From Microbulbifer thermotolerans (lineage in GTDB: Bacteria; Pseudomonadota; Gammaproteobacteria; Pseudomonadales; Cellvibrionaceae), in contig NZ_FOKT01000002.1 in NCBI RefSeq assembly GCF_900112305.1, positions 372,001 to 436,000 of the forward strand: DNA of 64,000 nt, given 5' to 3'. The notes beneath the pieces were generated by a model, which saw only the letters and a list, made by a program, of their open reading frames with translations, made no database searches and was not told where the DNA came from. Below, in pieces: positions 1-64,000 of the stretch (its first letter is position 1; every line of letters begins with the position of its first letter). The position numbers and the translations under genes are program-made.

Positions 1-82
1 CCAACCCCACCACTAGAGCCACCAGTTCCAGCAGCAGAATCAATCTGAAAATATCGCGGGGGTAAATTCCGGTGCCGCTCAT
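1..82 (-). CDS. partial small membrane protein (C-terminus beyond the window)
   Basis: An ATG at 82 opens a frame that runs off the left edge without a stop: it reads M-S-G-T-G-I-Y-P-R-D-I-F-R-L-I-L-L-L-E-L-V-A-L-V-V-G-L. A short polar start followed by a hydrophobic stretch suggests a small inner-membrane protein. It lies 18 bases downstream of the GDYXXLXY gene on the same strand, so it is probably the third gene of that operon. I do not recognise the family from 27 residues. The start is inferred from position and open frame only. Confidence 0.45.
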   Translation of the reverse strand, partial: MSGTGIYPRDIFRLILLLELVALVVGL

Positions 83-100
83 CGCCCCACCAGTAACTGT

Positions 101-628
101 CTATTTCGCGGGATTGGCCGAAACATGCTTAAGCCGCGCCCGACCGCTCTTTGACACCATCACTTCAGCAATCCCCCCTTTGCGCAAATCCGTTTCCAGC
201 CCCAGAGCCTTTTCCTTAGGCGCGAAATAGGCCTCGATGCCATAGCGGACTCTGTAGCTACTGATTGCACCCCGGAACCCGCTACCCGCAATCCTGCCAC
301 GCAGAAATCTGCCCTGCTGTGGTTTTTTCAGACTGACACCGGCAAACCGGTAGATACCACGCCGGTCAGCCGTAAGTGCAACATAAATCACCTCCCCTTC
401 GCGCAGCCTTTTCCCCGCTGGAAAGAGTGCGATATCCAAGTGAGAAATTTCGTACTCCAGGCGCGCGTAGTTACCGCGAAACAGTGAACGCGGGTCCACC
501 GGTATCGCCTCCAGACGGATTGCCTCTCCAGTCCACAGTGGCATTTGCGCACTCAGATACATGCCAATCAAAGTCAGAAACTGAAAGCCAATGGCGGCGG
601 CGAGACCGAGCAGGATTTTCCGCTTCAT
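101..628 (-). CDS. GDYXXLXY-domain membrane-anchored protein
   Basis: The protein is about 175 residues. It opens with a single hydrophobic segment (residues ~5-25, after M-K-R-K), then a domain containing F-R-G-N-Y-A-R-L-E-Y, a variant of the GDYXXLXY signature with Asn in place of Asp. Proteins of this family are commonly encoded directly after DUF2157 membrane proteins, as here, but their biochemical role is not established. The ATG at 628 was chosen because it overlaps the stop of the upstream DUF2157 gene as ATGA, a translational-coupling arrangement; a longer TTG-started frame to 661 would overlap more and lacks support. Likely exposed to the periplasm. Confidence 0.85.
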   Translation of the reverse strand: MKRKILLGLAAAIGFQFLTLIGMYLSAQMPLWTGEAIRLEAIPVDPRSLFRGNYARLEYEISHLDIALFPAGKRLREGEVIYVALTADRRGIYRFAGVSLKKPQQGRFLRGRIAGSGFRGAISSYRVRYGIEAYFAPKEKALGLETDLRKGGIAEVMVSKSGRARLKHVSANPAK

Positions 629-1941
629 AGCAACCTCTCCCTCGATTGCTGATATTTCCAATACTTGGCGGCGCCAAGAAGCAGTGCGGCAAACACAATA
701 AACATCACCGCCCCACCCACATAATCACCGATCAAGTCAAAATAACGCAGCAGCGCGGTGACCAAAATAGACAACACACCGAGGAAGAAATAATGGGAGA
801 TACCGCTGTGGATACCGCGTACAACCAGCCAGATACCTGTCGCGATCAGGCAGAAATTTGCTGCAACCTGATAGTACACCGCGTGAGTCTGGTCTCGGGA
901 CAACAGCACTGCAGAAACGGCAAGTAGAAGAGCCACCAACAGTGCGGCAACCGAAGATGTACGCCCTGCTTTCTCCGCCAGCCACAAAGCCCCGCCGCCC
1001 AGTAATGCGGTTACCCCCCACATAGACGGCAGATGCTTCCAGTCCGCATCCAGCAAGTCTTTCCACGGGCCGGAAAAGCTCAATACCAACAACAGCAACA
1101 GTGCAAAGCGTAAGCTCCAAACAGAAATGATTGCGGCGTAGTCGCGGGCTGCCGAGGATGGCAGGCTGGCAAGCCGCTGAGCCGTGGCGAACAGCAAGAT
1201 AAACAAGGCCACTGCCACTACCAGGTGCTCGGCGTGGAAATCGAATAAGAAAAACTGATCATCTTCCCGCCACAGCACGGCCAGCGAATACTCCAGCCAA
1301 AGACCACTACTGACGAGCACCGCCAACAGCAGCAATACGCTCCGAGGCCCTTTCCACAATACATACACTGAACTGAGCACGAATAGCGGGAACAGGCCCG
1401 GGTAATAACCGAGACTGATCTCTATAAAGAACCAGATCAACGCAAGCGTGTTGGCCTGCAGCGCCAGCCAGGGACTCTTTGTCATCACAGCGAACGGCAG
1501 ACACCCCAGTGCCCACCAAAAGACCCCATCCGGCATATGCTCGCCAAGATGATAGATCTGTGCAATTAGAATAATCGACGCGCCATAGAAGAAGTTACCA
1601 AGCAGAAACAATCCGACTCCGGCGTTATGCTTTCCGCTGAGACAGTGGCGCAACGCGATTACCTGAGTAGATACCGTCAGCAGGATCAAGCCCCACATGC
1701 GCAGCGCCCTCGGGATCTCATCCCAATTGGCACCGAGTAAAGTGATCATTGCCAAGCCGATAAAGAGATATCCCAATCCCACCAACACTCTGTAACCCAG
1801 GGAACGGCTCCCATCTTGATGGAGGTCTACGCCATAGCGATCGCAGATCCGTGCCGCCTGAGCCTCACTGATCAAGCCTTCTTCGACCCACGCTTTGGCC
1901 TCACGCGCCAAGTCGTTTTTCAACAAACGAATCAATCTCAT
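625..1941 (-). CDS. DUF2157 polytopic membrane protein
   Basis: A 438-residue protein with a soluble N-terminal helical domain (residues 1-~55: L-L-K-N-D-L-A-R-E-A-K-A-W-V-E-E-G-L-I, the DUF2157 hallmark) followed by roughly a dozen hydrophobic segments to the C-terminus. It is an inner-membrane protein of unknown function; the family is often paired with GDYXXLXY proteins, and this one is directly followed by one with a 4-base ATGA overlap. The ATG at 1941 is preceded by GGGGAG at good spacing, so I prefer it over an upstream extension of 15 residues. No promoter was identified with confidence upstream. Confidence 0.85.
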   Translation of the reverse strand: MRLIRLLKNDLAREAKAWVEEGLISEAQAARICDRYGVDLHQDGSRSLGYRVLVGLGYLFIGLAMITLLGANWDEIPRALRMWGLILLTVSTQVIALRHCLSGKHNAGVGLFLLGNFFYGASIILIAQIYHLGEHMPDGVFWWALGCLPFAVMTKSPWLALQANTLALIWFFIEISLGYYPGLFPLFVLSSVYVLWKGPRSVLLLLAVLVSSGLWLEYSLAVLWREDDQFFLFDFHAEHLVVAVALFILLFATAQRLASLPSSAARDYAAIISVWSLRFALLLLLVLSFSGPWKDLLDADWKHLPSMWGVTALLGGGALWLAEKAGRTSSVAALLVALLLAVSAVLLSRDQTHAVYYQVAANFCLIATGIWLVVRGIHSGISHYFFLGVLSILVTALLRYFDLIGDYVGGAVMFIVFAALLLGAAKYWKYQQSRERLL

Positions 1942-2186
1942 AGGCTCCCCGGGGTTACTGCTGGCACCGGACCAGATCCGGACCATTGGTCACTACCGGA
2001 GTATCTGCAATGAGAGCAGACACTGCAATCCTGATATCAAGAAGGAATCAACTATGGAGGGATCTCGCTTAATCAACTGAAGCTATCAGAGCCATTTAAA
2101 TAGATTATTTTTATCAACTGCCATTAACCCATAGTATTAATCGCGTCCAAGCAATTTAACGCAAACGAGCGAACAAGGAGCTATCT

Positions 2187-2753
2187 ATGTCCCGCTACAT
2201 TGAATCTGAACTGAAGCCCTTTACTGCCAAAGCCTACCAAGGTGGCGACTTCATCGACGTCAGCGATGCCGACGTAAAAGGAAAGTGGGCAGTGTTCTTC
2301 TTCTATCCCGCCGATTTCACCTTCGTCTGCCCCACCGAGCTGGGCGATCTGGCGGACAACTATGAAGAATTCAAGAAGCTGGGCGTCGAGATCTACTCAG
2401 TATCCACCGACACCCACTTTACCCACAAGGCGTGGCACGACACTTCCGACACCATCGGCAAAATCCAGTTCCCGATGATCGGCGATCCCACCGGCACCAT
2501 CACCCGCAACTTCGGTGTGATGATTGAAGAAGAAGGCATCGCCGACCGCGGCACCTTCGTTATCGATCCGGAAGGCAAGATTCAGATCGTAGAGATCACC
2601 GCCGGTGGAATCGGCCGCGACGCCCAGGAGCTGCTGCGCAAAATCAAAGCCGCTCAGTACATCGCCGCCCACCCGGGAGAAGTATGCCCGGCCAAATGGA
2701 AAGAAGGTGACGAAACTCTGGCGCCGTCTCTGGACCTGGTCGGCAAGATTTAA
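2187..2753 (+). CDS. ahpC: alkyl hydroperoxide reductase subunit C (2-Cys peroxiredoxin)
   Basis: AhpC is the cytoplasmic typical 2-Cys peroxiredoxin that reduces H2O2 and organic hydroperoxides and is recycled by AhpF. The 188-residue protein matches the family length. The peroxidatic Cys48 lies in F-T-F-V-C-P-T-E and the resolving Cys167 in G-E-V-C-P-A-K-W near the C-terminus. The ATG follows AAGGAG at good spacing. The paired reductase ahpF begins 86 bases after the stop, with a hairpin-plus-T-tract terminator in between, so ahpC is probably made in excess of ahpF. The upstream region is AT-rich; OxyR control is usual for the family, but I could not align a convincing OxyR site. Confidence 0.97.
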
Positions 2754-2784
2754 CCCCCCCTCAACCGGGACTGCCATCCCATTT

Positions 2785-2809
2785 GCCCACCTCCGGGTGG
2801 GCCTTTTTT
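2785..2809 (+). terminator. intrinsic terminator/attenuator between ahpC and ahpF
   Basis: GCCCACC pairs with GGTGGGC (2785-2790 plus C2791 against 2796-2802) around a TCCG tetraloop, followed by six T (2804-2809). It lies after the ahpC stop and 30 bases before the ahpF start. It should end most ahpC transcripts and let a fraction read into ahpF. Confidence 0.8.
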
Positions 2810-2839
2810 GACCGAACCCACAATGAACAGGACACACCG

Positions 2840-4426
2840 ATGTTGGACGCCAATCTGAAACAGCAACTGGACACCTACCTGCGCAATATCATCGAGCCAA
2901 TCGAACTGCGTGTGTCCGGTGACAACACACCTAAATCCAAAGAGCTCGAGACCCTGGCCGATGAAATCGCCAGTCTCTCTGACAAAATAGAAACCCGGCA
3001 AGGCAACGGCAAACGCACACCGAGCATGGCTATCGCCCGTAAAGGCGAAGAAGCCCGTGTAAGCTTCGCTGGTATTCCCCTGGGACACGAATTCACCTCT
3101 CTGGTGCTCGCCCTGCTGCAAACGGGCGGCCACCCAGCCAAGGCCGACCCGGAATTGCTGGAGCAAATCCGCAATTTGGAGGGCGAATACCACTTCGAAA
3201 CCTATATTTCATTGTCGTGCCAAAACTGCCCGGACGTGGTGCAGGCCCTCAACCTGATGGCGACACTGAACCCGAATATCACCCATGAAATGATCGACGG
3301 TGCACTCTTCCAGGAGGAAGTTGAACAGCACAATATTATGGCCGTACCCTCCGTTTACCTGAATGGCGAACACTTCGCCCAGGGTCGTATGACTCTGCAG
3401 GAAATTGTCGCTAAGCTCGATACCAATGCGGCCAAACGCGAAGCCGAAACACTGAATGAAAAAGCGCCTTACGACTTATTAGTTGTAGGTGGTGGCCCGG
3501 CGGGAGCCGCAGCGGCTATCTACGCGGCACGCAAAGGCATCCGCACCGGACTGGTCGCGGAACGCTTCGGCGGACAGGTCATGGATACCGTAGGTATTGA
3601 AAACTTTATCTCTGTTCCCTACACCGAAGGCCCCAAACTCGCCGCCAGTCTGGAGCAGCATGTCAAAGAATACGGCGTGGATATTATTACCGGTCAACGT
3701 GCAGCGAATTTGAGCCGCAATCAACTACTTGACCTTGAACTACAGAGCGGTGCCACCCTGCAAAGCCGTGCGATAGTGCTCGCCACTGGCGCCCGCTGGA
3801 GACAACTGGGCGTTCCCGGTGAAGAGGAATACAAAACCCGTGGCGTCGCTTACTGCCCTCACTGCGATGGCCCCTTCTTCAAAGGTAAACACGTGGCGGT
3901 GATCGGCGGCGGCAACTCCGGCATAGAAGCGGCAATTGATCTCGCCGGTATTGTCAAACATGTTACCGTGCTGGAATTCGCCGACACCTTACGCGCCGAC
4001 GAAGTACTGGTACGCAAGGCCGAATCCATGGATAACATCGACATCATCACCAATGCACAAACCACCGAAATACTCGGTGACGGCAGCAAGGTGAACGGCC
4101 TCCGCTACACCGATCGGGTCAGTGGTGAAAGCAAGCAGCTGGAACTGGCTGGTGTCTTCGTGCAAATCGGCCTGGTCCCCAACACGGAATGGCTGCAGGA
4201 TTCGGAGGTGGAACGCAACCGTCTGGGGGAAATCGTGATCAACGAACGCGGTGCCACCAGCCTGCCCGGTGTCTACGCCGCAGGCGACGCAACCACAGTG
4301 CCCTACAAACAGATTATTATCTCCATGGGCGCTGGCGCTACCGCCGCCCTGGGCGCCTTTGATTATCTGATCCGTACTTCCGCGGAAACGGAAACAAATG
4401 AGGTACCGGCAGCGGCTTACGGCTAA
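2840..4426 (+). CDS. ahpF: alkyl hydroperoxide reductase subunit F
   Basis: AhpF is the NADH- and FAD-dependent disulfide reductase that passes electrons to AhpC. In this 528-residue protein the N-terminal tandem-thioredoxin domain carries the redox pair Cys127/Cys130 (S-C-Q-N-C-P). The FAD-binding glycine motif G-G-G-P-A-G lies near 217-222, the second CxxC is Cys339/Cys342 (Y-C-P-H-C-D-G), and the NADH-binding G-G-G-N-S-G follows near 356. The length agrees with the ~520-residue family. The ATG at 2840 was chosen because the protein then starts M-L-D-A-N-L-K, as in other AhpF; an upstream in-frame start would run through the terminator hairpin. A second terminator follows the stop. Confidence 0.97.
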
Positions 4427-4448
4427 TAGTCTGAAAAGGGGAAAAATA

Positions 4449-4477
4449 GCGGCCGAGCATATTTCGGTCGCTTTTTT
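4449..4477 (+). terminator. intrinsic terminator after ahpF
   Basis: GCGGCCGA (4449-4456) pairs with TCGGTCGC (4464-4471, one G-T pair) and is followed by six T (4472-4477), 22 bases past the ahpF stop. Confidence 0.85.
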
Positions 4478-4806
4478 ATACAGTCCCAAATCGGCTGAAA
4501 AATGCGAGGTAAAGCTCCCCCTGTCGATGCCCAAGATACCCTCCCTGTACTGACCTGCATGTCTCTCTGAACGATTTACTACACGTTTGTATGTATTGTC
4601 CTAATGTCTGACTACTGACCCGAGCCATCTGCTCATAGACAATTTAAACGTCAAAAAAGTAGTCGCACTTCTCATTTTTAAGGTGCTGTTCCAATCGCCC
4701 CCCACAAATGTACGACAATATCCGCTGTAACGCCCCTTCCGTACGCACCCGGGTTCTCTTAATACCACTCTCTCAAAATGAATCATGAGGCCCATGGTCA
4801 ACGCAC
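4478..4806. other. intergenic stretch, no gene recognised
   Basis: About 330 bases between the ahpF terminator and the insertion-sequence remnant. A 77-codon open frame on the minus strand has no recognisable family, no convincing ribosome-binding site and odd composition, so I do not call it. It may be decayed DNA that came with or preceded the insertion. Confidence 0.5.
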
Positions 4807-4910
4807 CTAAGGAAGGTCTGAATAACCCCTCCATTTCATAGTGTTCATGAAATTTTTTACGTTGAAGCTAAATTTTTTTAGATTCCTTCCCAAAACTGAT
4901 CATTTTATTG

Positions 4911-4940
4911 CCTGAAATCCGCTTTCAAGCGGATTTCAGG
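4911..4940. repeat. 14-bp perfect inverted repeat downstream of the transposase pseudogene
   Basis: CCTGAAATCCGCTT (4911-4924) and AAGCGGATTTCAGG (4927-4940) are perfect reverse complements separated by TC. The hairpin begins 10 bases beyond the transposase stop (minus strand). No T-tract follows in either direction, so it may be a structural part of the element rather than a simple terminator. Confidence 0.75.
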
Positions 4941-4950
4941 CACACTGGCC

Positions 4951-5893
4951 CTAGGCCAGCAGATATTTTTGACAGCGAAGTAAGTTCGCCAACCCCGATA
5001 ACACATAAAGGCGATTGGTGTTTTTCGCCAAACCGAGATAGCGAATCTTGCTGTAACCAAACATGCGTTTGATATAAAAGAAAGCATGCTCTACTTTGTC
5101 CCGAACACTGGCCTTTATCTTCTCTGCTTTTTTGTATGTGAACAACCAAGCTTTTTACGTGAGCCTGGGCGCATACCAATAAACCATTCCAGGTTCCGTT
5201 TTTTAAGCTCTTTAGCTTCTTTGCGCCACCATAGCCTGCGTCGGCCCAAACTCGTTGTTCATCGCCGTGCAATAACTTGTGTGCCACATTCAGGTCGTGT
5301 TCGTTCTCTGGTGTTGTTTCTACACTGTGTATCAGCCCCAGAGACTCATCTACGCCAATGTGCATTTTCATGCCGAAATGCCACTCCTTGCCTTTCCTAG
5401 TCTGATGCATTTCTGGATCTAGAGCACCTTTCTTATTCTTGGTTGAGCTGGGAGAAGAAATGATAGTGGCATCTACAATACTGCCTTCGCGTAGTATCAA
5501 GCCGTGCTGATCAAGATGTTTGTTGATTTTTTGGAACAGCTTCTTGCCCAGATTGTGTTTCTCCAACAAGTGCCGAAAATTTAGGATTGTTGTTTCATCC
5601 GGGATTTTGTCCAAGCGGACACCGGCGAATCGGCGCATGGACTCGATTTCGTACAGGGCATCCTCCATTGCCAGATCGCTCAGGTTATAAACCAGCTGCA
5701 TAATGTGAATACGCAACATCATAGACAGTGGATAGGGAGGGCGACCTATTCCCCCACGGGCATAGTGCTTGGCTATAGGTGTCTCCAACTGTTTCCAAGG
5801 CAATAGCTTATCCAGATGTTCGAGAAAGAGTTCCCGTCGTGTCTTCCGCTTTTTGGTTGTGTATTCTGCTTCGGCAAAAGTCAGTTGGCTCAT
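4951..5893 (-). pseudogene. IS5-type DDE transposase, two frameshifts
   Basis: The N-terminal two thirds read cleanly from the ATG at 5893: R-P-P-Y-P-L-S-M-M-L-R-I-H near 50-62, then D-A-T-I-I (first DDE aspartate) and W-A-D-A-G-Y-G-G-A (second aspartate region). Near 5205-5215 the frame breaks; the expected continuation I-G-M-R-P-G-S-R-K-K-L sits in a second frame. Near 5150-5160 it breaks again; the expected C-terminus A-S-V-R-D-K-V-E-H-A-F-F-Y-I-K-R-M-F-G-Y (the glutamate region) is in the third frame, ending at 4951. Three consecutive segments of one IS5-type transposase thus occupy three frames, so no active enzyme can be made. Confidence 0.88.
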
Positions 5894-5905
5894 AGATTTA
5901 CCTAA

Positions 5906-6119
5906 GGAGCCTCTGATTAATTCATTTCCTGGTGGCAGAGGTTCTTCGGGGGCGGATGTGAAGCTCAGGTGATAGGACGGACATTTCGAAACCGTCGGAT
6001 ACAGGGATGTATCCGACGGAGCTACAGGGAAGTACTCGCGCGTTTTCGAAATATCCGTCCTATTGCCTGAGCGTCCCGGAACCTACTTATTGTGTTCACG
6101 CGAATTAATCAGAGGTTCC
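5906..6119. mobile_element. MITE-like palindromic repeat, copy 1
   Basis: This 214-bp non-coding element has ends GGAGCCTCTGATTAATT (5906-5922) and its reverse-complement match AATTAATCAGAGGTTCC (6103-6119). Inside are nested inverted repeats: AGGTTC (5939-5944) with GAACCT (6079-6084); a ~29-base arm at 5964-5992 with 6042-6071, which share GGACGGA/TCCGTCC and TTTCGAAA cores; and a perfect 12-bp stem CCGTCGGATACA (5992-6003) with its complement (6008-6019) around GGGA. It would fold into one long hairpin. It is closely similar along its whole length to 29861-30073. Flanks are CTAA and TTAG. No open frame is conserved between copies. Confidence 0.9.
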
Positions 6120-6276
6120 TTAGAATAATAAGGAGCTAATGCAGCATTTAACGAGCAATAAGTAATCTCTGGATAATTCGCTTCCTGACGTTAAGCCATT
6201 TTGAATTCAAAGAAGAATCTCACCCCGCTACAAATTCATTGCACACTCATCAAGGCTTGCCTTTCGAGCTCATGGG

Positions 6277-7995
6277 CTAAACCAAATTGGCCCGGACCTG
6301 AGAAAATGCCTGAAACTGTGTCAGAAAAACTTTTCCGGACAGATGTTTCAGGAATCCGCTTTTCTGTAGACTGTCCATCACGGGGCCTTTTACCTCGGAC
6401 AAATGCAGTTGCATCCCCTGCTCTGCCAGCCGTTCATTAACCGCTTCCAACACTTCCAGTGCACTCCAGTCTATCTCGTTGATAGCACTGCACATCAATA
6501 TCACATGCTTCACTTGCGTATTGGCCGCCAAGTCTGCGTAGATACGGTCTTCCAGGTAACTTGCGTTGGAAAACATCAGACTTTCGTCAACGCGAATGGT
6601 CAGTATCTCCGGCACAGTCAGTACCTTGTGCCGTTTAATATTGCGAAAGTGCTCAGTGCCTTCCACCAGCCCAACCTCGGCAATATGGGGGCGGGAAGTG
6701 CGGTAAAGGAAGAGGAGTATGGAAGCTGCCACACCACAGGATACACCGACTTCAACACCAAACAGCAACGTTATTGCTATGGTAACCAATACCGCAAAAA
6801 AATCGCTGCGAGAAAAGTGCCAAGTCTTTTTCAGGATCGTAAAATCCACCAGCGACACTACCGCAACGATAATAGTGGCCGCAAGGGTGGCCTTGGGAAG
6901 ATAGTAGAGAAAAGGCGTCAGAAATACTGATGCCAAGGCAATGCCAAAAGCGGTAAAGACACTTGCCATTTGCGTCTCCGCCCCCGCATCAAAGTTAACC
7001 ACGGAGCGGGAAAAGCCTCCGGTGACAGGGAAAGCTCCGGAAATACCGGAGCCGACGTTTGCCGCCCCGAGAGCGATCAGTTCCCGGTTTACATCGATCT
7101 TCTGCCGGCGCTTGGCGGCGAGTGTCTTCCCAACCGACACAGATTCCACATAGCCAATAATGGAGATCATTATCGCCGGTGTTATCAGTGCCTCAAACAG
7201 TTCTCGGGAAAATACGGGAATCTGTAACCCTGGCAGACCGGGAGGAATCTCTCCTACCAGGGCCACCTGCTTGCCTTCAAAATCAAACAGCGCAGCAACG
7301 GCTATACTGGCCAACACCCCCACCACCGGTGCGGCTTTAGCCAGTAGGTCGGCGGTATGTGCACGCAACGATAACCCTTTGAGAAACCGGACCGCCCCAG
7401 CCCGCGACCAAAGTAGGAACAGTATGACCGCACCACCAGTAGCCAGTGTATAAGGATTGATGCTGTCCAGTTTTTCCGCTATCGAAAGTAGCAACTGGGG
7501 GAGATTGTCACCGCGCCCCCCAACACCGAGGATGGTTCCCAATTGACTTAGCGCAATCAAAATGCCAGAGGCAGTGATAAACCCGGAAATCACTGGATGG
7601 GAGAGGAAGTTGGCAAGAAACCCTAGTCTCAGCAACCCGAGAAGAACAAGAAACAGACCTGATAAAGACGCCAATAGCGCGGCGGCAAGCAAATACTCAG
7701 TAGTCCCCTGCAGCGCCACTTCACTGAGCGCCGAAGCGCTCATCAATGATGCCACCGCAACCGGTCCCACCGATAAAGTCCGGCTGGTACCAAACACCGC
7801 GTAGGCCAGCAGCGGCACTATGCTCGCGTAGAGCCCGACCTGTGCCGGTACCCCCGCCAGCAGCGCATAAGCCAGCGACTGGGGAATCAACATAATGGTC
7901 ACGACAATCGCGGCCATCAAATCGCGGCTGAATGTGCGAGCGTTGTAGTTTGCCAGCCAGTCCAGGGCAGGCAGACAGGTCGACAATGCACGCAT
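6277..7995 (-). CDS. SulP-family anion transporter with STAS domain (first copy)
   Basis: A 572-residue inner-membrane protein. The N-terminal ~430 residues hold the SulP transport domain: D-L-M-A-A-I-V-V-T-I-M-L-I-P-Q-S-L-A-Y-A-L-L-A-G and G-L-Y-A-S-I-V-P-L near the start, then multiple hydrophobic segments. The C-terminal ~110 residues form a cytoplasmic STAS domain (I-L-T-I-R-V-D-E-S-L-M-F-S-N onward). SulP proteins move sulfate, bicarbonate or other anions; substrate cannot be read from sequence. It starts at ATG 7995 behind AAGGAAAA. Its stop-side neighbour is the IS remnant, and upstream lie DUF442 and persulfide dioxygenase genes on the same strand. That context favours a sulfur oxyanion produced by sulfide oxidation. 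A second SulP is at 10856. Confidence 0.92.
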   Translation of the reverse strand: MRALSTCLPALDWLANYNARTFSRDLMAAIVVTIMLIPQSLAYALLAGVPAQVGLYASIVPLLAYAVFGTSRTLSVGPVAVASLMSASALSEVALQGTTEYLLAAALLASLSGLFLVLLGLLRLGFLANFLSHPVISGFITASGILIALSQLGTILGVGGRGDNLPQLLLSIAEKLDSINPYTLATGGAVILFLLWSRAGAVRFLKGLSLRAHTADLLAKAAPVVGVLASIAVAALFDFEGKQVALVGEIPPGLPGLQIPVFSRELFEALITPAIMISIIGYVESVSVGKTLAAKRRQKIDVNRELIALGAANVGSGISGAFPVTGGFSRSVVNFDAGAETQMASVFTAFGIALASVFLTPFLYYLPKATLAATIIVAVVSLVDFTILKKTWHFSRSDFFAVLVTIAITLLFGVEVGVSCGVAASILLFLYRTSRPHIAEVGLVEGTEHFRNIKRHKVLTVPEILTIRVDESLMFSNASYLEDRIYADLAANTQVKHVILMCSAINEIDWSALEVLEAVNERLAEQGMQLHLSEVKGPVMDSLQKSGFLKHLSGKVFLTQFQAFSQVRANLV

Positions 7996-8025
7996 GGCGT
8001 TTTCCTTTATTAGTGGATATCTGGT

Positions 8026-8448
8026 TTATTCAGTATCAAAAGCAACCAGCACATCACGGATTTCGAATCCCGCCGCGCGGGCGCTTGCAAGCAGAGACTT
8101 ATCCTCCGCCCCCTTGAGCCGGCAGGCAACTGCCCAAAGGTTGCAGGAGCGGTTTCCGGTACGGCAAAAGGCATGAATCCTCTTGCCGGACGCCAGCAAT
8201 TCAGAGAATTCTCGACAGTGCTGTAACGTCATCTGCCCGCGAGCAAAAGGAATGGCAATAAATTCCATGCCGTTCTCGCGAGCGGCTTTTTCCAACTCTG
8301 CAAATGTCGGCTGATCCTCACTCTCATTTTCCTGCCGATTGCACACAACCAGCTCTACACCTGCCAGCGCTAAACGGGCTACAGCATCACAGTCCAACTG
8401 CTCGGAAACACTGACCTGCTCATCCAAATATTTGATCTCTGTCGTCAC
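8026..8448 (-). CDS. DUF442 (TIGR01244-type) phosphatase-like protein
   Basis: A 140-residue protein whose core I-H-A-F-C-R-T-G-N-R-S (Cys95, Arg100) is the anion-binding loop of the TIGR01244/DUF442 family, related to cysteine phosphatases. In other bacteria this domain is fused to the N-terminus of an MBL-fold persulfide dioxygenase (the Blh type); here it is a separate gene lying downstream of the MBL gene on the same strand. Its reaction is not established; rhodanese- or phosphatase-like chemistry on sulfur compounds is an inference from that association. The start appears to be GTG at 8448, behind GGAGA. It lies about 110 bases downstream of the dioxygenase stop and 30 bases before the SulP start. 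Confidence 0.85.
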   Translation of the reverse strand: MTTEIKYLDEQVSVSEQLDCDAVARLALAGVELVVCNRQENESEDQPTFAELEKAARENGMEFIAIPFARGQMTLQHCREFSELLASGKRIHAFCRTGNRSCNLWAVACRLKGAEDKSLLASARAAGFEIRDVLVAFDTE

Positions 8449-8558
8449 TTCAACGCTCTCCGTAGTGGCTCAATTTGTGGGTGGGAAAAGGGGAACGGGC
8501 CTGTATGAGTACGCTAAAAGCCATTTCACCTGCCCACCCAATGTTCACCAAGTGCTCG

Positions 8559-9437
8559 TTAGAGTGTGTTGATCGGCACTTTCAGATAGGTGGTGCCGTT
8601 ATCTTCCGGGGGCGGCATTTGTCCGGCGCGAATGTTTACCTGAATAGAAGGAATGATCAGGCGCGGCATCGGCAGGGTTGCATCGCGTTTGTTTCGCATG
8701 GCGACAAACTCCTCCTCGCTGATCCCTTCATGCAGGTGAATGTTATTGCGCTTCTGTTCGCCCACGGTGGTTTCGCAACGATACTCACGCCCGCCTTCGG
8801 GCGGGTAGTCGTGGCACATAAACATGCGCGTATCTTCCGGCAGTGCCAGCAGTTTCTGTGCCGAACGGTACAAGGTGGTGGCATCGCCTCCGGGGAAATC
8901 GCAGCGGGCACTACCCACATCAGGCATAAACAGAGTGTCTCCCACGAATAAAGCGTCGCCGATCAACCAGGCCATATCCGCCGGTGTATGGCCGGGAACA
9001 TAGATGACCCTCCCCTGCAACTCGCCGACGGTAAAGGTTTCACCGTCGTGAAACAGGTGGTCAAACTGGCTGCCGTCCACCAAAAATTCCCGCTCCAGGT
9101 TAAACAAGTCGCGGAAGATGGTTTGCACTTTTCGGATTTGATCGCCAATGGCGATCTTGCCGCCCACTTGTTCCCGGATATACGGCGCTGCGGACAAATG
9201 GTCAGCGTGCGCGTGGGTTTCCAGTATCCACTCCACGGTGAGCTTTTCTGCGCGCACAAATTGAATGATCTCTTCCGCACCGGTGGTGCTGGTGCGCCCG
9301 GAGGCCTGATCGAAATTGAGCACCGTATCCACCACCGCGGCACTACCGCCCGGGTGGTCGTACACAACATAGCTCCAGGTTTCTGTATCGCGGTCAAAAA
9401 ACGGGCGCACTTGGGTGATAGGTTTGGTCGCAGACAT
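8559..9437 (-). CDS. MBL-fold persulfide dioxygenase (ETHE1/Blh type)
   Basis: A 292-residue cytoplasmic metallo-beta-lactamase-fold protein. The metal motif T-H-A-H-A-D-H spans 74-80; further ligands are likely His150 (V-P-G-H-T), Asp167 (V-G-D-T-L-F) and His209 (M-C-H-D-Y). The D-V-G-S-A-R-C-D segment (173-180) and C-terminal extension match persulfide dioxygenases, which oxidise glutathione persulfide to sulfite using iron and O2. The ATG at 9437 follows GGGAGGA. It is divergently transcribed from the BigR-type regulator and shares its promoter region, as expected for a persulfide-induced operon. A glyoxalase II role is unlikely because gloB is present at 27054. Confidence 0.92.
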   Translation of the reverse strand: MSATKPITQVRPFFDRDTETWSYVVYDHPGGSAAVVDTVLNFDQASGRTSTTGAEEIIQFVRAEKLTVEWILETHAHADHLSAAPYIREQVGGKIAIGDQIRKVQTIFRDLFNLEREFLVDGSQFDHLFHDGETFTVGELQGRVIYVPGHTPADMAWLIGDALFVGDTLFMPDVGSARCDFPGGDATTLYRSAQKLLALPEDTRMFMCHDYPPEGGREYRCETTVGEQKRNNIHLHEGISEEEFVAMRNKRDATLPMPRLIIPSIQVNIRAGQMPPPEDNGTTYLKVPINTL

Positions 9438-9466
9438 AACATGTCCTCCCTATTAGCAACACAAAC

Positions 9467-9495
9467 AATATATTTGCAAATAATATATAAATCAA
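9467..9495 (-). promoter_or_regulatory. predicted promoter of the persulfide dioxygenase operon
   Basis: On the minus strand TTGATT (9490-9495) and TATATT (9467-9472) are separated by 17 bases, a standard sigma-70 layout, ending about 30 bases upstream of the dioxygenase ATG. The palindrome TATTTGCAAATA lies mostly within the spacer, so a bound regulator would block it. Predicted by eye only. Confidence 0.6.
9471..9482. promoter_or_regulatory. candidate BigR-type operator
   Basis: TATTTGCAAATA is a perfect 12-bp palindrome in an AT-rich divergent intergenic region. It overlaps the predicted promoters of both the dioxygenase operon and the regulator gene. ArsR-family repressors of the BigR group bind AT-rich dyads here, so autoregulation together with control of the left operon is a reasonable inference. 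Confidence 0.6.
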
Positions 9496-9501
9496 TATAA
9501 T
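9474..9501 (+). promoter_or_regulatory. predicted promoter of the bigR-like operon
   Basis: TTGCAA (9474-9479) and TATAAT (9496-9501) with a 16-base spacer. The -35 box lies inside the palindrome 9471-9482. The regulator ATG is 33 bases further downstream. Confidence 0.65.
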
Positions 9502-9533
9502 GTTTTTACGTAAAGTGACATTACGGAGATCCG

Positions 9534-9848
9534 ATGCCAGATACCGCCAATATCAGCTTGGACAAAATGCGTGCCACAGCGGGGGAGGTGTCGCAATTGC
9601 TGCGATCCATTGGCAACCAAGACCGGTTGCTGCTGCTGTGTCAGCTGAGCCAGGAGGAACTCAATGTGAGCCAGCTCGAGAGCCGCCTAGGTATCCATCA
9701 GCCCAGCCTGTCCCAACAGCTGGGTGTGCTGCGTCGGGAAGGCTTGGTGAGCACTCGCCGCGAAGGCAAGCACATTTACTACCGAATAGCGGATGAACGG
9801 GTGCTGGCACTGTTGCAAACCCTTTATGAACTCTACTGTGAGGAGTAA
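9534..9848 (+). CDS. bigR: ArsR-family persulfide-sensing repressor (BigR/SqrR type)
   Basis: A 104-residue winged-helix regulator: a helix-turn-helix at about 48-70 (L-N-V-S-Q-L-E-S-R-L-G-I-H-Q-P-S-L-S-Q-Q-L) and a wing R-R-E-G-K-H-I-Y-Y-R-I. It has exactly two cysteines, Cys36 in helix 2 (L-L-L-C-Q-L) and Cys102 at the C-terminal end (L-Y-C-E-E). This is the pair that forms a tetrasulfide or disulfide link in BigR/SqrR sensors of persulfide, and the metal-binding C-V-C motif of ArsR proper is absent. It is divergent from the dioxygenase gene and directly upstream of two YeeE/YedE genes. The gene name is assigned from these features and context; the sensing role is an inference. Confidence 0.88.
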   Translation: MPDTANISLDKMRATAGEVSQLLRSIGNQDRLLLLCQLSQEELNVSQLESRLGIHQPSLSQQLGVLRREGLVSTRREGKHIYYRIADERVLALLQTLYELYCEE

Positions 9849-9853
9849 CTGCA

Positions 9854-10291
9854 ATGATAACCATAGACTGGAACGCATTTACCCCTTGGTCCGCCCTCGC
9901 AGGCGGCGCTCTGATCGGCTTGGCAACGGTAATTCTACTGCTGCTGAATGGTCGCATCGCCGGTATCTCCGGTATCGTGGGCGGTCTGTTTGGCCGTGCA
10001 GCAGGTGAGACCGGCTGGCGTCTTACCTTCACCCTAGGCCTGCTGGCCGGCCCTGCCCTATGGGCCGCGTTCCACACACTGCCGCCGATTCAGATTGAGG
10101 CCGACTACCCGCTGCTGGTAGTCGCCGGTCTGCTCGTGGGATTGGGTACTCGTTACGCGTCTGGCTGTACCAGCGGCCACGGGGTCTGCGGCCTGTCGCG
10201 CCTGTCGCCGCGATCGCTGGTGGCAACACTGATGTTTATGGGCGCAGGATTTACCACTGTCTATGTGACTCGCCACTTGCTGGGAGGTTGA
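9854..10291 (+). CDS. YeeE/YedE (DUF395) half-transporter, first subunit
   Basis: A 145-residue inner-membrane protein with about four hydrophobic segments. The family cysteine motif is Y-A-S-G-C-T-S-G-H-G-V-C-G, used by YeeE/TsuA proteins to relay thiosulfate through the membrane. Short paired forms (PmpA/PmpB-type) are typical of BigR-regulated sulfur operons. It starts 5 bases after the regulator stop and is followed 4 bases later by its partner, indicating one transcript. Likely role: movement of a sulfur compound such as thiosulfate. Direction and substrate are not visible in sequence. Confidence 0.88.
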   Translation: MITIDWNAFTPWSALAGGALIGLATVILLLLNGRIAGISGIVGGLFGRAAGETGWRLTFTLGLLAGPALWAAFHTLPPIQIEADYPLLVVAGLLVGLGTRYASGCTSGHGVCGLSRLSPRSLVATLMFMGAGFTTVYVTRHLLGG

Positions 10292-10295
10292 CCCG

Positions 10296-10748
10296 ATGCA
10301 TCAATCCAAACTTTCCCTAATCTCTGCCTTTGCCGCCGGCTTGGTGTTTAGCTTGGGGCTGCTGGCCTCCGGAATGGCCAATCCGGAAAAAGTCCTCGGG
10401 TTTCTGGACCTGGCCGGGGTCTGGGACCCATCCCTGGCGCTGGTGATGGCAGGTGCTATCGGCGTTGGCTTACCGGTGTTCCAGCTGGTAGGAGCGCGCA
10501 GAGAAAAGTGGCGCGGCCTGTCCTTGATCGGCGAAAATATCCAGCTGCCAACAAGGCGGGATATTGACCGACCACTAGTGATCGGCAGCCTGGTGTTTGG
10601 GATCGGCTGGGGGTTAGCTGGCTTTTGCCCGGGACCAGCCATAGTGGCAACTGGCGCAGGCGCGATAAAAGCGGTGATATTCACCGCGGCCATGCTCGCG
10701 GGCATGGGGATCTTTCACTTGTTAAGCCGGCGACAAGCCAGTGTCTAA
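10296..10748 (+). CDS. YeeE/YedE (DUF395) half-transporter, second subunit
   Basis: A 150-residue inner-membrane protein, the partner of the preceding gene. Hydrophobic segments lie near 7-27, 45-65, 90-110 and 120-142. The motif G-W-G-L-A-G-F-C-P-G-P-A holds the single conserved cysteine of this half. It lies 4 bases after the first half, so the two probably assemble into one channel. The following SulP gene starts about 107 bases later and may belong to the same transcript. Substrate is inferred only from the family (thiosulfate or related sulfur anions) and from the persulfide locus around it. Confidence 0.88.
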   Translation: MHQSKLSLISAFAAGLVFSLGLLASGMANPEKVLGFLDLAGVWDPSLALVMAGAIGVGLPVFQLVGARREKWRGLSLIGENIQLPTRRDIDRPLVIGSLVFGIGWGLAGFCPGPAIVATGAGAIKAVIFTAAMLAGMGIFHLLSRRQASV

Positions 10749-10855
10749 GTTGAGACCACGGGCCGGAACAGGTGGGAGTGGTGACGGCCCCCTACTCTGA
10801 AACCAATCCCGTCTATCTTGTCTGAGAGTCTTGTTCAACCGAAAGATAGCCTGGG

Positions 10856-12574
10856 ATGCCGGCCAGAAAATTAGTCCCCCACTGGTTTAAGCACTACCGG
10901 CGCGAATGGCTGGCGGGGGATGCCACCACTGCGCTGGTGGCCACCATGATGTTGGTACCCCAGGCCCTCGCCTATGCGGCCCTGGCGGGCCTGCCGCCCC
11001 ATATCGGCCTATACGCGGGGCTTCTACCTCTCGTAGGCTATGCCTTATTCGGTACCAGCTCTGTGCTGTCAGTAGGGCCGGTGGCAGTGCTCGCGCTGAT
11101 GACCGCCCACGCTCTATCCCCCCTGGCCGCACCGGGCAGCCCAGAATACATCGCCGGCGCTGTCCTTCTCGCCACCCTGAGCGGACTGATTCTGTTTGCA
11201 ATGGGGTTACTGCGGCTCGGCGTTTTGTCCAACCTCCTCAGCCACCCGGTGATCAGCGGCTTTGTCTCTGGTGCCGCGGCGCTGATTATCGCCGGGCAGA
11301 TAGCGCCACTGCTCGGCATCAACAGCGAGGCGGAAGGGGACACAGCGCTGCAATTGTTTCTAAGCACACTGAAGGAAGTCCCCAACGCCGACCGGGCCAC
11401 CACCGGGCTGGGGCTGGCATCGGTGCTGACCCTGGTGGCGGCACGGATATGGCTAACGCCAGCACTCAAATTACTGGGGCTTTCCGAATCGCGCGCGCGA
11501 CTGTTCGCGAGGCTCGCGCCCATGTCGGTGGTACTGATAGCGATTGCCCTGACAACGCTATTTCACTGGGAAGAGCAGATGCCTGTCGTCGGCGAGATTC
11601 CCCGGGGGTTGCCGAAGCTGGAGATACCGGCGCTGGACTGGCAGCTGATTTACAAATTGCTATTGCCCGCGGTGATAATCGCACTGCTGGGCTTTGTGGA
11701 AAGCTTGTCCATTGCCCACGCCATTGCCCTGCGCCGCGGGGAACGCCTCAACGCTGACGCCGAGTTGCGGGGTCTGGGGGCAGCGAATTTGCTCAGCGCC
11801 CTGTCCGGCGGGTTTCCGGTTACTGGCAGCTTCGCCCGCACCGCTATCAACGATGAGGGCGGCGCGGTTTCTCCGATGAGCAGCCTAATCGCGGCGGGGC
11901 TGCTGGCACTGGTCCTATTGTTCGCTACCGCCCCATTTACCGAGTTGCCCCTGTGTGTATTGGCCGCCACTATTATCGTCGCCGCAACCAGCCTGATCGA
12001 CGTGCGGGGGTTTCTCAATACTTGGCGCTACGATCGCACCGACGGCGTCGCCATGGCGGGCACTTTTTTCGGTGTCTTGCTATTCGGGGTCGAGGCGGGC
12101 ATAGGGCTGGGCATCGGCTTCTCGTTCGCCACACTGATCTGGCGCACCAGCCGCCCACATATCGCCGTGGTCGGCCGAGTGCCAGGCACGGAGCACTTCC
12201 GCAACGTGCTCAGGCACACAGTGGAAACACAACCGAACATCCTCTTCCTGCGCATCGACGAAAGTCTTTTTTTCAGCAATATCAGTGCGGTTGAGGAGCG
12301 GCTGTTAAGCGAACTGAAACGCCACCCCAATATCCGCGAGCTGGTGCTGATATTGTCTTCGGTCAATCGAATCGACGGTACCGCACTGGAAAGATTGCAG
12401 CAGGTGAACCGGGATCTTCTCGCGCGGGATATTCGGCTACACCTGTCGGAAGTAAAGGGACCGGTACTAGACCGCCTGGGACGCTCTAAATTTCTTGAGG
12501 AGTTGAGCGGACGGGTCTTTTTGTCATCCTACATTGCCGAATTGGCACTCTCCAGGGATCAAAGCAAACAGTAA
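10856..12574 (+). CDS. SulP-family anion transporter with STAS domain (second copy)
   Basis: A 572-residue protein with the same length and domain order as the SulP at 6277. It has A-L-V-A-T-M-M-L-V-P-Q-A-L-A-Y-A-A-L-A-G-L near residue 30, about ten further hydrophobic segments, and a C-terminal STAS domain beginning around 445 (I-L-F-L-R-I-D-E-S-L-F-F-S-N). The two SulP proteins flank the BigR locus on opposite strands and share many motifs (S-R-P-H-I-A-V-V-G-R-V-P-G-T-E-H-F-R-N against S-R-P-H-I-A-E-V-G-L-V-E-G-T-E-H-F-R-N), so they are paralogues. Sulfate or sulfite movement is the contextual inference. The start codon ATG has only a weak upstream ribosome-binding site. Confidence 0.92.
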   Translation: MPARKLVPHWFKHYRREWLAGDATTALVATMMLVPQALAYAALAGLPPHIGLYAGLLPLVGYALFGTSSVLSVGPVAVLALMTAHALSPLAAPGSPEYIAGAVLLATLSGLILFAMGLLRLGVLSNLLSHPVISGFVSGAAALIIAGQIAPLLGINSEAEGDTALQLFLSTLKEVPNADRATTGLGLASVLTLVAARIWLTPALKLLGLSESRARLFARLAPMSVVLIAIALTTLFHWEEQMPVVGEIPRGLPKLEIPALDWQLIYKLLLPAVIIALLGFVESLSIAHAIALRRGERLNADAELRGLGAANLLSALSGGFPVTGSFARTAINDEGGAVSPMSSLIAAGLLALVLLFATAPFTELPLCVLAATIIVAATSLIDVRGFLNTWRYDRTDGVAMAGTFFGVLLFGVEAGIGLGIGFSFATLIWRTSRPHIAVVGRVPGTEHFRNVLRHTVETQPNILFLRIDESLFFSNISAVEERLLSELKRHPNIRELVLILSSVNRIDGTALERLQQVNRDLLARDIRLHLSEVKGPVLDRLGRSKFLEELSGRVFLSSYIAELALSRDQSKQ

Positions 12575-12664
12575 ATCCCGCTGGCGATAGCGACCACCAC
12601 CTGCGCTCTTGTACCCCACCGCTCACTACTGGCAAAATATCCAGTATTTGAACCCCCCTTTCCT

Positions 12665-14881
12665 ATGCAGCAACTCACAGAAGAACAACAGGCCATCGCC
12701 GACCACCCCGGCGGTCACGCCAAGATCATTGCGGTCGCCGGTTCCGGCAAAACCACCGCGCTGCTGCACTATGTCAAAAAACGCCTGCAAGCTGGAGTAC
12801 CCGCGGAACGGATACTGGTGCTTATGTACAACCGCAGCGCGAAGGAGGATTTTGAGCGTCGCCTGCAATCGCTGGTGCACGGCGCAGCCCCGGCGGTGCA
12901 CACTTTCCACAGCCTCGGCTACCGTCTCTACCAGCGCATGATCGCCAGCGGCCATATAACACCGGCCAACCTTACTCCCCTGCCCCAATCAGTGGTGCAG
13001 TTACAGATCTGGAAGGCGATCGAAAAGTGTGCTCCTCCTTATGAGCTGGAGGAAATCCGCGCCCGCAAGCAGTCGGAAGTGGAGGCTGCGGAATTTTTTA
13101 TCGACTATACCAAGACGATACTCAGCGGTGACCTCAGCGCTTACCAGGAGCTCAAGCTCGGCGACGAGTATTTATATTTCCTCAAGGTATTCCGCGCTTT
13201 CGAAAGCTGGCGCCGCAGCCAGAATGCCGTAACTTATGCGGACCTGATTTACGATCCGGCACTTCTGCTCAGCCTGGAACCGGATATCGCCGAACAATAC
13301 GGCAGCCACTACGAGGATATCCTGGTGGACGAATACCAGGATATCAATGAAGTACAGCATTTTCTCCTGCGCGTACTGTACGGAAAATCCGGTAATGTGA
13401 TCGCCATTGGCGACCCGGATCAAACCATCTACGAATGGCGCGGCTCCAAACCGAAATTCCTGCTCACCTATTTCGACGGCGATTTCCCACCGTCCAATGT
13501 CTATCACCTGAGTCGCACCTTCCGCTACGGACATCAGTTGTCCCTGGCCGCAAACCACTTTATCGGTCACAACCGCGAGCGTGCGGATATATTTTGCGTG
13601 TCTGCGGATTGCAAACAGCGCACGGATATCGAACTGGTTCAAACAGACCGGGAAACTCATTGGCTGGTGGAGCACCTGCGCCGCCGCCAAAAACACGCTC
13701 AACCCCTGGGGCAAACCGCAATTCTGGTTCGCCTCTGGTCGGTGGCCGCCCCTGTGGAACTGGCGCTGCTGGCCAACAACATTCCCTACAAGTCGGCCAA
13801 CAGTAATACGGTACTGTCGCGGCGCGAACTGCGCCCGCTTTTCTGGAGCCTGAATATAGCCGCCGGCCGCTTTGCCCAACTGCCCGCGAAAAAACGCGAA
13901 CAAGGCATCTACGAATGGCTGACGGCTCCCCACATCCGCGTTCCGCGCAAGGTACTGGAACCTGTCTGCGTTCGACTGGCCAAGCGCGACAGTGACTGGG
14001 GCAAATACTTGCTGGAACTGATTCCGGAGTCTTTAAGCAAGGGACAAAAAAAACGGATGCGGCAACGCGCCGAACTTTTGATGGAGGTGGAAAACTGGCG
14101 CGGCCTGGCCGGCGAACTTCTCCGCCGCCAGTTGGCGGCCCTGGACTACCTCAACGGCATCAGTGACGACAGCTTCACCCGCCAGCAGGGAGAGGAGCGC
14201 AAACAGACGATTCTCGCCTTCTGCCAGTTCCTGGATACCCTCAAACAGCCCCCCGCCGAAGCTCTGCAGCACCTGCAAGCACTGCAACGCCAGCACCGCG
14301 AAGGTGAACAGGCGCAAGCGGATGCCGTACAGATTACAACCATGCATCAAGCGAAAGGGCTGGAATGGGATGATGTCATTATTCCTTCCCTAAGCCAGTA
14401 CACCATGCCCTATCAGCCACAGCGGGAGTTCACCACGCCGGCTTCAGTGGAAAGCGAACGCCGCCTGATGTATGTGGCCGTGACCCGTGCACGCCGCCGC
14501 CTCTATCTGCTCGCACCACCACTGGCACCCGATAAAAACAGTGGAGGCGCGGAACAACAGCCATCGCTGTTTATCGAAGAAATGCAGCTTCCGCTGTGCA
14601 AACTGATCGACAACGCCTTGCGCGAGCGCCCGGCTCAGATCCAAAGTCCCTTCCCTGTCACTCGTCAAGCACTGCGCTATATGGAGGCCTGCGATTACAA
14701 CCCGGAAATCCAAGGTCCCCGAGCACCAGTGCGTAAACCCATCCCCGGCGAAGGTATACGCCACCGCAAGCTGGGCCACGGGCGAGTTATCAAATGGGAA
14801 GACGACAGGGTCGAGGTGCTGTTCAGCGACCGCCAGGTGCGCCTTTTTGTCTGGGAGAAGCTACAACAGTTTCTGCTGTAG
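12665..14881 (+). CDS. UvrD/Rep-family superfamily-1 DNA helicase
   Basis: A 738-residue ATP-dependent 3'-5' helicase. Motif I is G-S-G-K-T at 26-30, motif II D-E-Y-Q-D at 222-226, motif III G-D-P-D-Q-T-I-Y-E-W-R-G, motif V T-M-H-Q-A-K-G-L-E-W-D-D, and motif VI Y-V-A-V-T-R-A-R-R-R. The last ~45 residues (G-I-R-H-R-K-L-G-H-G-R-V-I-K-W) resemble the Tudor-like RNA-polymerase-binding tail of UvrD/PcrA. It has the Q-motif start L-T-E-E-Q-Q. It is probably a paralogue or a distinct branch rather than uvrD itself, since motif II has Y-Q-D with few flanking matches. It stands alone between the SulP gene and a repeat end. Confidence 0.9.
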   Translation: MQQLTEEQQAIADHPGGHAKIIAVAGSGKTTALLHYVKKRLQAGVPAERILVLMYNRSAKEDFERRLQSLVHGAAPAVHTFHSLGYRLYQRMIASGHITPANLTPLPQSVVQLQIWKAIEKCAPPYELEEIRARKQSEVEAAEFFIDYTKTILSGDLSAYQELKLGDEYLYFLKVFRAFESWRRSQNAVTYADLIYDPALLLSLEPDIAEQYGSHYEDILVDEYQDINEVQHFLLRVLYGKSGNVIAIGDPDQTIYEWRGSKPKFLLTYFDGDFPPSNVYHLSRTFRYGHQLSLAANHFIGHNRERADIFCVSADCKQRTDIELVQTDRETHWLVEHLRRRQKHAQPLGQTAILVRLWSVAAPVELALLANNIPYKSANSNTVLSRRELRPLFWSLNIAAGRFAQLPAKKREQGIYEWLTAPHIRVPRKVLEPVCVRLAKRDSDWGKYLLELIPESLSKGQKKRMRQRAELLMEVENWRGLAGELLRRQLAALDYLNGISDDSFTRQQGEERKQTILAFCQFLDTLKQPPAEALQHLQALQRQHREGEQAQADAVQITTMHQAKGLEWDDVIIPSLSQYTMPYQPQREFTTPASVESERRLMYVAVTRARRRLYLLAPPLAPDKNSGGAEQQPSLFIEEMQLPLCKLIDNALRERPAQIQSPFPVTRQALRYMEACDYNPEIQGPRAPVRKPIPGEGIRHRKLGHGRVIKWEDDRVEVLFSDRQVRLFVWEKLQQFLL

Positions 14882-14898
14882 TGCCCGCTAACAGACAA

Positions 14899-14913
14899 GG
14901 AACCTCTGATTAA
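14899..14913 (+). repeat. solo IS5-type repeat end
   Basis: GGAACCTCTGATTAA is identical to the terminal sequence of the repeat at 29861. It sits 18 bases after the helicase stop with no matching partner end nearby. It is probably a remnant of a decayed element, or the end of a diverged one extending towards 15000. Confidence 0.6.
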
Positions 14914-15017
14914 GTCGCTTCGTGACAGTGAACGATACTAGTTGAGGCCAGATGGCAAACTCAGGCGCGAAATGGGAATAGCGCAACGGCCTCCAGCAAA
15001 TTCATACCGTACACGCC

Positions 15018-15701
15018 CTAGTCCGCAGCACTTTCCACACCGTGCACAAACTGTCGGCTGACATTGAAATAGAGGGCGTACTCATCGCCGGATACCAAGT
15101 TCCGCACTTGTATTTTGTCGTAAATACCGCGCTGGTCGTAAACGATAGATTGATCCAGTACCTCGAGCCCTTTCAGGCGCACAAAACCGTTCAATTCCGA
15201 TGTGCTAATAGTTTGATAAGCACTTTCCTGACTGCGGCCATCACCACTGCGTTCGATGGAATCCATCAACCCTTCGGTCATATAGCGGTGAATATCCTCG
15301 CGCTGCAAATTGGCACTGCGAGCAGCACAGAGAACACCGATCATATGGGCCTCAAGACTCATATAACTAACGTCCAGCACTCTGTCCACCTGCTTCAGGC
15401 ATTCACCGTATTCGCCCCTCTCCTCCGCGCGGTATGCCTCGGTCAGCCCGACCAGCTCGGCACCACCGCGGGGGTTGTATTCCGGCGATGCCACGTAAGC
15501 GCGCCGCAGCTGGTCGAAATCAAGGGTGAAGGACAGCGCCCGCGCCTGTGCAAGCAAGCGTCTGTACTCACTTTCCTCCGCCTGAGGCAATACCAGTTGC
15601 GGTGCGCTTTTGCCTGCCGAACTACTGCAGGCAGAGAGAAAAACCACAGTTCCCAAAAGTGCCGCTATTCCAATGCGCTTAAGATTGCGTGTTGCCATCA
15701 T
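15018..15701 (-). CDS. DUF4919-type lipoprotein
   Basis: A 227-residue exported protein with an N-terminal signal peptide ending in the lipobox V-F-L-S-A-C (Cys25), so it should be anchored to the membrane by lipid. The body resembles DUF4919 (tandem helical region with A-Y-V-A-S-P-E-Y-N-P-R-G near 70), a family of unknown function. It starts with two ATG codons behind GGAAG and overlaps the end of the upstream patatin gene by about 23 bases, so the two are likely translated from one message. What it does is unknown; linkage to a phospholipase suggests an envelope role. Confidence 0.8.
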   Translation of the reverse strand: MMATRNLKRIGIAALLGTVVFLSACSSSAGKSAPQLVLPQAEESEYRRLLAQARALSFTLDFDQLRRAYVASPEYNPRGGAELVGLTEAYRAEERGEYGECLKQVDRVLDVSYMSLEAHMIGVLCAARSANLQREDIHRYMTEGLMDSIERSGDGRSQESAYQTISTSELNGFVRLKGLEVLDQSIVYDQRGIYDKIQVRNLVSGDEYALYFNVSRQFVHGVESAAD

Positions 15702-16944
15702 TTGCTTCCGTTACCGGTTTTACTCTACGGCCAAACAGGCCTCTGCGCGCCTCCTGAACGGAGTCGGCTTCCGGTTGCAAGAAAGCGCGCAGTTTATCCC
15801 GCTCCCACATGGCGTCCTGATAGCCCAGTTCGACCAGCTCACTGATAAAAGGTTTCTCAAACAAGAGATAGCTGGCGGCGGAGGCGCCGCCGCCGGATGT
15901 GGTGGCACCCGTGGCGCGGAACAGCCAGCGCAAAGCAGGTGGCAGAAAGCGGACCTTGCGTCCCGCCAGGCGGTCAAGGCTTTGAGAAGGCTCTATCACA
16001 GCGGATTCTACCGGACGCAGTGGCGCCAGTTCGCCGAGTTTCTCCCCTTCCACGCTATCCAGCAGCAGATTGACCCGGTCGAGGTGCTCCAGATCCCCCT
16101 CCAGGCTGTCGATAAAAGCCGCATTAAACAGTTGACCGGCGATCTGCGCTATGGATGGGGAGTGGCGTGGCGGCTTACTGCGCTGCTTGCCCCAATGCAC
16201 CGGGGAACGGTTATTGGACACCCCCACCACGAACACCCGATTGGCACCCAGGTGCAACGCCGGACTGATGGGTGCCAGCTGGCGCACGGCGCCGTCACCG
16301 AAGTAGTCATTACCGATCTTAACCGTAGAAAATAACGTCGGAATAGCCGCCGACGCCATCAGGTGATCGACGGTCAGCCTGGTCCTCACGCCGTAGCGGC
16401 GGAATCGGTGCCATTCACTCAACGTTTCCGCCCCTTGGAAAAAGCTGACAGATTCCCCTGCGCCATACGACAAGGCGTTGACACAGACAGCTCGCAGAAT
16501 TCCAGCATCGATATTGCGCTGAATATTGTCGAACTGGATCACCTCAGTAACCAGATCCCGCAACGGCGTATTGTCCAGCAGCGCCAGAGGCCTCTGGCGC
16601 CCCACCCCCTGGTTAAAGAGCGAGCGGGTGATGGCGAGCATATTACCCATCAGACTGAACCAGCCACTGCGATAGATCTGATCGACCGTGAGCTGCAGCC
16701 ATAAGGTGCAGAGACGCTCCACTGCCTCCTTGAAGGTACCCGGATGAGAAGCGAGTAACAGCGCGTTGACGGCACCGGCAGAGGTGCCACAGATAATTTG
16801 AAACGGATGTGGATTGGATTCGGGTGCCAACTCCGCCAATGCCTTGAGCACGCCGGCCTGGTAAGCGGCGCGGGCGCCACCACCGGACAGAACCAGCGCA
16901 CTAGCCTGGTGGGTTAACTTTGGTAATTCGTTATTCGCGGACAA
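15679..16944 (-). CDS. patatin-like phospholipase
   Basis: A 421-residue patatin-fold acyl hydrolase. The oxyanion loop G-G-G-A-R-A-A-Y-Q-A-G is at 21-31, the nucleophile Ser55 lies in G-T-S-A-G, and the catalytic Asp217 in F-G-D-G-A. The family cleaves acyl chains from phospholipids or related lipids. There is no signal peptide, so it is probably cytoplasmic or membrane-associated. The start is uncertain: the in-frame codon at 16944 is TTG, preceded only by a weak GGTAG, and no later ATG precedes the essential glycine loop. It overlaps the downstream lipoprotein gene. Confidence 0.88.
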   Translation of the reverse strand: MSANNELPKLTHQASALVLSGGGARAAYQAGVLKALAELAPESNPHPFQIICGTSAGAVNALLLASHPGTFKEAVERLCTLWLQLTVDQIYRSGWFSLMGNMLAITRSLFNQGVGRQRPLALLDNTPLRDLVTEVIQFDNIQRNIDAGILRAVCVNALSYGAGESVSFFQGAETLSEWHRFRRYGVRTRLTVDHLMASAAIPTLFSTVKIGNDYFGDGAVRQLAPISPALHLGANRVFVVGVSNNRSPVHWGKQRSKPPRHSPSIAQIAGQLFNAAFIDSLEGDLEHLDRVNLLLDSVEGEKLGELAPLRPVESAVIEPSQSLDRLAGRKVRFLPPALRWLFRATGATTSGGGASAASYLLFEKPFISELVELGYQDAMWERDKLRAFLQPEADSVQEARRGLFGRRVKPVTEANDGNTQS

Positions 16945-17001
16945 TCTGTTCTACCAGTAGCAACAAAGCCCGAACAACTGTACCCACAATCGACACAATG
17001 A

Positions 17002-17025
17002 GAAACCCGCTTCCAGGCGGGTTTC
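17002..17025. terminator. candidate terminator hairpin after acuI
   Basis: GAAACCCGC (17002-17010) and GCGGGTTTC (17017-17025) form a perfect 9-bp stem with a 6-base loop, 83 bases downstream of the acuI-type stop (minus strand). There is no T-tract, so termination strength is uncertain. Confidence 0.45.
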
Positions 17026-17107
17026 CACCGGGGAATTTCAGCTTAGCAGCCAGCAAGCGCGGAATATGCGCCACGCCAGCGTAAATAAGGGCTGCAGGGT
17101 CGGGTTG

Positions 17108-18109
17108 TTAGAGCGCCATATCCACTACATAGCGACCGATTCCATGCCCTCGGAGCAGCCTGGCGAGAAACTCCGGCGCCTGCTCCAAAGAAATATCCTC
17201 GGCGATGCGGTTCAACAGTTCACTATTCTGCCACTCGGCAGCGAACTTACGCCACACGGACGCCTTTTTCTCCAACGGCAACTCAACACTGTCCACTCCG
17301 AGAAGGCTGATACCTCGCAGGATAAACGGGAACACATTGGCTTGAAACTGAGCCCCGGCGGCCATTCCGCAAGCGGCAACGCCGCCACCATAGGCCAAAG
17401 ACTTGATGACATTAAACAGAGTGTCGCCACCGACAGTATCCACGGCCCAGGCCCACATCGGCTTCGCCATCGCCTTACTGGCAAATGGCGCCAGTGTCTC
17501 CCTATCCAGCACTTTCCAGGCACCTAGCTCGGTGAGGAAATCCGCCGATTCCAGCTTGCCAGTAACCGCCGCCACACGGAACCCTAGTTTTGCCAACAGG
17601 GCGACGGCAATGGAGCCAACACCTCCCGTGGCCCCGGTGACCAATACCTCACCATCTTCCGGCTTGGCGCCGGCCTCCAGCAGTTTCTCAACACAGAGAC
17701 CCGCAGTGAGACCGGCGGTGCCCAGGATCATCGACTCCCTCGCGCTCAGCCCCTCAGGCAACGGCAGGGCCCAGCCAGCGGGGATACGTATACATTCCGC
17801 CAGGCCGCCACAGGTGTTCATTCCCAGGTCGTAGCCAGTGACCAGGAGCTCATCGCCAGGGGCGTATGTACCGCTCTTGTCTTCGATCACTTTGCCCACA
17901 GCGTCAATACCTGGCGTGTGGGGATACTCGCGCGTGACTCCGCGGTTTCCGAAAGCGGAAAGTGCGTCTTTGTAATTCAGAGATGAATGGGTCACCGCCA
18001 GCAGCAGCGGGTGGTCAGGCAAGTCACCAACTTGCCGCTCAACAATCCGCTGATCGAATTTGCCCGGTGCCACTTCCTCGACCCAGACAGCGCGAAAGGT
18101 ATCTTTCAT
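17108..18109 (-). CDS. acuI: acrylyl-CoA reductase / YhdH-type quinone oxidoreductase
   Basis: A 333-residue zinc-free medium-chain reductase. It carries S-S-L-N-Y-K-D-A-L near the start, P-G-I-D-A-V-G-K-V at about 67-75 and the NADPH-binding V-T-G-A-T-G-G-V-G-S-I-A-V-A near 155. The length and motifs match the AcuI/YhdH family, which reduces acryloyl-CoA with NADPH, detoxifying it or routing it to propionyl-CoA. Cytoplasmic. It starts with ATG at 18109. The sohB gene ends 50 bases upstream on the same strand; there is no obvious functional link. I use acuI for the family; the in vivo substrate is not shown. Confidence 0.88.
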   Translation of the reverse strand: MKDTFRAVWVEEVAPGKFDQRIVERQVGDLPDHPLLLAVTHSSLNYKDALSAFGNRGVTREYPHTPGIDAVGKVIEDKSGTYAPGDELLVTGYDLGMNTCGGLAECIRIPAGWALPLPEGLSARESMILGTAGLTAGLCVEKLLEAGAKPEDGEVLVTGATGGVGSIAVALLAKLGFRVAAVTGKLESADFLTELGAWKVLDRETLAPFASKAMAKPMWAWAVDTVGGDTLFNVIKSLAYGGGVAACGMAAGAQFQANVFPFILRGISLLGVDSVELPLEKKASVWRKFAAEWQNSELLNRIAEDISLEQAPEFLARLLRGHGIGRYVVDMAL

Positions 18110-18158
18110 AACTACAACTTCTTAAAAATACATCTTACAGGCCACGCAATGGCAGTCG

Positions 18159-19343
18159 TCACTGCGCCTGGTGACGCCATGCTGCCAAGCGGGAAAAAAG
18201 GCGCATTAGCATTGACTCTACTCCCCCCTGTGCGGCGAGGCCAATTTTTTTAGCGATATTCCGCCGCTCCTTATATTCCACCTGGTAAAGATCTGCTTCC
18301 TGCGCACAGTGGGTAAGATATTCGTCGGAGGTTTTCAATTCATCCACCAAGCCCAAATCCAACGCCCGCTGGCCAAACCAGACCTCACCGGTGGCCACTT
18401 TGGCAATATCCAGTGCCGGCCTGTACTCTGCTACAAAGTGTTGGAAGAGCGCGTGGATCTCTTCCAGGTCACTCTGGAACTTCTCCCGCCCCTCGGGGGT
18501 GTTTTCGCCGAACATGGTCACTGTGCGTTTGTACTCTCCTGCGGTGAACAACTCAAAATCCACGTCGTGGCGCTTGAGCAACCGGTGGAAGTTCGGCAGT
18601 TGAGCCACCACCCCAATGGAGCCGACCATTGCGAAGGGGGCCGCTAGAATACGGTCAGCCACACAGGCCATCATGTATCCGCCGCTGGCCGCCACCTTGT
18701 CTACAGCCACTGTAAGCTGGATACCTGCGCTGCGCACTCTTGAGAGCTGGCTCGCAGCCAAGCCGTAATTCGCAACCATGCCGCCGGGGCTCTCCAGGCA
18801 CACCAGTACCTCATCACCGGGTTCGGCGACCTGCAGAACAGCGGTGACCTCCTCGCGCAGGTTAGACAAAGCACTGGCTTTGATGTCACCGTCAAAGTGC
18901 ATCACAAAAATGCGCTTGCGTTCACCCGCAGGCTTTTCCGTAACCAAGGCTTGAACATGCTGCTCCCCCGCTTCCGCATCGGCGGCACCCTGCTCCGGCA
19001 CAGGTGTATCAGTGCGCTCCAGGCCCGATTGCCGAACCTTTTCCTGAGGCTGTTTCTTTAACACCTCCTTGTGCTTTTTCGCCAGCGCTTTATCCCGCGC
19101 TTTTCTGTCCTTGGCCATTTGCTTTTTACGCCGCGAAAACTCGTGTTTATCCATCACCGCCTCGAGCAGGGTTTCTTTGAATTGCTCATAGCGATCGTTG
19201 AGCTTGGTGACACTGATATATCCGGGCACTCGCTCTTTCAATTGCTCGCGGTTGGCGGCAATAAACCCGATGAGAACCAGCAAGGCGACAACAAGCGTCA
19301 CTACTTTGGCCAGAAAAAGGCCATATTCACTGAGAAATTCCAC
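18159..19343 (-). CDS. sohB: inner-membrane serine protease SohB (S49 family)
   Basis: A 394-residue protein, longer than E. coli SohB (349). It has an N-terminal membrane segment (about 8-28), a highly charged lysine-rich linker (about 70-140) that accounts for the extra length, and the S49 peptidase domain. That domain contains H-F-D-G-D-I-K-A, the nucleophile region V-A-A-S-G-G-Y-M-M-A-C and the S-I-G-V-V-A-Q segment. It acts in the membrane and periplasm. The start codon is GTG at 19343 behind a well-placed GGAG. The lysine-rich linker is disordered-looking and variable in the family. Confidence 0.92.
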   Translation of the reverse strand: MEFLSEYGLFLAKVVTLVVALLVLIGFIAANREQLKERVPGYISVTKLNDRYEQFKETLLEAVMDKHEFSRRKKQMAKDRKARDKALAKKHKEVLKKQPQEKVRQSGLERTDTPVPEQGAADAEAGEQHVQALVTEKPAGERKRIFVMHFDGDIKASALSNLREEVTAVLQVAEPGDEVLVCLESPGGMVANYGLAASQLSRVRSAGIQLTVAVDKVAASGGYMMACVADRILAAPFAMVGSIGVVAQLPNFHRLLKRHDVDFELFTAGEYKRTVTMFGENTPEGREKFQSDLEEIHALFQHFVAEYRPALDIAKVATGEVWFGQRALDLGLVDELKTSDEYLTHCAQEADLYQVEYKERRNIAKKIGLAAQGGVESMLMRLFSRLAAWRHQAQ

Positions 19344-19430
19344 TGAAACTCCAGATTGCTCTAGCTTGTAAAAATGATAAATATTCAGGCAGACAGTGCG
19401 CGGCTACAAGGCCTGCCGTTCAGACCTAGG

Positions 19431-20081
19431 TTACTGCCACTCCTCTACCGCTGAAGTGGCCTGTTGATTGAGTGGCCGCGCCAGCAGACCGTTGTGGGTA
19501 ATCCGTACATCGTAGACCGCGCCGTCTTCCATCGGCAGGAAGGTGGCTGTGCCGTAGACCGCATCGACAAACGACAATTTTTTGTCGATACCGCGCAATG
19601 ACTGCCAAATATCGATACCAAAGGCGCTGCTATCTAGTTGATGCACCGAACGTTCCTTGATGCGTTCATCTTGCAGCGTCAAATAGCGGCCACTGAGCCG
19701 GTCCAGGCGGTAGGCAGGCTGAATGCCCCAACGGGCCAAAACGCCCTTCCATTTCAACATGCGCGCATCCAGCTGCCACTGATCACCGTGCAATTCGAAA
19801 CGCTGCGCCAATCCGTCCGCATCGGAAAAGGTGACTTCGTAACGCTGCTCACCCGTTTTGCGGAAAGACACTGTGCCGACACTGTGCTCCTCCGCAAGAT
19901 TTCTGTAACTGTACACATCCGCTGCCACCAACACGATCAACAGAGCTGTCGCAAGAAACAGCAAACCGAGTGTGCCGCGGATAAAACCGAGTATCCACTT
20001 GCCGCTTAACAGGATCCTGCCGCCCCAGAAAACCAGCAGCAGTGCCAGCAATGCGATGAGAAAGGTGATGGCAATATACAT
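19431..20081 (-). CDS. conserved inner-membrane protein, function unknown
   Basis: A 216-residue protein with two N-terminal hydrophobic segments (about 3-24 and 33-55) followed by a soluble domain of about 160 residues rich in aromatic and beta-type patterning (S-F-R-K-T-G-E-Q-R-Y-E-V-T-F). Similar proteins are often labelled as cation/multidrug efflux pumps, but nothing here resembles a transporter fold. ATG at 20081. It lies between sohB and nudC on the same strand, separated from nudC by a short repeat element. I do not assign a function. Confidence 0.75.
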   Translation of the reverse strand: MYIAITFLIALLALLLVFWGGRILLSGKWILGFIRGTLGLLFLATALLIVLVAADVYSYRNLAEEHSVGTVSFRKTGEQRYEVTFSDADGLAQRFELHGDQWQLDARMLKWKGVLARWGIQPAYRLDRLSGRYLTLQDERIKERSVHQLDSSAFGIDIWQSLRGIDKKLSFVDAVYGTATFLPMEDGAVYDVRITHNGLLARPLNQQATSAVEEWQ

Positions 20082-20106
20082 ATTATTTAGCTCCGTCCGG
20101 ACCTAT

Positions 20107-20204
20107 GGAACCTCAGAATAATTCGCTGGGGTGCGGTAATTGGCTTGGGAGCGCACAGGCCTTAATTTCCTTTACTGCCAATAAACGCCTTAATCAGAGA
20201 AGCC
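20107..20204. mobile_element. short repeat with IS5-type ends abutting the nudC stop codon
   Basis: The left end is GGAACCTCAGAATAATTCGC (20107-20126), nearly the same as the end of the 29861/5906 repeat. The right end reads TTAATCAGAGAAGCC (20190-20204), its inverted partner. The flanks are CTAT and CTAA, both YTAR-like. The element is 98 bp with a diverged interior. The right flank C-T-A contains the nudC stop codon (20205-20207), so insertion happened exactly at the gene end. Confidence 0.65.
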
Positions 20205-21056
20205 CTAACAGCGCTTTTCACCGGATGCGCGTTTTGCAAACAGGCGGATCAACTGCCCGGACAAGGTCTGCGGCGGCGGGATTTCCGGCAGCGCACTGTA
20301 ATGAAACCAGCCTGCCTCGGCGATCTCTTCCCGGTCGGGCACCAACGCGCCACCAGTCCATTCCGTGTGGTAACCGAGCATTAATTGCCCCGGGAAGGGC
20401 CAGGACTGACTGCCGATATAGCGGCTTTTACCGACTTCGAGCCCCACCTCTTCTCGCACTTCCCGCGCCAGTGCCTGCTCGGCATTTTCCCCCGGCTCGA
20501 TAAAGCCGGCCAAAGCCGTATGGATACCCCGAGGATGGCGGGTATGTCGCGCCAACAAGCACTCGTCACCGCGTGTAACCAACATGATGACGCAAGGGGA
20601 AATGCGCGGATACACCGCCAAGTTACAGTCGCGGCACACGCGCGCTCGATCCCTGGGGTGATACTCCGTACCCCGGCCACAACGGCCGCAGAAGCGGTGA
20701 TTTATGTCCCAATCAACAACTTGCAAGGCCCGCCCGGCAAGCGCGAAGTGCAGATCATCCACCCGTCCCAGCAGACTGCGCAAACTCCGCCACTCACAGC
20801 CCTCAACATCCGCCGGTGTGGCGATCTGGTGTACTCCACAGGCTTCCCCCCGCAGCTCCCCCAAGTAGTGGCTGCTCTCGACCATCGCCGCCGGCAGCAA
20901 GGGCTTAGCGTGTAAAAAACTATCACCGCGACAGAGTAGTTGCCCATCGGCAACCAGAATGTGTAGTGTCAATGGCGGAAGAGGCAATACACGGGCGGCG
21001 GGGACGAAAATATCGCTCAAAACACACTTCCTCTGGACCCTGGGCAGCCCGATCAA
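20205..21056 (-). CDS. nudC: NADH pyrophosphatase / NAD-decapping Nudix hydrolase
   Basis: A 283-residue NudC-type enzyme that hydrolyses NADH and removes NAD caps from RNA. Four zinc-binding cysteines are present (Cys123, 126, 141, 144). The Nudix box spans about 184-206 with R-E-V-R-E-E-V-G-L, and the NudC signature follows as S-Q-S-W-P-F-P-G (usual form S-Q-P-W-P-F-P). Cytoplasmic. Its start overlaps the stop of the upstream Hpt-like gene by four bases (ATGA type), so the two are translationally coupled. A short repeat element abuts its stop codon. Confidence 0.94.
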   Translation of the reverse strand: MIGLPRVQRKCVLSDIFVPAARVLPLPPLTLHILVADGQLLCRGDSFLHAKPLLPAAMVESSHYLGELRGEACGVHQIATPADVEGCEWRSLRSLLGRVDDLHFALAGRALQVVDWDINHRFCGRCGRGTEYHPRDRARVCRDCNLAVYPRISPCVIMLVTRGDECLLARHTRHPRGIHTALAGFIEPGENAEQALAREVREEVGLEVGKSRYIGSQSWPFPGQLMLGYHTEWTGGALVPDREEIAEAGWFHYSALPEIPPPQTLSGQLIRLFAKRASGEKRC

Positions 21057-22771
21057 TCTTCCTCGACCGGATAGCCGAGAGCTTCGAGGCTTTCAACAGC
21101 CAAATTCAAGGACTGGATATCCGCGTTGCGATGCAGTTTCACCTCGCCCAGATAATACTCGAGGCTGATAATGGCATCCGCGAAAATATCCAATGATTGC
21201 TCGATACCCGGTGCTGCTTCGCGCTGCTCCATCACCGCCTCGACAAAATCCACCAGCCGTGCCACCACCGCCGAGGCACGGCGCAGATTAAGTACAATTA
21301 AGCCGCCACGTACGGAGTTCAGGGTGGTGGAAACGTTGCGAATATGACCATGATCGAAGCCGGATTCAGCGTAGGAACCCAACGCACGCTTGATCAGTGA
21401 GAGTCCGGCCTCAGCTTCTTTCAGCACGGCCAACTCCGCCTCCGCCAACTGGCTGCGCTCGAGGACCAAATCTACTTGTCCGTATTCATCCAGGTCGAGA
21501 GAAGAGCTTTGCCGCAGAGCGCGAATGGCGCTATCCACCATTAACACCTGGTCCGTCAGCTTCTGTAGCGCTGATTCTGCGGCAGATCCCCCGGCAGGGG
21601 CGGCGGTGCGGAATTCCTCCACCGCGAGGCTCAAGCCATCGCCAACCTGTTTGAAATTCAGCAGGCGTAGAATGCTTGCAATGCGCTTCAAGGTGCCCGC
21701 TAATCCGTCTTCACCGTCCAGGCCGCTAATGCCAAGCATCTCCACATCGTCGAGCATACGGCGCACTCCGGAAAGCTCTTCGTCCAGAGCACCCGCCACC
21801 GCGGTGATAGCGGTGGCGCCCGGCCCGCCGAGACTGGCCCGTTCACGCTCCAGCTCCGCCTCGCTGTAGCCGAGCGGTTTGGCCGAGAAGGCTTCCAGCA
21901 TCTTCGCCCCCTGACCACTGGGGGCAGACAGTGCCAACCAGTAGAGACACTCTTTCAGTAGTACCGGCGGGGGCGGCTGGTCCAGCGCAGCATCCGCTTC
22001 CCTCTGCAGAACGCGCAGCCGCCGGTCAAACATACTGAATACCATGACCCGCGAGCGGTTGATATGCATTTCCCGCGATGCCATACCGCCCAAGGCTGCA
22101 CCCGCCACGGCCCAGAGCTTGCCGTTGGGACGGCCGGCACAAATGCTGGCAACGCGCTGTAGCGCGCGCGCCATCATGGTGTACGCGGGCTTGGCCGGCT
22201 TGCCTTTCAGCAGGGCCAACAGACCAACCTGGTACATGTGGCGAAAACGGCGCACGAAACTGGACAGATCCTCGGACATCACCGATGACGCGACCACGCC
22301 GGGGACATTGCCATCCAGGTTACAGCGGAAAAAGTGGCTCTCGGGAACCGGCGGCTGTGCGCGCGCCAAACGCAGATTGTTGATATAGGGGATGAGCAAC
22401 TCTGGGCGTGCCATGCCGCGGTTCTGCACAAAATCCAGGTAGCGCGTAAGTACATAAAAGCCGGTGCCAAGCCCCTCCATAAGGTCGCCAGCCGCTTTCT
22501 GGCGCCCCTCGCGGATATCCGTCAAGGCGGTCTGCATTTCCTGAGCCAGCAGCTCCCCTGCGTGCAGTTGCACCATCTGCAGAACACCGCTGACTTGGCG
22601 CAGCCCTGCCAGACACTGGTCCACCGACTGCTTGTTATTCTGATCCACTGCAAACTGGTCAAGATGAGCCGCGGCGGCGTCCACCGCTGCCACCAGCTCG
22701 TCCTTAACCACATTAACAGAGGTTATATTGATATCCCGCAATTCCGTCACTGACTGCACCGCTGCACTCAT
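21053..22771 (-). CDS. ChpA/PilL-N-like Hpt-region protein without kinase domain
   Basis: A 572-residue, almost entirely helical soluble protein. Its pattern (L-A-G-L-R-Q-V-S-G-V-L-Q-M-V-Q-L-H-A-G-E-L-L-A near 55-75) resembles the N-terminal, degenerate Hpt-repeat portion of ChpA, the CheA-like kinase of twitching motility. No histidine-kinase, CheW or receiver domain follows. The surrounding genes are not chemotaxis genes. Homologues are sometimes mislabelled as ferrous iron transporters; there are no transmembrane segments to support that. It may be a scaffold or a stand-alone remnant. Its end overlaps nudC by four bases. Function unknown; the ChpA resemblance is my reading of the helical repeats. 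Confidence 0.65.
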   Translation of the reverse strand: MSAAVQSVTELRDINITSVNVVKDELVAAVDAAAAHLDQFAVDQNNKQSVDQCLAGLRQVSGVLQMVQLHAGELLAQEMQTALTDIREGRQKAAGDLMEGLGTGFYVLTRYLDFVQNRGMARPELLIPYINNLRLARAQPPVPESHFFRCNLDGNVPGVVASSVMSEDLSSFVRRFRHMYQVGLLALLKGKPAKPAYTMMARALQRVASICAGRPNGKLWAVAGAALGGMASREMHINRSRVMVFSMFDRRLRVLQREADAALDQPPPPVLLKECLYWLALSAPSGQGAKMLEAFSAKPLGYSEAELERERASLGGPGATAITAVAGALDEELSGVRRMLDDVEMLGISGLDGEDGLAGTLKRIASILRLLNFKQVGDGLSLAVEEFRTAAPAGGSAAESALQKLTDQVLMVDSAIRALRQSSSLDLDEYGQVDLVLERSQLAEAELAVLKEAEAGLSLIKRALGSYAESGFDHGHIRNVSTTLNSVRGGLIVLNLRRASAVVARLVDFVEAVMEQREAAPGIEQSLDIFADAIISLEYYLGEVKLHRNADIQSLNLAVESLEALGYPVEED

Positions 22772-23045
22772 TCACTATTTGTTGTACAAATCCCGCTCGA
22801 TCAGGTGTAATTCTGACCCGAAAAAGGCAATTTATACCAAAGCTGCCAAGAATCCAGCTTTCCGCAGGCAAATTCTATCGAGTAATCTGCAAAACTGACT
22901 AACAGGACAGCAAATTGGTAAAACCACTTGAATTTTCCTACAAACTGGGTAGCGTTTTCTACTTCTTACTGCTGCAGCCTATCGATCCTCGCACAAAAAC
23001 ACCAGCGGGCGGCCCAACACAGAAGTCAACCCAAGGAAGTAATCA

Positions 23046-24581
23046 ATGAATACCTACAATAACGCTCTCACCGCTTCCGGCAGCGGCTTCGGTCGCGCCC
23101 TTACCGACAACTTTCTGGGGGAGGCACCCGACTGGTACAAGGCCACCATCGCCGCTTTTTTGATCATCAACCCAATACTCCTGTATCTCAGCGGCCCCTT
23201 TGTCACCGGATGGGTGCTGATTGGTGAATTTATCTTTACCTTGGCGATGGCACTCAAGTGCTACCCCCTACAACCCGGTGGTCTGCTGGCCATAGAAGCG
23301 GTGCTCCTGGGAATGACGAGCACAGACGCTATCTACCATGAGGTGAGCGAAAACCTCGAAGTGATTCTGCTGCTGATGTTTATGGTGGCCGGCATTTACT
23401 TTATGAAGAGCCTGCTGCTTTTTGTATTCACAAAAATTCTCATCAACGTTAACTCAAAGACTCTGCTGTCACTGCTGTTCTGTGCTGTGGCAGCCTTACT
23501 GTCCGCATTCCTCGACGCATTGACAGTGACCGCGGTACTAATTGCTGTAGCGATCGGATTTTACACTGTGTATCACCGGGTCGCGTCCAATCAGCCCCAC
23601 CACCATCGAGATCACGACCACTCCAATGATGAGCACGTTGTGGAATATCACCGCGAGGATCTGGATCAGTTCCGCGCCTATCTGCGCAGCCTTATTATGC
23701 ACGGTGCGGTAGGTACGGCCCTGGGGGGCGTCTGTACGCTTGTCGGCGAACCGCAGAACCTGCTCATTGCAGAAAAAGCCGGCTGGGAGTTCGTGCAGTT
23801 TTTCCTCAATATGGCCCCGGTCACCATACCCACTCTCCTCGCCGGACTCGCCACCTGTGTGATTTTGGAAAAGACGGGCATCTGCGGCTACGGCGCCAAA
23901 CTGCCATCCACAGTGCGGGAAGTGCTGGAAAGCTTTTCCCGAGAAGAGGAAAAAAAGCGCTCTCCAAGTGATGTGGCAGAACTCTGGGTACAGGGAGTCG
24001 TAGCGGTTTTGCTGGTGCTGGCCCTGGCATTCCACATTGCAGAAGTGGGCATTATTGGCCTGATGATCATTGTGCTGCTGACCGCATTTAACGGCGTGGT
24101 ACAGGAGGCTCGCATTGGTCATGCCTTCGAGGAGGCACTGCCATTCACGGCACTGCTGGTGGTCTTCTTCGCCATAGTCGCTGTAATACACCAGCAACAC
24201 TTGTTCGCACCGGTCACCCACTTTGTGCTTGAACTAGAACCCAGCCACCAGCCGGGCATGTTATTTCTCGCCAACGGAATCCTGTCGATGATCAGCGACA
24301 ACGTGTTCGTAGCCACCGTGTATATCAATGAAGTCAAGGATGCGCTGCTCGCTGGCGAGATCACTCGCGAGCACTTCGACAAGCTCGCCATCGCCATCAA
24401 CGCCGGCACCAACCTGCCGAGCGTGGCTACGCCCAACGGCCAGGCGGCTTTCCTGTTTCTGCTGACCTCGGCGCTTGCACCGCTGATTCGCCTTTCTTAC
24501 GGTCGCATGGTACTGATGGCCCTGCCCTATACCGTTGTCCTGAGCGCAACAGCGCTCCTCTGTGTGATTTATGCAATTTGA
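23046..24581 (+). CDS. nhaB: Na+/H+ antiporter NhaB
   Basis: A 511-residue inner-membrane antiporter matching the usual NhaB length, with around a dozen hydrophobic segments. Family sequences are plain: [12 protein letters not shown] near residue 20, [10 protein letters not shown] near 155, [15 protein letters not shown] near 228, and [14 protein letters not shown] near the C-terminus. A histidine-rich cytoplasmic stretch (H-H-H-R-D-H-D-H at about 183-190) is notable. It exports sodium in exchange for protons, which fits a marine or saline habitat. ATG at 23046 behind AAGGAAG. It is transcribed alone. Confidence 0.95.
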
Positions 24582-24639
24582 GAGGGGCCTTAGAGACTCT
24601 GAAGCATTCCTTGAGCCCTAGTAACGCCCAGTAGTGGAA

Positions 24640-24735
24640 TGCGTAGTCCAGGTGGCGTACTGAGTAGTGGCAATGGATACAGGGAAAGTATCCGTGCGTT
24701 TTCGAATGATTTATCCCGCTACCTCAGCGCGCCTG
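24640..24735. repeat. diverged fragment of the palindromic repeat family
   Basis: Between nhaB and dnaQ, the stretch around 24680-24707 (ACAGGGAAAGTATCCGTGCG followed by TTTTCGAAT) parallels the central part of the 29861 repeat (ACAGGGAAGTACTCGTGCG followed by TTTTCGAAA). A local stem GGATAC/GTATCC is present. The typical ends are missing. Confidence 0.55.
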
Positions 24736-24772
24736 AACAGGCTACTGGCTCGCGCGAATGAAAGGGACACCT

Positions 24773-24804
24773 CAGGCGGCGCCCAAAGAGCGTTGCGCCG
24801 CCTG
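24773..24804. terminator. strong hairpin between nhaB and dnaQ (convergent genes)
   Basis: CAGGCGGCGC (24773-24782) pairs perfectly with GCGCCGCCTG (24795-24804) over a 12-base loop. It lies between two convergent genes, 36 bases from the dnaQ stop. No T-tract is present, so its action as a terminator is uncertain. Confidence 0.45.
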
Positions 24805-24839
24805 GTGGCCTATACGGAACCCATGGATTCCGAATGCCT

Positions 24840-25568
24840 TCACCAAAAATGCTTCCCCGCATTTTTTTCCAACATAGCCAACATAGCCTGATGTGCCTCA
24901 ACCTCCTCTGCGCTAGCCTTCACAACGCGCAGTGGTTTCCGATCTGCTGCCAATCGACGAATGGCGCCTGGCGCCGCATCCCGCTGCTCACCGCTCTCTT
25001 CTTCACCCGACTGTTGGTCGCCCCCCTGGGCTAACGCCAGATCCGTCTGGCCTCCCGTCATCATCAGGTAGACATCGGCCAGTATCTCTGCGTCCAGCAA
25101 AGCGCCGTGCAGATCCCGCTGTGAGTTGTCGACGAAATAGCGCTTGCACAGTGCGTCCAGGTTATTCTTCTGTCCCGGATGTTTCTCCCGCGCCAACGCG
25201 AGGGTATCCAAAACAGTGCAATGCGCGGCCACGCTCTGCCAACGCGGACTTCCCAGCAGCTTTAACTCCCAGTCGATAAAGCCCACGTCGAAAGGTGCAT
25301 TGTGGATTACCAGTTCCGCACCATCACAAAATGTCATGAACTCATCGGCAATCTGAGCAAAAACCGGCTTGTCGGCAAGAAACTCATTGGTGATACCGTG
25401 TACCTCGATAGCACCGTCGTCGACTTCGCGTTCGGGATTAATGTACTGGTGGTAGTGGCGCCCGGTCAGCTTGCGATTGACAAGCTCCACGCAGCCAATT
25501 TCGATAATGCGGTGCCCGGCCTTGGGATCCAGGCCGGTGGTTTCAGTGTCCAGAACTACCTGGCGCAT
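24840..25568 (-). CDS. dnaQ: DNA polymerase III epsilon subunit (3'-5' exonuclease)
   Basis: A 242-residue protein. The exonuclease motif I is D7-T-E9 (V-L-D-T-E-T-T-G-L), motif II H-N-A-P-F-D-V-G-F and motif III H-G-A-L-L-D-A-E-I-L-A-D. It proofreads for the replicative polymerase in the cytoplasm. The C-terminal ~50 residues carry the alpha-binding region. The ATG at 25568 was chosen because GGGGGA lies just upstream and it begins directly with the exonuclease fold; a TTG extension to 25586 would overlap rnhA. rnhA ends 14 bases upstream, the common rnhA-dnaQ arrangement. Confidence 0.95.
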   Translation of the reverse strand: MRQVVLDTETTGLDPKAGHRIIEIGCVELVNRKLTGRHYHQYINPEREVDDGAIEVHGITNEFLADKPVFAQIADEFMTFCDGAELVIHNAPFDVGFIDWELKLLGSPRWQSVAAHCTVLDTLALAREKHPGQKNNLDALCKRYFVDNSQRDLHGALLDAEILADVYLMMTGGQTDLALAQGGDQQSGEEESGEQRDAAPGAIRRLAADRKPLRVVKASAEEVEAHQAMLAMLEKNAGKHFW

Positions 25569-25582
25569 AGCGGTGTCCCCCT

Positions 25583-26020
25583 TCAATTCCGCATTTCATC
25601 AATGCCGCGGTTTGCCAACCGGTCGGCCCGCTCGTTGCCCGGGTGGCCAGAGTGGCCCTTGACCCAGTGCCAATGCACTTCATGATCAGCAATACGCTCA
25701 TCCAGCGCTCGCCAGAGATCAGCATTTTTTACCGGTTTTTTACTGGCAGTTTTCCAGCCGTTCTTCTTCCAGTTGTTAATCCAACTCGTAATTCCCTGGC
25801 GCAAATACTGAGAATCCGTATGCAGGTCGACACGGCACGGCCGTTTTAACGCCGCTAAGGCCTGTATCGCTGCCAATAGCTCCATACGGTTATTGGTGGT
25901 GTGCGCTTCACCACCGTAGAGTTCTTTTTCTGCGTCTCCACAAACCAGCAGCGCCCCCCAGCCTCCGGGGCCGGGGTTTCCGCGGCAAGCGCCATCAGTG
26001 AAAATCGTAACCTGTTTCAA
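25583..26020 (-). CDS. rnhA: ribonuclease HI
   Basis: A 145-residue RNase HI, which degrades the RNA strand of RNA-DNA hybrids. The four active-site carboxylates are Asp9 (F-T-D-G-A), Glu47 (N-R-M-E-L), Asp69 (H-T-D-S-Q) and Asp133 (E-R-A-D-R-L-A), with the flap histidine His123 (V-K-G-H-S-G-H). The length is typical. It lies between the yafS-like methyltransferase and dnaQ, as in many gammaproteobacteria. Confidence 0.97.
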
Positions 26021-26059
26021 ATTGAATACTTTTTACCGCTAAAACCTTGGAGTGCACGT

Positions 26060-26848
26060 TTAACGCTTGCGATGATGCCTGCGCGCCGCCACGCGCGAAC
26101 TGGAGGGCACAGCAGTCAGTGAGGGCTTCTGCTCCCCGCGCCAGTTGATTTTTATCGCGCGCATGCGTGCCACTTCTTTGCGCGCGACTATGATGTAAAA
26201 GCCCCCCCAAGGCAAGTGCCAACGAGCGCCCAGGCGCTCCATCCACGACGTCTTCGCCAGTAAGTCCCGCTGCTGTAGCGGCAGGCGAAAGAACCCCCGT
26301 TCCAAAGTACTCGCCTGTAGATCCAGCAGATGCATCCAGTCGGCTATCCGTGCCGCCCGCAGTTGATTCCCGCGCTGGTAGGCGCTGCGGGCGAATAACA
26401 GCCTCGACAACCCCAGAAGAGAAAATGGATTGAAGCCAATCAGCAGCAAGTGACCGCCGGGTATCAATACCCGCGCTGCCTCGCGCAGCACCTGATGGGG
26501 CTGCTGGGCAAAATCGAGCAGATGATGTAAGAGCACCACATCGATGGACTCGGAAGGCAAGGGGAGTTGCTCAAATTCCACCAACGCAGCCCCTTCCTGT
26601 CCGGCACAGCCACTCAAACGGAACCGGTGGTTGATACGACTGCATGCGGAAAAATCAACGGCGCTAGTTACCCCGGCTTGCATTAGATGGTATCCAAACA
26701 TGCGCTCAACGAATGGCTGCGCCAGCGCAAGCTGCTGCGACAGAATCTCCTGCCCCAGTGGGCTGGTGAACCAATGCGCCACGGCTGCACAGGACTTCGC
26801 GAACGGGGGTATTTCAGCACGCCCACGCGAATAGGACTTCTTCGTCAT
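26060..26848 (-). CDS. SAM-dependent class I methyltransferase (YafS-like)
   Basis: A 262-residue protein with a degenerate methyltransferase fold: the S-I-D-V-V-L-L-H-H-L-L-D-F segment followed by V-L-I-P-G-G-H-L-L-L-I-G-F-N-P-F. The first glycine motif expected near residue 65 is not conserved (A-V-D-F-S-A-C-S-R), so cofactor binding may be altered. It occupies the yafS position directly upstream of rnhA, hence the comparison. The C-terminal ~35 residues are basic (S-S-R-V-A-A-R-R-H-H-R-K-R). ATG at 26848 behind GGAG. Substrate unknown. Confidence 0.78.
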   Translation of the reverse strand: MTKKSYSRGRAEIPPFAKSCAAVAHWFTSPLGQEILSQQLALAQPFVERMFGYHLMQAGVTSAVDFSACSRINHRFRLSGCAGQEGAALVEFEQLPLPSESIDVVLLHHLLDFAQQPHQVLREAARVLIPGGHLLLIGFNPFSLLGLSRLLFARSAYQRGNQLRAARIADWMHLLDLQASTLERGFFRLPLQQRDLLAKTSWMERLGARWHLPWGGFYIIVARKEVARMRAIKINWRGEQKPSLTAVPSSSRVAARRHHRKR

Positions 26849-27053
26849 ATTGGCTCCATGCGAGTCCGTGTGAACAGCGTATTAGTGACACCGAAAAAAT
26901 GAGACGCAAGTTCTTCACAATTCATCATTGTGGAAACGCGTGTCATACCACAGGCCAGCTCCTATCTAAGTGCAACCGGAATCTCACCTTTGTGTATTGC
27001 AGGCTACCTTAATGGTATCGTTTCAGCACTCAGATTATTGACGTCACGACGAA

Positions 27054-27836
27054 ATGCTCAAATTCTCCCCAATTCCGGCATTCAGCGATAACTATATCTG
27101 GCACCTTACCCGTGGTGACGAGCACTGGGTCGTGGACCCCGGCGACGCCCGCCCGGTGATTGAGGCATTGGGCGACAGTGCCCTGAGCGGCATACTAATC
27201 ACACACCACCACCTGGACCACACCGGCGGTGTCGCACAGCTCAGCACCCGTTTTCAATGTCCAGTTTATGGTCCCGCTTCCATCAAGGGGGTCACGGAAC
27301 CACTGACTGACGGCGACCAGCGCGAGCTCCTCGGCCTGCCGCTGCGGGTAATGGCCGTGCCCGGCCATACCTTAGACCACTTGGCGTTGCTACTCGAGGA
27401 GGAGAACCCCGGCGGAGCCCCCCGGGCGCACCTCTTCTGCGGTGATACCCTTTTTGCCGCTGGCTGCGGCCGCCTCTTTGAAGGCACCCCGGCGCAGATG
27501 TACGCCTCCCTAAGCAAGCTGGGCGCACTGCCGCCAGAGACCAAGGTTTATTGCGCTCACGAGTACACCCTGGCGAACTTGCGCTTCGCGGAAGCTGCCG
27601 AACCGGGCAACACGGCCATTGTGAATCGCCTTGCCGAGGCTGAAGCATTGCGGGCGAACGACCGTCCCACTCTTCCCTCTACCATTGGAGAAGAGCTGGC
27701 CACGAATCCGTTTTTGCGTTGCCATATTCCCGCCGTGGCCCGCCGCGCACTCAATCACGGTGCCGACGGCAGTCTCGAAAACCCGGATGAAGTGCAAGTC
27801 TTCACACTGCTAAGAAGCTGGAAGGACAATTTTTAA
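27054..27836 (+). CDS. gloB: hydroxyacylglutathione hydrolase (glyoxalase II)
   Basis: A 260-residue MBL-fold thioesterase that hydrolyses S-lactoylglutathione in methylglyoxal detoxification. The dinuclear-metal motif H-H-H-L-D-H is at 51-56, preceded by Thr50. Further ligands lie in V-P-G-H-T-L-D-H, F-C-G-D-T-L-F and Y-C-A-H-E-Y-T. The C-terminal domain ends with R-S-W-K-D-N-F, as in other GloB. Cytoplasmic. It is divergent from the yafS-like gene, the typical arrangement. The ATG at 27054 follows a weak Shine-Dalgarno. Confidence 0.96.
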   Translation: MLKFSPIPAFSDNYIWHLTRGDEHWVVDPGDARPVIEALGDSALSGILITHHHLDHTGGVAQLSTRFQCPVYGPASIKGVTEPLTDGDQRELLGLPLRVMAVPGHTLDHLALLLEEENPGGAPRAHLFCGDTLFAAGCGRLFEGTPAQMYASLSKLGALPPETKVYCAHEYTLANLRFAEAAEPGNTAIVNRLAEAEALRANDRPTLPSTIGEELATNPFLRCHIPAVARRALNHGADGSLENPDEVQVFTLLRSWKDNF

Positions 27837-28058
27837 CCAACGACGCGCTGTGCACAGTGCAGACAAGGGTCCCCCGAATAAACTGTACGTCCGCGCGAAA
27901 TAATCGGCGACACCCCAGTATCTTTGGGCATCGCGCAATCGTTGACCGAAACCAATTCAGATCTTTAGAATCAGACAATTACCACGCAAAGCTCAGGTGC
28001 TATACGAAATAAGCGCACGCTGGGTGAAAATTACAAAACGACCGCGGAAACACCAAGC

Positions 28059-29612
28059 ATGGTCCATAAAAAACTTACCATCGCCATTCTGGCCGCGGCG
28101 GTGGGGGCCTGTGCGCAGATACCGGAACAAAATGTAACGCCGGAAGATTCTGCACAGCAGGCGCAGCAAAATACCGCACAGGATAGCGACAACGCAAACG
28201 CCCCCAGCCCGGAGGAAGCGGCATTGCCGCCAGTGGATATATGGGACCGGCTGCGCCGTGGCTTCCAATTGGATCGACACATCGATCACCCCAAAGTTAA
28301 AGACTATATTGCCTACTTCTCCCGCAATGAAGGCTATATGGCACGAGTGACTGAACGCTCGCGCCGCTACATCTTCCATGTGGTAGAGCAGCTAGAGGAC
28401 TCCAACCTGCCACTGGAGTTGGCACTGTTGCCAATCGTCGAGAGCGCCTATGATCCCTTTGCTTACTCCCATGCCCGCGCTTCAGGCATGTGGCAGTTTA
28501 TCCCGTCCACCGGTCGTTCTTTCGGATTGAATCAGAATTGGTGGTACGACGGGCGCAGGGACGTACAGGAATCCACCCGCGCTGCGATTCGCTATTTCAC
28601 CTATTTGTCCGAACGCTTCGACGGTGACTGGGAACTGGTTCTTGCCGCGTACAATGGCGGTGAAGGCACTGTCAGCCGCGCACTCGAGCGAAACCGGCGC
28701 CGAGGGCTCGGCACCAGCTTCTGGGACTTAAAGCTACCCCGTGAGACTCAGCGCTACGTGCCGCAACTTCTTGCGCTCGCGGAAGTGGTATCCCGACCGG
28801 ACCACTACCAGGTGCCGCTGCATGATGTGGCCAATGCACCTTATTACACCGAAGTAGATGTGGGCAGCCAAATCGACTTGGCCCAAGCTGCCGAACTCGC
28901 CGACATCCCAATTGAAGAGCTCTACCTACTGAACCCCGGCTTCAACCGGTGGGCGACCGACCCCAACGGCAATCACCGGCTGCTGGTACCAGTGGAAAAA
29001 GGAGAGGCCTTTGCAAGCGCATTGGCAAAACTCCCCGTCGACCAGCGCGTCACCTGGCAGCGATATCGCATTGCCCGCGGCGATACCCTCTCAACCATCG
29101 CCCGCAGATATGAAACTACGGTGGCCGCCATCCGGGAGGCCAACAATCTGCGCAACAACAACATCCGCGCCGGTAGCACCTTACTCATCCCCAGTGCATC
29201 GGGCCCGGCATCCCAGTATGCCTATGCCCTGGATCAACGCGTTAAACGCAGCCAGAACGCCGGCAAGGGCGTCAAAACCAGCTATACAGTGCGCCCGGGT
29301 GACACTCTGTGGGATATCGCCCGCTCACTCAATGTCAGTGTGCGCCAGCTGGCCAGCTGGAATAATATGGCTCCCGCAGACACATTGCGTCCGGGACGTC
29401 AACTGGTAGCTTATAACGGTAGTACTGACAGCAGCCGAACCACCCGCAAGCTCTCCTACAAGGTGCGCAAGGGTGACTCTCTGTACCGAATCGCGAGCAA
29501 ATTCCGTATCGATATCGATGATATCTTGCGCTGGAATAAGATCAGCAAGTCCCACTACCTGCAGCCGGGACAAAGGCTGACCCTGTTTGTGGACAGCGCC
29601 GCCAGTGGCTAA
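28059..29612 (+). CDS. mltD: membrane-bound lytic murein transglycosylase D
   Basis: A 517-residue envelope lipoprotein that cleaves peptidoglycan glycan strands. The signal peptide ends with lipobox A-V-G-A-C (Cys18). The SLT domain spans about 105-235, with catalytic Glu128 in L-P-I-V-E-S-A-Y and the signatures A-S-G-M-W-Q-F-I-P-S-T-G and A-A-Y-N-G-G-E-G. Three LysM repeats follow (starting Y-R-I-A-R-G-D-T, Y-T-V-R-P-G-D-T and Y-K-V-R-K-G-D-S, about 338-510). It lies downstream of gloB, as is common. A hairpin follows the stop. Confidence 0.95.
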   Translation: MVHKKLTIAILAAAVGACAQIPEQNVTPEDSAQQAQQNTAQDSDNANAPSPEEAALPPVDIWDRLRRGFQLDRHIDHPKVKDYIAYFSRNEGYMARVTERSRRYIFHVVEQLEDSNLPLELALLPIVESAYDPFAYSHARASGMWQFIPSTGRSFGLNQNWWYDGRRDVQESTRAAIRYFTYLSERFDGDWELVLAAYNGGEGTVSRALERNRRRGLGTSFWDLKLPRETQRYVPQLLALAEVVSRPDHYQVPLHDVANAPYYTEVDVGSQIDLAQAAELADIPIEELYLLNPGFNRWATDPNGNHRLLVPVEKGEAFASALAKLPVDQRVTWQRYRIARGDTLSTIARRYETTVAAIREANNLRNNNIRAGSTLLIPSASGPASQYAYALDQRVKRSQNAGKGVKTSYTVRPGDTLWDIARSLNVSVRQLASWNNMAPADTLRPGRQLVAYNGSTDSSRTTRKLSYKVRKGDSLYRIASKFRIDIDDILRWNKISKSHYLQPGQRLTLFVDSAASG

Positions 29613-29635
29613 ATAACGCCCTGCACTCCATTCGC

Positions 29636-29660
29636 CTGAGCGCAGTAACCCTGCGCTCAG
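29636..29660 (+). terminator. candidate terminator after mltD
   Basis: CTGAGCGCAG (29636-29645) pairs perfectly with CTGCGCTCAG (29651-29660) around TAACC, starting 24 bases past the mltD stop. There is no T-tract. Confidence 0.5.
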
Positions 29661-29694
29661 TGCTGTTCGGGCATGAGACGGAAAAAATATCCAA

Positions 29695-29709
29695 GGAATC
29701 TCTAATTAA
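29695..29709 (+). repeat. solo diverged IS5-type repeat end
   Basis: GGAATCTCTAATTAA differs from the repeat end GGAACCTCTGATTAA at two positions. It lies 151 bases to the left of the complete copy at 29861 in the same orientation, suggesting an older insertion at the same site. The stretch 29710-29856 contains nothing else I recognise. Confidence 0.5.
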
Positions 29710-29860
29710 CCGCCTCATGGCGGTAAAGACACCTTCGGACCAAATAAGTAGCTCAGCCCACTAAAGTCCCACGCCCATGAATTAAAGGTTTTCTCAAGCG
29801 AGCGAGTATTTGCCCAGCCCCTGACTCCGACAATTTCAAAACGCCCAACCTGCCACCTAG

Positions 29861-30073
29861 GGAACCTCTGATTAATTTACTTTCTGGTGGTAGAGGTTCT
29901 TCCGGGGCGGATGTGAAGCTTAGGTGACAGGACGGATACTCCGAAACCATCGGGGACAGAGATGCATCCATCGGAGCCACAGGGAAGTACTCGTGCGTTT
30001 TCGAAATGTCCGTCCTATTGCCTGAGTGCCCCGGAACCTAGCATAGTGTTCACGCGAATTAATCAGAGGCTCC
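29861..30073. mobile_element. MITE-like palindromic repeat, copy 2 (intact, CTAG flanks)
   Basis: This 213-bp non-coding element has ends GGAACCTCTGATTAATT and AATTAATCAGAGGCTCC. It is flanked on both sides by CTAG (29857-29860 and 30074-30077), a direct 4-bp duplication of the YTAR type expected from IS5-family transposition. The interior matches the 5906-6119 copy in order and sequence: a GGACGGA arm, a central stem around GATGCATC, TTTCGAAA, TCCGTCC and CCCCGGAACCT. It carries no open frame. It is most simply a miniature element moved in trans by an IS5-type transposase. Confidence 0.92.
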
Positions 30074-30131
30074 CTAGCCGAGAAAGCTGTCAGCTCTTTA
30101 AGGAGAGCCCCTACCTAGCACGCTAGCATGC

Positions 30132-30160
30132 AAAAAAAAGCCCGCTAACGCGGGCTTTTT
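30132..30160. terminator. bidirectional intrinsic terminator
   Basis: AAAAAGCCCGC (30135-30145) pairs perfectly with GCGGGCTTTTT (30150-30160) around TAAC, giving T-tracts on both strands. It lies 30 bases beyond the ppiD stop. Confidence 0.88.
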
Positions 30161-30190
30161 ATTCAAACTAATCGGACTCTGCGACTTACA

Positions 30191-32068
30191 TCACTGCTCA
30201 GCGAGTTCAATATCCGCCTCATCGGACAGATAACGCTGCACCGCCGCCAGCTCCGCACCGCCGCTGATGGATGCCAACTGCTGTATCAATGCGCGTCGTT
30301 GTTCGCTGCTCTGACGGGATAGCTGACCAGGGTTAACACTGCGCAGTTTCAACACCACCTGGTCGCCGTCACTGACGGCAAAGGTAGTAATACGTTCACC
30401 GCGGGAGTCCGGTGCTGGCAGCTCAAATGCCTTTGCAATGATTTCGCCGCGTTGCCCGAAGCCTCCGCGACGGGTCTTATCGCTGGTCTCCAGTGTCAGC
30501 TCACTGGCCTCAGCTAATTCGGCAAAATCACCGCCCTCTTCCAACTGTGCCTTGAGCTCCTTAGCGCGGGTAGCCAATTGCTCGCTGGCCTTTTCTCGCT
30601 TCAGGCGCTCAACAATCTGCGGCTTCACTTCTTCCAGAGGATAGATGCCCGCTGTTTTATGCTCAACTACCCTCAGTACCACCGAATGATTATCGGTAAG
30701 ATTAATTACATCCGATGTATTCCCATCCTCTTTCACTTCAGGGGCGAAGGCCGCGGCCACCACTTTGTCATTCGCGGCAATACCGGCGCCACCCTGACGA
30801 CTGAACAATTCGCTGGTTTGTAGCGGTACACCCAGCTCCTCGGCAGGCCCTGCGAGCGTATCGGCGTTGTAGGCAAGATCGGCCAAGCGCTCCAGAGCCC
30901 CCACAAACTCACGTTCAGCCTCCGCACTACGCAACTGTGCGGCAATGGCATCCTTGCGCTCCTCATAGGAGGGCGGCTCGGCATTCTCCACTTCTAGCAG
31001 CTTGATAAAGTGGGTACCGCTGTCTGTGGTCACAGGGCCGGAAACCTGCCCTACTTCCAGAGAGGCCAGCGCCTCCTCGAAAGACTCAGGAAAAACATCG
31101 CCACTGGTAAAACCGAGATCCCCGCCTTCATCCCGAGACCCCAGATCATCGGAGTAAGATTTCGCCAGTTCTGCAAAGTCCTCACCGGCGTTGAGCTTGG
31201 CCTGCACTTCGGCAACTTTGCCCGCGTTGTCACCTTCCAGCAATATATGCGCAGCACGGCGACGAGTCTTGGCCTGGAAACTGGCTAGTTCCTGCTCATA
31301 TTGGGCGCGAACGTCCTGTTCAGACACATCGATACTGTCGGCAAACAGTTCCGGCGTCAGTTCAATATATTCAATCGCTACCTGTTCAGGGCGTTGAAAC
31401 CGATCCTGATTGTCCTGATAGTACTCTTCTACTTCGCTATCGCTGACAGTTGTCTCATCGAGCAGCTGTTGGACTGGCAAAATGACATAATCGAAATCGC
31501 GCTCCTCCATGGAAACAGCCACTACACGCTCGGCATCCGCACGAGTGGTGAAAGCACTGTTCGTGATTCCATCGATATATTGCTGCATCACCAAGTCACG
31601 CTCCATGACCTGACGAAAACCAACGGCACTGTAGCCCATACGCCGCAACGCATCGCGATAAACCTGCGCATCAAACTTGCCGCCCACTTGAAAACCAGGA
31701 ATCTGCACGATTTCTCTGTCGATTGCGGCGGCACTCATCACCATGCCACTATCCTGCGCAGCTTGGCGCATCACTGAGCTGCTTACCAACTGCCGCAACA
31801 CCGGTTCACGGAGCTGCTCATCGCTCAGCAGGTCAGCCGGTACATTCTCACCGTACTGGCTCATGATCATATTGCGGCGATTTTGTATCGCGCGCTGGAG
31901 ATCCAGGTTAGTGATTTTCTCACCATTGACCTCAGCCACCGCATCGGCCGCACCGCCACTGGCACCAGTGAAAAAATCAATCCCTCCAATGACCATTATG
32001 AAACCGAAAAAGCCGGCGACGATAATTGCCGCTGTACCCTTCAGGTTATCTCGCATGGACTGAAGCAT
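30191..32068 (-). CDS. ppiD: periplasmic folding chaperone PpiD (SurA_N/parvulin)
   Basis: A 625-residue inner-membrane-anchored chaperone of the Sec exit region. It has a short cytoplasmic start and one membrane segment (about 12-34: A-A-I-I-V-A-G-F-F-G-F-I-M-V-I-G-G-I). A SurA-N-like domain follows (V-N-G-E-K-I-T-N-L-D-L-Q from about 48), then a parvulin PPIase domain at about 265-360 (R-R-R-A-A-H-I-L-L through T-H-F-I-K-L-L). A second, degenerate parvulin-like region makes up the C-terminus. The length matches E. coli PpiD (623). It lies downstream of the HU gene, the conserved order. Confidence 0.95.
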   Translation of the reverse strand: MLQSMRDNLKGTAAIIVAGFFGFIMVIGGIDFFTGASGGAADAVAEVNGEKITNLDLQRAIQNRRNMIMSQYGENVPADLLSDEQLREPVLRQLVSSSVMRQAAQDSGMVMSAAAIDREIVQIPGFQVGGKFDAQVYRDALRRMGYSAVGFRQVMERDLVMQQYIDGITNSAFTTRADAERVVAVSMEERDFDYVILPVQQLLDETTVSDSEVEEYYQDNQDRFQRPEQVAIEYIELTPELFADSIDVSEQDVRAQYEQELASFQAKTRRRAAHILLEGDNAGKVAEVQAKLNAGEDFAELAKSYSDDLGSRDEGGDLGFTSGDVFPESFEEALASLEVGQVSGPVTTDSGTHFIKLLEVENAEPPSYEERKDAIAAQLRSAEAEREFVGALERLADLAYNADTLAGPAEELGVPLQTSELFSRQGGAGIAANDKVVAAAFAPEVKEDGNTSDVINLTDNHSVVLRVVEHKTAGIYPLEEVKPQIVERLKREKASEQLATRAKELKAQLEEGGDFAELAEASELTLETSDKTRRGGFGQRGEIIAKAFELPAPDSRGERITTFAVSDGDQVVLKLRSVNPGQLSRQSSEQRRALIQQLASISGGAELAAVQRYLSDEADIELAEQ

Positions 32069-32111
32069 TGTCAGCTCCGAAACTTATAACGTTTAATTGA
32101 TTATCAGATAC

Positions 32112-32139
32112 AAAAAAGGCGCATCCATGTGATACGCCT
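32112..32139 (-). terminator. intrinsic terminator after the HU gene
   Basis: On the minus strand AGGCGTATC (32139-32131) pairs with GATGCGCCT (32125-32117, one wobble) around ACATG, followed by a T-tract (six A at 32112-32117 on the plus strand). It separates hup from ppiD. Confidence 0.78.
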
Positions 32140-32187
32140 CTTTGAAGCTTCGACTATTTAACGAGGCTTCCTATCCTACCGCTTTAC

Positions 32188-32460
32188 TCAGTTTACAGCG
32201 TCCTTCAAAGCCTTGCCGGCCTTAAAACTAGGGATTTTTGCCGCGGCAATCGGAATCGGATCACCAGTGCGCGGATTGCGACCGGTACGGGCGGCGCGCT
32301 CCTTGACAGAGAAAGTGCCGAAACCCACTAGCGCTACCTGATCACCCTTTTTCAGAGCGTCGGTAATGCTCTCTACCATTGCGTCCAGAGCGCGGCCGGC
32401 GGCTGCTTTTGGAATATCTGCAGATGCGGCAATCGCTTCAATCAGTTCGGACTTATTCAC
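32188..32460 (-). CDS. hupB: DNA-binding protein HU-beta
   Basis: A 90-residue histone-like protein of standard length. It starts [11 protein letters not shown] and carries the signature [21 protein letters not shown] near 46-66, containing the DNA-intercalating Arg-Asn-Pro tip. It dimerises to bend and compact DNA. It lies between lon and ppiD, the classical position of hupB. It has its own terminator; the 250-base gap from lon holds no other gene and probably its own promoter. Confidence 0.96.
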
Positions 32461-32713
32461 ACTTAATCCCTCTGTTCTTTTCTGGATATGTTGGAGTGCC
32501 CGCTTTTGGACACCAATGCGTTCACGCCTTCAATCGCCGGCAGTTACTGGGCGTTGGGCAATAAGGCACGTTTTATACCAACTGGCCGATAGCGGGTCAA
32601 GGAACCATGCGGGTTTCCGGGCAGTTGGGTAAACCAAGGCCTGCTTTTCGATTTTCGCAGACTATTTTTTAAACGAGACATACGGGACGCTTGGTCGCGC
32701 CCCGCCAAAGTGA

Positions 32714-35119
32714 TCAATGCGTGTGCACTGAGCGTTGCGAGCGCTCCTCAGCCTGCTTTTGCAGGGCCGAATATTCCTCGTCGGACAGAGACTCCGGTTT
32801 GTGCTCAAGTGCCAATTCCAGCACCTGATCTATCCACTTGACCGGCTTGATAACCAAATCCTGCAGAATATTGTCCGGAATATCTTTCAGGTCTCGCTCA
32901 TTGTCCGCGGGAATCAGCACTGTCTTAATCCCACCGCGGTGGGCCGCCAGCAATTTCTCTTTTAGTCCGCCGATGCGCAACACTTCTCCACGCAGAGTGA
33001 TTTCCCCAGTCATAGCCACATCGGAACGCACCGGGATACCGGTAAGCACAGAGGCGAAAGCAGTGCACATCGCAATGCCCGCGGAGGGACCGTCTTTCGG
33101 CGTGGCGCCTTCCGGAACATGGATATGAATATCCTTTGTTTCGTGAAAATCCGGCGCGATGCCTAAGGTTTGCGCCCGCGTGCGCACGACAGTGAGTGCT
33201 GCCTGTATGGATTCCTGCATCACGTCGCCGAGAGATCCCGTCTTGATCACCCGCCCCTTTCCTGGAACAGCGGAGGCCTCGATTGTCAACAGGTCTCCAC
33301 CGACTTCCGTCCACGCAAGCCCGATAACCTGGCCAATCTTGTTTTCCTCTTCCGCGCGGCCAAAGTCGTATTTGCGTACTCCAAGCAATTCCTCCAACTG
33401 CTCCGGCGTCACCGTCACCTTCTGGCTGGTTTTCTCGCGCACGTGCTTGGTAACCACTTTGCGGCAGATTTTAGCGATCTCCCGGTCCAGGTTGCGCACG
33501 CCGGCCTCACGGGTGTAGTAGCGGACTATATCGCGTACCGTATCGTCGGCCAGTGCCAGTTCATCGTCTTTCAGGCCCGCGGCTTTGCGCTGTTTTGGCA
33601 CCAGGTAGCGCTGAGCAATATTCAGCTTTTCATCCTCGGTGTAACCGGGAATACGGATCACCTCCATGCGATCCAGCAGCGGACCGGGGATATTCATGGA
33701 GTTGGCCGTACAAACGAACATCACGTCAGAAAGATCGTAGTCCACTTCCAGGTAGTGATCGTTGAACGTCTTGTTCTGCTCAGGATCCAGCACCTCCAAA
33801 AGTGCAGACGCCGGATCTCCGCGGTGATCCATGCCCATTTTGTCCACCTCATCGAGGAGGAATAACGGGTTCTTCACCCCGACTTTTGCAATTTTCTGTA
33901 TCAGCTTACCGGGCAAGGAACCAATATAAGTTCGGCGATGGCCGCGGATTTCTGCTTCATCGCGTACACCGCCAAGCGCCATACGTACATATTTACGATT
34001 CGTGGCCCGGGCAATTGACTGGCCGAGAGAAGTCTTACCCACACCTGGAGGCCCCACCAAGCAGAGGATCGGCCCTTTAACCTTTTTCACCCTCTTCTGG
34101 ACCGCGAGATATTCGAGAATCCGCTCCTTGACCTCCTCCAGTCCGTAGTGATCCTTTTCTAGAATCTCTTCGGCCTTAATCAAGTCATGGCGGACACGGC
34201 TCGCCTTTTTCCAGGGGACATTCAGCATCCAGTCAATGTAGCTACGCAACACTGACGCCTCCGCAGACATCGGAGACATCATTTTAAGTTTTGCCAATTC
34301 CGCGCGGGTTTTCTTTTCCGCTTCAGCACTCATGCCGGACTCGGAGATTTTTTTCTCCAACTCCTCGATTTCATTCGGCTCTTCGGAAATTTCCCCCAGC
34401 TCTTTCTGAATAGCTTTCATTTGCTCATTCAGGTAGTACTCGCGCTGGCTTTTCTCCATCTGTTTCTTGACACGGCCCCGGATACGCTTTTCCACCTGAA
34501 TCAGGTCGATTTCCGAATCCATAAGACCGAGCAGCTGCTCCAGGCGTTCCTTGACACTAGCGGTTTCCAGCAGTTCCTGCTTTTGCGCCAGTTCCAACGA
34601 CATATGGGCTGCGATAGTGTCGGCAAGGCGGCCGGGTTCATCGATTCCCGAGAGCGAGGTGATTACCTCGTTTGGGACCTTTTTGCTAATGGAGACATAT
34701 TGCTCAAATTGGGCCATCGCTGAACGCACCAGAGCTTCCGCCTCCGCTTCGGGCAGATCCTCTGTTTGCATCGGCTCTACTTTCGCACGGTAGTGCCCAT
34801 CGCCGTCAACGACATCGAGAATTTTGACGCGCTGGCCGCCCTCCACCAGCACCTTGACGGTGCCATCAGGCAACTTGAGCAACTGCAGCACACTCGCAAC
34901 AGTGCCGACACGGTAAATATCTTCGGCCCCGGGATCATCTTCCGACGCCTGCCTTTGCGCAACTAACAGTACCTGCTTGTCACTGCGCATCGCTGCTTCC
35001 AGGGCATCAATCGACTTTTCCCGGCCGACAAACAAAGGAATCACCATGTGGGGGTAGACGACCACGTCCCGCAACGGCAACAGCGGATATTCAAGTTGGG
35101 TATCGGATGGCTGATCCAT
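32714..35119 (-). CDS. lon: ATP-dependent protease Lon
   Basis: An 801-residue cytoplasmic AAA+ protease. The N-terminal substrate-binding domain covers residues 1-~310, with a coiled-coil. Walker A is G-P-P-G-V-G-K-T near 357-364 and Walker B F-L-L-D-E-V-D-K. The protease dyad is Ser679 (D-G-P-S-A-G) and Lys722 (L-K-E-K-L-L), at the same numbers as E. coli. It degrades misfolded and regulatory proteins. Upstream, a heat-shock promoter of the sigma-32 type is visible at 35216-35244. It lies after clpX and before hup. Confidence 0.97.
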
Positions 35120-35215
35120 AGAACTCCTCTCGGCCCGGTCACTGGGTTATTGGCGCGGCATCATTCGCTGCTGGAATCTACAGCTTAATCTGGGCCGCCG
35201 CCCGTTGGTTGCTAG

Positions 35216-35244
35216 AAATGGGGGAGCAACAGCCGGATTACAAG
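35216..35244 (-). promoter_or_regulatory. predicted sigma-32 (heat-shock) promoter of lon
   Basis: On the minus strand CTTGTAA (35244-35238) and CCCCATTT (35223-35216) are separated by 14 bases, a close match to the sigma-32 consensus CTTGAAA, 13-15 bases, CCCCATNT. The predicted start would give a leader of roughly 90 bases before the lon ATG. Confidence 0.75.
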
Positions 35245-35316
35245 CCCTTAGTCTATTCCAATCGAGGATTTGTGCCGACCCTATGTGAAAAACCTGAAAA
35301 CTCGCCAACCGGCTCA

Positions 35317-35341
35317 CAAAAAAAGCCCCGTTGCGGGGCTT
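35317..35341 (-). terminator. intrinsic terminator after clpX
   Basis: AGCCCCG (35324-35330) pairs with CGGGGCT (35334-35340); seven A on its left supply the T-tract for minus-strand transcripts. It separates clpX from lon. Confidence 0.85.
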
Positions 35342-35398
35342 CTCTGCCGGGCTCCAGGCCCGGTGTGTTCGACCGAGCCACACAGTCAAGCGGCGATA

Positions 35399-36685
35399 TC
35401 ACTCTTCCGGAGCGGCCTTTTGCGGCTGGGAGTCACTTTCGTACACCAGCAGCGGCGCAGACTCGCCTTTAATGACCGCCTCGTCAATAACAACTTTGGC
35501 GACATTATCGGTGGACGGAATATCGTACATAGTCTCCAGCAGCACCGACTCCATAATCGAGCGCAATCCCCGGGCACCGGTCTTGCGCTCCATCGCCTTG
35601 GCGGCAACCGCGTCCAGCGCGTCAGGACGGAAATCCAGCTCAACCCCTTCCATCTCGAACAACTTGGCGTACTGCTTGGTCAGGGCATTGCGCGGCTCTG
35701 TTAGGATCTTGACCAAAGCGGGACGATCCAACTCATCGAGCGTCGCGGTCACAGGCAAACGACCAACAAACTCGGGGATCAGTCCATAGCGCACCAAATC
35801 CTCGGGCTCCAGGTCTCGCAGGATTTCACCAAAATTGCTCTTGCTATCCTTGGATTTGACCTCGGCATTAAAGCCAATGCCACCTTTTTCCGACCTGTCG
35901 CGAATGACCTTGTCCAGCCCCGCGAAAGCGCCCCCACAAATAAACAATATGTTAGTGGTATCGACCTGCAGGAACTCCTGCTGGGGATGCTTGCGGCCGC
36001 CCTGAGGCGGGACGGAAGCCACAGTGCCCTCAATTAGCTTGAGCAGCGCCTGTTGCACACCCTCACCGGATACATCCCGGGTGATGGAGGGGTTGTCAGA
36101 TTTGCGTGATATTTTGTCGATCTCATCAATGTAGACGATACCCTGTTGGGCTTTCTCGACATCGTAATCACACTTCTGCAATAACTTTTGAATAATATTT
36201 TCCACATCCTCGCCGACATAACCCGCCTCGGTCAGAGTAGTGGCATCGGCGATGGTAAAAGGCACATTAAGCAGCCGTGCGAGAGTCTCCGCCAACAACG
36301 TTTTACCGCTGCCAGTGGGGCCCACCAACAGGATGTTGGACTTACTAAGTTCAACATCGTCCTTGCTTTTGACGCTGGATTTGCTGCGCAAGCGCTTGTA
36401 GTGATTGTAGACAGCCACCGCAAGCACGCGCTTGGCGCGCTCCTGGCCGATTACGTACTGATCGAGAATCTCCGTGATCTCTCGCGGAGTAGGCAGACGC
36501 CCCTCAGGCCCCTCGGAAGATTCCTGCACCTCTTCGCGAATGATATCGGTACACAGCTCGACGCACTCGTCACAAATGAAAACGGACGGCCCGGCGATAA
36601 GCTTGCGAACTTCCTGCTGGCTCTTGCCACAGAAAGAACAGTACAGCAGTTTGCCGTTGTCTTCTCCGCTGCTCTGGTCGGTCAT
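35399..36685 (-). CDS. clpX: ATP-dependent Clp protease ATP-binding subunit ClpX
   Basis: A 428-residue AAA+ unfoldase that feeds substrates to ClpP. The N-terminal zinc domain has Cys16/Cys19 (Y-C-S-F-C-G-K) and I-C-D-E-C. Walker A is G-P-T-G-S-G-K-T and Walker [10 protein letters not shown]. The pore loop and the sensor region ([13 protein letters not shown]) are intact. The ATG at 36685 was preferred to an in-frame TTG one codon earlier. clpP lies upstream with a 170-base gap, so clpX may have its own promoter too. Confidence 0.97.
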
Positions 36686-36857
36686 CAAAATACTCCGTGG
36701 TCTTCGGCCAGCCGGGGCCCTTTCGCGATTACTTGTGTTATTGCAAGATGCTGTCTTTTGACGGCTTTTTCAAGCCCTTTGTGCACCGGCAGGCCACAGG
36801 GCTGTCAGAATCGGCGGCCACACCGCCGAACAGTCCACTATTTTCACCAAAGAGAGG

Positions 36858-37499
36858 TTATTTTTCCAACGTCTGGCGGCGCGTGAGCACATCATCGACG
36901 AGACCGTATTCCCGAGCCTCATCTGCACTCAGGAAGTGATCCCGCTCCGTATCGCGCTCAATTTCGCTCACACTGCGGCCAGTATGGGATGCCATTAGCT
37001 CATTCAAGCGTTGGCGGATCTTGAGAATTTCCTGGGCGTGGATGTGTATATCGCTCGCCTGCCCCTGAGCACCGCCGCTGGGCTGATGGATCATCACCCG
37101 GGAGTTGGGCGTCGCATAGCGCTTGCCGCTTGCACCAGCCGATAGCAGAAATGCCCCCATACTACAGGCCTGCCCAATACACATAGTGCTGACGTCGGGC
37201 TTGATAAATTGCATGGTGTCATAAATGGACATGCCCGCCGTCACGGATCCACCCGGAGAATTAATATACAAGTGTATATCCTTGTCCGGATTTTCCGCCT
37301 CCAGGAAAAGCAATTGCGCCACGACCAGATTGGCCATGTGATCTTCCACAGGTCCCACGAGAAAAATCACCCGCTCCTTCAGCAGACGGGAGTATATGTC
37401 AAATGAGCGCTCCCCTCTGGCGGTCTGCTCCACCACTATGGGCACCAGACCAGTGGCTGTGGGATCTATTGATGAAAAAGGATAATCAAAACGAGCCAT
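36858..37499 (-). CDS. clpP: ATP-dependent Clp protease proteolytic subunit ClpP
   Basis: A 213-residue serine protease that forms the tetradecameric chamber used by ClpX. The catalytic triad is Ser113 (A-C-S-M-G), His138 (M-I-H-Q-P) and Asp187 (E-R-D-T-E-R-D); the Ser-His and His-Asp spacings (25 and 49) equal those of E. coli ClpP. A short propeptide probably precedes residue ~15. Cytoplasmic. Order tig, clpP, clpX, lon is conserved. Confidence 0.97.
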
Positions 37500-37671
37500 A
37501 AGTACCTTAGATTCCTTTTGTGGCGTACTTGGCGAGCAACCTGGTGGCTGGGGCCGCCATTCGCTGAAAGTTCACTTTTTCTGAGCTTAACCGGTCGAAG
37601 GCGAGAAAGCCAGCGGGTCAAATGAGGAAGGGGAGAAAGACGACCGCGATCGCGGCCGCCATTCAGCAGAG

Positions 37672-38985
37672 TTAAGCTTGCTTCTGCGGTTTGATCACTT
37701 CGTCGTAGCTGCTCTCGACATCTTTCACTTTTGCAGACTCAAGCACAAAATCCACGACCTGGTCTTCCAGAACCACGGATTCCACACCGGAAAGCAGCTC
37801 GCGATTGTTGTAGTAGTAGTCCACTACCTCTTCCGGCTGCTGGTAGGTAGAAGCCAATTCTTCGACCTTTGCCTTCACGCGATCTGCGTCCACAGTGATT
37901 TCGTTCTGCTTAACGATCTCTCCGACTACCAGACCGAGCACAACACGACGTTTGGCCTGCTCTTCGAACATGGTATCCGGCAGCATCTTTTCCGCATCTT
38001 CCATTTTGATCTGGCCGCCAAACTGCTGCACCATTTGGCCGCGCAGCGCACGCACCTCGCCAGCAACCAGAGCGGAAGGCAGTTCCACGGGGTGCTTTTC
38101 GAACAGCTGATCCATCACCTGGGTCTTGATTTTGTTCAAGGCCGCATTCTTGAGCTCGCGCTCCATGTTGGCGCGTACTTCTTCACGGAATTTTTCTTCA
38201 CCACCCTCTTCCACACCATATGCGCGGAAAAATTCTTCATCCAGCTCCGGCAATTCCGGTTTTTCGGAGGCGGTAACCTTGATACTGAAAGTCACTTCTG
38301 CGCCGCGCAAGTTTTCCGCTTGATAATCCTCCGGGAAGGTGACATCAATATCTTTTTCCTCGCCCGGCTTCATACCGAGGATGCCGTCTTCAAACCCGGG
38401 GATCATCTGACCGGAGCCCAATACCAGCTTGTGCCCCTCGGCCTTGCCGCCCTCAAATTCCTCACCATCTTTGCGTCCGACAAAATCGATGGTCACCCGG
38501 TCACCCTTCTGGGCTTTGCGCTTGGTTTCTTTCCAGCCGGACTGTTGCTTCCGCAACACGCCAATCATGTTGTCGACATCTTTCTCAGTCACTTCAGCAA
38601 CCGGGCGTTCGACACTAATTTCAGACAAGTCCGCCAGCTCCACGTCGGGGTAGACTTCAAAGGTAGCGACGTATTCAAGATTTTCACCAGGAGCAGTCTG
38701 TTTCGCCTCGATACTCGGCTGTCCAGCGGGCTTGACCTGCTCTTGCTGGACCGCCTCGTAAAAAGAACGGCTCATCACTTCGCCCAGCACTTCCTGGCGC
38801 ACACCGGCACCAAAGCGCTGACGAACAACTTTCAGCGGCACTTTACCTTTACGGAAGCCATTGATTCGAACGGTTTTAGCAGCTTGCTGGAGCCGCTTAT
38901 CCACTTCCTTGTCGACGATTTCCGCCGGCAAATTAACCGTTAAACGACGCTCCAGGCCGGAAGTTGTTTCGATGGAAACCTGCAT
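37672..38985 (-). CDS. tig: trigger factor
   Basis: A 437-residue ribosome-bound chaperone and prolyl isomerase. The N-terminal ribosome-binding domain contains the signature G-F-R-K-G-K-V-P near 44-51. The FKBP-type PPIase domain covers about 150-245 (G-D-R-V-T-I-D-F-V-G-R-K-D-G through D-V-T-F-P-E-D-Y), and the helical C-terminal chaperone arms follow. It acts at the polypeptide exit tunnel. The ATG at 38985 gives the standard start M-Q-V-S-I-E-T-T; a 14-residue upstream extension is not supported. tRNA-Leu lies about 220 bases upstream. Confidence 0.96.
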   Translation of the reverse strand: MQVSIETTSGLERRLTVNLPAEIVDKEVDKRLQQAAKTVRINGFRKGKVPLKVVRQRFGAGVRQEVLGEVMSRSFYEAVQQEQVKPAGQPSIEAKQTAPGENLEYVATFEVYPDVELADLSEISVERPVAEVTEKDVDNMIGVLRKQQSGWKETKRKAQKGDRVTIDFVGRKDGEEFEGGKAEGHKLVLGSGQMIPGFEDGILGMKPGEEKDIDVTFPEDYQAENLRGAEVTFSIKVTASEKPELPELDEEFFRAYGVEEGGEEKFREEVRANMERELKNAALNKIKTQVMDQLFEKHPVELPSALVAGEVRALRGQMVQQFGGQIKMEDAEKMLPDTMFEEQAKRRVVLGLVVGEIVKQNEITVDADRVKAKVEELASTYQQPEEVVDYYYNNRELLSGVESVVLEDQVVDFVLESAKVKDVESSYDEVIKPQKQA

Positions 38986-39153
38986 GTTTATCCTCGTGAG
39001 ACTTTCTCTACTCGCGCCACAGCGCATTAGACTCTTCTGTTGTTGCCAGCGCGCGCAGCGCCACTGCTAGCCGGCCGCCGAAATTCAACCGGTAACCGTC
39101 TGCCGGCACGGTTTCGAGATTGCCCTGCAATCGCCAACCGATGCCAAATGCAA

Positions 39154-39192
39154 GCAGCCCGCACCTTGCCTATGGGGCAGGCGGCGGGCTGC
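39154..39192 (-). terminator. hairpin after tRNA-Leu
   Basis: GCAGCCCGC (39154-39162) pairs perfectly with GCGGGCTGC (39184-39192), 12 bases beyond the tRNA 3' end on the minus strand. The loop side also holds a TTGCC/GGCAG match. It could be a terminator or a processing element; there is only a weak T-tract. Confidence 0.5.
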
Positions 39193-39204
39193 GGAGTATT
39201 TGTT

Positions 39205-39289
<85 letters not shown>

Positions 39290-39617
39290 GAATTCCACCT
39301 CGGCGCTAACTTGTTGATATTTCTGCAATTTCGTGCAAAAGCATCGGGTCCTGGCGACGAGGGGAGCAGATTGTGCCACAGGCAGAGGGCATGCTTCAAC
39401 AAATTGCCTCAACTACCCGCTGGAAGAATGGTCTTCTCAACCGGGCACGGACATAAAAACACCGCGGCAACCCCATCAATGACTACTGTTTTCTCAGGCT
39501 TTCCACTGTCGCCCAGGCTTTCGAATCAGCCCAAAGCGGCCCCAAATCCAACAGCAGCCACACAAGTTGCCGCGGTGAAGGCTCGAAGCGGCGCTGCACT
39601 ACAACGCCGCTCCAGGT
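39290..39617. other. intergenic region between tRNA-Leu and fadA
   Basis: About 330 bases. It should hold the tRNA promoter near its left end. A weak stem GCGGCG (39588-39593)/CGCCGC (39605-39610) lies near the fadA stop. No gene or repeat is recognisable. Confidence 0.5.
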
Positions 39618-42961
<3,344 letters not shown>

Positions 42962-43097
42962 GGATTGACCTCATTGATTCGGGGCCTGGAAACCTGGCCC
43001 GGGGTCGGATTTTTCTGTGATCGCATAGCCTGCGCCACCCACTGAAGGAGGAATGACGCAAAAAGCCATTGCGGTCAGCCAGCCTTAGTATAGCCAG

Positions 43098-43117
43098 ATT
43101 CAAACATTTGTTTGAAT
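43098..43117. promoter_or_regulatory. PsrA-type operator upstream of fadBA
   Basis: ATTCAAACATTTGTTTGAAT has 9-base arms that are perfect reverse complements around TT. It contains CAAAC, four bases, GTTTG, which fits the PsrA consensus (G/C)AAAC-N2-4-GTTT(G/C). PsrA is a TetR-family repressor that releases DNA when it binds long-chain fatty acids. The rest of the 320-base gap 42962-43282 holds nothing else I recognise. Confidence 0.78.
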
Positions 43118-43282
43118 ACCATTTCCCTACATTTTGAATGGCACCATAGATGCCGTGGGTCATATATGCACCAGCCCGACAGCGGACGGGGGCGCGGAGA
43201 ACGGAGCAAGTCTACATTCCCAGGCGACAGTGGAGTATCCGCCTGGCGCCGCCTGCGTTGACTTACCGACTGATGATGAGAA

Positions 43283-43870
43283 TTAGACGCTCGGAGGAGA
43301 ATTTGCACTGACTAGTATGCAGTCAGACTCTCCAGGATTACGGAAACGATGCGGCCTTCGGCTGTTGAAGTAGTAGCCATCACCCGGCCCTAGCAAGGCG
43401 ACCTCACCTCCCACAGTTACCTCCAACTCTCCGGCCACCACTATTCCACCTTCTTCGCCTTCATGACTCAGAAGATCGGGGCCAGTGTCCTGCCCCGGGG
43501 GATAGACCTCGTAGAGAATGGACATCTTTCGCTTGCTGTTGGTCACTCCCAGCAATCGGTACTGAATGGGGCCTGTGCCCACATTGGGCATCTCCTCGGC
43601 GCGAAAGAAAACCTGTGGATTGTCGTCAAAACGCAACGTGAAAAAGTCCGCGAGGGACATTGGAATCCCATCGAGCACCTTTTTTAGAGATCCAACCGAA
43701 GGGCTAACGCGGCCCTGTTCAATCAGAGAGATGGTCGCATTGGTTACCCCGGCTCGCTTGGCGAGTTCGCGCTGGGATAACCCATGCATCTTACGCACAG
43801 CCTTCAGCCGCACACCCACATCATCGCCGTCCTGGACCTCTGGCCGCTGAATCACAGAATCCATGCTCAT
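43283..43870 (-). CDS. XRE-family regulator with C-terminal cupin (PuuR-like)
   Basis: A 195-residue transcription regulator. The helix-turn-helix covers about 18-65 (L-K-A-V-R-K-M-H-G-L-S-Q-R-E-L-A through I-S-L-I-E-Q-G-R-V-S-P-S). The cupin domain is in the last ~70 residues (L-S-H-E-G-E-E-G-G-I-V-V-A-G-E-L), with the metal/ligand-type H-x-E-x-E. The arrangement matches PuuR-type repressors, whose ligands are small metabolites such as putrescine; the ligand here is unknown. The ATG at 43870 was chosen over a longer frame to 43960 that lacks a ribosome-binding site. It lies 73 bases downstream of fabY on the same strand. Confidence 0.83.
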   Translation of the reverse strand: MSMDSVIQRPEVQDGDDVGVRLKAVRKMHGLSQRELAKRAGVTNATISLIEQGRVSPSVGSLKKVLDGIPMSLADFFTLRFDDNPQVFFRAEEMPNVGTGPIQYRLLGVTNSKRKMSILYEVYPPGQDTGPDLLSHEGEEGGIVVAGELEVTVGGEVALLGPGDGYYFNSRRPHRFRNPGESDCILVSANSPPSV

Positions 43871-43943
43871 GGGATCGCCTGGTGACTCTAATGGTAATGT
43901 GGCCAGTGTGCCGCAAAGATGAGTACCTGGCCACAGGGCAGGA

Positions 43944-45800
43944 TCAAACCATATCCGCAAACGGATTGATATCCGGAAGTTCCACCGGCGGAACTCCGGG
44001 CAGCACCAGGCGTTCCGTAGAAATATCTATTTCGGACTCGTCCACCAACCCTTCGCCGAAGCGATAGATGGCACAGAGGTCTCCCTGGCTGGCGCGGGTG
44101 TCGTAGTTTAGGGACTTCTCCCCCACCACCTCATTGCGATTGGCGTGATCTCGCATCACAGCCGCCCCGTGGCGCTTGGCAAGCATGCGTCGCACCAGGT
44201 GCGGCGCCAGTACGCAGGCGGTGGCATTGTTGCCGCCGAATCCCTTGGAGTTGAGGAAGGCCACATCCAGAGATTCCGGATCCCGCTCGGAGTGCTGGAG
44301 GGGGATATCCAGGTTCTTGCAACTAACATCGTCAGCCACCCGGTCTATCGTGGTGATGCCAGGCAAAATACCACGGTCAAATATACCCAGGCTGGTGATC
44401 AATTGATCGCCGCTGGCGGCTGCCACCGTGTGGCCGAGAAACGCCTTGACTGCACACACAGGCCAATTTTCAATGCCGAAAGCGCCCGCCAGCCGATCAA
44501 AGATCGCCGACTCGGTCACCCTGTTCTGAGGCGTACTGGAACCGTGCGCCTGCACAAAACTGCGCTTCCTAAGGCTTTCTTCACCGACGATGGCACGAGC
44601 TTCCGCCATTGCCCGCGCCATAGTCAGGTAGTTGCCCGGCCCAGGCGCGGAAATGGACTTCTTGGTCCCATCCGCATTGACAAACACATTGGCTACGGCG
44701 CCGTGGATATTCGCGCCCAGCTCCAGGGCCAGGGCATCGTCCATCAGAATAACCCATTGACTGCCCTCCCCCAGCGTAAAACCGCAGTTTTCCCCGAAGG
44801 GACGGCTTGCGCGCCGGTAATCGATCTCACCGTCGAAAATTTTGCGCAGGCCATCGACATTTGCCAAGGCACCCATGGTTGCATAACCATCCACAACCTC
44901 TGGCACCAGCGGCGCTTCCGCAGCGCCTACCACAGCCACACGGGCGCGACCGGAGCGGATATCCTCCACTGCAGAGCGCAGGTTATAGAGGTAGGTGGCA
45001 CAAGCGCCAGCGACAGCGCCGGTAGTGCCCACACTGCCCAGCACATAGGCGTTGACAAAGTCTGCAGGCATACTGGTCAACCCAAGCGCCAGCTGCTTGG
45101 AACTGACCCGACTCCCGCGCAGACGAGACTGCAACAAGCCGCCATTACCGTAGGGATCCAATTGACTCATGGCGGAACTGGCGTAAACGGAGATCTTATC
45201 CGGCCCGGCGGCAGCGGCCACGGCGTCCCAGTCAATACCAAGGGACTGTACCGCGTCGGATGCCCCCAAAATGGCCAGCTGCAGCCCTCGGGGGTGGAAG
45301 CGCGAATTGTACCGCTCTCCCGGTTCAAACCCGGTCGGCAGTTGGCCGGCCGCGGCCACCGGAATCTCGCGATAGCTGTCCAGCATCACCGACAGGCGTT
45401 CCGCGCGCACCCGCACACGGCCATCACCGAGAGACTCGACCTGCCAATCTGCCGGCAGCGGATCCGGAAGCTGACGCGCAGACATTTCAAAAGTCAGGGC
45501 CTCTACGCCTTTCAAGTCCGCCGGCTGGTGAAAGTGGCAATTGCGGTAATCGTAATAGCGCTTTTCCAATTCCCGCACCAAAGTGCCGTTCAACACCTGC
45601 TGCTCCAAGGCCGGATCCAGGGGGGTGTTAGCCTCTGAACCGGAGCGCAGCCCCATCAAAACCGCCAGATCGGATAGGGTATCGGTTCGATCCGCGGCAC
45701 TGAGCTTGTCCAGCACCAGACGACGATAGCCGCGGTGAAAGGAACTGCGGCCGGCGGGGTTATAGCCACCAAAGGCGGTAATTACGGGAAGGCGCTGCAT
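43944..45800 (-). CDS. fabY: beta-ketoacyl-ACP synthase FabY
   Basis: A 618-residue enzyme, far longer than FabF (~410), matching the FabY type known from Pseudomonas, where it replaces FabH and starts fatty acid synthesis by condensing acetyl-CoA with malonyl-ACP. The catalytic residues are Cys267 (A-G-A-C-A-T-Y), His419 (V-Q-A-H-G-S-S-T) and His457 (F-L-G-H-T-V-A-A). The extra length lies in the N-terminal ~180 residues (L-S-A-A-D-R-T-D-T-L-S-D-L-A). ATG at 45800 gives M-Q-R-L-P-V-I-T-A-F-G-G. No fabH is visible in the window. Cytoplasmic. Confidence 0.88.
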   Translation of the reverse strand: MQRLPVITAFGGYNPAGRSSFHRGYRRLVLDKLSAADRTDTLSDLAVLMGLRSGSEANTPLDPALEQQVLNGTLVRELEKRYYDYRNCHFHQPADLKGVEALTFEMSARQLPDPLPADWQVESLGDGRVRVRAERLSVMLDSYREIPVAAAGQLPTGFEPGERYNSRFHPRGLQLAILGASDAVQSLGIDWDAVAAAAGPDKISVYASSAMSQLDPYGNGGLLQSRLRGSRVSSKQLALGLTSMPADFVNAYVLGSVGTTGAVAGACATYLYNLRSAVEDIRSGRARVAVVGAAEAPLVPEVVDGYATMGALANVDGLRKIFDGEIDYRRASRPFGENCGFTLGEGSQWVILMDDALALELGANIHGAVANVFVNADGTKKSISAPGPGNYLTMARAMAEARAIVGEESLRKRSFVQAHGSSTPQNRVTESAIFDRLAGAFGIENWPVCAVKAFLGHTVAAASGDQLITSLGIFDRGILPGITTIDRVADDVSCKNLDIPLQHSERDPESLDVAFLNSKGFGGNNATACVLAPHLVRRMLAKRHGAAVMRDHANRNEVVGEKSLNYDTRASQGDLCAIYRFGEGLVDESEIDISTERLVLPGVPPVELPDINPFADMV

Positions 45801-45939
45801 CCTGACCTCCAGCAAAGCGCTGAAAACTAACGAATTCCAAACAGGGTCAGTTTAGGGGGTGGCGATTCGGCCGAGTTATGGGCATACTGGCCAGCAAAAA
45901 TGAGTTTTTGGCCACGAGCCCAATTCGGACTGAGATGTA

Positions 45940-46926
45940 ATGCGTACAGTCACCTTCCTGTTGATAGACCAGATGCTCGCCACTGGCACGGTGTTGCCAC
46001 TGGAAATGCTGCGTGGCGCCGAGAGCCGCGCCCGTGTCGAGGGCGAAGGCCCTGCAATGCGACTGGTTACCACCAGCCAAGACGGAAAACCAGTCACCAC
46101 CAGTTCCGGCTTCTCGTTTACTCCGGACGCGCCTCTGGCAAACACACCGGACAGTGACCTCATCTATATTCCCGCCCTGTGGCGCAATCCACGCCCCGCA
46201 CTCAAACGCAGCGGACCGTTGCTGAAGTGGCTTCGCGACCAGGCGGAGGCGGGCGCAGCCATCAGTGCGGTAGGCACCGGTGTCTGCTTTCTCGCCGAGG
46301 CCGGATTGCTCGACGGTAAACCCGCCACTACACACTGGCACTACTTCGAGCGCTTTGCCACAGACTATCCGCAAATCAAGCTGAAGCGCCAATACTTTAT
46401 TACCCGGGCCGACAAGCTTTTCTGCGCCGCGAGCGTCAACGCGCTGGCAGATGTCACCGTCTACTTGATCCGCCAATTGTACGGCCCCGCGGTCGCCAGC
46501 CATGTTGAACGCAATTTCTCCCACGAAATACGGCGTCCTTTTGAGGAAATCGCTTATTCAGAGGGCGCAGTACAGCTACACCCCGACGAAGACATTATCC
46601 AAGCACAAACCTGGCTCAAGGAGCACTGCAGCGAGGATATTCGCCTGAGCACTGTCGCCAAGCGATTTGAGATGAGCGTGCGTTCTTTCAACCGCCGCTT
46701 TAAACTCGCCACTGGACAGACGCCACTCCAGTATCTGCAAAATGTACGTGTAGATATGGCGCGAGAGCTGCTGCAATCAACCAATCTCTCGGTAAACGAG
46801 ATTGCGGAAAAGGTGGGCTACCAGGATATGGGGCATTTTACCGCGCTCTTCAAAAAATTCCTCTCCACCACACCGAGTGAATACCGCACCACTGTACGCG
46901 CAAAGCTCTTTCGGGTGGATACTTGA
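45940..46926 (+). CDS. GlxA-type transcriptional activator (DJ-1/PfpI-like + AraC)
   Basis: A 328-residue regulator. The N-terminal ~190 residues form a DJ-1/PfpI (class I glutaminase-like) domain, with the A-V-G-T-G-V-C-F-L-A-E-A-G-L-L-D elbow carrying Cys. The C-terminal ~100 residues form the AraC DNA-binding domain with two helix-turn-helix motifs (L-S-T-V-A-K-R-F-E-M-S-V-R-S-F-N-R-R-F and V-N-E-I-A-E-K-V-G-Y-Q-D). GlxA-type proteins sense small amines or amino acids. It is divergent from fabY with only 139 bases between, so it may act on fabY, on itself or on distant genes. The target is not visible. Confidence 0.88.
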   Translation: MRTVTFLLIDQMLATGTVLPLEMLRGAESRARVEGEGPAMRLVTTSQDGKPVTTSSGFSFTPDAPLANTPDSDLIYIPALWRNPRPALKRSGPLLKWLRDQAEAGAAISAVGTGVCFLAEAGLLDGKPATTHWHYFERFATDYPQIKLKRQYFITRADKLFCAASVNALADVTVYLIRQLYGPAVASHVERNFSHEIRRPFEEIAYSEGAVQLHPDEDIIQAQTWLKEHCSEDIRLSTVAKRFEMSVRSFNRRFKLATGQTPLQYLQNVRVDMARELLQSTNLSVNEIAEKVGYQDMGHFTALFKKFLSTTPSEYRTTVRAKLFRVDT

Positions 46927-47044
46927 CGAGCGGACACAAAATATATCTCTGATACATTCGCTCTGGAGACGTGAGGAGACTCCCACCTACGCCAGGAACA
47001 CAAGTGATGGGACCCGACCTAGCCGACCCGCATGCATATTGTGT

Positions 47045-47728
47045 TTAGCCCGGAAATTTTTTGCGCAAAAAAATCACATCACTGGCAACGAAATTTAGTT
47101 CTGCCGACAGCCAATCCGCCAGCCAGCGGAAAGTGTGCGCACTGAAAAAACAGATATGTGTGGGATCGCGAATATAGTGCCAAGTGGTAAAGCGCTCAGG
47201 CGAAATAACCAGCTTGGTCATCAGTGCCAACAGTCCTCCGGGCTTGAGGCAGCCCCACAAGCGCTGCAATTCTGCTCCCGGTGACGCAAGGTGCTCCACC
47301 ACCTCCGTGGAAACAATAAAATCATAGGGTTTCCGCATCACCGCGGGATTCGGCATATAGTACGCATCATACAGCGCCACTCGATGCCCTGCCTCTTCGA
47401 GCATTCGCGCCAAAAGCGGCGCGGGGCCACAACCAAAGTCCAGTCCTTCACTGCCGGGCCGCAATTCTGCCACGAGCGGATTTGCGCAGCGGCTCAAAAA
47501 ACGCCGATAACCTTGGTCCTGTAGGGAGTTCTCATGAAGATCGTAATAGGCCCGCTCCTGTTCCGGAGGCAGATGAAATTCTGAAGGCACAAAAACCAGT
47601 GCACAACGCTTACATTGGAGGTAATCGCGAGATCTGTCACGGTGATAAAACTGTGCCGCCGGTTGGCGGCACAGCGGGCAATGGTCGGCCAAATCAGGCG
47701 GCAGCCTCGGCCTTTCTGTCCTGGTCAT
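47045..47728 (-). CDS. class I SAM methyltransferase with N-terminal zinc ribbon
   Basis: A 227-residue protein. Near the start C-P-L-C (15-18) and C-K-R-C (about 38-41) form a four-cysteine zinc ribbon. The methyltransferase fold follows with G-L-D-F-G-C-G-P-A-P near 98, S-T-E-V-V-E-H-L near 145, and the late L-K-P-G-G-L-L-A-L-M-T-K. It resembles methyltransferases acting on nucleotide-sugar or metabolite substrates. The start ATG at 47728 lies inside the hsp20 gene (35-base overlap in another frame); translation may be coupled to hsp20, but an unrelated pairing is possible. Confidence 0.82.
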   Translation of the reverse strand: MTRTERPRLPPDLADHCPLCRQPAAQFYHRDRSRDYLQCKRCALVFVPSEFHLPPEQERAYYDLHENSLQDQGYRRFLSRCANPLVAELRPGSEGLDFGCGPAPLLARMLEEAGHRVALYDAYYMPNPAVMRKPYDFIVSTEVVEHLASPGAELQRLWGCLKPGGLLALMTKLVISPERFTTWHYIRDPTHICFFSAHTFRWLADWLSAELNFVASDVIFLRKKFPG

Positions 47729-48167
47729 TGTGCTGCAACAGGTTGCCCTCGGTAATTTCAATCTTGCGCGGCTTCATTGCTTCCGGAATTTCGCGCACCA
47801 GTTCGATATGTAACAGCCCATTGGCAAGTTTCGCATCGGTCACTTTAACATGATCGGCAAGCTGAAAGCGCCGTTCAAAATTGCGCGCGGCGATGCCGCG
47901 GTGCAGGTAGTTGCGCTGTTGCTTTTCCTCTGCCTTTTTACCACTTACGGTCAGGCGGTTCTGCTCCACTTGAATATCCAATTCCGATTGCTCGAAACCG
48001 GCCACTGCCATGGTGATACGGTAGCTATCCTCCCCTGTCAGTTCTATATCATAAGGGGGATAGGTCGGCTGCTTCTGCTCACTGGTAAGCATTGCATCGA
48101 GCAGATTTGCCATACGGTCAAAGCCAATTGCGGAGCGGTAGAGGGGAGAAAAATCGAGAGTTCGCAT
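47694..48167 (-). CDS. ibpA: small heat-shock protein (IbpA/Hsp20)
   Basis: A 157-residue holdase chaperone that binds aggregating proteins. It begins M-R-T-L-D-F-S-P-L-Y-R-S-A-I-G-F-D-R, nearly the same as E. coli IbpA. The alpha-crystallin domain covers about 35-125 and ends with the conserved A-N-G-L-L-H-I-E-L-V. The second of two close ATGs (48167) was chosen because GAGGA lies 7 bases upstream of it but only 1 base upstream of the first. A ROSE-like hairpin covers the ribosome-binding site, and a sigma-32 promoter lies further up. Confidence 0.96.
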   Translation of the reverse strand: MRTLDFSPLYRSAIGFDRMANLLDAMLTSEQKQPTYPPYDIELTGEDSYRITMAVAGFEQSELDIQVEQNRLTVSGKKAEEKQQRNYLHRGIAARNFERRFQLADHVKVTDAKLANGLLHIELVREIPEAMKPRKIEITEGNLLQHNDQDRKAEAAA

Positions 48168-48171
48168 TGTC

Positions 48172-48222
48172 ATATCCTCAATTCAGAGCAATATTTACGT
48201 TGTGCCCGTCTAAAGACCGGGC
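48172..48222 (-). promoter_or_regulatory. ROSE-like RNA thermometer in the hsp20 leader
   Basis: On the minus strand ATATTGCTC (48194-48186) pairs with GAGGATAT (48179-48172) around TGAATT, leaving one bulged G opposite the Shine-Dalgarno. That TTGCT element and bulged G are the hallmarks of ROSE thermometers, which melt on heating to free the ribosome-binding site. A second hairpin lies upstream, GCCCGGTC/GACGGGC with one bulge (48222-48204), as in multi-hairpin ROSE leaders. Confidence 0.82.
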
Positions 48223-48266
48223 GGTTTGAGAGACACCTCTATGCAGAGCCTGCCTCCCATGCCATA

Positions 48267-48295
48267 TAGATAAGGCCTAACAATAGAGTTTCAAG
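48267..48295 (-). promoter_or_regulatory. predicted sigma-32 promoter of hsp20
   Basis: On the minus strand CTTGAAA (48295-48289), a perfect -35 for sigma-32, is followed 13 bases later by CCTTATCTA (48275-48267), close to the CCCCATNTA -10. The start would lie about 90-100 bases upstream of the hsp20 ATG and include the ROSE hairpins. Confidence 0.75.
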
Positions 48296-48311
48296 TGGCG
48301 AGAGAGGAAAA

Positions 48312-48899
48312 ATGCAAAAAAAAACAAAAGAATTGGATAAGGGAATATCGCGCTTGTTCATCGGTGTCCGTCCGGACCAAGACACACAGCAGCGGCTTGA
48401 TGAACTAGTGGAGCAGTGCCGGCAACAACTAGGAACGAAAAAATGCAAGCAGGTTCGCTGGACTAAGCCTGAAAACCGCCACCTGACGCTGGCCTTCCTC
48501 GGAGCAACCCCCGACAAACTAATCCCCCTTATCCGGGAACAACTGACGCAGATTGGCTCCTATCTGCCCGCCTGTTATGGCCAAATAAACTCGATAGCCT
48601 CCTTCCCACACCCGCACTCCCCCGGACTCGCTGCCGAACTCGCAAACAATCCAGACCTACAACGAATGCACGAAACGTGCCGACAGCTGATGCTGAGCCT
48701 GGACATGAAACCCGAATCGGCCGCCTTCCGACCTCATTTCACCCTGGCTCGCAGTCGCAATGGTTTTGCCGAGTTGAGCCCGCAGGTACTGAATATCACA
48801 GTGTCGCTGGGCAATATAACGCTCTATAAAAGCCACACATCCCAAGCTGGAAGCCGATACTCGTCATTATTCGCTATCGAGCTAGAGGGAAGCCGATAA
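48312..48899 (+). CDS. thpR: RNA 2',3'-cyclic phosphodiesterase (2H family, ThpR/LigT)
   Basis: A 195-residue 2H phosphoesterase that opens 2',3'-cyclic phosphates at RNA ends. The two tetrapeptides of the active site are H57-L-T-L (R-H-L-T-L-A-F-L-G) and H142-F-T-L (R-P-H-F-T-L-A-R-S). The length is typical. It is divergent from hsp20, only ~17 bases from the hsp20 heat-shock promoter, and ends close to a degenerate repeat element. Cytoplasmic; biological substrate unknown. Confidence 0.92.
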   Translation: MQKKTKELDKGISRLFIGVRPDQDTQQRLDELVEQCRQQLGTKKCKQVRWTKPENRHLTLAFLGATPDKLIPLIREQLTQIGSYLPACYGQINSIASFPHPHSPGLAAELANNPDLQRMHETCRQLMLSLDMKPESAAFRPHFTLARSRNGFAELSPQVLNITVSLGNITLYKSHTSQAGSRYSSLFAIELEGSR

Positions 48900-48905
48900 A
48901 AGTTA

Positions 48906-49086
48906 GGAAGCCTCTGGCCGATTTATCTGCTCACAATCCAAGATGCTTCGCGCCCACATGTGAAGCGCTGGTGATGGGAGGAGATTTCGACACCGCCGGA
49001 TACAAAGCCGCTTCCAAACGGCAATACTTTTGCCTGAGCACACCGAGTCAGTTATACAGCACTCAAGGGGAAACATCAGAGCCCGC
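48906..49086. mobile_element. degenerate copy of the MITE-like palindromic repeat (copy 3)
   Basis: Beginning with GAAGCCTCTG after TTAG (48903-48906), the order of matches with copy 1 is kept. GTGAAGC and GGTGATGGGA are followed by GATTTCGACACCGCCGGATACA (against ATTTCGAAACCGTCGGATACA). Further on come TTTTGCCTGAGC and ATCAGAGCCC near the right end. The palindrome is partly ruined, so this is an old insertion between thpR and the next terminator. Confidence 0.7.
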
Positions 49087-49123
49087 CCCCAAGACTATTG
49101 CCGTCAAGCGTTAGCCCAAACAC

Positions 49124-49149
49124 AAAAAGGCCCGCACTCAGCGGGCCTT
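49124..49149 (-). terminator. intrinsic terminator after the coiled-coil protein gene
   Basis: AAGGCCCGC (49127-49135) pairs perfectly with GCGGGCCTT (49141-49149); the A-run at 49124-49128 gives the T-tract on the minus strand. It lies 17 bases past the stop at 49166. Confidence 0.85.
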
Positions 49150-49165
49150 GGAGAAAAGAAGCTAA

Positions 49166-50164
49166 TCACTTATCCAGATAAGGCAACACATACTCGGGAT
49201 ACATTACCAAGCGCGGCCGGGAAAGGCGCCGTCCATCGAATATAAATACGTAGCGTTCACCGTCGTCATCGGCCGGAATTGTGCGGCGAAACTTCCAGGT
49301 GTTGATTTTATATGTCTGCCGACCCGCCTCTACAGGCGCTACCAGACGGTACTGGTTATGACCGAGAAACTCAAAGGGAATGGGATCCCCTTTGGCTGGC
49401 TTTAACTCAAGGGAGCGGAAAGTATGCTTGCCCTCTTTTCCGTCTGCCAGCAGCTTCTCCATACGGGCACGCTCGCGCTTAACGTAATCGAGCAGCTCCG
49501 GGTCCACTTCGCGCTCTGTCGCCCCCTTAGAGATGTCAGCCTCTTTCGCCGCATCTGTATTGGCAGCCACGGGTTTCGGTGCTGGCAACGGCGGTTTTTT
49601 CACCGGAGGTGCACTGCGGACCGGAGCGGACTTACGCTCTGCGGTATCAACTTTCGCAAGCATGGCATTGATCATCTGATCAACTTTCTCTTTTTGAGCA
49701 GCAAGGCGCCCCTCTGTCTGCGCGATCGCCTTGCGCCCCGCTTCCAGTTGCCCCTGCAGCTCATCGTAGTTGGACTGAATGAACTCTACCCTGCGGGTCC
49801 GGCTGTCGACGCCTCTCTCCGCCATAGCGAAAGCATGCTTGGCCTTATTCAGCGCCCGCTCCGTATCCGAGTTGGCCTGCTGTTGATGTGCCAGCTCCGC
49901 CTGCTGCAGCTCCCGGCGGCTTTCCTCGAATTTCTGCTGGGCTTTGTCCAAAGCCTCTCTGGCTTTCTCGAGCTTGTACTCGTAGGAAAGTAATTCGTTT
50001 TCAATATCCTCGACTTCGACACGCCGGTTTTCCAGTGACTGCTCCATTCGCGCCAAGCGGTTTTGCTCCGCCGTCAGGGATGCCTGTGTTTGCGCCACAG
50101 CTACCGCGCTTCCAAGAGCTAGAAGACCCGCCAAAAGCAGCGAGCGATACCTCGTTACCGCCAT
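49166..50164 (-). CDS. exported coiled-coil protein, function unknown
   Basis: A 332-residue protein with a cleavable signal peptide (about 1-25, ending A-V-A-V-A-Q-T-Q) and a long charged coiled-coil (about 30-165: R-L-A-R-M-E-Q-S-L-E-N-R-R-V-E-V-E-D-I-E onward). A proline-rich linker follows (K-K-P-P-L-P-A-P-K-P), then a C-terminal domain of about 130 residues with beta character (Y-K-I-N-T-W-K-F-R-R-T-I). It is probably periplasmic. The architecture suggests an envelope scaffold, but I recognise no family. The ATG at 50164 begins at a normal signal peptide; a 12-residue extension upstream is less likely. Confidence 0.72.
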   Translation of the reverse strand: MAVTRYRSLLLAGLLALGSAVAVAQTQASLTAEQNRLARMEQSLENRRVEVEDIENELLSYEYKLEKAREALDKAQQKFEESRRELQQAELAHQQQANSDTERALNKAKHAFAMAERGVDSRTRRVEFIQSNYDELQGQLEAGRKAIAQTEGRLAAQKEKVDQMINAMLAKVDTAERKSAPVRSAPPVKKPPLPAPKPVAANTDAAKEADISKGATEREVDPELLDYVKRERARMEKLLADGKEGKHTFRSLELKPAKGDPIPFEFLGHNQYRLVAPVEAGRQTYKINTWKFRRTIPADDDGERYVFIFDGRRLSRPRLVMYPEYVLPYLDK

Positions 50165-50644
50165 AATAGAGAACCTGTTACTTGGTTTTGTGATGTCCAT
50201 AGAAAAATCATGCGCAGATCAAATTTTGCACAGCCGGACGATCAGCCGATGCACGAGCCCGCAATTTTACGCAGCGCTCCGCCGCCGGGCAATGACTGAT
50301 CGGTGCCGATTCATTCACATTCGGCTTACAGCCACCGGTTTTTCAGCGTCATATTTCACAGCGATAACAGCTCTACTAAGTTTTTGTGACATTTTACCTT
50401 CCAGGTGCTTGATTTTTTTTTACACGGGCGCATTATGGGTATCAGGGAGGAGATCAGTGAACCCGGCGGAAGCCGGCCCGGACGTAAAACACCCTCAGCT
50501 GTTCAGTCAGCAAAAATTCGTTGCGTTCCCGGTGCTCCGATTTCCACAGGCGGTTCCTACCACTCCCTCAAGGGCGCCCTACCTTCTTTCTGCAAACCGC
50601 TATAGGCGGCCTGCATGGTCTCTTTTAACCGGAGGTATTTGCCC
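50165..50644. other. intergenic region upstream of hpf
   Basis: About 480 bases between the coiled-coil protein gene and hpf, which diverge. It must hold promoters for both. The hpf Shine-Dalgarno GAGG lies near 50632. No repeat, RNA gene or coding frame with recognisable content was seen. Confidence 0.5.
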
Positions 50645-50989
50645 ATGAAATCTGCGCCGAACAATAACATCGTGTTCCGGGATATCGACAGGTCAGCAGC
50701 TCTAGCCACCACCGTGTCGAAAAAACTACATAAGCTGGAACGTTATTGTGGCGACATCATACGAAGCCGCGTCGTTCTTGAGGCCCCCCACCAACACAAA
50801 TCCAAAGGCAAGCAGTTCAAGGCCTCCGTCGAACTCGCGGTCAGCGGTAACCCAGTGACCATCACAAGTGAAAACGAATCCATTCATCGCGCGGTAAGCG
50901 ATGCCTTTGCCTCTGCCGAGCGTTGCCTGAAGAAGCGCACAGAGCGCCGCAAGGCCCAACGCCACCAGGCTCTCAGTTCAACTGAATAA
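50645..50989 (+). CDS. hpf: ribosome hibernation promoting factor family protein
   Basis: A 114-residue protein of the HPF/RaiA family, which binds the 30S decoding region in stationary phase and stabilises inactive ribosomes. It has the fold's alternating pattern (I-V-F-R-D-I-D-R-S, then L-E-R-Y-C-G-D-I-I-R-S-R-V-V-L) and a basic tail (C-L-K-K-R-T-E-R-R-K-A-Q-R-H-Q). The length fits the short form. The ATG at 50645 follows GGAGG; a 10-residue extension upstream is not supported. A good terminator follows. Confidence 0.85.
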   Translation: MKSAPNNNIVFRDIDRSAALATTVSKKLHKLERYCGDIIRSRVVLEAPHQHKSKGKQFKASVELAVSGNPVTITSENESIHRAVSDAFASAERCLKKRTERRKAQRHQALSSTE

Positions 50990-51008
50990 CTCACGATCAG
51001 ACGATAAG

Positions 51009-51037
51009 GCGGTGCAGTTGCACCGCCTTTTTTTGCA
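51009..51037 (+). terminator. intrinsic terminator after hpf
   Basis: AGGCGGTGCA (51009-51018) pairs perfectly with TGCACCGCCT (51021-51030), followed by seven T (51031-51037). It sits between the convergent hpf and gor genes. Confidence 0.9.
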
Positions 51038-51041
51038 CCCA

Positions 51042-52397
51042 TCAAGATGCGGGCGTACGCATGGTTACAAACTCTTCAGCGGCAGTCGGGTGAATTCCGA
51101 CAGTCTGGTCAAACGTCTTTTTGGTGGCTCCGGCTTTTAGCGCAATCGCCATGCCCTGGATAATTTCTCCAGCGTCCTGCCCCACCATGTGAACCCCCAC
51201 AACCCTGTCATCTCTCGAGTCCACCACTAGCTTCATCAGGGTCCGTTCGTCGCGGCCACTGACAGTGTGACGCATGGGTCTGAACTCCGACTTGTAGACG
51301 ACCACAGGGATCCCCGAATCCCGCGCTTCCTCCTCCGAGAGACCTACCGTGCCGATATTCGGCTGGCAAAAAACGGCGGTGGGAATATTGTTATAGTCCA
51401 TCTCCACTGGCTCCCCAGTGCGCAGATGTTTAACCAACGCCATTGCTTCCGCCAAAGCCACCGGCGTCAGTTGTGGTTCTCCTGTGACATCTCCAAGCGC
51501 ATAGATAGAGTGCACACTAGTGCGGAAGTTATCATCCACGGATATTGTTCCATCCCGGTGCAATACCACACCGAGTTTTTCCAATCCCAATCCCTTGGTA
51601 TTGGCCTGTCGCCCAGTAGCGTAGAGCACAGCATCCACTTCTAATGTGGACCCGTCTTCTGCACGTACTAGAAGACTGCCATTATCCCGCTTGTCTATCG
51701 CACAAATGCGGTGGTTGAAATGCAGCCGCACCCCTTTTTTGCGCATTTCCTCGCGCACAAATGCGCGGATTTCGCCGTCAAAGCCGCGCAAAAAAAGGTC
51801 TCGTCGGTAAGAGAGATGAGTTTCCGCACCAAGACCGGCGAAAATTCCGGCAAACTCCACCGCTATGTAACCTCCGCCCACAACAAGCATGCGCTGTGGA
51901 AATTCAGGCATGGAAAACACTTCGTTGGACGTTATCACATGTTCGCGCCCGGGAAAGTCAGGCACAAAGGGCCAGCTGCCGGTGGCAATGAGGATACGCT
52001 CAGCGGTATATTGCTTTTGGTTTACTACTACGGCATTGGGGCTCTCAAGGCTCGCCCGCCCCTCGATCACAGCGACGCCGGCATCTGCCAGCAACTTGCG
52101 GTAAATACCGTTTAGGCGCGCAACCTCGCTGGCGGTATTATTGCGCAAGGTCTCCCACTCAAACTCTGCTCCGCGGTTGCACCAACCGTAGGCGGCGGAA
52201 TCTTCAAAGGCTTCTCCGTAGCTACTCCCGTAGACAAACAGTTTCTTCGGCACACAACCGACATTGACGCAAGTACCGCCCATATAACGATCTTCCGCCA
52301 CCGCCACCCTCATGCCGGACGCAGCCGCCATACGCGCGGCGCGTACACCACCTGAACCCGCGCCGATGACAAACAAATCAAAATCAAACTCAACCAC
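51042..52397 (-). CDS. gor: glutathione-disulfide reductase
   Basis: A 451-residue flavoprotein that reduces oxidised glutathione with NADPH. The FAD motif I-G-A-G-S-G-G lies near 11-17, the redox pair is Cys43/Cys48 ([13 protein letters not shown]), the NADPH site is [10 protein letters not shown], and the catalytic His is in the C-terminal H-P-T-A-A-E-E-F. It serves with GloB and the peroxidases in thiol homeostasis. It is convergent with hpf. Confidence 0.97.
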
Positions 52398-52679
52398 AAA
52401 TCACTCCTATTCAAAGTGCGGCCACTGCCCGCTTTGCGGGAGCGGCGAATAGTTTACGGCAACAAATTGCCATTCTTTTACCCAGCCCGATAGCGCGGAT
52501 TACACATAAAAATGCAGTCAGAACAAAGTTGACAATTTTTTACCTCATACCCGTTGACATCTACCCATGCTTTCGATATCCATGTGATGTTTTTCACAAA
52601 AGCGACCTGATTCTGAGAACAGGGTGCTTTAACGAATAAAATAGCCACCAGCAAGAACAACAAATTGTAGGCGAGAACA

Positions 52680-53189
52680 ATGAAACCCCGATTCTTCAGT
52701 AGCAATTACATCAAGCGAGTTCTCTGGTTTGCCTGTCTGCTGCTGGTCAGCAGCGTCAGCAATGCCAAAACCCACCCGTCCTACCTGAGTGAGGAATACT
52801 GTGACGGTCTGGTCGAACAGTTTATCGACTCAGGGATGCGCAGTCTGGGCAAGTACATCAACGAGCACTTCAGCCCAGAGTACAAGGGCGGCATTCGCAA
52901 CACTATTCACTTCCTGGAGCAGCGTTCCGCCTGGCTCGGCGAATGTAACGACTATCTACTCGATACAGGGAAGAATTATCTCTTTTACAGTGAAAAGACC
53001 ACCAATGACATTTTTGCGGCTATAGACGCTCTGGCCAAGGAGTTGCAACATGTCAGGCAAGGCGTGGAATACCCCGACGAAACGGGCAATAACAACCCGA
53101 CACCTTTTATCAAGCGCCGGTATGAAACGCTAGCCAAGTTGATCGATCAGCACCATACCCGCATGCTGATGAAAAAGCAGTTTCAGTAA
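52680..53189 (+). CDS. secreted hypothetical protein
   Basis: A 169-residue protein with a signal peptide (about 1-29; V-L-W-F-A-C-L-L-L-V-S-S-V-S-N-A-K). The mature part is helical and mostly polar, with two cysteines (Y-C-D-G-L near 41 and G-E-C-N-D near 88) that could form a disulfide. I recognise no family. It is transcribed alone, divergent from gor, and a short hairpin lies beyond the stop. It is probably periplasmic. The Shine-Dalgarno is poor, but the signal peptide supports the start. Confidence 0.68.
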   Translation: MKPRFFSSNYIKRVLWFACLLLVSSVSNAKTHPSYLSEEYCDGLVEQFIDSGMRSLGKYINEHFSPEYKGGIRNTIHFLEQRSAWLGECNDYLLDTGKNYLFYSEKTTNDIFAAIDALAKELQHVRQGVEYPDETGNNNPTPFIKRRYETLAKLIDQHHTRMLMKKQFQ

Positions 53190-53337
53190 TTCGGAATGTC
53201 GTGCGGGCAGCCAGTTCCGGCCGCCCGCTTACTACTCTGAGTTCCGCACGGCTCTTCTGCAAAAAGAGCCAGACACTATCCCAAACCAATCCCGCACTCT
53301 CGCAAACAAATCGGAGATTCCCTGAGGTTCGATCTTA

Positions 53338-54456
53338 CTAGCGTCCTGCAGGTGCCTGTTGAGTATCCCCCGACTCTACCCCAGTACGGCCATCGCCCTT
53401 GCCCCTCAATACCCGTTCACTAAGGCTCGCTGCTATGCGCTTGGCCAGGGTGCCCAGGCGCGGGCGGCACTTATCAGCAAAGGGGATCGGTCTGCAACTT
53501 TGCATAGCAGCCAGGCCGATGCGGGCCATAAACAGGCTGGCTCCCATACCCTGCCCCAGACGCGCAGACAAGGTATTGAGGACACTGTCACCGACTAATT
53601 CGGGCCACAGTTCACTGACCGCATATTCACTCGCACCACTATAGGCGACCAGTGCCAACACCTGCTTAAATAGTCGCCAACGCACTACCAGTGAAGGGCG
53701 CACACCGTAGATCTGTGCCACATCGTCAATCATACGGAGCGACTGACGCAGCGCCACCAGGATATCGAGACTGGCAAAAGGGCTCAGCCCCACCAATGCG
53801 CCAGTGGTGGTGCCGTGGCGCACAATGCGGCGCAATGCCTCCTGATCCAGCGCTTCTAAAAAAGTAACTTCCAGGTGCTGAAGCAGTTCGCTGCTGTCAT
53901 AGTAGTCTGGCGCCTCCTCCAACACCCGGCTCAACAATACTCCCTGGGGTTTACCGGCGAAATGATCCCGCAATTGACGACGAAATGGCAGCGTTTCCTC
54001 ATAACTGCGGCAGTCGCGTAATTGCGCGGCCAGCTCCCTGGTCTTGTGTAATTCGCGCAACGGTCTGCCAGCGCTAAAATACTCCCACACCGCACTAACA
54101 ATGACGAGGCAAAAACTCGCAATTACTGTTCCGGCAAGCAGCCCCAAGCTCCAGTGCTTGTCCGCTGCCCAGTTGTAGAGATCGCGCAACTCCCAGACAA
54201 CAGCGCCAATGGCCAGTCCCAGTGCCGCAACTAGCGCAGGCTTCCAGAAACGCAAGCGGTACCGTGGCAAACGCAGTTCTGAGAATGAGGTCTTATCCGG
54301 CAGGGATTCACCGGTAGTAATGGAGCGCGGCAGCTCCTCACCGCCCTCCCCTAATGTTTCCACTCGGGTGGAATCCCGATGGCGCGATACGCTCTCCACT
54401 TCCTCTAAGGGTTCAATGCGGGTCTGCCGAAGCTTTGGCTTTTGTTCGCCACTCAT
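53338..54456 (-). CDS. ycjF: TIGR01620/YcjF-family membrane protein (DUF697)
   Basis: A 372-residue inner-membrane protein. A charged N-terminal region of about 70 residues is followed by two hydrophobic segments (about 75-95 and 105-130). The DUF697 C-terminal domain follows (G-L-S-P-F-A-S-L-D-I-L-V-A-L-R-Q-S-L and A-R-L-G-Q-G-M-G-A-S-L-F-M-A-R-I-G). It forms a pair with ycjX, which ends where this gene begins. YcjX/YcjF pairs are of unknown function, linked in several bacteria to envelope stress. Confidence 0.88.
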   Translation of the reverse strand: MSGEQKPKLRQTRIEPLEEVESVSRHRDSTRVETLGEGGEELPRSITTGESLPDKTSFSELRLPRYRLRFWKPALVAALGLAIGAVVWELRDLYNWAADKHWSLGLLAGTVIASFCLVIVSAVWEYFSAGRPLRELHKTRELAAQLRDCRSYEETLPFRRQLRDHFAGKPQGVLLSRVLEEAPDYYDSSELLQHLEVTFLEALDQEALRRIVRHGTTTGALVGLSPFASLDILVALRQSLRMIDDVAQIYGVRPSLVVRWRLFKQVLALVAYSGASEYAVSELWPELVGDSVLNTLSARLGQGMGASLFMARIGLAAMQSCRPIPFADKCRPRLGTLAKRIAASLSERVLRGKGDGRTGVESGDTQQAPAGR

Positions 54457-55895
54457 CAGACTTTGTCTCCCAGCAACAGATTAAGCAGAGCATCGACGCG
54501 AATATGTGGGATACAACCGCCAGCGGCCATCCCTGCAGGCGGGCGCAACTGTGGAGGCGCCGTGCCGGAGTAATGATTCCACGCCTCGCCATCGCGAGGA
54601 ACCTGGGCGCAGATTTCCGCGTTTTCAAACCCCAGGTAACGCCCTTCCAGGTCGTGCCCCATCAACATTCGCCGTCCATTGCGTACCCCTTCATTAGAAC
54701 AGCGCACAGCGGCTATTGCTTCGCAGTAGAGCGGCAGCCCCCGGTGTCGCGCGCCAGCAAAGGCCTGTAGCAGTTGCTGGCCAAGCAGCTGCCGCAGGTT
54801 ATCGTGGTCTGCAGCCAGCACTTGATCCGCCTTTGTGGCGGCAAACAGCAGACGATCCACCCGCGGGCGCCAGAGCTTGCGCAAAAAGCCGGACTGCCCA
54901 TAGCGGAAAGTATCGGCAATGTGATCAAAGGCCAAACGCATATCGTCCAGCGCCTGTTCACCGGCAAACAGGGTCCCGATCATATCCACCAACACCAGTT
55001 GCCGGTCCAAGTGTCGAAAATGATTCTCGACGAAAGGCACCACCCGTTTACGCACATAATCTCGGTAGCGCTGCGCCAAAAATTGATAGTTAGTCTCTTC
55101 CGACAAGGCCTCCAGCTGCTCAGAACTGTAACCTCGGAGGTCCAGCATAGGCACCAGACCATAGTTTTCCCGGTCGAGCAGGGCCCGCCCTGGCTGCAGG
55201 TAGGAAAGTTTGCGCTGACCGCGGCAATCGAGCAGAAATTGACGATAATCTTGCCAGAGCGCCTCTAGGCGCGCGGGTTGAGCGGTAGCACCTGGGTCCA
55301 GCGCCGCCAACTCTGATATCAGTTGGGGCGCCAGCCCGGCGCGACTATCTGTGCCGATGAGGTGGGCTTGATGCCTGCACCAATCCCTGTAGTCCATCCG
55401 CAGTAGTGGCAGGTCCATCAACCACTCACCGGGGTAGTCCCGCAGCTCCAGAATCAATGTCTTGGTGTCTCGACCAGTAAGATGCCGGCGACGACGCAAA
55501 TGGATATGTAGCTCCATCGCCGATTCTTCCCGCGTACTCTCAGGCCAACGTGGGGGCTGTGACATCAGTGCCGCAAGGCACTGTTCATAGTCGAAGGGGG
55601 GTAAACCGGAATCCAGCGCAGGCTTTAGTTCAGCCCCCAGTAAATCGCCGTTTAGCGCTGGCGCGAATCCTGGCAGTTGTGCTTTTTGTGGATGGCTGAG
55701 CTGATAGATGAGGCTGGTGAGCAGAGTGGATTTTCCGGCACCGCTCAAGCCGGTAATCCCCACACAAACCCGGCGATCCAGCAGTCGTTCCGCGACCCAC
55801 AGCGACTTGTCACGCACCTCGCGGTGCAGTCGGCGCAGCCTGTGTTTTACACGCCGACCGCGCCCTGAATCAAAACTGGCGTCGCGCTCGCTCAT
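54456..55895 (-). CDS. ycjX: YcjX-family P-loop GTPase-like protein (DUF463)
   Basis: A 479-residue protein of the DUF463 family. The P-loop is I-T-G-L-S-G-A-G-K-S-T-L near 48-59. The family signature L-E-L-R-D-Y-P-G-E-W-L near 150 is complete. It is likely cytoplasmic or membrane-associated through its partner ycjF, whose ATG overlaps its stop region by one base. Its nucleotide and role are not established in detail. The ATG at 55895 was preferred to an in-frame TTG two codons earlier. The gene starts about 110 bases after the DUF2807 stop. Confidence 0.9.
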   Translation of the reverse strand: MSERDASFDSGRGRRVKHRLRRLHREVRDKSLWVAERLLDRRVCVGITGLSGAGKSTLLTSLIYQLSHPQKAQLPGFAPALNGDLLGAELKPALDSGLPPFDYEQCLAALMSQPPRWPESTREESAMELHIHLRRRRHLTGRDTKTLILELRDYPGEWLMDLPLLRMDYRDWCRHQAHLIGTDSRAGLAPQLISELAALDPGATAQPARLEALWQDYRQFLLDCRGQRKLSYLQPGRALLDRENYGLVPMLDLRGYSSEQLEALSEETNYQFLAQRYRDYVRKRVVPFVENHFRHLDRQLVLVDMIGTLFAGEQALDDMRLAFDHIADTFRYGQSGFLRKLWRPRVDRLLFAATKADQVLAADHDNLRQLLGQQLLQAFAGARHRGLPLYCEAIAAVRCSNEGVRNGRRMLMGHDLEGRYLGFENAEICAQVPRDGEAWNHYSGTAPPQLRPPAGMAAGGCIPHIRVDALLNLLLGDKV

Positions 55896-56009
55896 TTGCA
55901 ATTCCGTGTCTGGACTAGATGGGCAGGACTATGCGTCCTGGTGTGATCAGCTGGATATAAAAAAGGCACCAGCTCAATGGCAGGCGCCATAATTATTCGC
56001 TGCACCGAA

Positions 56010-56810
56010 TCAGTCAATCAGAGCCACGTCACCCGACCCCATGACCGAAAAGGAATCCTTGGCCGGACGGCGGATCACGATATCACCGGAGCCCATCACC
56101 GAGCCGACGGCAATATCCGCGTGCAAACGGCGCCCGATGAAGTCGCCGGACCCCATCAGATTGATCTGCAAATCGACCACACGTCCACCGACCGCCATGT
56201 CACCAGACCCTTTGATACTGGCGGTGAGCTGCTCACCGACGAAGTTATCCATGCGCAAGTCGCCTGATCCCATGATGGCAGCCTGGCCGTTCACCGCAAG
56301 AACAGTGCCTGCCGACAGGTCCCCGGAGCCGGTCACCGAGGCGGATAGCGCTTCTGCGGCGACCTTGTCTATCCGGATGGAGCCGGAGCCTGTCACCCGC
56401 AATTCCAGATCTTTACTTTCCAGGGTTTCCGCTCGCGCTGCACCGGAACCCGCCACTTTGACCCCCTCTATTACCGGCATGGTCACTCGATATTCAACAC
56501 CGGGGTCGATGCTGACCGTGATAACGCCGAACCAACTTTTCTTTTCCGCCTCCACTGACAGCTCCAATGTATCGCCCCGCACTTCCGCTTTGGCATAGGC
56601 CATGGCATCTGCTGGACCGGTGGCCACCACTTCATAGTGGTCCCCCTGGACAATCTGCACCTGGGAACTACCCTCGAGGGCAATACGGGTAAAGCCCGAC
56701 ACGTCGAACCGCTTGCTCGCGGTCTCGTCCTCTGCGGCGACCCTAACGGGGGCTGCGAAAATCAGCAGCAGAGCTATCAGCAGGGATGAACAACTCTTGT
56801 TCACAGCCAT
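56010..56810 (-). CDS. DUF2807 (head GIN) exported beta-solenoid protein
   Basis: A 266-residue exported protein with a signal peptide (about 1-26; L-L-I-A-L-L-L-I-F-A-A-P-V-R-V-A-A). After F-D-V-S-G-F-T-R-I-A-L-E-G-S-S the mature part is dominated by G-S-G-D, G-S-G-S or G-S-G-A turns repeated about eight times at roughly 17-20 residue intervals. This is the pattern of a right-handed beta-helix, typical of DUF2807 proteins, whose role is unknown. It is probably surface- or periplasm-located. ATG at 56810 behind GAGGA; a 26-residue extension to 56888 lacks a signal. Confidence 0.87.
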   Translation of the reverse strand: MAVNKSCSSLLIALLLIFAAPVRVAAEDETASKRFDVSGFTRIALEGSSQVQIVQGDHYEVVATGPADAMAYAKAEVRGDTLELSVEAEKKSWFGVITVSIDPGVEYRVTMPVIEGVKVAGSGAARAETLESKDLELRVTGSGSIRIDKVAAEALSASVTGSGDLSAGTVLAVNGQAAIMGSGDLRMDNFVGEQLTASIKGSGDMAVGGRVVDLQINLMGSGDFIGRRLHADIAVGSVMGSGDIVIRRPAKDSFSVMGSGDVALID

Positions 56811-56940
56811 GGTTTCCTCTCGCATCAAATTACTGTTGCTATGCGTGATAGACGCGCCAATGGGGGCAATAGGATGCACCTCTGGCAAAAAAAAGGAGCT
56901 TTTGTTTCATTCGTTCTGGAGAAATAAAGATACTCCTCAG

Positions 56941-57000
56941 TCGGGAGAGAAGCTCAGGTGATAGGATACCTATCCCACCACCCGAGCCTCCCTGACCTAT
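56941..57000. repeat. fragment of the palindromic repeat family
   Basis: The string GAAGCTCAGGTGATAGGA (around 56949-56966) matches the left arm of copy 1 exactly for 18 bases. It is followed by a local stem GATAGG-ATA-CCTATC. The element ends are missing. Confidence 0.55.
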
Positions 57001-57037
57001 CTAAAGCGCTCAGGCTCAGATAGATGCGTTCGCTCCC

Positions 57038-57460
57038 TTAACCACACTCCGCCTCAGCGTACCCCAGCTCTTTGAGAGCGGCACGAATCTTTTGCGACTC
57101 GGCGGCGAGCTGCTCCGCCTCGGTGGGCTTCTGTAGGGAAAAGTCAAAGTCCTCGAGCGCATCCACCGGAATCAAATGCAGGTGGGTATGAGGCACTTCC
57201 AAGCCCGCCACCATAACCCCCACCCGCTTCGGTGAATAAACCGCTTTGAGTCCCTTGGCCACCTTCTGTGCCACCTGCATCAGATGGGCTGCCAGATCAG
57301 CGGGCACATCGTCCCAATGATCCACCTCCTGCACGGGAATCACCAAACAATGTCCGGGCTTGATCGGAGCAATGGTCATAATGGCCACTGCTTTGTCATC
57401 GCGCCAGACGAAATGCCCAGGCAACTCACCATTGATAATTTTCGTGAAAATGCTCGCCAT
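57038..57460 (-). CDS. HIT-family hydrolase
   Basis: A 140-residue histidine-triad nucleotide hydrolase. The catalytic motif V-P-H-T-H-L-H-L-I-P lies near 93-102, and the fold start F-T-K-I-I-N-G-E-L-P-G is typical. Such proteins hydrolyse nucleoside phosphoramidates or related substrates. The ATG at 57460 was chosen over an in-frame extension of 6 residues because it opens M-A-S-I-F-T-K. Cytoplasmic. It stands alone between a repeat fragment and an empty 500-base region. Confidence 0.93.
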   Translation of the reverse strand: MASIFTKIINGELPGHFVWRDDKAVAIMTIAPIKPGHCLVIPVQEVDHWDDVPADLAAHLMQVAQKVAKGLKAVYSPKRVGVMVAGLEVPHTHLHLIPVDALEDFDFSLQKPTEAEQLAAESQKIRAALKELGYAEAECG

Positions 57461-57958
57461 ACAGTACCTCGGTATCAACTGTGAAAAAAACGTTCGACCA
57501 CTGAGTCTAACAGTTTGTTATGAGTGGCGCGCGTCGCAGCCACCGTATCGTAGATCCAATGAGCGGCGCACAATGTGGCACAACCAATGTAAAAACACTG
57601 TGCGAAGGAGCGGAAAGCACGCACCACCAACGACAGCCTTCCAGCATGCTTGCTTACAAAACTCACCACCTTTACACGCCAAGTTACTGAATTTCCTGAT
57701 CACCGAAAAACGCTGCAAAAAATACAGCGCCGAAGACCTTAAACCCGCTATTTTTCCTTCGCTGACAACCCGTCGAACATGATGACAATTTTCTTAAAGC
57801 GCGTTGGCAGCACAGGGCAGATGCCTTAGGCTCCACCCCATAAAGAGGTACCGCCGTGGAGCCGCGAATCCGAGCGATTATTTACATACGACAGTTGCCG
57901 GCTCAACGCAAACACTAACAATTTTGTCCAAGTTAACTTCTCGCCGGGGGGAAGTCTT
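57461..57958. other. intergenic region with no recognised gene
   Basis: About 500 bases. Open frames on either strand (up to 140 codons, extending from within the HIT gene) have no family resemblance or signal. It must contain the HIT promoter. It could hold an unrecognised small RNA; I see no strong hairpin with a T-tract. Confidence 0.5.
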
Positions 57959-58318
57959 ATGAAATGCCTGTTGGATCAGGTTGGTGGCACTCAGTTTGTC
58001 AACCAGACAGTCAGCGAATTCTATCAGGTCATCGGCCGCCAGCTCTCCTCTTTCGAAGCCTGCGATCACAAAAAGCAGCAAAGTCGCCAAGCCCAATTTA
58101 TCAATCACGCACTCTCCGCTCAGCCGGAACCCGTGCTCAGTCACCGCGCCAACTTTCTCGCCCGCGGTTTAAATCCCGCCCTGTTCGAGGCACTGCTCGA
58201 ATACATAGAAGCGCGCCTGTTGGAGCTGGGATTTTCCTGGCAACTGAGCAAGCAGCTGGTGAAAACCGCGGGCGGTCTTTACGACCGTTGTGAGCAGCAC
58301 CTTTCCATCGCCTGTTAA
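57959..58318 (+). CDS. small orphan protein, weakly truncated-globin-like
   Basis: A 119-residue soluble helical protein with a good Shine-Dalgarno (GGGGGAAG) before its ATG. The order L-L-D-Q-V-G-G-T-Q-F-V-N-Q-T-V-S-E-F-Y near the start and F-L-A-R-G-L-N-P-A-L-F-E-A-L-L-E-Y-I near 70-90 recalls group 1 truncated globins (L-G-G ... F-Y and G-I-T-D-E-H-F-D). However, the proximal histidine position appears to be occupied by another residue, so heme binding is doubtful. The likeness is weak and visual. No other function is apparent. It lies 130 bases before slyD, possibly separately transcribed. Confidence 0.65.
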   Translation: MKCLLDQVGGTQFVNQTVSEFYQVIGRQLSSFEACDHKKQQSRQAQFINHALSAQPEPVLSHRANFLARGLNPALFEALLEYIEARLLELGFSWQLSKQLVKTAGGLYDRCEQHLSIAC

Positions 58319-58447
58319 CGCCGGTTCCGCTCTTGCGATTGGGCGGAACCCTCAATACAATGGTGGTTTCACAGCCTTATCTTCCGTTTGTTACCGCATC
58401 CGGTAAGCGCTATTCAACCCACCTGTCATCATTTCCAGAGAGTTCTC

Positions 58448-58912
58448 ATGAAAATTGCCAACCACTCCGTAGTGGAGATGCACTACACCCTCAAAGACGC
58501 AGAAGGTACAGTCATTGACTCCTCCTCCGGCGGCCAACCGTTCAAATACCTGCAGGGTGTGGGCAACATCATTCCCGGCCTGGAAAAGGAAATGCTGGAC
58601 AAATCCGCAGGAGACAAATTTACCGCGGTAGTGCCACCGGAAGATGCCTACGGCCCCCAGAACCCCGCTCTCATCCAAACACTGCCGCGCGCCGCCTTCG
58701 GCGGTGTCGACGAACTCGAAGTTGGGATGGCGTTCCACGCCCAGGGCGCAGAAGGCCAGCCGATCGAAGTAGAGATCATCGATATCGACGGTGACAACGT
58801 CACCATCAACGGCAACCATCCCCTGGCCGGAGTAGAACTGCACTTCGATATCGAGGTAATTTCTGTACGCGAGGCCACCCAGGAAGAGATCGAGCACGGC
58901 CACGTGCACTGA
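58448..58912 (+). CDS. slyD: FKBP-type peptidyl-prolyl isomerase (SlyD family)
   Basis: A 154-residue prolyl isomerase and chaperone. The FKBP core is V-V-E-M-H-Y-T-L-K-D, with the insert-in-flap domain between about 75 and 125 (P-P-E-D-A-Y-G-P-Q-N through I-D-I-D-G-D-N-V-T-I-N-G-N-H-P-L-A-G). The C-terminus is short (E-E-I-E-H-G-H-V-H), lacking the long His/Cys tail of E. coli SlyD, so nickel delivery is less likely. The ATG at 58448 gives M-K-I-A-N-H-S. Cytoplasmic. A strong hairpin follows the stop. Confidence 0.93.
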   Translation: MKIANHSVVEMHYTLKDAEGTVIDSSSGGQPFKYLQGVGNIIPGLEKEMLDKSAGDKFTAVVPPEDAYGPQNPALIQTLPRAAFGGVDELEVGMAFHAQGAEGQPIEVEIIDIDGDNVTINGNHPLAGVELHFDIEVISVREATQEEIEHGHVH

Positions 58913-58919
58913 TACATCT

Positions 58920-58946
58920 GCGCGGCGGCAATTCCGCCGCGCCCTT
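58920..58946 (+). terminator. probable terminator after slyD
   Basis: GCGCGGCGG (58920-58928) pairs perfectly with CCGCCGCGC (58934-58942) around CAATT, followed by C-C-T-T-T. It starts 7 bases past the slyD stop. Confidence 0.65.
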
Positions 58947-59007
58947 TACTCCGCAATACGTCTCCAGATAGCATTCCAAGGCACGCAATCACTGGCCTCA
59001 AGCAGCC

Positions 59008-59445
59008 GTGCCCGAGAAACTTCCGGACCGAATCATCCTCTTCGACAGCCTCTGCAACCTCTGCAATGGGTGGAGCCGATTTATCCTCACGCATGACAAG
59101 AGAGGCATCTTCATCCTTTGCCGTGTACAATCCCCCGCCGGCCAACAATTGCTGGCGCAACTCGGACTGCCTCTGGACACTTACGAGACGGTCATACTGC
59201 TGGAACGGGGCACAGATGGCTACCGGGATTACCACAAGAGCGAGGCGGTATTGCGCATCTTCGCACAACTGCCCGTCCCTTGGCGCCATTTGACGCTGTT
59301 GCGCCGGCTCCCTGTAAGACTGCGGAATTTTGTCTACGACGCAGTGGCCCGCAACCGCTACCGCCTGTTCGGTAAGCGCAACGAGTGCCGACTGCCATCC
59401 CCTGGGGAATTAGCGCGGTTTCTGGAAGAGATAGATGTTGACTGA
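59008..59445 (+). CDS. DCC-family thiol-disulfide oxidoreductase-like protein (DUF393)
   Basis: A 145-residue protein of the DUF393 family. The motif near the start is I-L-F-D-S-L-C-N-L-C-N-G-W, in which the CxxC (Cys16/Cys19 or nearby) matches the DCC redox motif with Ser-Leu in place of the usual Gly-Val. Its partner or substrate is unknown. The start is a GTG at 59008. The end overlaps the tcdA start (59435), so the two are coupled. Cytoplasmic. Confidence 0.86.
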   Translation: MPEKLPDRIILFDSLCNLCNGWSRFILTHDKRGIFILCRVQSPAGQQLLAQLGLPLDTYETVILLERGTDGYRDYHKSEAVLRIFAQLPVPWRHLTLLRRLPVRLRNFVYDAVARNRYRLFGKRNECRLPSPGELARFLEEIDVD

Positions 59446-60268
59446 GCAGTACCTGCAACGCTTTGGCGGTATCGCCCGCCTCTACGGTGAAGATGCCCTA
59501 CCGATATTGCATAGCGCCCACTTCGTAGTGATCGGGGTAGGTGGCGTCGGCAGTTGGACAGCCGAGGCCTTGGCCAGAAGTGGCGTCGGACGTATCACTT
59601 TGATTGATCTGGACGACGTCTGTATCACCAACAGCAACCGGCAGAGTCACGCTCTCACCGACACCATCGGCCGCATCAAGGTGGATGTCATGGCGCAGCG
59701 GCTCCGCAAGATCAACCCGGAGATCAAGGTACACACGGAAGAAGAGTTTATCGCCGCGGACAATTTCTCCGAGCTGCTCGATCCATACAGGCGCCCCATC
59801 GATGTGGTCATTGATGCCATAGACGCAGCTCGGGTCAAGGCTGCACTGATCGCCTACTGCAAGGCCCGCAAACTGAGGCTCGTTACGGTCGGCTCGGCCG
59901 GCGGCAAGCGGGATCCTCGCCTGATCGACAGCGCCGACCTGGGCCGGACGACCAACGATCCCATGCTGGCCAAGGTGCGCAGCCATTTGTATCGCTTCCA
60001 CAACTTTCAAAAGTCCAGCAAGCGCCAATTCGGGGTCGACGCGATCTATTCCAGGGAACCCATGGTTTATCCCCAACCGGACGGCCGTGTCTGCCAGCAG
60101 AAAAGTGTTATGCAGGACGGAGTAAAACTCGACTGCAGCGGCGGTTTTGGCGCCGCCACCATGGTCACAGGCACCTTCGGTTTCACGGCGGCAGCACGCG
60201 GCATAGAGCGGCTACTGCAGCGAGCCCGGGCGGCTGCCGCCAAGGAACCTCTCGCAGCCACTGAATAA
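59435..60268 (+). CDS. tcdA: tRNA threonylcarbamoyladenosine dehydratase (CsdL)
   Basis: A 277-residue E1-like enzyme that cyclises t6A37 in tRNA. The ATP-binding motif V-I-G-V-G-G-V-G-S-W lies near 32-41, followed by L-I-D-L-D-D-V-C-I-T-N-S-N-R-Q-S-H. The C-terminal membrane-like stretch G-G-F-G-A-A-T-M-V-T-G-T-F-G is typical. In E. coli the partner genes are csdA and csdE, and here the fused csdA-csdE gene lies convergently 53 bases away. Overlaps the DUF393 gene by 11 bases. Confidence 0.95.
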   Translation: MLTEQYLQRFGGIARLYGEDALPILHSAHFVVIGVGGVGSWTAEALARSGVGRITLIDLDDVCITNSNRQSHALTDTIGRIKVDVMAQRLRKINPEIKVHTEEEFIAADNFSELLDPYRRPIDVVIDAIDAARVKAALIAYCKARKLRLVTVGSAGGKRDPRLIDSADLGRTTNDPMLAKVRSHLYRFHNFQKSSKRQFGVDAIYSREPMVYPQPDGRVCQQKSVMQDGVKLDCSGGFGAATMVTGTFGFTAAARGIERLLQRARAAAAKEPLAATE

Positions 60269-60295
60269 TATGAGTAAGCACTGTAGTTGATTCCG

Positions 60296-60321
60296 GGGCG
60301 CTCACTTAAGCAAAAGCGCCC
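60296..60321. terminator. hairpin between convergent tcdA and csdA-csdE
   Basis: GGGCGCT (60296-60302) pairs with AGCGCCC (60315-60321) in the 52-base gap between the two convergent genes; its right arm touches the csdA stop codon. There is no T-tract, so its strength is uncertain. Confidence 0.4.
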
Positions 60322-61964
60322 TAACCAATAAGAGCCAACACGCGCCGCACCAGCGCATAGAAGCCGTTGCTGCGGGATTCACTCAAGTGCTTTTCCATAC
60401 CTAACTCAGTAAACAGTGATTTGATATCCAGCGTCCGAATCTCATCCGCCGTCCGCCCATCCACTTGCGATAACAACAATGCGCCAAGCCCCTTGACGAC
60501 CCGACTGTCACTGTCCAGGGCGAAAAAGTAGCGGCCTTCTTCTTCGCGACACACCAGCCAGGCGTGGGACTCGCAACCCTGCACCAAGTGTTCGGGCTGG
60601 CGGATTTGCGGTTTTTCCGCAATTGCCCTGCTCCAACGCATCAGTTCCCGGTAGCGGTCTTGCCAGTTGCGCCGGGCGCTAAGCTGTTCAAGCTTCAAGG
60701 CAGATAGATCGTCACCTGACCAAGCAGAGACCTCACGCCGTGCTGTCACTGGTGCGCTCAAATCCGCAAGATAATCCGCCACCGCCTGCACCAATTGCTC
60801 CACATCACTTTGCGTGGTGTATCCGGCGACAGACACCCGCACAGTGGCACTTCCCCCAACAGCACGAATCAGTGGCTGTGCGCAGTGATGGCCGACCCGC
60901 ACTGCGATGTCCCTCTCGTCCAGCCAGTGCATCAAATCCGCCGCATTGCCGTGCTCGGGGATAAATGCAGTAATCCCCAAATTGTTCCGAGCTTCACTCA
61001 GCAAGTGCACCCCGGAAAGCTTTTCCAACTGACCGTGCAGCCACGCCGTCAACTTTTGCTCGTGTGCGGCCATGGCAGCGCGATCCTGTTGATCGAGAAA
61101 CGCCAGAGCCGCACCTAGTGCGGCGATCGAGGCCAGTGGCGAAGTTCCCGGCTCGAACCGGTGCGGAGGCTCTGCATAGCGGCTGTCGAACAGATCGACT
61201 TCCGCGATCATTTCACCTCCACCTTGCCAGGGGGGCATCGTCTTCAGTAAAGACTCACGCCCATAAAGTAAACCTATACCGCTGGGGCCATAAAATTTAT
61301 GCGCCGAACAGACAAAAAAATCACAGCCGATCTCTCTTACGTCAACATTCTCATGGGCGGCGAGTTGTGCACCGTCGACGATCCAGCGCAAATTGCGCCC
61401 TTGCAGTTGTCGTGCGATATGCGCGAGATCCGGGCGTAGGCCAAGCGCATTGGAACCACCGCTTAAAGAGACAATGCGCGTGCGCTCGTTCAGCACTTCG
61501 TCCAGGCGGTTGAAGTGGGGAACACCCGCGGTATGCGGGATATAACGCAGATGCAGCCCATAGCGTTGCGCCATCATCTGCCAGGGAACAATGTTCGCGT
61601 GGTGCTCCAAAGTCGAAACCACGATTTCGTCTCCTGCACGCAGTTCACTGCAAAGACTGTTGGCGATCAGGTTGAGCGCTTCGGTGGCACCACGGCAAAA
61701 AATAATTTCCGCTGCGCTTGCAGCATTGATAAAGGTTGCGGCTTCGGCACGTACCCGCTCCACTGTCTCCGTCGCGCGGCGGGCCAGCCGGTGACTGGCC
61801 CTGTGGGCATTGGCGTTACTATGCAGATAAAAGTCGCCGAAGGCGTCAATCACCGCCTGCGGCTTCTGCGTCGTAGCGGCATTATCCAGGTATACGAGCC
61901 GCTTGTTCTCGGGCTGGGAGAAAAGAGGAAAATGGCGTTTAAAAACTTCGGGGGAAAACGTCAT
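60321..61964 (-). CDS. fused cysteine desulfurase and SufE/CsdE sulfur acceptor
   Basis: A 547-residue protein that joins two normally separate enzymes. Residues 1-~400 are a SufS/CsdA-type PLP cysteine desulfurase: PLP lysine Lys223 (S-A-H-K-F-Y-G-P-S-G), His121 (E-H-H-A-N) and active Cys361 (V-G-H-H-C-A-Q-P). Residues ~425-547 are a SufE/CsdE sulfur acceptor with Cys464 (V-Q-G-C-E-S-H-A-W). The linker is about 25 residues. Sulfur would pass from Cys361 to Cys464 within one chain. It is convergent with tcdA (CsdL) and its start overlaps the end of the tatD-type gene by 4 bases. Role: Fe-S cluster or tRNA sulfur supply. Confidence 0.93.
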   Translation of the reverse strand: MTFSPEVFKRHFPLFSQPENKRLVYLDNAATTQKPQAVIDAFGDFYLHSNANAHRASHRLARRATETVERVRAEAATFINAASAAEIIFCRGATEALNLIANSLCSELRAGDEIVVSTLEHHANIVPWQMMAQRYGLHLRYIPHTAGVPHFNRLDEVLNERTRIVSLSGGSNALGLRPDLAHIARQLQGRNLRWIVDGAQLAAHENVDVREIGCDFFVCSAHKFYGPSGIGLLYGRESLLKTMPPWQGGGEMIAEVDLFDSRYAEPPHRFEPGTSPLASIAALGAALAFLDQQDRAAMAAHEQKLTAWLHGQLEKLSGVHLLSEARNNLGITAFIPEHGNAADLMHWLDERDIAVRVGHHCAQPLIRAVGGSATVRVSVAGYTTQSDVEQLVQAVADYLADLSAPVTARREVSAWSGDDLSALKLEQLSARRNWQDRYRELMRWSRAIAEKPQIRQPEHLVQGCESHAWLVCREEEGRYFFALDSDSRVVKGLGALLLSQVDGRTADEIRTLDIKSLFTELGMEKHLSESRSNGFYALVRRVLALIG

Positions 61965-62731
61965 AGAGAAAATAATGCTTCAGTGTTTCTGCGCGTCTGA
62001 TCAGCCACCGTTTCAACAGAGACTCCGCGCAGCTCCGCCAATGTGCGGGCGATACGCGGCAGACAAGCTGGACTATTGCGCTGCCCCTGGTGGCCTTGAA
62101 GGGGCATATCCGGCGCATCGGTTTCCAGCACTATGGCCTCCAACGGGAGGGCAGCAAAGGCTCTGCGGGTCTTGGCGGCGCGGTCGTAGGTAATGGTACC
62201 GCCGGCACCCAGGGAGAACCCCAGCTTCCAATACTCTCGCGCGATTTCCACGCTGCCGCTGAAAGCGTGAATAACACCACCACGGCTGGGGCGATACGCT
62301 TTCAAGAGATGCAACATCTCATTGTGGCAGCGGCGAGCGTGCACAATCAGCGGCAGTTGCAATGACTCCGCCAGGGCCAATTGCGCGCGGAAGACCTCTT
62401 CCTGTTTTTCCAGGGGCGTGGCTATGGCGCCATCCAGACCACACTCGCCAATCGCCACACAGGCGTTCGCTTCCAACGATGCCGCCAGATCCCGCTGCAG
62501 TTGCGCCGCTCCGCACTTCGATTCTGCCACCCACCAGGGATGCACCCCCAGCGCGGCATGCCAAGCAGGCTCACTCCGAACCAAATCTAGCAGGGCTCGC
62601 CAACGCGGCGGGCTGACACCGGGAATAATGATCCTCTCCACCCCAGCTTCCCGGCACTGCCGCCAAACGCTGGCGCGGTCCTTGTCAAAGGCAGCAAAGT
62701 CGAAATGACAGTGGCTGTCGATCAGTCGCAC
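61961..62731 (-). CDS. TatD-family metal-dependent DNase
   Basis: A 256-residue TIM-barrel hydrolase (TatD/YjjV group). The metal ligands are visible: D-S-H-C-H-F-D at 5-11, A-I-G-E-C-G-L-D near 92-99, V-H-A-R-R-C-H-N near 130, H-A-F-S-G-S near 155 and L-E-T-D-A-P near 203. The family acts as a nuclease or other hydrolase on DNA or small substrates. The start is GTG at 62731 behind GAGGAAA. The stop overlaps the csdA-csdE start as ATGA, so the two are coupled. Confidence 0.92.
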   Translation of the reverse strand: MRLIDSHCHFDFAAFDKDRASVWRQCREAGVERIIIPGVSPPRWRALLDLVRSEPAWHAALGVHPWWVAESKCGAAQLQRDLAASLEANACVAIGECGLDGAIATPLEKQEEVFRAQLALAESLQLPLIVHARRCHNEMLHLLKAYRPSRGGVIHAFSGSVEIAREYWKLGFSLGAGGTITYDRAAKTRRAFAALPLEAIVLETDAPDMPLQGHQGQRNSPACLPRIARTLAELRGVSVETVADQTRRNTEALFSL

Positions 62732-62792
62732 TTGAGATTTCCTCGATTTATCAGCATCTTACCACGGTTGTATTTTCCGCCCCGAGGCAGCC

Positions 62793-63386
62793 GTGTTAGA
62801 GTCCTTGCTCCCCATAGCGCTATTCACTTTCTCCACGAGCATTACACCGGGCCCCAACAACCTGATGATAATGTCATCCGGCCTGAACCACGGTGTAAGC
62901 CGCTCGCTACCCCATCTGCTCGGCATCTGCCTCGGCTTTCCAGCGATGATCATCGCCATAGGACTCGGGCTGGGTACGGTTTTTACGCGGTTCCCGTTGC
63001 TACACGAAGTCATTCGCTGGTTGGGAATCGCCTATCTGCTCTACCTGGCGTGGAGCATCGCCAATACCCGGAAAGTGGGCAGCGCCGGCAACAGCAGGCC
63101 CTTTTCCTTTCTTCAGGCTGCAGCCTTTCAATGGGTAAACCCCAAGGGTTGGATTATGGCTATCGGTGCGCTGGCGGCTTTCACCGACAGTGGCAGTGAA
63201 ATGTGGCTGGAGGTCGCGCGCATCGCATTGACCTTTTTCGCCGTAGGCAGCCCCTGCATCATTGTCTGGATGCTGTTTGGCGTTGGCCTGCAACGGGTTC
63301 TGACCGAGCCGCGGAACCTGCGCCGGTTCAATCTCGCAATGGGGATGTTGCTAGCGGCGAGTATCATACCCATTGCATTTGAATAG
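62793..63386 (+). CDS. LysE/RhtB-family amino acid exporter
   Basis: A 197-residue inner-membrane exporter with about six hydrophobic segments. Family landmarks are S-I-T-P-G-P-N-N-L-M near 16-25 and P-K-G-W-I-M-A-I near 118, and the usual length ~200 agrees. The substrate is not predictable. The start is GTG at 62793, behind GAGG. It diverges from the tatD gene with a 60-base gap. Confidence 0.9.
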   Translation: MLESLLPIALFTFSTSITPGPNNLMIMSSGLNHGVSRSLPHLLGICLGFPAMIIAIGLGLGTVFTRFPLLHEVIRWLGIAYLLYLAWSIANTRKVGSAGNSRPFSFLQAAAFQWVNPKGWIMAIGALAAFTDSGSEMWLEVARIALTFFAVGSPCIIVWMLFGVGLQRVLTEPRNLRRFNLAMGMLLAASIIPIAFE

Positions 63387-63653
63387 ACTCAGGGCCTGCG
63401 CGCGGGAGATCTTGAAGGCACGGATTTATAGAAACTTGTGCCTTTTCCAGTCTTGAATTTTTGTCCCCGTTTCCTATATCGAAAGACGTGGATGGCCCAT
63501 GTCCGATGGCACAGATTTTCCGCAGTAAGGGTGTATATCCCCACGAATGGGTGGATCATGGCACGCATCGGAGCAGCCACACCACAGCGATTCATATCAT
63601 CTTGAAAACCTACCGGGAAAAGAGGAATACAGTGTAGTTTTCTGGAGGATTTT

Positions 63654-64000
63654 ATGGAAATCTGCCGAGCTATTTCATTTATTTTCTGTCTCTTGACCGC
63701 ACCCGCCACCGGAGCGCAAACACCCGAAATCCAGCACCAGGGAAAACTGCGCTACGTGTCTGGCGGCATCGGGATAAACGAGCGGCGCGAACTGGAAAAA
63801 CTCGCGGCGGACTTCGATATCAAAGTGATACTCAGCACCGACACCGGGCATTTTCTCGGGGGTGGACAAATCAAAGTCAGGGATGCGACGGGTGCGCTGC
63901 TGCTGAACACTACTAGCAATGGCCCCATCTTCCTGCTCGATGTTCCTAAAGGCGCCTACGTCATCGAAGCAATGATCGGAGACAGGGCGCAGGCCATGCG
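63654..64000 (+). CDS. secreted protein, partial, carboxypeptidase-regulatory-like domain
   Basis: The gene starts at ATG 63654 behind GGAGGA and runs off the right edge without a stop, giving 115 residues. A signal peptide covers about 1-20 (F-I-F-C-L-L-T-A-P-A-T-G-A). The mature part begins Q-T-P-E-I and contains Y-V-S-G-G-I-G-I-N-E-R-R-E-L-E-K-L near 33-49, a pattern seen in a family of small exported proteins with a carboxypeptidase-regulatory-like beta-sandwich. The final visible part is I-F-L-L-D-V-P-K-G-A-Y. It is probably periplasmic. The function is unknown. Confidence 0.8.
   Translation, partial: MEICRAISFIFCLLTAPATGAQTPEIQHQGKLRYVSGGIGINERRELEKLAADFDIKVILSTDTGHFLGGGQIKVRDATGALLLNTTSNGPIFLLDVPKGAYVIEAMIGDRAQAM

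Follow-up and report, generated by a model that had tools for sequence, protein, structure and literature searches.

The window analyzed here is a 64,000-nucleotide stretch of the Microbulbifer thermotolerans genome (contig NZ_FOKT01000002.1, positions 372,001 to 436,000). It carries two full-length copies of a palindromic miniature inverted-repeat element (MITE) of about 213 bp, several fragments of the same element and the remains of an IS5-like insertion sequence (IS). One of the full-length copies, that at 29861, sits between two convergent genes. The features are as follows.

29857 to 29860, no strand: left target duplication, CTAG, read from the sequence
29861 to 30073, plus strand: full-length MITE copy, 86.9% identical to copy 5906
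30074 to 30077, no strand: right target duplication, CTAG, read from the sequence
5906 to 6119, plus strand: second full-length MITE copy, read from the sequence
4811 to 5893, minus strand: degenerate IS5-like element with its end at 4811 and a frameshifted ORF at 4925 to 5893 (PF01609, E = 6e-19; tblastn pieces in three frames)
14899 to 14965, plus strand: truncated MITE, left part (77 to 81% over 67 nt to several copies)
24678 to 24738, plus strand: interior MITE fragment (77% over 60 to 61 nt to several copies)
48946 to 49005, plus strand: degenerate MITE fragment (79 to 85% over 48 to 66 nt to several copies)
56947 to 56967, plus strand: short MITE fragment from the core left arm (21/21 nt identical to several copies)
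60256 to 60304, minus strand: right-end MITE fragment, new relative to the initial annotation (73% to copy 29861; 24 matches, self included)

The two full-length copies align over their whole length, as the initial annotation had claimed, and copy 29861 is 86 to 89% identical to its other top matches. The duplication expected at the target is perfect at copy 29861 (CTAG/CTAG), and the flanks of copy 5906 are unequal (CTAA/TTAG). The idea that each unit folds into one long hairpin agrees with the RNA fold of copy 29861 (-87.5 kcal/mol, z = -4.87 versus 200 shuffles). A genome-wide family had been suspected from the density of traces, and it was found: 45 matches in the organism's own assembly (3.92 Mb, 30 contigs) when 40 of 234 candidates were scored, and 119 dispersed matches (63 forward, 56 reverse) when a 37-nt stretch of the interior served as the pattern and as many as 3 mismatches were tolerated; the same pattern reversed gave 0.

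For a closer view of the ends, we sampled 80 places in this genome, 3 of them contig ends. The resulting 82 stretches, which include the window and one search locus, hold 86 core instances, and 2 of these are cut by the end of a stretch, leaving 84 analyzable copies. Allowing up to 4 mismatches in 15, IS5-type ends flank 76 copies on both sides, 6 on one side and 2 on neither; among the 76, the 4-bp flanks are identical in 55 (48 YTAR, 7 other) and differ in 21, in line with the proposed IS5-type ends and YTAR duplications. These noncoding, multicopy units, with GGAACC ends next to YTAR, are an IS5-type MITE family. The first observation is thus confirmed, and its interpretation as a whole is partly supported. 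Lineage specificity holds for the IS5-wrapped unit, with no full-length match in 95 other genomes (best 8 or fewer candidates each), and fails for the interior, which is found beyond the lineage. Searches of plasmids, of phages and with one exact viral pattern returned no match.

The list of shorter traces survived in part. Those at 48906, 14899, 24640 and 56941 are real partial copies, with 40, 51, 58 and 33 BLAST matches, respectively, self included, in a search of the window together with 264 kb from the same genome. In that same search, 20107 to 20204 and 29695 each matched itself alone, and we therefore regard both as sequences that only resemble MITE ends; the former is a 98-bp unit with IS5-like ends and an interior unrelated to the MITE. 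The supposed lone end at 4811 is part of the frameshifted IS5-like transposase element rather than of a MITE.

A candidate partner for the MITE is an IS5-group IS in the same genome. It is truncated where contigs C12 and C28 end, and the two pieces agree at 98% in a comparison of 306 bp; the end of this IS, which follows a CTAG, is GGAACCTCTGATCAACTC. In a congener (G033), a full-length relative is bounded by GGAACCTCTGAATAAGTC and GGAACCTCTGATCAACTC, has TTAG next to each end and encodes a transposase of 316 aa (NCBIfam IS5_4, NF033581; E = 1e-106). The end type of this partner is GGAACCTCTGA(A/T)(T/C)AA, and the terminal inverted repeats are common to the MITE and the IS. We posit that the nonautonomous MITE would be moved by the transposase of an IS with this kind of terminal repeat.

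The IS5-like element in the window has a different end, at 4811, from that of the MITE. Its transposase starts 12 bp from copy 5906; ACCTAA precedes both the element (4811 to 5905) and copy 5906, which lacks matching flanks, and the two may be related by mutual insertion or recombination. Elsewhere in the genome, contigs C5 and C6 (L044, 1 to 480, and L045) both start within a second DDE transposase gene, broken at identical coordinates, which probably belongs to another multicopy IS that breaks the assembly.

The interior core and its distribution

When the MITE consensus was searched against 96 genomes (own included, best 8 or fewer candidates each), 26 matched, and in 24 of the 25 other matching genomes the matches were confined to query positions 48 to 176. 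The remaining genome, G041, matched only at positions 160 to 211, which may be a right-end MITE fragment. The core, at about positions 55 to 172, has a nested structure made up of an outer stem, two hairpins and a box of the TTTCGAAA type. The stem varies and covaries, and both of the hairpins at its top have ANGGAN hexaloops. The initial annotation had not foreseen that this interior is an element in its own right, with a wider distribution than the MITE. In the window, a model of the core (R1) places it as follows.

29910 to 30037, plus strand: twin-hairpin core, decayed (R1, 97.1 bits versus 134.9 for copy 5906)
5955 to 6082, plus strand: intact twin-hairpin core (R1, E = 4e-32, this copy being in the R1 alignment; loop-masked model R2, E = 7e-9)

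Model R2 did not match the core of copy 29861 at E ≤ 1.

Paired base changes in the arms had been anticipated, and they are abundant across genera. In an alignment of 30 sequences (6 own and 24 of 28 relatives' loci), RNAalifold gave 42 pairs, 30 of them with changes on both sides; alignment A3 left out loci L068 to L071. In a 44-pair version, 96.7% of cells are paired, a value that 0 of 500 shuffles equaled, and slid controls reach 37 to 44%. Two of the family columns carry conserved tandem G.T. The arms pair with each other (local score ≥ 10) in 46/46 family elements versus 53/223 swapped arms and in 126/134 class elements versus 41/670, at a median likeness between left arms of 50% in the family set and 32% in the class set. 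For one further alignment, A4, elements were selected because 16 or more of their 20 outer pairs form, and we claim no covariation from it. Three congener loci (L069, L070 and L071) hold variant cores outside model R1, in which the right half differs, with GGGCGCCTAGCCC after the GGA hairpins.

How widely does this core occur? Model R1 found matches in 97 of the 120 genomes searched in the family, M. thermotolerans and some sequence donors of the model among them, with the best 28 or fewer matches scored per genome and many genomes at 28, and the loop-masked model R2 matched 61 of 194 order genomes at E ≤ 1e-4; such genome counts refer to the best-scoring matches per genome, and the loci are mostly the best-scoring ones. 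A twin-loop pattern run on named genomes returned at least 113 stretches, and all 80 titles listed are Gammaproteobacteria, including Halomonas, Marinobacter, Microbulbifer, Methylococcaceae, Ectothiorhodospira, Shewanella and Pectobacterium. A second pattern matched 23 of 398 genomes of the phylum, all of the same class or closer and none outside the class. Those 23 contain 340 matches, up to 56 per genome, against 2 for the reversed control in all 398, and the pattern misses variants, including that of M. thermotolerans itself, which is one pattern base short and yields 0 matches. In the samples searched, the core was found only in Gammaproteobacteria.

Some elements are clustered. Same-strand arrays occur in G185 (C1:94445 to 95379, five matches 227 to 229 bp apart) and in L158 (181 to 5102, same-strand neighbors 146 to 159 bp apart). 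Opposite-orientation pairs occur in L124 (4004 to 4276), L149 (7365 to 7642), L172 (7002 to 7273) and L193 (3422 to 3756); their centers lie about 165 to 230 bp apart and their arms differ, as in REP dimers.

We are close to certain of the joint statement that the unit is a MITE and that it holds a captured core. The opposite view, that this is an ordinary IS5 MITE and that its palindromic interior carries no meaning, having arisen as a by-product of its origin, draws on the near-neutral drift of the copies in this genome, loops included, and on the lack of a full-length relative in the 95 other genomes (best 8 or fewer candidates each). It is already contradicted for the core, because both the family and the class have interiors that lack these ends, with many compensatory changes and fixed loops; it stands only for the role of the copies in this one genome, and overall we give it very little credence.

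The ANGGAN loops and the CsrA reading

The elements of the twin-loop set were found via their loops, so the conservation of those loops is no evidence. Model R2 was made for this reason, from 22 elements in which both octamers CANGGANG were replaced by N (16 positions masked). Among its 30 loci, 29 are in register: loop 1 has GGA in 29/29 and the leading A in 27/29, and loop 2 has GGA in 28/29, the exception (L247) having a GGA shifted by one base. A separate reading of the 30th locus (L241) showed that both of its loops contain GGA and that its loop 1 is a pentaloop. The N positions of ANGGAN vary among these loci, and the hexaloop is closed by a base pair on the stem; at loop 1, 25 loci have C-G as the closing pair, three have G-C and one is unpaired there, and at loop 2 a T-A pair closes the loop in two. 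In 178 of 180 elements, the two GGAs are 22 to 24 nt apart, although the finder allowed 16 to 31. A distance of 22 to 24 nt suits one CsrA dimer. In the window, the loops read as follows, from the sequence and the R1 alignment.

29958 to 29963, plus strand: loop 1 of copy 29861, AGAGAT, GGA lost
29981 to 29986, plus strand: loop 2 of copy 29861, AGGGAA, an intact ANGGAN hexaloop
6003 to 6008, plus strand: hexaloop 1 of copy 5906, AGGGAT, C-G closed
6026 to 6031, plus strand: hexaloop 2 of copy 5906, AGGGAA, C-G closed

In the sections of PMC7652899 drawn on here, the CsrA SELEX consensus is RUACARGGAUGU, with six-nt loops and AC/GU pairing in 44 of 55 ligands; RsmE NMR structures show an ANGGAN hexaloop; and very stable hairpins may disadvantage CsrA. 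Judged by sequence, the conserved twin hairpins are the published CsrA/RsmE hairpin motif, present twice. The genome has one csrA gene. We would expect with good confidence that an intact copy is bound by CsrA in vitro. The possible disadvantage of very stable hairpins counts against the CsrA reading, and so does the partial pairing of the loop 2 GGA in the consensus RNA fold (unpaired probabilities of 0.15, 0.63 and 1.0 for its three bases).

Stem mismatches on the GGA strand favor G.T over A.C by 81:14 in own copies, 79:7 in the family and 143:40 in the class. Because G.T far exceeds A.C there, the GGA strand seems to have been selected to fold, as RNA or as single-stranded DNA. Within M. 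thermotolerans, individual copies look neutral, which also counts against the CsrA reading: in 79 near-full copies, the loop A and GGA letters have 6 private changes in 632 positions, which is not significantly rarer than in the remainder of the element (Fisher p = 0.39). Depending on the letter, 75 to 79 of the 79 copies retain the GGA bases, whereas the N positions differ among copies: in 12 of them the first N of loop 1 is A.

Genomic context and strand

Genes were called as longest ORFs only, with the element masked. After 76 elements were dropped as orthologous or overlapping and 26 were left without an assigned context, 155 elements comprised 53 convergent, 23 divergent, 42 sense and 37 antisense placements. 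The excess of convergent over divergent sites is significant when pooled (p = 0.0008) and stands at 18:2 in the genus and family. Among 74 MITEs of M. thermotolerans, 24 are convergent, 13 divergent, 13 sense and 24 antisense, and 8 more have no assigned context. No sense-strand preference is found (pooled, 42:37; own MITEs, 13:24), which argues against a simple cis-regulatory role of the kind raised by the initial annotation's suggestion that the folded interior may act on neighboring transcripts; a cis-acting element on the sense strand was considered and is weakened by this lack of orientation bias relative to genes. What is left may be titration in trans, effects at 3' ends or a reader other than CsrA.

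An Rfam scan of the window gave no match but a tRNA. In relatives, the Rfam family RF02770 (Ysr224, a Yersinia sRNA going by its title, Yersinia sRNA 224; cutoff, 70 bits) matches one element in Samsonia (L148, 84.7 bits) and one in Pectobacterium (L166, 72.2 bits), and matches several other elements weakly (19 to 25 bits); it is below gathering on the window and on the non-enterobacterial loci scanned. The alignments lie at 4184 to 4290 (plus) in L148 and 338 to 444 (minus) in L166, on the GGA-less strand. The family thus models 107 nt of the strand opposite our ANGGAN loops. If the Ysr224 model represents a real transcript, at least one member would be made from the GGA-less strand. This counts against the CsrA reading, and because of it we lowered our estimate that CsrA binding is the reason for loop conservation from slightly above to slightly below an even chance.

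The same strand would suit an element acting at RNA 3' ends, or a terminator-like hairpin, possibly on the GGA-less strand and without a CsrA role. The convergent excess, pooled and in the genus and family, fits this proposal as well, as does the position of copy 29861 between convergent genes. However, it leaves unexplained why two ANGGAN loops are fixed on one strand and why G.T is in excess on the GGA strand, and we consider it rather unlikely.

The context data also bear on the possibility that the interior is a REP/REPIN-like element, mobilized as single-stranded DNA by a Y1 (RAYT-type) transposase with the loops as its signal. Many copies, close opposite-orientation pairs (L124, L149 and L172), a bias toward convergent genes and strand-specific folding, which suits single-stranded DNA equally, are all consistent with such an origin, and Y1_Tnp is found in 50 of 58 genomes, own included (one weak match, E = 1.2e-5). 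However, no Y1_Tnp was found in congeners G011, G021 and G035, which have some of the best core matches, and the 10 Y1_Tnp loci, with up to 1.5 kb on each side, held no element by loop expression, R1 or R2. Replication strand is unbiased as well (46:40 leading versus lagging, among the matches listed in eight single-contig genomes, with the origin assumed at the contig start). REP recognition by RAYT is of the tag-plus-stem kind, unlike an element in which the stem and closing pair of hairpin 1 are free and the loop is fixed. A RAYT/REPIN origin is weakened by the missing Y1_Tnp in congeners with good cores and by the lack of elements near Y1_Tnp, and we hold it to be improbable.

In total, we favor a model, to which we assign a probability of roughly 0.55, in which an IS5-type MITE carries a captured twin-CsrA-hairpin cargo. 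We propose that a nonautonomous IS5-group MITE captured a member of a gammaproteobacterial palindromic repeat and that the captured repeat was amplified to more than 100 copies in this genome. As RNA, the two ANGGAN hexaloops of the cargo, about 23 nt apart, would offer two high-affinity sites to one CsrA/RsmA dimer. Read-through transcripts of the GGA strand would then dock CsrA at many scattered sites, and the effect may be titration or the protection or processing of RNA 3' ends.

The prevailing view is that dedicated small RNAs largely set CsrA activity. We speculate, as a tentative generalization that we hold to be somewhat doubtful, that Gammaproteobacteria carry widespread, high-copy CsrA-dimer docking hairpins near gene 3' ends, spread independently by unrelated transposons. 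If this were true, mobile CsrA sponges could determine or buffer how much free CsrA is present in a genome, transposition would directly change the capacity of a global regulator, and titration studies and target predictions in many gammaproteobacteria would have to count dozens to more than 100 repeats per genome.

Comparison with known repeats

Like IS5-group MITEs, our unit is short and gene-less and has terminal repeats and a short target duplication in common with an IS; it differs from them in carrying a wider-spread structured repeat as cargo. Other IS5-group MITEs are known. A precedent for such cargo is QMITE2 of Coxiella burnetii, in which, according to parts of a review (PMC10969869), a GTAG REP palindrome lies inside a MITE; that REP type differs from our core.

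A close known relative of the core is the YPAL/RU-2 repeat of Yersinia. In excerpts of the RU-2 paper (PMC2759123), one printed RU-2 sequence contains this core; its loops are CAAGGATG and CATGGATG, and its GGAs stand 24 nt apart within a nested palindrome, as in ours. YPAL/RU-2 elements are likewise repeated, intergenic and MITE-like, although they are 167 to 168 bp long with TA ends and TA duplications, as reported for enterobacterial elements (PMC2759123, in part), whereas our units have IS5-type ends and YTAR. Two MITE types, IS5-type here and TA-type in Yersinia, seem to have captured the same core independently. Ysr224, in turn, seems to represent the opposite strand of a YPAL-type repeat.

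Also similar are the CGTC-1 heterodimers of Halothiobacillus neapolitanus, which, in portions of PMC3733652, consist of paired hairpins inside 41-bp palindromes, like our core, with an 'ACC--attcacgGGT' tract that resembles our ACC(GTC)...ATTCACG. According to the same portions, CGTC REPs have no dedicated transposase, and REPs in general occupy convergent or unidirectional sites. CGTC-1 is grouped there with mainly alphaproteobacterial repeats and has loops of 4 to 5 nt, versus our hexaloops (PMC3733652). Going by the short printed consensus, the CGTC-1 dimers probably belong to the same class as the core.

CsrA has 0 occurrences in the RU-2 paper (PMC2759123), the CGTC REP paper (PMC3733652) and the QMITE2 review (PMC10969869), and the open-license literature on CsrA with MITEs or repeats yielded nothing pertinent. 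The repeat type is therefore partly known, and its class-wide spread, ANGGAN loops and possible CsrA binding are what we found unstated in the open-license literature. CsrB-type small RNAs, in extracts of PMC7652899, present repeated GGA hairpin loops as CsrA sites, like our core; they are dedicated genes, whereas our repeat is dispersed, with two putative sites per unit and no known promoter. If the generalization above is true, the orphan repeats YPAL, Ysr224 and perhaps the CGTC dimers would gain one shared biochemical reading.
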